In this document: positions 1 to 11,091 of the stretch, piece by piece
How the letters are laid out: every line of letters starts with the position of its first letter
Position numbering within the stretch: position 1 is the first letter of the stretch
NCBI GenBank assembly: GCA_002686955.1
Contig: NYZA01000201.1
Location: 1-11,091, forward strand
Direction of reading: 5' to 3'
DNA: 11,091 bases
Origin: Gemmatimonadota bacterium
Lineage (GTDB): Bacteria; GCA-2686955
Made by a program: the position numbers and the translations under genes
Notes under the pieces: generated by a model
Told to the model about the DNA's origin: nothing
The model's database searches: none
The model's input: the letters and a program-made list of their open reading frames with translations, nothing else

Positions 1-136
1 CACCACTACGCCTCCGCGTCGAACCGGCACGAAGCACCGGCAGGACAAGAACCTGCACGGTCTCGCTACGGAATCTCGTGAGATATCCGGGCTAGGAGTC
101 GACCTTGTCATATGGCGACCCGGGATCGATTCCGTG
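1..136. other. No supported gene; inverted repeat downstream of the PAP2 gene
   Basis: I see no convincing gene here. One plus-strand frame is open from base 1 to a TGA at 79-81 and could be the tail of a gene entering from the left, but its sequence shows no recognisable motif. The stretch contains a perfect 8-bp inverted repeat, ACGGAATC (68-75) and GATTCCGT (128-135), with a compact palindrome, ATCTC-GT-GAGAT (73-84), overlapping its left arm. It lies just past the stop of the PAP2 gene. A terminator role is possible, but there is no T-run, so the function is unknown. Confidence 0.3.
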
Positions 137-610
137 TCATGGCCCCAATATCTCGACCGCCACCGCGGCAACGACACCGATCGCGAATCCGCCGAGCACG
201 TCACCCACCGAATGGCGGCGCAGCACCACCCGAGAGCCACCGGTCGCCAGCGCACCCAGAATGACGATCGACGCCAGAGCCGGGCCGGCTTCCACCGCGC
301 CGATGACGATCCAGGCCATCGCCGCCGCCCTGGCCGAGTGGGCGCTGGGGAACGAAGAGGCGTCGACCTGCTCGAGCACGTTGTCGTGCACGACTCCCTC
401 GACGTGGTCGGGGCGCGGCTTGAACCAGAGCGCCTTGATCGCGTAGCTGATCGCCATCAAGAGCGCGAAGGTGAGAAGGAGATCGAGGCTGACCCGCGGA
501 TCGACCGCAAGAAAGAGGAGCCAGATGTAGCCGTAGAAGGGGGACGAGCCTAGGGCGGTAACATCGCGGGCGAGGCCCTGGATCAGATTCGCGTAGCGGT
601 CGAGAAACAT
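137..610 (-). CDS. PAP2-family membrane phosphatase
   Basis: This 157-residue protein belongs to the PAP2 (type 2 phosphatidic acid phosphatase) superfamily, whose members remove phosphate from lipid or polyprenyl phosphates at the membrane. All three family signatures are visible: K59-x6-R66-P67, P88-S-A-H91 (the usual PSGH with Ala for Gly), and S126-R127-x5-H133-x3-D137. H91 and H133 would be the catalytic histidines. Hydrophobic segments near residues 27-37, 43-60, 96-122 and 140-155 give a small polytopic protein, short for the family but complete in its active site. It begins 9 bp after the stop of the HAD hydrolase gene, so the two are probably co-transcribed. No strong Shine-Dalgarno sequence precedes the ATG. 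The substrate cannot be told from sequence; undecaprenyl pyrophosphate or a phosphatidyl phosphate are family possibilities. Confidence 0.9.
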   Translation of the reverse strand: MFLDRYANLIQGLARDVTALGSSPFYGYIWLLFLAVDPRVSLDLLLTFALLMAISYAIKALWFKPRPDHVEGVVHDNVLEQVDASSFPSAHSARAAAMAWIVIGAVEAGPALASIVILGALATGGSRVVLRRHSVGDVLGGFAIGVVAAVAVEILGP

Positions 611-619
611 TGTCGCGTT

Positions 620-1288
620 CTACGATTCGGACTGGGGAAAATGGGGCAGAATCGCGCGGAGATCGGGGCCGGGCACGGCCGCGTTCGCTACTTCGAGCAG
701 CTCGTCGCAACGGCTGTTGAAGGCGATCGAGAATCCCGCGGCCCGAGCGATCGGCACGTCGTTGAAGGCATCACCGATGAATGCGCAACGCTCTATCGTG
801 GTTCCGAAGCGTTCCGCCAGCACCTCCATCGCCCGCACCTTGCCGTCGAGATCGAAAGGTGTCGCTTGCCAGCCGGCGATCGCGCCGCTCTCGTCGAACT
901 CGATCTTGTTGGTGAAGACAGCTTCGAAAGGGTGCTCGGGAAAGAGATGATCCAAGCCGATGTCGATCGTCCCCGAGATCACGGCGAGCCGATAGCCGCG
1001 TCGCTGGAGCTCCTCGAAGGTCTCGTGTGCGCCCACAGCCGGCTCTAGATCGGAGATTGCGTCGATGATCTGCTCCCGCGTGGCACCGGCATCGCGCCAC
1101 GATCCCACATCGAGATCGACCCACTCGCCGTAGGTGATCTCCCCCGCGCGATAGGCCCGATATCGTTCGCGGTTGACCGTGAGGTCACCGACGAAATGGT
1201 CGTTCAGAACCTCCCAGATCACGAGCCCGCGAGGGTGGTGCATCAGGGTACCGTCGACATCGAAGAGGATCAGGTCGTAGGGGCGCAT
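620..1288 (-). CDS. HAD-superfamily hydrolase, SerB-like phosphatase
   Basis: This 222-residue soluble protein is a haloacid dehalogenase superfamily phosphatase. The four motifs are present: D10-V-D12-G-T (nucleophile D10, acid/base D12), S105 in the AVISG strand, K150, and G172-D173-x3-D177 for magnesium. The C-terminal FSIAFNSR strand after motif IV is characteristic of phosphoserine phosphatase-like members. The cap lies between motifs I and II (about residues 15-95), giving a C1-type layout. The natural substrate is unknown; SerB-like proteins act on phosphoserine and other small phosphomonoesters. It pairs with the PAP2 gene 9 bp downstream, so both may act in one dephosphorylation pathway (inference). 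It is separated from the upstream membrane-protein gene by 106 bp. The bases before the ATG are C-rich with no Shine-Dalgarno sequence, so the start or mode of initiation is less certain. Confidence 0.88.
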   Translation of the reverse strand: MRPYDLILFDVDGTLMHHPRGLVIWEVLNDHFVGDLTVNRERYRAYRAGEITYGEWVDLDVGSWRDAGATREQIIDAISDLEPAVGAHETFEELQRRGYRLAVISGTIDIGLDHLFPEHPFEAVFTNKIEFDESGAIAGWQATPFDLDGKVRAMEVLAERFGTTIERCAFIGDAFNDVPIARAAGFSIAFNSRCDELLEVANAAVPGPDLRAILPHFPQSES

Positions 1289-1394
1289 CGGGGGAGGGTA
1301 TCTGCCGGGAGCCTGCTACGCAAAGTCTTCGCTTCGCTCAGGGTTCCGATTGCGCTGGAATGAGCAGGGGATGGTCTCTTGAATTGTGATTCCA

Positions 1395-2390
1395 TCAGAG
1401 CAGGACCAGGCCCGAACGCGCGATCGCCACCAACGCGACCAGGGCGGAGGCGGCGAAGAGGCCCGCCGAGATCGCTACATATCGCCGTGCGATCCTCGGA
1501 AGCTCGGTTTTCATGCTCGCCGGAGGCGGACGCTGCGGCAATAGACCTGCGGCGAGGCCGAACGCCGTGCCTGCGATGAGCGGAAGGTAGATCACGTAAC
1601 CGACGTGGGAGAACTCCGGTTTGAGGATGCAGAAGGGGCAGTGATGGTGGGGATGCTCGTAGACATAGGGGGAGATCGCCGACACGGTCGCCGCGATGTC
1701 GGCCACGAAGAATAGAGCAGCCGCGAGAGCGTAGACGGCGACGGCGCGCTCGAAGCGCCGCGTGAGAATCGCCAAGCCGAGAACCACCGCCAGTCCCCCG
1801 AACAGCAGGAGCAGCGCCGGTCCCGGATCGATCGCCGCCAACTCCGCCTCGATGCTTCCGGCCTCGGCCGTGAAGAGCCTGGAGCAGCACGAGGTGATCA
1901 CATCCGCGTGAAGACCCAGAAAGTAGGTGAGCTGTAAGCCCGCCGCCGCCAGCGCGAGTGGCGCCATGGCGATCAGAAGACCGTACTTTGGGCGGGTGAG
2001 CGGGTAGTCGCGTCCCTTCAGGTCGACCCGATGGACGAGCAGCCAGAGAGTCGCCCCGAAAAACACCGCTGTTTTCATCATCAGAGCGGGAAAACCGAAG
2101 GGGTTTGCGTTCAAGGTGCCCACGGCACACATCGACCCCGCGAACATCACCGACATTCGGTCCGCATTGAAGACGAAGAGCAGCAGCGAGGCCAGCTCGA
2201 GGACCATCATCCAGACGAGGGCGGTGGAGACGAGATGGGTGCGCCGCTCCATCGCGAGCTGGCGGGCGCTTCCGCTTTCGATGTCCCAGTGGCGGAGTAC
2301 TCGAATGCCGAAGCCGGCCGCCCAAACGATGGTCGCCGAGGAGAGGCCCGATGCGAGCAGCATCGCCATGATCGGCGTGTGGAAGATCAC
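1395..2390 (-). CDS. Polytopic membrane protein with His/Cys-rich CPFC motif, last gene of NosL operon
   Basis: I do not recognise a named family for this 331-residue protein. It has about eight hydrophobic segments (roughly residues 7-27, 57-77, 104-120, 137-160, 192-210, 218-240, 263-283, 305-327). Five cysteines stand out: C88 in the S-M-C-A-V-G-T stretch, the vicinal pair C168-C169, and C251/C254 in E-H-P-H-H-H-C-P-F-C. That last loop offers four histidines and a CxxC pair, suited to binding copper or another soft metal, or to thiol-disulfide exchange. The start is a GTG whose bases overlap the stop of the ATPase gene (GTGA at 2390-2387), so translation is probably coupled. Its position as the last gene of the NosL/ABC operon suggests it works with that transporter in metal or redox handling, which is inference. 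Few other functions can be argued without homologs. Confidence 0.85.
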   Translation of the reverse strand: MIFHTPIMAMLLASGLSSATIVWAAGFGIRVLRHWDIESGSARQLAMERRTHLVSTALVWMMVLELASLLLFVFNADRMSVMFAGSMCAVGTLNANPFGFPALMMKTAVFFGATLWLLVHRVDLKGRDYPLTRPKYGLLIAMAPLALAAAGLQLTYFLGLHADVITSCCSRLFTAEAGSIEAELAAIDPGPALLLLFGGLAVVLGLAILTRRFERAVAVYALAAALFFVADIAATVSAISPYVYEHPHHHCPFCILKPEFSHVGYVIYLPLIAGTAFGLAAGLLPQRPPPASMKTELPRIARRYVAISAGLFAASALVALVAIARSGLVLL

Positions 2391-3082
2391 ACGCTTCCCT
2401 CCACGACACCGCCTTCACTGATTGTTCCGTCCTCCATCGTCACGACACGATCAACGATGTCGGCGCCGCATATGCGCGGGTCGTGGCTTGCCAAGAGCAC
2501 CGTTCTTCGCTCTTCTCGGAGCCTCTCGATGATGCGGAGGAACTGTTTGGTGAGTGAGGAATCCAGATTGGCGGTCGGCTCATCGGCGATAACGATTCGC
2601 GGATCGTTGACGAGGGCGCGAGCGATGGCGACACGCTGTGCTTCGCCGCCGGAGAGATGTTCGATCTTGGTGCCCGCTCTATTCGGAATGTCCAGCATAT
2701 CGAGCAGATCGGTCGCCCTCTCGTGGAGCCGGCCATGGTCCAGTCCCAAGGGATAGGCCGGTAACATCACATTTTCGATCGCGGTCAATCCTCGGATGAG
2801 ATTGAGGCGCTGAAAAACGAATCCGAAGGTCTTGCGGCGGACCTCGGTCATGAACCTCTCGGGCAAGCCGGAAACAACTTCACCCTCGATTCCGATCCGC
2901 CCGCTCGTCGGTCGTGCGAGGCAACCGATCAAGGTCAGAAGCGTCGTCTTGCCGGATCCACTCGGCCCCTGAAGAACAGTAGTCTTGTCGCCTTCGATCT
3001 CTAGAGCTAGCTCCCGTACGGCCCGGATTTCGTTTTCCAGTCCTTCGTTATAGACCTTCGTCACTCCCTCGAGGAAGATCAT
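2387..3082 (-). CDS. ABC transporter ATP-binding protein, LolD/MacB type
   Basis: This 231-residue protein is a complete ABC ATPase. Visible motifs are Walker A G39-PSGSGKTT (39-47), Q-loop Q91, signature LSGGEAQ (143-149), Walker B IVIADEP with catalytic E168, D-loop ANLD (171-174) and switch H200. The short form and the motif style match the LolD/MacB/FtsE class that partners FtsX-type permeases, and such a permease lies directly upstream. The start is the ATG at 3082-3080, which overlaps the permease stop as ATGA. A longer open frame reaches 3376, but it lies inside the permease gene and has no ABC homology there. The transporter would power extrusion or mechanotransmission at the cytoplasmic membrane. 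NosF-like ATPases accompany NosL in nitrous oxide reductase clusters, but this protein looks closer to LolD/MacB. Confidence 0.95.
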   Translation of the reverse strand: MIFLEGVTKVYNEGLENEIRAVRELALEIEGDKTTVLQGPSGSGKTTLLTLIGCLARPTSGRIGIEGEVVSGLPERFMTEVRRKTFGFVFQRLNLIRGLTAIENVMLPAYPLGLDHGRLHERATDLLDMLDIPNRAGTKIEHLSGGEAQRVAIARALVNDPRIVIADEPTANLDSSLTKQFLRIIERLREERRTVLLASHDPRICGADIVDRVVTMEDGTISEGGVVEGSV

Positions 3083-4224
3083 CGCATCACCATATCGGGA
3101 TCGGTAGTCGCGGCGCGCCAGATCGGCACCATCGTCGCGGCCGTGTAGGGCACGATCGTGAAAAACGCCAGTGTTGCGATCTGCAGCCCGTCGATACGAG
3201 GCACAAGCGTGAAACGGGGGAAGATGACCGCCCACCCTTTGAGGACCGGATCGAGCAGGCCCGCGGAAAAGAGAAACACATGCGCATAGGCCAAAAGGAA
3301 GCCGACGACAAAGGCGCTGAGCGAGACCAGCGCTCCCTCCCAGAGCTTCATCGCCATCACATCCCTCGTCTCCCAACCGATCGCCTTCAAGATGCCGATC
3401 TCTCGTCGCTCGTCGGACGAGAGCCCCGAGGCTTTGTCGAAAGCGAAGATGGCAAAGGCCATGATCGAAGTTCCAAGGAGCGCGAGCAACAACCCCTCGC
3501 GCCAGGAGAAGACCGACTCATAGGTGCTCAACACATCGCGCCGCGTGATGAAACGGGCATCGAGCATGGTGCGTGCGGCTTTCTCGATGATGGTGTTGAT
3601 CTCACGTGGATTGCTCACCCTCAGGGCAAGATCGGTGAAGACCCCATCGGGCAACCTGAAGAAGCGGCGGAAATCGGCCTCGGACAACAGAATCAGATCG
3701 GCACTGACGATCTGGGAGTCGGAGGAGAGGAGATCATTGACGTCCAGCTTCAAGAACTCCCCCGCCGGCGACCTCAACAGGAGGGTCTCGCCGACATCGA
3801 CGCCGCGCGCGCTGGCGACACCTTGACCGATGATCGTTTCGCCGGCCTCGAGCCGGTGCTCCCGGTCGCGGGCGGATGGAACCATCAGTGTGTAGTTGGC
3901 ATCAGAGGCCGGATCGAAGAGATAGCCCCAGAGTCGCCCTTCGGCCTCTTGAACGCCACGAAAACGCTTCAGCGTCTCCAGATACGACGCGGGGACGAGA
4001 TCGTGGCGTCCCATCACCAGCCTCTGCACCATCACTTCCGGTGCGCCCGCCAGCAAAAGCGCGGCCTCTTGGCGAATCGCATGACTGAAGAGCATCACGG
4101 AGCCGAGCAAGAAGACGACCAGCGCATAGACGGCGAAAAGCATGAGGTTCCTCGCGCGCCGCCGCATCAGCGATGAAAAAGTGAAGTCGATCAAATAGCG
4201 TTGCCTCTCGATCCAGCACCTCAT
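3079..4224 (-). CDS. FtsX-like ABC transporter permease, MacB/LolC type
   Basis: This 381-residue protein has the type VII ABC permease layout: one membrane helix near the N-terminus (about 27-49), a long extracytoplasmic domain (about 50-240), then three helices (about 243-263, 296-320, 347-368). The cytoplasmic stretch E275-I-G-I-L-K-A-I-G after the second helix is the typical FtsX coupling segment that contacts the ATPase. The extracytoplasmic part contains VGETLLLRSP, as in the MacB periplasmic core, followed by a porter-like region. Type VII systems do not usually move small solutes through the membrane; they transmit force to extract lipoproteins or drive partner proteins. It overlaps its neighbours by 4 bases on both sides (ATGA at 4224-4221 and at 3082-3079). 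Substrate is unknown; the NosL gene upstream suggests a copper-related or copper-protein-related role. Confidence 0.93.
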   Translation of the reverse strand: MRCWIERQRYLIDFTFSSLMRRRARNLMLFAVYALVVFLLGSVMLFSHAIRQEAALLLAGAPEVMVQRLVMGRHDLVPASYLETLKRFRGVQEAEGRLWGYLFDPASDANYTLMVPSARDREHRLEAGETIIGQGVASARGVDVGETLLLRSPAGEFLKLDVNDLLSSDSQIVSADLILLSEADFRRFFRLPDGVFTDLALRVSNPREINTIIEKAARTMLDARFITRRDVLSTYESVFSWREGLLLALLGTSIMAFAIFAFDKASGLSSDERREIGILKAIGWETRDVMAMKLWEGALVSLSAFVVGFLLAYAHVFLFSAGLLDPVLKGWAVIFPRFTLVPRIDGLQIATLAFFTIVPYTAATMVPIWRAATTDPDMVMR

Positions 4225-4556
4225 CGACCGGCACCTCCCTCTTCCGGACGAACAAACCCCCCCTCCCTCCGATCCCGCGTCGGAGCCACCAACGAGCCGG
4301 AGGGGAAGTGATCGAGAGAGATGGGATGATCCTGAAAGGCCGAGTGTAGATCAGCCTGCGATGGGTGGCGCGTGTAACGCGCTTCGGTGAAGAGGGCGAG
4401 ATCGGTCAGACCGAGCCGGCGCACGAGCCTCGCGGTGGCCGCCTGCTCAGGTCCCGCGCCATTCGTTGCCGATGCCGCGTGGAGCAGGGCCGTGGCCACG
4501 AGGGCGCTGGCGACGACGAAAGCCCCCGCGGCGATGCTCGATCCGCGGGTCTTCAT
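4221..4556 (-). CDS. Small exported protein of unknown family in NosL operon
   Basis: This 111-residue protein is not one I recognise. Residues 1-30 form a signal peptide or anchor: a short basic start (K2, R4) followed by a long Ala/Val/Leu run ending in H-A-A-S-A, where signal peptidase I could cut. The central part (about 41-93) looks structured, with LVRRLGLTDLALFTEARYTRHP followed by HSAFQDHPISLDHFP; the histidines (H64, H71, H77, H83) could bind metal, but this is only suggestive. The tail (94-111) is charged and Gly-rich and looks disordered. There is no cysteine. The gene is real on context: its ATG overlaps the NosL stop (ATGA at 4556-4553) and its own stop overlaps the permease start. 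An extracytoplasmic partner of NosL or of the permease's large external domain is the likeliest role. Confidence 0.78.
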   Translation of the reverse strand: MKTRGSSIAAGAFVVASALVATALLHAASATNGAGPEQAATARLVRRLGLTDLALFTEARYTRHPSQADLHSAFQDHPISLDHFPSGSLVAPTRDRREGGFVRPEEGGAGR

Positions 4557-5104
4557 GGGGTCCCGGCTTTCCCTCCACCGAGGCCGAGGAGCAGCGCCGC
4601 ATCGACCTCGTCGAATGCGACGATTCGCTCGCCCTCGTGGTCCCTCATGAACTCCTCCGCGGCGCTTCGCTCCGATAGCGGTACCAGCTCGTGGCCCATC
4701 GGGCCGAGCACATCCGAACCAGAGACGAAGAACGCCGACCGGGCATCGATCCGCTTCACCTCATAGTAGTCTGTCACTCTCACCAACTCGATCTGTTCCC
4801 CGACCCGTCCCTTGGCGTATCTCTCCATCCCCAGCATGTACTTGAAGAGGTCTTTGGGGCCATCGAAGTGCTCCGCGTGCCCATCCTTGAAGAGAATCGT
4901 AGCGGCCCATTTCGGGTACTTGGCCGGGAACATGCCGCAGACGGCGCAGCGATCATGAGGCCCCGGCGCTGGCGGATCGAACGACGCAGCGGGGAGGAGC
5001 ACGGATTCCTCCGCGGGGGCCGAGGCGGTGAGGAATAATGCGATCAGAGCGCCGAACAGGATGTGGACCGTTGCGATCAACTCTCTTCGGTTCTTCGTTT
5101 TCAT
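4553..5104 (-). CDS. NosL family copper-binding protein
   Basis: This 183-residue protein has the NosL signature: R-C53-A-V-C56-G-M58 followed by F-P-A-K-Y-P-K-W, then F-K-D-G and H-F-D-G-P, and the C-terminal S-G-S-D-V-L-G-P-M136-G block. NosL proteins bind Cu(I) and help deliver copper, classically to the CuZ site of nitrous oxide reductase. Residues 1-31 form a signal peptide (basic start, hydrophobic core, T-A-S-A end). No lipobox cysteine is seen, so it may be soluble or anchored rather than a lipoprotein like classical NosL. The start is supported by GGAG at 5116-5113, eight bases upstream. It heads a five-gene operon without nosZ, so copper supply to another enzyme or copper sensing/export is more likely than denitrification. 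A perfect inverted repeat in its leader includes the ribosome binding site. Confidence 0.9.
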   Translation of the reverse strand: MKTKNRRELIATVHILFGALIALFLTASAPAEESVLLPAASFDPPAPGPHDRCAVCGMFPAKYPKWAATILFKDGHAEHFDGPKDLFKYMLGMERYAKGRVGEQIELVRVTDYYEVKRIDARSAFFVSGSDVLGPMGHELVPLSERSAAEEFMRDHEGERIVAFDEVDAALLLGLGGGKAGTP

Positions 5105-5108
5105 CTCG

Positions 5109-5154
5109 TACGCTCCATGCGGCGAACACTCCTTCCTGGATCATCTGGAGCGTA
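5109..5154 (-). promoter_or_regulatory. 9-bp inverted repeat over the NosL-gene ribosome binding site
   Basis: TACGCTCCA (5109-5117) and TGGAGCGTA (5146-5154) are perfect reverse complements separated by 28 bases. On the minus strand the downstream arm contains the GGAG that serves the NosL gene, so a hairpin in the mRNA would mask the ribosome binding site. The same arm contains an ATG that opens a five-codon reading frame, M-E-R-T-R, whose TGA overlaps the NosL start as ATGA, like the junctions within the operon. The function as an RNA switch or protein operator is inferred; the symmetry is seen directly. Confidence 0.45.
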
Positions 5155-5179
5155 GCACTTCCGGCCCCCGGGGGGGCGA

Positions 5180-5800
5180 TCAGCCCATCCGCCGCACTCC
5201 GAATCCCAAGAACTCCACCTTGCCGCTGACGTAGTGATCCTTGCATTTCTCTTCGGAACAGTAGTCGGTGCTCAAGTACTTCTTGCGCGAATCCGGAAAC
5301 ACCGTTGCCACCTGTGCGTCCTCCCCCATCTTCGCCGCCACCTGCAAGGCCCCGATCAGATTCGCCCCCGACGAGATCCCTATCGGCAAGCCCAGCTCCG
5401 CCGCCACTCGCTACGCCATCAAGATAGCATCGCCGTCCCAAACGTCGACGATCTCATCGAGCCACTCGAGATCGAGGATCGATGGAACGAACTCGTCCGA
5501 GATCCCTTGGATCCGATGGTTGCCCACCTTCTTGCCGGTTCGCATCGTCGGTGAGTTCGCCGGCCCGAGCGGGTGAATCGCTACACTTTCGTCCATCCGC
5601 TCGCGCAGATGGCGCCCAACACCCATCACGGTTTCTCCCGTACCCACACCCGCGACGAAGGCCGCGGGCGCCACGTCTCGCTCGGCCATTTGAGCGACGA
5701 TTTCGGGACCGGTGCCATGATAGTGGGCTTCGATATTGGCTCGGTTGTCGAATTGGTGAGGCAGGAACACCCCACTCCTCGATTCCGCGAAGAGGGTGGC
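5180..5800 (-). pseudogene. Cysteine synthase family pseudogene (C-terminal part, in-frame TAG)
   Basis: Read from about 5800 downward, this encodes the C-terminal half of a PLP-dependent cysteine synthase (CysK-like, fold type II). Recognisable blocks are FLPHQFDN-x-ANIEAHY, TGPEI, VGTGETVMGVGRHL (the Gly-rich phosphate loop, with one Gly changed to Glu), PANSP, HRIQGISDEFVP, DAILMA, GISSGAN and KKYLSTDYC. The frame is cut by an in-frame TAG at 5413-5411 just after DAILMA, exactly where homologs usually have Gln or Arg, so a single C-to-T change of CAG would explain it. The N-terminal half, with the PLP-binding lysine, is absent; upstream sequence is the toxin-antitoxin remnant. The last 28 residues have the form typical of the longer cysteine synthase branch (DYCSEEKCKDHY, ending near VEFLGF). 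The fragment should be non-functional. Confidence 0.85.
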
Positions 5801-5947
5801 CCGATCGATGCTGCCCAAAAACCACGAAGCGAAGGCCAATCTCTCCCGCTATTACGACGCCGCGCGGCGAACGGGTGGTGATCTGCAAGCGAAACGCGCC
5901 CGCGGTGGAGTTGGTCGCGATCGAGGAGCCGCGAAGAGCCGGCGGTC
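5796..5947 (+). pseudogene. Phd/YefM-type antitoxin remnant, frameshifted
   Basis: Two adjacent plus-strand frames together give a Phd-like antitoxin. The frame starting at the ATG of 5796 (or 5808) reads N-H-E-A-K-A-N-L-S-R-Y-Y-D-A-A, the N-terminal DNA-binding part. After about 5866 the homology jumps by one base to G-E-R-V-V-I-C-K-R-N-A-P-A-V-E-L-V-A-I-E-E-P-R, the strand-turn-strand and end of the domain. This matches the usual Phd pattern of an EAK-x-NLS block followed by GE-x-VVI and PVAELV. The frameshift lies in a G/C-rich stretch near 5860-5870. The C-terminal toxin-binding tail is missing, and PIN toxin sequence follows at once. Family identity is my reading of the motifs; no homology search was run. 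Confidence 0.7.
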
Positions 5948-6040
5948 GCGCTCTTCGAATCGGCCGACACCGAGCTCTTCCTGTCCGCGGTATCGGCCTG
6001 GGAGATCCATGTCAAGCGTGCGCTCGGCAAGCTGACGTTT
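5933..6040 (+). pseudogene. PIN-domain (VapC-type) toxin fragment
   Basis: In a third plus-strand frame the sequence reads E-E-P-A-V-A-L-F-E-S-A-D-T-E-L-F-L-S-A-V-S-A-W-E-I followed by H-V-K-R-A-L-G-K-L. This is the central segment of PIN-domain toxins of the VapC group, in which the Glu of S-A-x-S-x-W-E-I is a metal-binding acidic residue. The N-terminal part with the first catalytic Asp (usually L-D-T-H) is missing, and so is a convincing C-terminal acidic motif after about 6040, although the frame stays open. The fragment directly follows the antitoxin remnant, as expected for an antitoxin-toxin pair from which the gene junction was deleted. It cannot encode a working ribonuclease. Confidence 0.68.
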
Positions 6041-6220
6041 CGATATAAGCGTGAGATCCTCGACGAGAGGACTGCGCACTGGCGGGCGGAGAGCCGTCGT
6101 TCCTGGCCAGGCAAGCCCAGCGGCTCCTCTCGGGGCGAACTTCCCGCCCCTGCGTGCCCGCGAGGCGACACTGGTCGGCGCGCCGACTTATCTTCGCTCG
6201 AAACAGCGAATCGCGCCTCT

Positions 6221-6991
6221 CTACTCCGGCCGACCCCCGGGAACCGGCGCACAGTAGACCACCACATGCACCGTCTCTTCGCCGGGCGCCAATCCCAGCC
6301 CTTCCAGCGAATGGCGAACGCCGGGCACGATGCTGGTCCTCATCGCCTCGACCAAGCGGGGAAGAGCGGCGAGTTGGATCGGCATGTAGAGCGAGGTGAC
6401 GTAGCGCTGCTCCTCGGGCAACAGATCGTTGACGGCGCTGGCCCGCATCAGGGTCAGGTAGCGGGCCGCCAGGGTCTGATGCGGATCTTCCGCGAAGCGC
6501 GTTCGAGAGGCGCCGGCGCGGAAGATCGGCTCGCCGCGCTCCTCCGATCGCAACAGCATCGGAGGATCCGACTCCAGCATCGCATCGAGCAGCACTTCGA
6601 GACTTCTGCGGGTGACCCCGTGCCGCCAAGCGTGGGCCCGGGCGCACTCGAGAATCTCCTGAAAGGTCCTCCCCGGGTTCCCGCAGAAATTGCGGATGTC
6701 CATGTAGGCCGATGCGATCGACATCGCGCGAGAGCCGATCTCATCGTCCAGCTTCGCCTCCCGCTTCAGATCGAAAACCCTGCGCACGGTGATCCCGAGA
6801 CGTTGCGAAATGTCGGTTGTGCTCATCCCCATCTCGGCGGCCTCTCGTGCGAGCGTGCGGGAGAGTAGGCCCTTCAGCTCCGCCAGACCGAGGCCGGCCC
6901 GCAGCACCTGCCGCGCCAGAATCCCCAATGTTGCTCGGATTTCGCCAATCGATGGGGGGGCCGCGGCTCTTCTTGCCGATACGAGACGCAT
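6221..6991 (-). CDS. Putative helix-turn-helix regulatory protein of uncertain family
   Basis: This 256-residue cytoplasmic protein has a predicted helix-turn-helix at about residues 57-80, S-T-T-D-I-S-Q-R-L-G-I-T-V-R-R-V, preceded by helices (20-52) and followed by a mostly helical domain of about 170 residues. The closing stretch, V-H-V-V-V-Y-C-A-P-V, looks like a final beta strand. The general layout, an N-terminal winged-helix-like part and a long C-terminal domain, recalls DUF6502 or TIGR02147 proteins of deltaproteobacterial-type genomes, but I cannot assign it to either with confidence. An ATG at 6991 is supported by AGGA nine bases upstream. It diverges from the esterase gene across about 180 bp containing small inverted repeats, so it may regulate itself and that gene (inference). 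Downstream lies the pseudogene region. Confidence 0.7.
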   Translation of the reverse strand: MRLVSARRAAAPPSIGEIRATLGILARQVLRAGLGLAELKGLLSRTLAREAAEMGMSTTDISQRLGITVRRVFDLKREAKLDDEIGSRAMSIASAYMDIRNFCGNPGRTFQEILECARAHAWRHGVTRRSLEVLLDAMLESDPPMLLRSEERGEPIFRAGASRTRFAEDPHQTLAARYLTLMRASAVNDLLPEEQRYVTSLYMPIQLAALPRLVEAMRTSIVPGVRHSLEGLGLAPGEETVHVVVYCAPVPGGRPE

Positions 6992-7009
6992 CGCTATTCG
7001 TCCTGGTTA

Positions 7010-7050
7010 CCTTCCCCGGGGAGGGGCGATCTCCGCTGGCGTTGGCGGAG
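7010..7050. promoter_or_regulatory. Inverted repeats in the regulator/esterase divergent region
   Basis: Between the divergent regulator and esterase genes lie CCTTCCCC (7010-7017) directly facing GGGGAGGG (7018-7025), with one mismatch, and CTCCGC (7031-7036) facing GCGGAG (7045-7050) across 8 bases. Both are within 60 bp of the regulator start and could be operator sites. No convincing -35/-10 pair was found for either gene, and short GC-rich repeats are common in such DNA, so this is weak. Confidence 0.25.
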
Positions 7051-7172
7051 CGGCCGTGTCATGTTCTGTTGTTTTCCGGCGGACGTCCTGCCGAGTATCT
7101 TCTTGAATCAGTAGTCCAACATTTGGGCGAGGTCTACTTGTCGGCCCGCCTGCCCATCCAACGAAACAGAGC

Positions 7173-8153
7173 GTGAGACCAGAACGCGGTATGAGCGCGT
7201 GCACGAGCGTCGGAGAGATGGCGCCGCCTGCCATGCGGCGCCGTGAGCCGCGCGCCCGATCGACGATCGTCGGCGACGTGAGGGTTCACCTCGATTTCCC
7301 CTCGGAGATCACGGGGCTGACCCGCGATGTGCTCGTGTATCTGCCGCCGAATTACGAGGTAGCGAAGGGGGAAAGGTATCCGGTCCTCTACTGCCAAGAT
7401 GGGCAGAACATGATGGATCGGGCGACGGCCTTCCTCGGCGTCGAATGGGAGCTCGACGAGGCGCTGGAGGCCGGAATCGAGGGCGGGGAGATCGCTCCGC
7501 TAATCGCCGTGTGCGTCGAAAACTCGAAGGCCAGGGCCGACGAGTACACGCCGGTGGTCGATCGGGTGACCGGGGGCGGAGGTGCCGATCGCTACCTCGC
7601 CTTCATGCGCGAGGAGCTGATGTCTTTTATCGATCGGGCCTACCGAACGAAGAGGGGACCGGCGAATACCGGCATACTCGGCAGCTCGCTCGGTGGGCTT
7701 CTTTCCATGCACGCCGCCCTCGATCACGGGGATGCCTTCGGTCGGGTCGCGGCGATCTCGCCCAGCCTATGGTGGGCCGAAGGCGAGATTCTCGATCGCA
7801 TGGCTTACGTGACGCCATGCAAAGGGGTTCGGCTCTGGATCGACATGGGCACGCGTGAAGGGGGACACGGGAGCCGGCCGGTCACCCCCGATCCGATGAT
7901 CTACGCGAGTCGGTGGGCCCGGGATCTGCTGGTCGCCGGTGGGATGGTGCTCGATTCCGATCTGCGCTATGTGGAGGCGGCGCGGGCCGAGCACACCGAG
8001 CGGGACTGGGCGGCGAGGCTGCCCGAGGTGCTCCGATTCCTCTTCCCGGGGGAGAACACCGGGCGCTTGCCCTGGTCGGCGCGGGCGGCGGTACCCAAGC
8101 CCTGGTGGCTCGATGGTGCGCGCACGGGGGACACTCGCCTGATCACCGATTGA
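7173..8153 (+). CDS. Esterase_D-type alpha/beta hydrolase
   Basis: This protein of up to 326 residues belongs to the putative esterase family (PF00756), which includes enterochelin, S-formylglutathione and mycolyl esterases. Numbered from the GTG at 7173, visible blocks are D-V-L-V-Y-L-P-P-N-Y (52-61), Y-C-Q-D-G-Q-N (73-79), the nucleophile elbow G170-S-S172-L-G174 and H274 in A-E-H-T-E-R-D-W. D225 in W-I-D-M-G-T is a candidate for the acid. No signal peptide is evident, so it is probably cytoplasmic. The start is uncertain: GTG 7173, ATG 7191, ATG 7218 and ATG 7233 are all in frame, family homology begins only at about residue 33, and GGAGAG (7212-7217) lies 15 bases before the last of these. 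The final 35 residues are a tail beyond the hydrolase fold. The substrate is unknown. Confidence 0.88.
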   Translation: MRPERGMSACTSVGEMAPPAMRRREPRARSTIVGDVRVHLDFPSEITGLTRDVLVYLPPNYEVAKGERYPVLYCQDGQNMMDRATAFLGVEWELDEALEAGIEGGEIAPLIAVCVENSKARADEYTPVVDRVTGGGGADRYLAFMREELMSFIDRAYRTKRGPANTGILGSSLGGLLSMHAALDHGDAFGRVAAISPSLWWAEGEILDRMAYVTPCKGVRLWIDMGTREGGHGSRPVTPDPMIYASRWARDLLVAGGMVLDSDLRYVEAARAEHTERDWAARLPEVLRFLFPGENTGRLPWSARAAVPKPWWLDGARTGDTRLITD

Positions 8154-8161
8154 CACGGTGG

Positions 8162-8193
8162 CGCGACCGCGTCAATCCCGCTCAGGGGTCGCG
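8162..8193. terminator. Possible hairpin between convergent esterase and GGDEF genes
   Basis: CGCGACC (8162-8168) and GGTCGCG (8187-8193) form a perfect 7-bp inverted repeat with an 18-base loop. It spans the 18-bp gap between the two convergent stop codons and the last codons of the cyclase gene. Position suits a shared terminator, but there is no T-run on either strand and the loop is long, so the call is tentative. Confidence 0.25.
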
Positions 8194-9134
8194 GCGGCCG
8201 CGTCAGAACCATCGGCGATCTCTCGAATTCGAACCTCGACGGTGCGCTCCCCCGGCTCGGCGACCCTCACCCTATTGCGGCCTCGTCTCTTTGCATCGTA
8301 GAGCGCGTCATCGACTCTGCGCAACAACGCCTCCGGCTTTTCCTCGGCCACGATCTGCCCGGCCCCTAGAGAGATGGTGATCTGCAGAGGCTGATCCTGA
8401 AACCAGAAGGACGTGTGCTCCACCTTCTCGCGGATCTTCTCGGCCATCAGACGCGCGCCCCCCAGCATAGTTCGCGGCAGAAGGACCGCGAACTCCTCGC
8501 CACCGTAGCGGGCGACCAGATCGACCGGATTGGTGCAGAACTCCGCGAGCTGGGCGACGCCGGCGATCACATGGTCCCCCGCCTGATGCCCCTTCTCGTC
8601 GTTCACCTGCTTGAAGCGATCGATGTCGATCATAAGGATCGAATAGCCCTCGCCCAGCTTCTCGAAGCGATCGTGTTGGCTCGCCAGACGGAGGTCGAAC
8701 TCGCGGCGGTTGGCAATGCGGGTGAGAGAATCGGTTCGGGCATCCTCCTTCATCGAGCTCAGCGCCTCTTCCTGACGCGCGACGGTCCGCCTCGCATCAC
8801 GCAGATCGGCGCTCAGCTTGAGGTTGTCGGCGATGATCCGATCGATCTCGGCCTCGAGAATCCGCACGACGTCCGCCGGATCATCCCCGTCCCGCTCCGA
8901 CAGATCGCGCCGCAGGGCACCGAGCCTCTGCGACTGGCATTCGACCGATTCCTGAGAGCGCGCCAGTAGTGTGCCGAGGGTCGCGAAGACCTTGCGGGCC
9001 ACTTCGACCTGGGCCTCGAGCTCGTCGAGATGGTCGAGCTCCTCGACCTGCTCGGCCTGAAGCCAGACCGCGATGGCATAGCCGACGAGGCCTGCCGTCA
9101 GCGACGAAACGATGAATGCGATCAGATAGAGCAC
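8172..9134 (-). CDS. Membrane-anchored GGDEF diguanylate cyclase
   Basis: This 320-residue protein is predicted to make cyclic di-GMP from two GTP. One membrane helix (about residues 1-25) is followed by a long heptad-like helical region (about 28-130) that should form a coiled-coil dimer, then the GGDEF domain (about 131-290): D-S-L-T-R-I-A-N-R-R (135-144), M-I-D170-I-D172-R-F-K-Q-V-N-D with G-H-Q-A-G-D after it, and the active site G211-G-E-E-F215. All catalytic positions are intact. The inhibitory-site RxxD is N202-P-V-D205, so product inhibition by that site is probably lost. There is no sensor domain between helix and coiled coil. The GTG at 9134 is chosen because it has GAGG four bases upstream and starts the membrane helix; the frame stays open to 9758, but that overlaps the divergent kinase gene. 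Confidence 0.9.
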   Translation of the reverse strand: MLYLIAFIVSSLTAGLVGYAIAVWLQAEQVEELDHLDELEAQVEVARKVFATLGTLLARSQESVECQSQRLGALRRDLSERDGDDPADVVRILEAEIDRIIADNLKLSADLRDARRTVARQEEALSSMKEDARTDSLTRIANRREFDLRLASQHDRFEKLGEGYSILMIDIDRFKQVNDEKGHQAGDHVIAGVAQLAEFCTNPVDLVARYGGEEFAVLLPRTMLGGARLMAEKIREKVEHTSFWFQDQPLQITISLGAGQIVAEEKPEALLRRVDDALYDAKRRGRNRVRVAEPGERTVEVRIREIADGSDAAAATPERD

Positions 9135-9144
9135 GGTTCCTCGG

Positions 9145-9164
9145 GGTTGGACAACTCTCCAACC
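9145..9164 (-). promoter_or_regulatory. Leader hairpin just upstream of the GGDEF gene
   Basis: GGTTGGA (9145-9151) and TCCAACC (9158-9164) are a perfect 7-bp inverted repeat with a 6-base loop. On the minus strand the hairpin would end two bases before the GAGG ribosome binding site of the cyclase gene (9142-9139). It may act as an mRNA leader structure or a protein-binding site. The symmetry is seen; the role is inferred. Confidence 0.4.
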
Positions 9165-9220
9165 TGTTGATCGGCATTCTTCGGGGCCCGAATGAAGGTG
9201 CGCGAATGGGAAATCGGTGG

Positions 9221-9236
9221 TTATCCTGGAGGATAA
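9221..9236 (+). promoter_or_regulatory. Palindromic operator-like site upstream of the kinase gene
   Basis: TTATCCT (9221-9227), GG, AGGATAA (9230-9236) is a perfect 7-2-7 palindrome of 16 bases, the size of a dimeric repressor site. It ends 24 bases before the kinase start. TAAGAT (9234-9239), overlapping its right arm, could be a -10 element, but no good -35 sits at the right distance. The site is an AT-richer patch within GC-rich surroundings. Confidence 0.4.
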
Positions 9237-9248
9237 GATCGAATTCTT

Positions 9249-9254
9249 GGGGAG
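9249..9254 (+). promoter_or_regulatory. Ribosome binding site deciding the GTG start of the kinase gene
   Basis: GGGGAG lies six bases before the GTG at 9261. This spacing supports GTG as the start; no in-frame ATG occurs before the kinase glycine loop, which begins only 17 codons later. Confidence 0.7.
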
Positions 9255-9260
9255 ACTCGC

Positions 9261-11091
9261 GTGACCAACAGTCTGATCGGCGGGCGCTACTGCCTGGGGG
9301 ATCGGCTCGGAGAAGGCTCCGGCGGCTCCGTGTTCGAGGCCAAAGACGAGGCGACCGGCGTTTCGGTCGCGGTCAAGCTCGTCGGTGGCGCGGATCCCGC
9401 CGCAGAATGGCGGATAGGAAGGCGCGTCGTTTCGGAGGGGATCGTTCGCACCCGCGATTTCGGGGTCGATGCGGATCGAGGCGGCTACGTCGTGCTCTCC
9501 CTGGCACGAGGGAAGAGCCTCGACGAATGGTGGCGAGGGCGGGCCGGCGAAGCGGTGCCGCCCTGGGACGAGCTGCGCTCGGTCATCGATCAGGTAGTCG
9601 CGGCGTTGGGGGCGATCCATCGAGCCGGCATGGTGCACCTCGACCTGAAACCGGCCCACATCCTCGTCGCCGACCCCGGCTCGCGGACCCTCCTGCTCGA
9701 TTTCGGACTGGCCCGCCCGATCGGGGGGCCTCTCTCTGATCTGACCGGCACTCCGCACTATGTCGCCCCGGAGCTGGCCCGGGGCGCCGCACCCACCCAG
9801 GCGGCCGATCTCTTCGGACTAGGCGCCTGTCTCTACCATGCGCTCACCGGGATGCCTCCCCACGATGGGGAGGATTCGAGAGCGATTCTCGCTGCCGCGC
9901 AGGCGGGAGATCACGTCCCGATTGACGATGTTATTCCGCAGCCTCCATTGAGCTTACAGGACATGCCTCTATCACTAGTTGATATGATCGAGGCGTTGCT
10001 GGTTCCCCACCCCGATGGTCGTAGCGCGCCGCTCTCTCCCTCGCGCGGCAGCGGAGCGCTTCCCCCTTTCGTCGGGCGCGCGAAGGCGCTGAGCGACGCT
10101 GACCACTGGCTTCGCGACCGGCCGTGCGGGGTGTTGCGAATCACCGGCGATCCCGGAATCGGGCGATCCCGCTTGCTCCGCGAAGTGGCGGCGGGCGCCC
10201 GAGCGGAGGGCTGGCGCGTGCTCGTTATCGCCAGCGAAGAGCCGTGGATGCGGGCCATCGAGACACTCGAACGTTGGGCCGCCGCGCTCGGTGTAGAGGC
10301 CGGGCTCGTTGCGGGACCGGGAGAGAACGCCCCCTGGGAGGCGATCCACGCCTATCGGGCCCATCGGATCGGAGCGCTGTTGGATCGGCTGAGCGAGCGG
10401 ATCGGTACTCCCCTGCTCCTATCGGTCGACGGCCCCGACGATCCGGTGACTCTCGATCTGCTCCACCGATCGTGGCGTGACGCCGGCTTCCGCTCCGCCA
10501 CGTTGGCGGCGGTCTGCGGATCGGACGGACCCTCCGAGACGATCCGGATCGAGGCTCTCACGGCCGAGGAATGTGGCGAGCTCGTGGAAGGGCTCGGAAT
10601 CAGGGGACCGGCGATCGAGCGGCTGCGCGCGGTGAGCCGAGGTCAGCCGGGTTCGCTCCTCGCCACGCTGCGGCGACTCGATCCGCCCTCCCTCGGAGTT
10701 GCGACCGATGAAGATGCAATCGCGGCGATCGATCGGGCGGGCACGCAGGGATCGAAAGAGATCCTCGATCAGCTCGCCGCCATCGACGCCCCTTCGATGA
10801 AGATCCTCGAAGTCGTGGCGATCCTGCGAAACCCCGCCCGCCCCGCCGATCTCCGCGTGATCCTCTCCCGCCACGGCCCCGAGCTCGATGAGGATGTGGA
10901 CGAGCTTCGCGACCGCGGATTGCTGGTCCGCCGCGATGACGGATCGTTCGAGCTGGGTTCCGAAGCGGCGGCGGAGATCCTCGATGAAGAGCTGGGTCGG
11001 GTCCGCGCGCAGCGCCTGCACCAGCAGGTGCTCGAGAGTCTGGACGCGAACGCCCCCGACGAGAGGGTCGCGCACCACCTGGTCGGGGCGG
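9261..11091 (+). CDS. Serine/threonine kinase fused to STAND-type ATPase (partial, runs off the right edge)
   Basis: The frame is open from GTG 9261 to the window end, 610 codons without a stop. Residues 8-255 are a Hanks-type kinase: glycine loop G17-E-G-S-G-G-S-V, K39 in V-A-V-K, catalytic H126-L-D128-L-K130-P-A-H133, D147-F-G, A169-P-E and D183 with G-L-G. Two positions deviate: the HRD Arg is Leu127 and the magnesium-binding Asn is His133, so activity may be reduced or lost. After a linker with P-F-V-G-R (269-273) comes an AAA_16/STAND-like ATPase with G296-D-P-G-I-G-R302-S-R as Walker A, where Lys is replaced by Arg, and L-L-L-S-V-D390 as Walker B. A winged-helix-like part follows (about 510-575) and then the start of a helical, perhaps TPR, region. 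Similar kinase-ATPase-TPR fusions (PknK-like) act in signalling. Coding was established by direct translation. Confidence 0.9.
   Translation, partial: MTNSLIGGRYCLGDRLGEGSGGSVFEAKDEATGVSVAVKLVGGADPAAEWRIGRRVVSEGIVRTRDFGVDADRGGYVVLSLARGKSLDEWWRGRAGEAVPPWDELRSVIDQVVAALGAIHRAGMVHLDLKPAHILVADPGSRTLLLDFGLARPIGGPLSDLTGTPHYVAPELARGAAPTQAADLFGLGACLYHALTGMPPHDGEDSRAILAAAQAGDHVPIDDVIPQPPLSLQDMPLSLVDMIEALLVPHPDGRSAPLSPSRGSGALPPFVGRAKALSDADHWLRDRPCGVLRITGDPGIGRSRLLREVAAGARAEGWRVLVIASEEPWMRAIETLERWAAALGVEAGLVAGPGENAPWEAIHAYRAHRIGALLDRLSERIGTPLLLSVDGPDDPVTLDLLHRSWRDAGFRSATLAAVCGSDGPSETIRIEALTAEECGELVEGLGIRGPAIERLRAVSRGQPGSLLATLRRLDPPSLGVATDEDAIAAIDRAGTQGSKEILDQLAAIDAPSMKILEVVAILRNPARPADLRVILSRHGPELDEDVDELRDRGLLVRRDDGSFELGSEAAAEILDEELGRVRAQRLHQQVLESLDANAPDERVAHHLVGA

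Follow-up and report, generated by a model that had tools for sequence, protein, structure and literature searches.

Several kinds of periplasmic metal-handling machinery are already familiar, among them NosL encoded with an ABC transporter (NosDFYL), the type VII ABC units and the mcc clusters. A standing question, relevant to climate and to the sulfur cycle, is how complex copper sites such as CuZ of nitrous oxide reductase and the copper-haem site of the sulfite reductase MccA receive their metal in the periplasm. NosL is the Cu(I) chaperone for CuZ, and CXXCXM is the Cu(I) motif of clade II type NosL (PMC6530538); anchoring through a lipobox cysteine has also been described for this protein (PMC7558416). 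A further point of reference is the FetMP-FetABCDEF iron system of C. jejuni, which has an 8-TM cysteine protein, an ABC unit and thioredoxins (PMC10783030).

The window, the 11,091-nucleotide stretch of DNA analysed here, is a complete contig of a Gemmatimonadota genome (4.28 Mb, 270 contigs, 84.5% complete) and encodes NosL in different company (Table 1). Its five genes overlap by four bases at each of four junctions (4553-4556, 4221-4224, 3079-3082 and 2387-2390), exactly where the original prediction had placed the overlaps; on the plus strand three of these read TCAT and one TCAC, that is, ATGA three times and GTGA once in gene sense. The start assumed for the ATPase, an ATG at 3082, is where its homologues begin, the mechanical ORF list having a TTG at 3376. 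Just upstream of the operon lies a decayed cysteine-synthase-like (PALP) gene (5180-5839, minus strand) with its N-terminal half missing and an in-frame TAG near 5411, and directly beside it broken plus-strand frames (5796-6060) that by eye look like a Phd-type antitoxin and a PIN-type protein.

Table 1. Genes of the five-gene operon, with positions in the window
Feature	Position	Strand	Characteristics
Membrane protein, 331 aa, eight predicted TM helices	1395..2390	-	C88, C168-C169, H249-H250-C251-x-x-C254
ABC ATPase of LolD/FtsE/MacB kind, 231 aa	2387..3082	-	Walker A GPSGSGKT, signature LSGGE
FtsX/LolC-fold ABC permease, 381 aa	3079..4224	-	TM1, periplasmic domain about 62-238, TM2-4; PF02687
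Small protein, 111 aa, one N-terminal hydrophobic segment	4221..4556	-	Conserved segment LGLTDLALFTEARYTRHPSQADLHSAFQDHPISLDHFPSGSL; family-less
NosL-domain protein, 183 aa	4553..5104	-	Pfam PF05573 96.7 bits (curated cut-off 24); PDB NosL 7osf E 8e-8

NosL is the only member of the module with a known biochemical role. The window protein, encoded by a gene that is single-copy in its genome, has an N-terminal signal or anchor, a CAVCGM motif (C53, C56, M58) that fits the clade II CXXCXM pattern, and a GPMG methionine (M136); C53, C56, G57, M58 and M136 are invariant across the 14 NosL rows of the alignment. It has no lipobox cysteine, and no cysteine at all within the first 50 residues. At two other loci (L057, 5388-6500; L058, 5724-6770) a single protein carries two fused NosL domains, the counterpart of the two separate NosL proteins seen in Proteobacteria.

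The permease is of the type VII class and not NosY-like, as the original prediction held, and both its fold matches and its FtsX domain (PF02687, 37.4 bits against a cut-off of 25.5) bear this out. In its AlphaFold2 model (pLDDT 78.8) a first helix leads into a periplasmic alpha/beta domain some 175 residues long, and three further helices follow; this layout and the C-terminal FtsX domain give the type VII architecture of four TM helices and a large periplasmic domain after TM1. In the PDB it is closest to a pneumococcal MacB-like transporter, LolE, HrtB, MacB, BceB and FtsX (Z from 20 to about 12), with a Foldseek E value of 2e-15 for LolE. As a LolCE equivalog it falls far below the cut-off (46.3 bits against 362). 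The ATPase passes the Pfam curated cut-off for ABC_tran with 104.6 bits, and scores 181.9 bits with TIGR02982, 180.4 with LolD and 172 with FtsE, each under its own curated cut-off. Unlike the ATPase-permease fusion of MacB, the two proteins are encoded by separate genes, and the window holds no MacA-type adaptor gene. The fold suggests that the unit may transmit force as a MacB/LolC-like pump, as had been proposed for it.

Two members of the module fall outside annotated families. The small protein finds no significant family in Pfam or NCBIfam, and has 25 invariant columns across 13 homologues, most of them within the conserved segment of Table 1. At two divergent loci (L059, 3450-3797; L060, 5781-6110) the usual segment is replaced by a cysteine-rich end, CLGDxPGGYCxxTSCDVV, which would suit metal binding. 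At a third (L028 in genome G073, 12604-13425, minus strand) a 273-aa membrane-anchored protein with no Pfam match stands between NosL and the small protein.

The 8-TM protein is modelled as eight long helices (pLDDT 77.3) and is invariant at C88, C168, C169, H249, H250 and C251, residues that loop charge would put, together with the other conserved cysteine and histidine positions, probably on the periplasmic face. It has no match in Pfam, NCBIfam or the PDB sequences (Pfam up to E 1 gave only DUF1129, at E 1), none in a plasmid collection, and no profile match to the DsbB/VKOR oxidoreductases. Since the fold search with its model returned generic helical bundles only, with Z under 12, no fold is claimed for it.

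The same set of genes recurs widely. A permease scan of bacterial genomes gives 13 loci at 53-60% identity, mostly in Magnetospirillum-type Alphaproteobacteria, and small protein, permease, ATPase and 8-TM protein follow in that order at all 13. Surveys with an 8-TM profile find hosts in 7 of 398 Pseudomonadota genomes, one of the seven being the survey's centre, and across Bacteria in 12 genomes besides the window's own among 386 drawn. Of 33 loci, which come from Proteobacteria and some ten further bacterial families, 31 have permease and ATPase directly next to the 8-TM gene; the two exceptions are a contig end and a rearranged locus. NosL lies within or just beyond the cluster in most loci, and is absent from the stretches read at four (L024, L050, L055, L060). 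The full order of the window recurs at L013, L023, L028 (with one extra gene), L049, L051, L052 and L054, and also at L057-L059, there with a much changed small protein. The co-occurrence of the five genes in order thus extends, as the original prediction required, to multiple loci in unrelated genomes, and because it is conserved at 24-60% identity in many of these, the arrangement is not due to chance. A quick tree places the 8-TM protein of the window together with its counterparts at L013 and L023 (SH-aLRT 98), two loci that have the same compact order. Transfer of the module between phyla is likely, given that nearly all the genomes drawn as relatives have no rank below domain in common with the genome of the window.

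The neighbours of these clusters point to copper. In many Proteobacteria the module runs on into a TlpA/ResA-like lipoprotein, an HMA protein, a Cu-type P1B-ATPase (TIGR01511, 570 bits; cut-off 397), a DsbD_2 protein and a pair of NosL proteins; DUF2946, and in some cases PCuAC, lie upstream. Two of the clusters have TonB receptors nearby, but these do not belong to the copper receptor family at its cut-off.

A closer link is seen in Campylobacter-type genomes. In one of them (G597) the module stands directly in a haem c-copper sulfite reductase cluster, whose octahaem protein scores 1276 bits against MccA (PDB 4RKM). The order mccA-PPIase-FeS-NrfD-like-CcsA (cytochrome c assembly)-...-NosL-small-FtsX-ATPase-8TM recurs, the NosL of G597 being two fused NosL domains. 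Among 199 genomes of the same order, 95 have the 8-TM protein and 17 have MccA at 62% identity or more. All 17 carry the 8-TM protein, and in all 16 that are testable its gene has the same orientation as mccA and lies 8.4-11.8 kb downstream of it (P 1.5e-6 ignoring kinship, which is uncorrected in genomes that fall in three families). Seven MccA homologues, at 47-50% identity, come from genomes that lack the module (loci L065-L071 and L077-L079), so it is not needed for every MccA-like enzyme. The idea that these homologues have lost copper-ligand cysteines was rejected, both shared non-haem cysteines being kept in all seven. Six of the seven have an extra cysteine three residues before one of the shared pair, and three loci read further have a hexahaem protein as neighbour instead of mccBCD. 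MccA as client in all hosts was likewise rejected, full-length MccA occurring only in G597 among 28 genomes searched, 27 of which carry the module and one of which is G001. At L080 of genome G813, which has a second module copy at L081, a remnant of an mcc cluster lacks mccA and mccB, has a transposase-like gene upstream and keeps the copper module intact.

The module is also found with nitrous oxide reductase. In three other genomes of the order of G597 it ends a clade II nosZ operon, beside nosDFYL, in the order nosZ, nosB, nosD, nosG, cytochromes, nosH, nosF, nosY, several NosL, small protein, permease, ATPase and 8-TM protein; nosZ scores 858-862 bits (cut-off 625) and nosD 441 bits (cut-off 300), and the names nosB, nosG, nosH, nosF and nosY rest on position and appearance. 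The nos operons at L086-L088 have up to four NosL genes and a full nosDFY set, which the type VII module follows. Because both stand in the same operon in some genomes, the module is not a substitute for NosDFY. A genome paper mentions, unanalysed, that five genes, an ABC permease and an ATPase among them, are inserted in the nos clusters of Sulfurospirillum cavolei (PMC4794192); the insertion may be this module. Across genomes, nosZ accompanies the module in 16 of the 20 hosts first examined; in the Pseudomonadota draw it is present in 5 of 6 module genomes (the centre left out) and in 54 of 391 others (Fisher P 3e-4, kinship uncorrected), and 54 of the 59 nosZ genomes there have no module. 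Yet among the 12 module genomes that the wider survey found in other bacterial families, 11 lack nosZ, several of them near 100% complete. Hosts with nosZ are thus favoured, but the module does not depend on them.

In the window itself, profile searches find neither NosZ nor NosD, as originally reported, and no copper enzyme adjoins the module. The rest of this 84.5% complete genome gives only a 21.5-bit C-terminal cupredoxin match to the NosZ model TIGR04246, on another contig; this model was used in place of PF18764 (nos_propeller), a poor probe that stays silent even in controls. MccA is not found in the incomplete assembly. A CuA-type cupredoxin fragment on contig C120 weakly suggests a haem-copper oxidase as one candidate client. 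The description of a separate, self-contained system with no nitrous oxide reductase accordingly holds for this copy, and near-complete nosZ-free hosts agree with it; it does not hold for the system, which is appended to clade II nosZ and mcc operons in some relatives.

Together, these results make it probable that the five genes encode a periplasm-facing machine for Cu(I) delivery or cuproenzyme maturation, driven by a type VII ABC unit and serving MccA and clade II nitrous oxide reductase in relatives. This upholds copper delivery or copper-protein maturation, one branch of the original prediction, as the best reading, given the role of NosL, the mcc and nos operon links and the Cu P1B-ATPase neighbours. 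Conserved genes, folds, ligand residues and operon links are its observed ground; we infer that copper is the cargo of the whole module, and likewise the direction of transfer, the coupling to ATP and the parts played by the 8-TM and small proteins. In the periplasm, NosL would bind Cu(I). With only one permease gene in the operon, the permease is probably a homodimer; together with the ATPase it would form a type VII unit like LolCDE, MacB or FtsEX, and its periplasmic domain, possibly with the anchored small protein, would receive NosL. ATP hydrolysis could then change the shape of this domain, as in LolCDE and FtsEX, and release copper towards the client apo-enzyme, while the cysteines and histidines of the 8-TM protein might keep a Cu(I) site or a thiol relay site at the membrane surface.

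Could the module instead be an accessory of NosZ, an extra maturation branch that was kept here or whose nosZ lies in the missing part of the assembly? The excess of nosZ among the first hosts and in the Pseudomonadota draw, the three operons that end with the module and the Sulfurospirillum insertion all speak for such a role, but the nosZ-free hosts of other families and the link to mccA make it unlikely. Nor is copper removal, the other branch of the original prediction, favoured. A type VII unit that strips Cu(I) from membrane or periplasm, as HrtBA does for haem, would agree with HrtB and MacB among the structural matches and with the Cu P1B-ATPase often in the same cluster. However, the module has no conserved MacA-like or TolC-like gene, nor any other conserved partner of the membrane-fusion or outer-membrane kind; HlyD and RND-like genes were its neighbours only in G073. 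Its position in mcc and nos operons agrees with copper supply and not with removal, so an efflux or detoxification pump seems highly improbable.

We think it equally improbable that the module is mainly a thiol-disulfide system, in which a DsbB/VKOR-like or DsbD-like 8-TM protein would act with TlpA to keep copper-site or haem-site cysteines reduced and the ABC unit would be auxiliary. The HHCPFC ahead of a helix in the 8-TM protein, which resembles the DsbB motif, invites this idea, as do the TlpA and DsbD_2 neighbours in Proteobacteria. So does the pairing of an 8-TM CXXC protein with an ABC unit and thioredoxins in C. jejuni FetABCDEF (PMC10783030). Yet C254 is Asp in the divergent G073 protein, the conserved cysteines number five and not two pairs, and the window's operon has no thioredoxin.

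If Cu(I) delivery is accepted as the function, the two unannotated families, small and 8-TM, gain a likely role. Because the module occurs in both kinds of operon, and also without either enzyme, copper-site filling becomes testable by gene deletion in Campylobacterota, and orphan copies can guide the search for new copper enzymes. It is about evenly balanced whether the module represents a widespread, undescribed class of energy-coupled Cu(I) insertion machine, made of NosL, a type VII ABC unit and an 8-TM relay of a new family, that has attached itself in evolution to unrelated respiratory copper enzymes and whose orphan copies point to more of them. No description of the five-gene combination was found in the open-access literature (NosL with type VII ABC names, TlpA/PCuAC, MccA), and the module, which is widely shared, is apparently undescribed.

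How, then, does it compare with the known systems? As in NosDFY-NosL, the Cu(I) chaperone NosL is encoded alongside an ABC transporter of ATPase and permease and, in the linked cases, a periplasmic copper enzyme is a neighbour, but its permease is of the FtsX/LolC type, NosD is missing from the window, and the 8-TM Cys/His protein and the small anchored protein are added. Permease fold, periplasmic domain and ATPase class are common to it and to LolCDE, MacB, FtsEX and HrtBA; however, it has one permease gene, and NosL and the 8-TM protein replace LolA, MacA-TolC or EnvC. FetMP-FetABCDEF likewise combines an 8-TM cysteine-containing protein with an ABC unit and thioredoxin, the latter present in relatives of the module, whereas the module's 8-TM protein has no DUF2318 or YHS match, FetM and FetP are absent, and the neighbours handle copper, not iron. 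The mcc cluster includes the module as one of its parts in Campylobacter-type genomes, whereas no MccA is detected in the 84.5% complete genome of the window.
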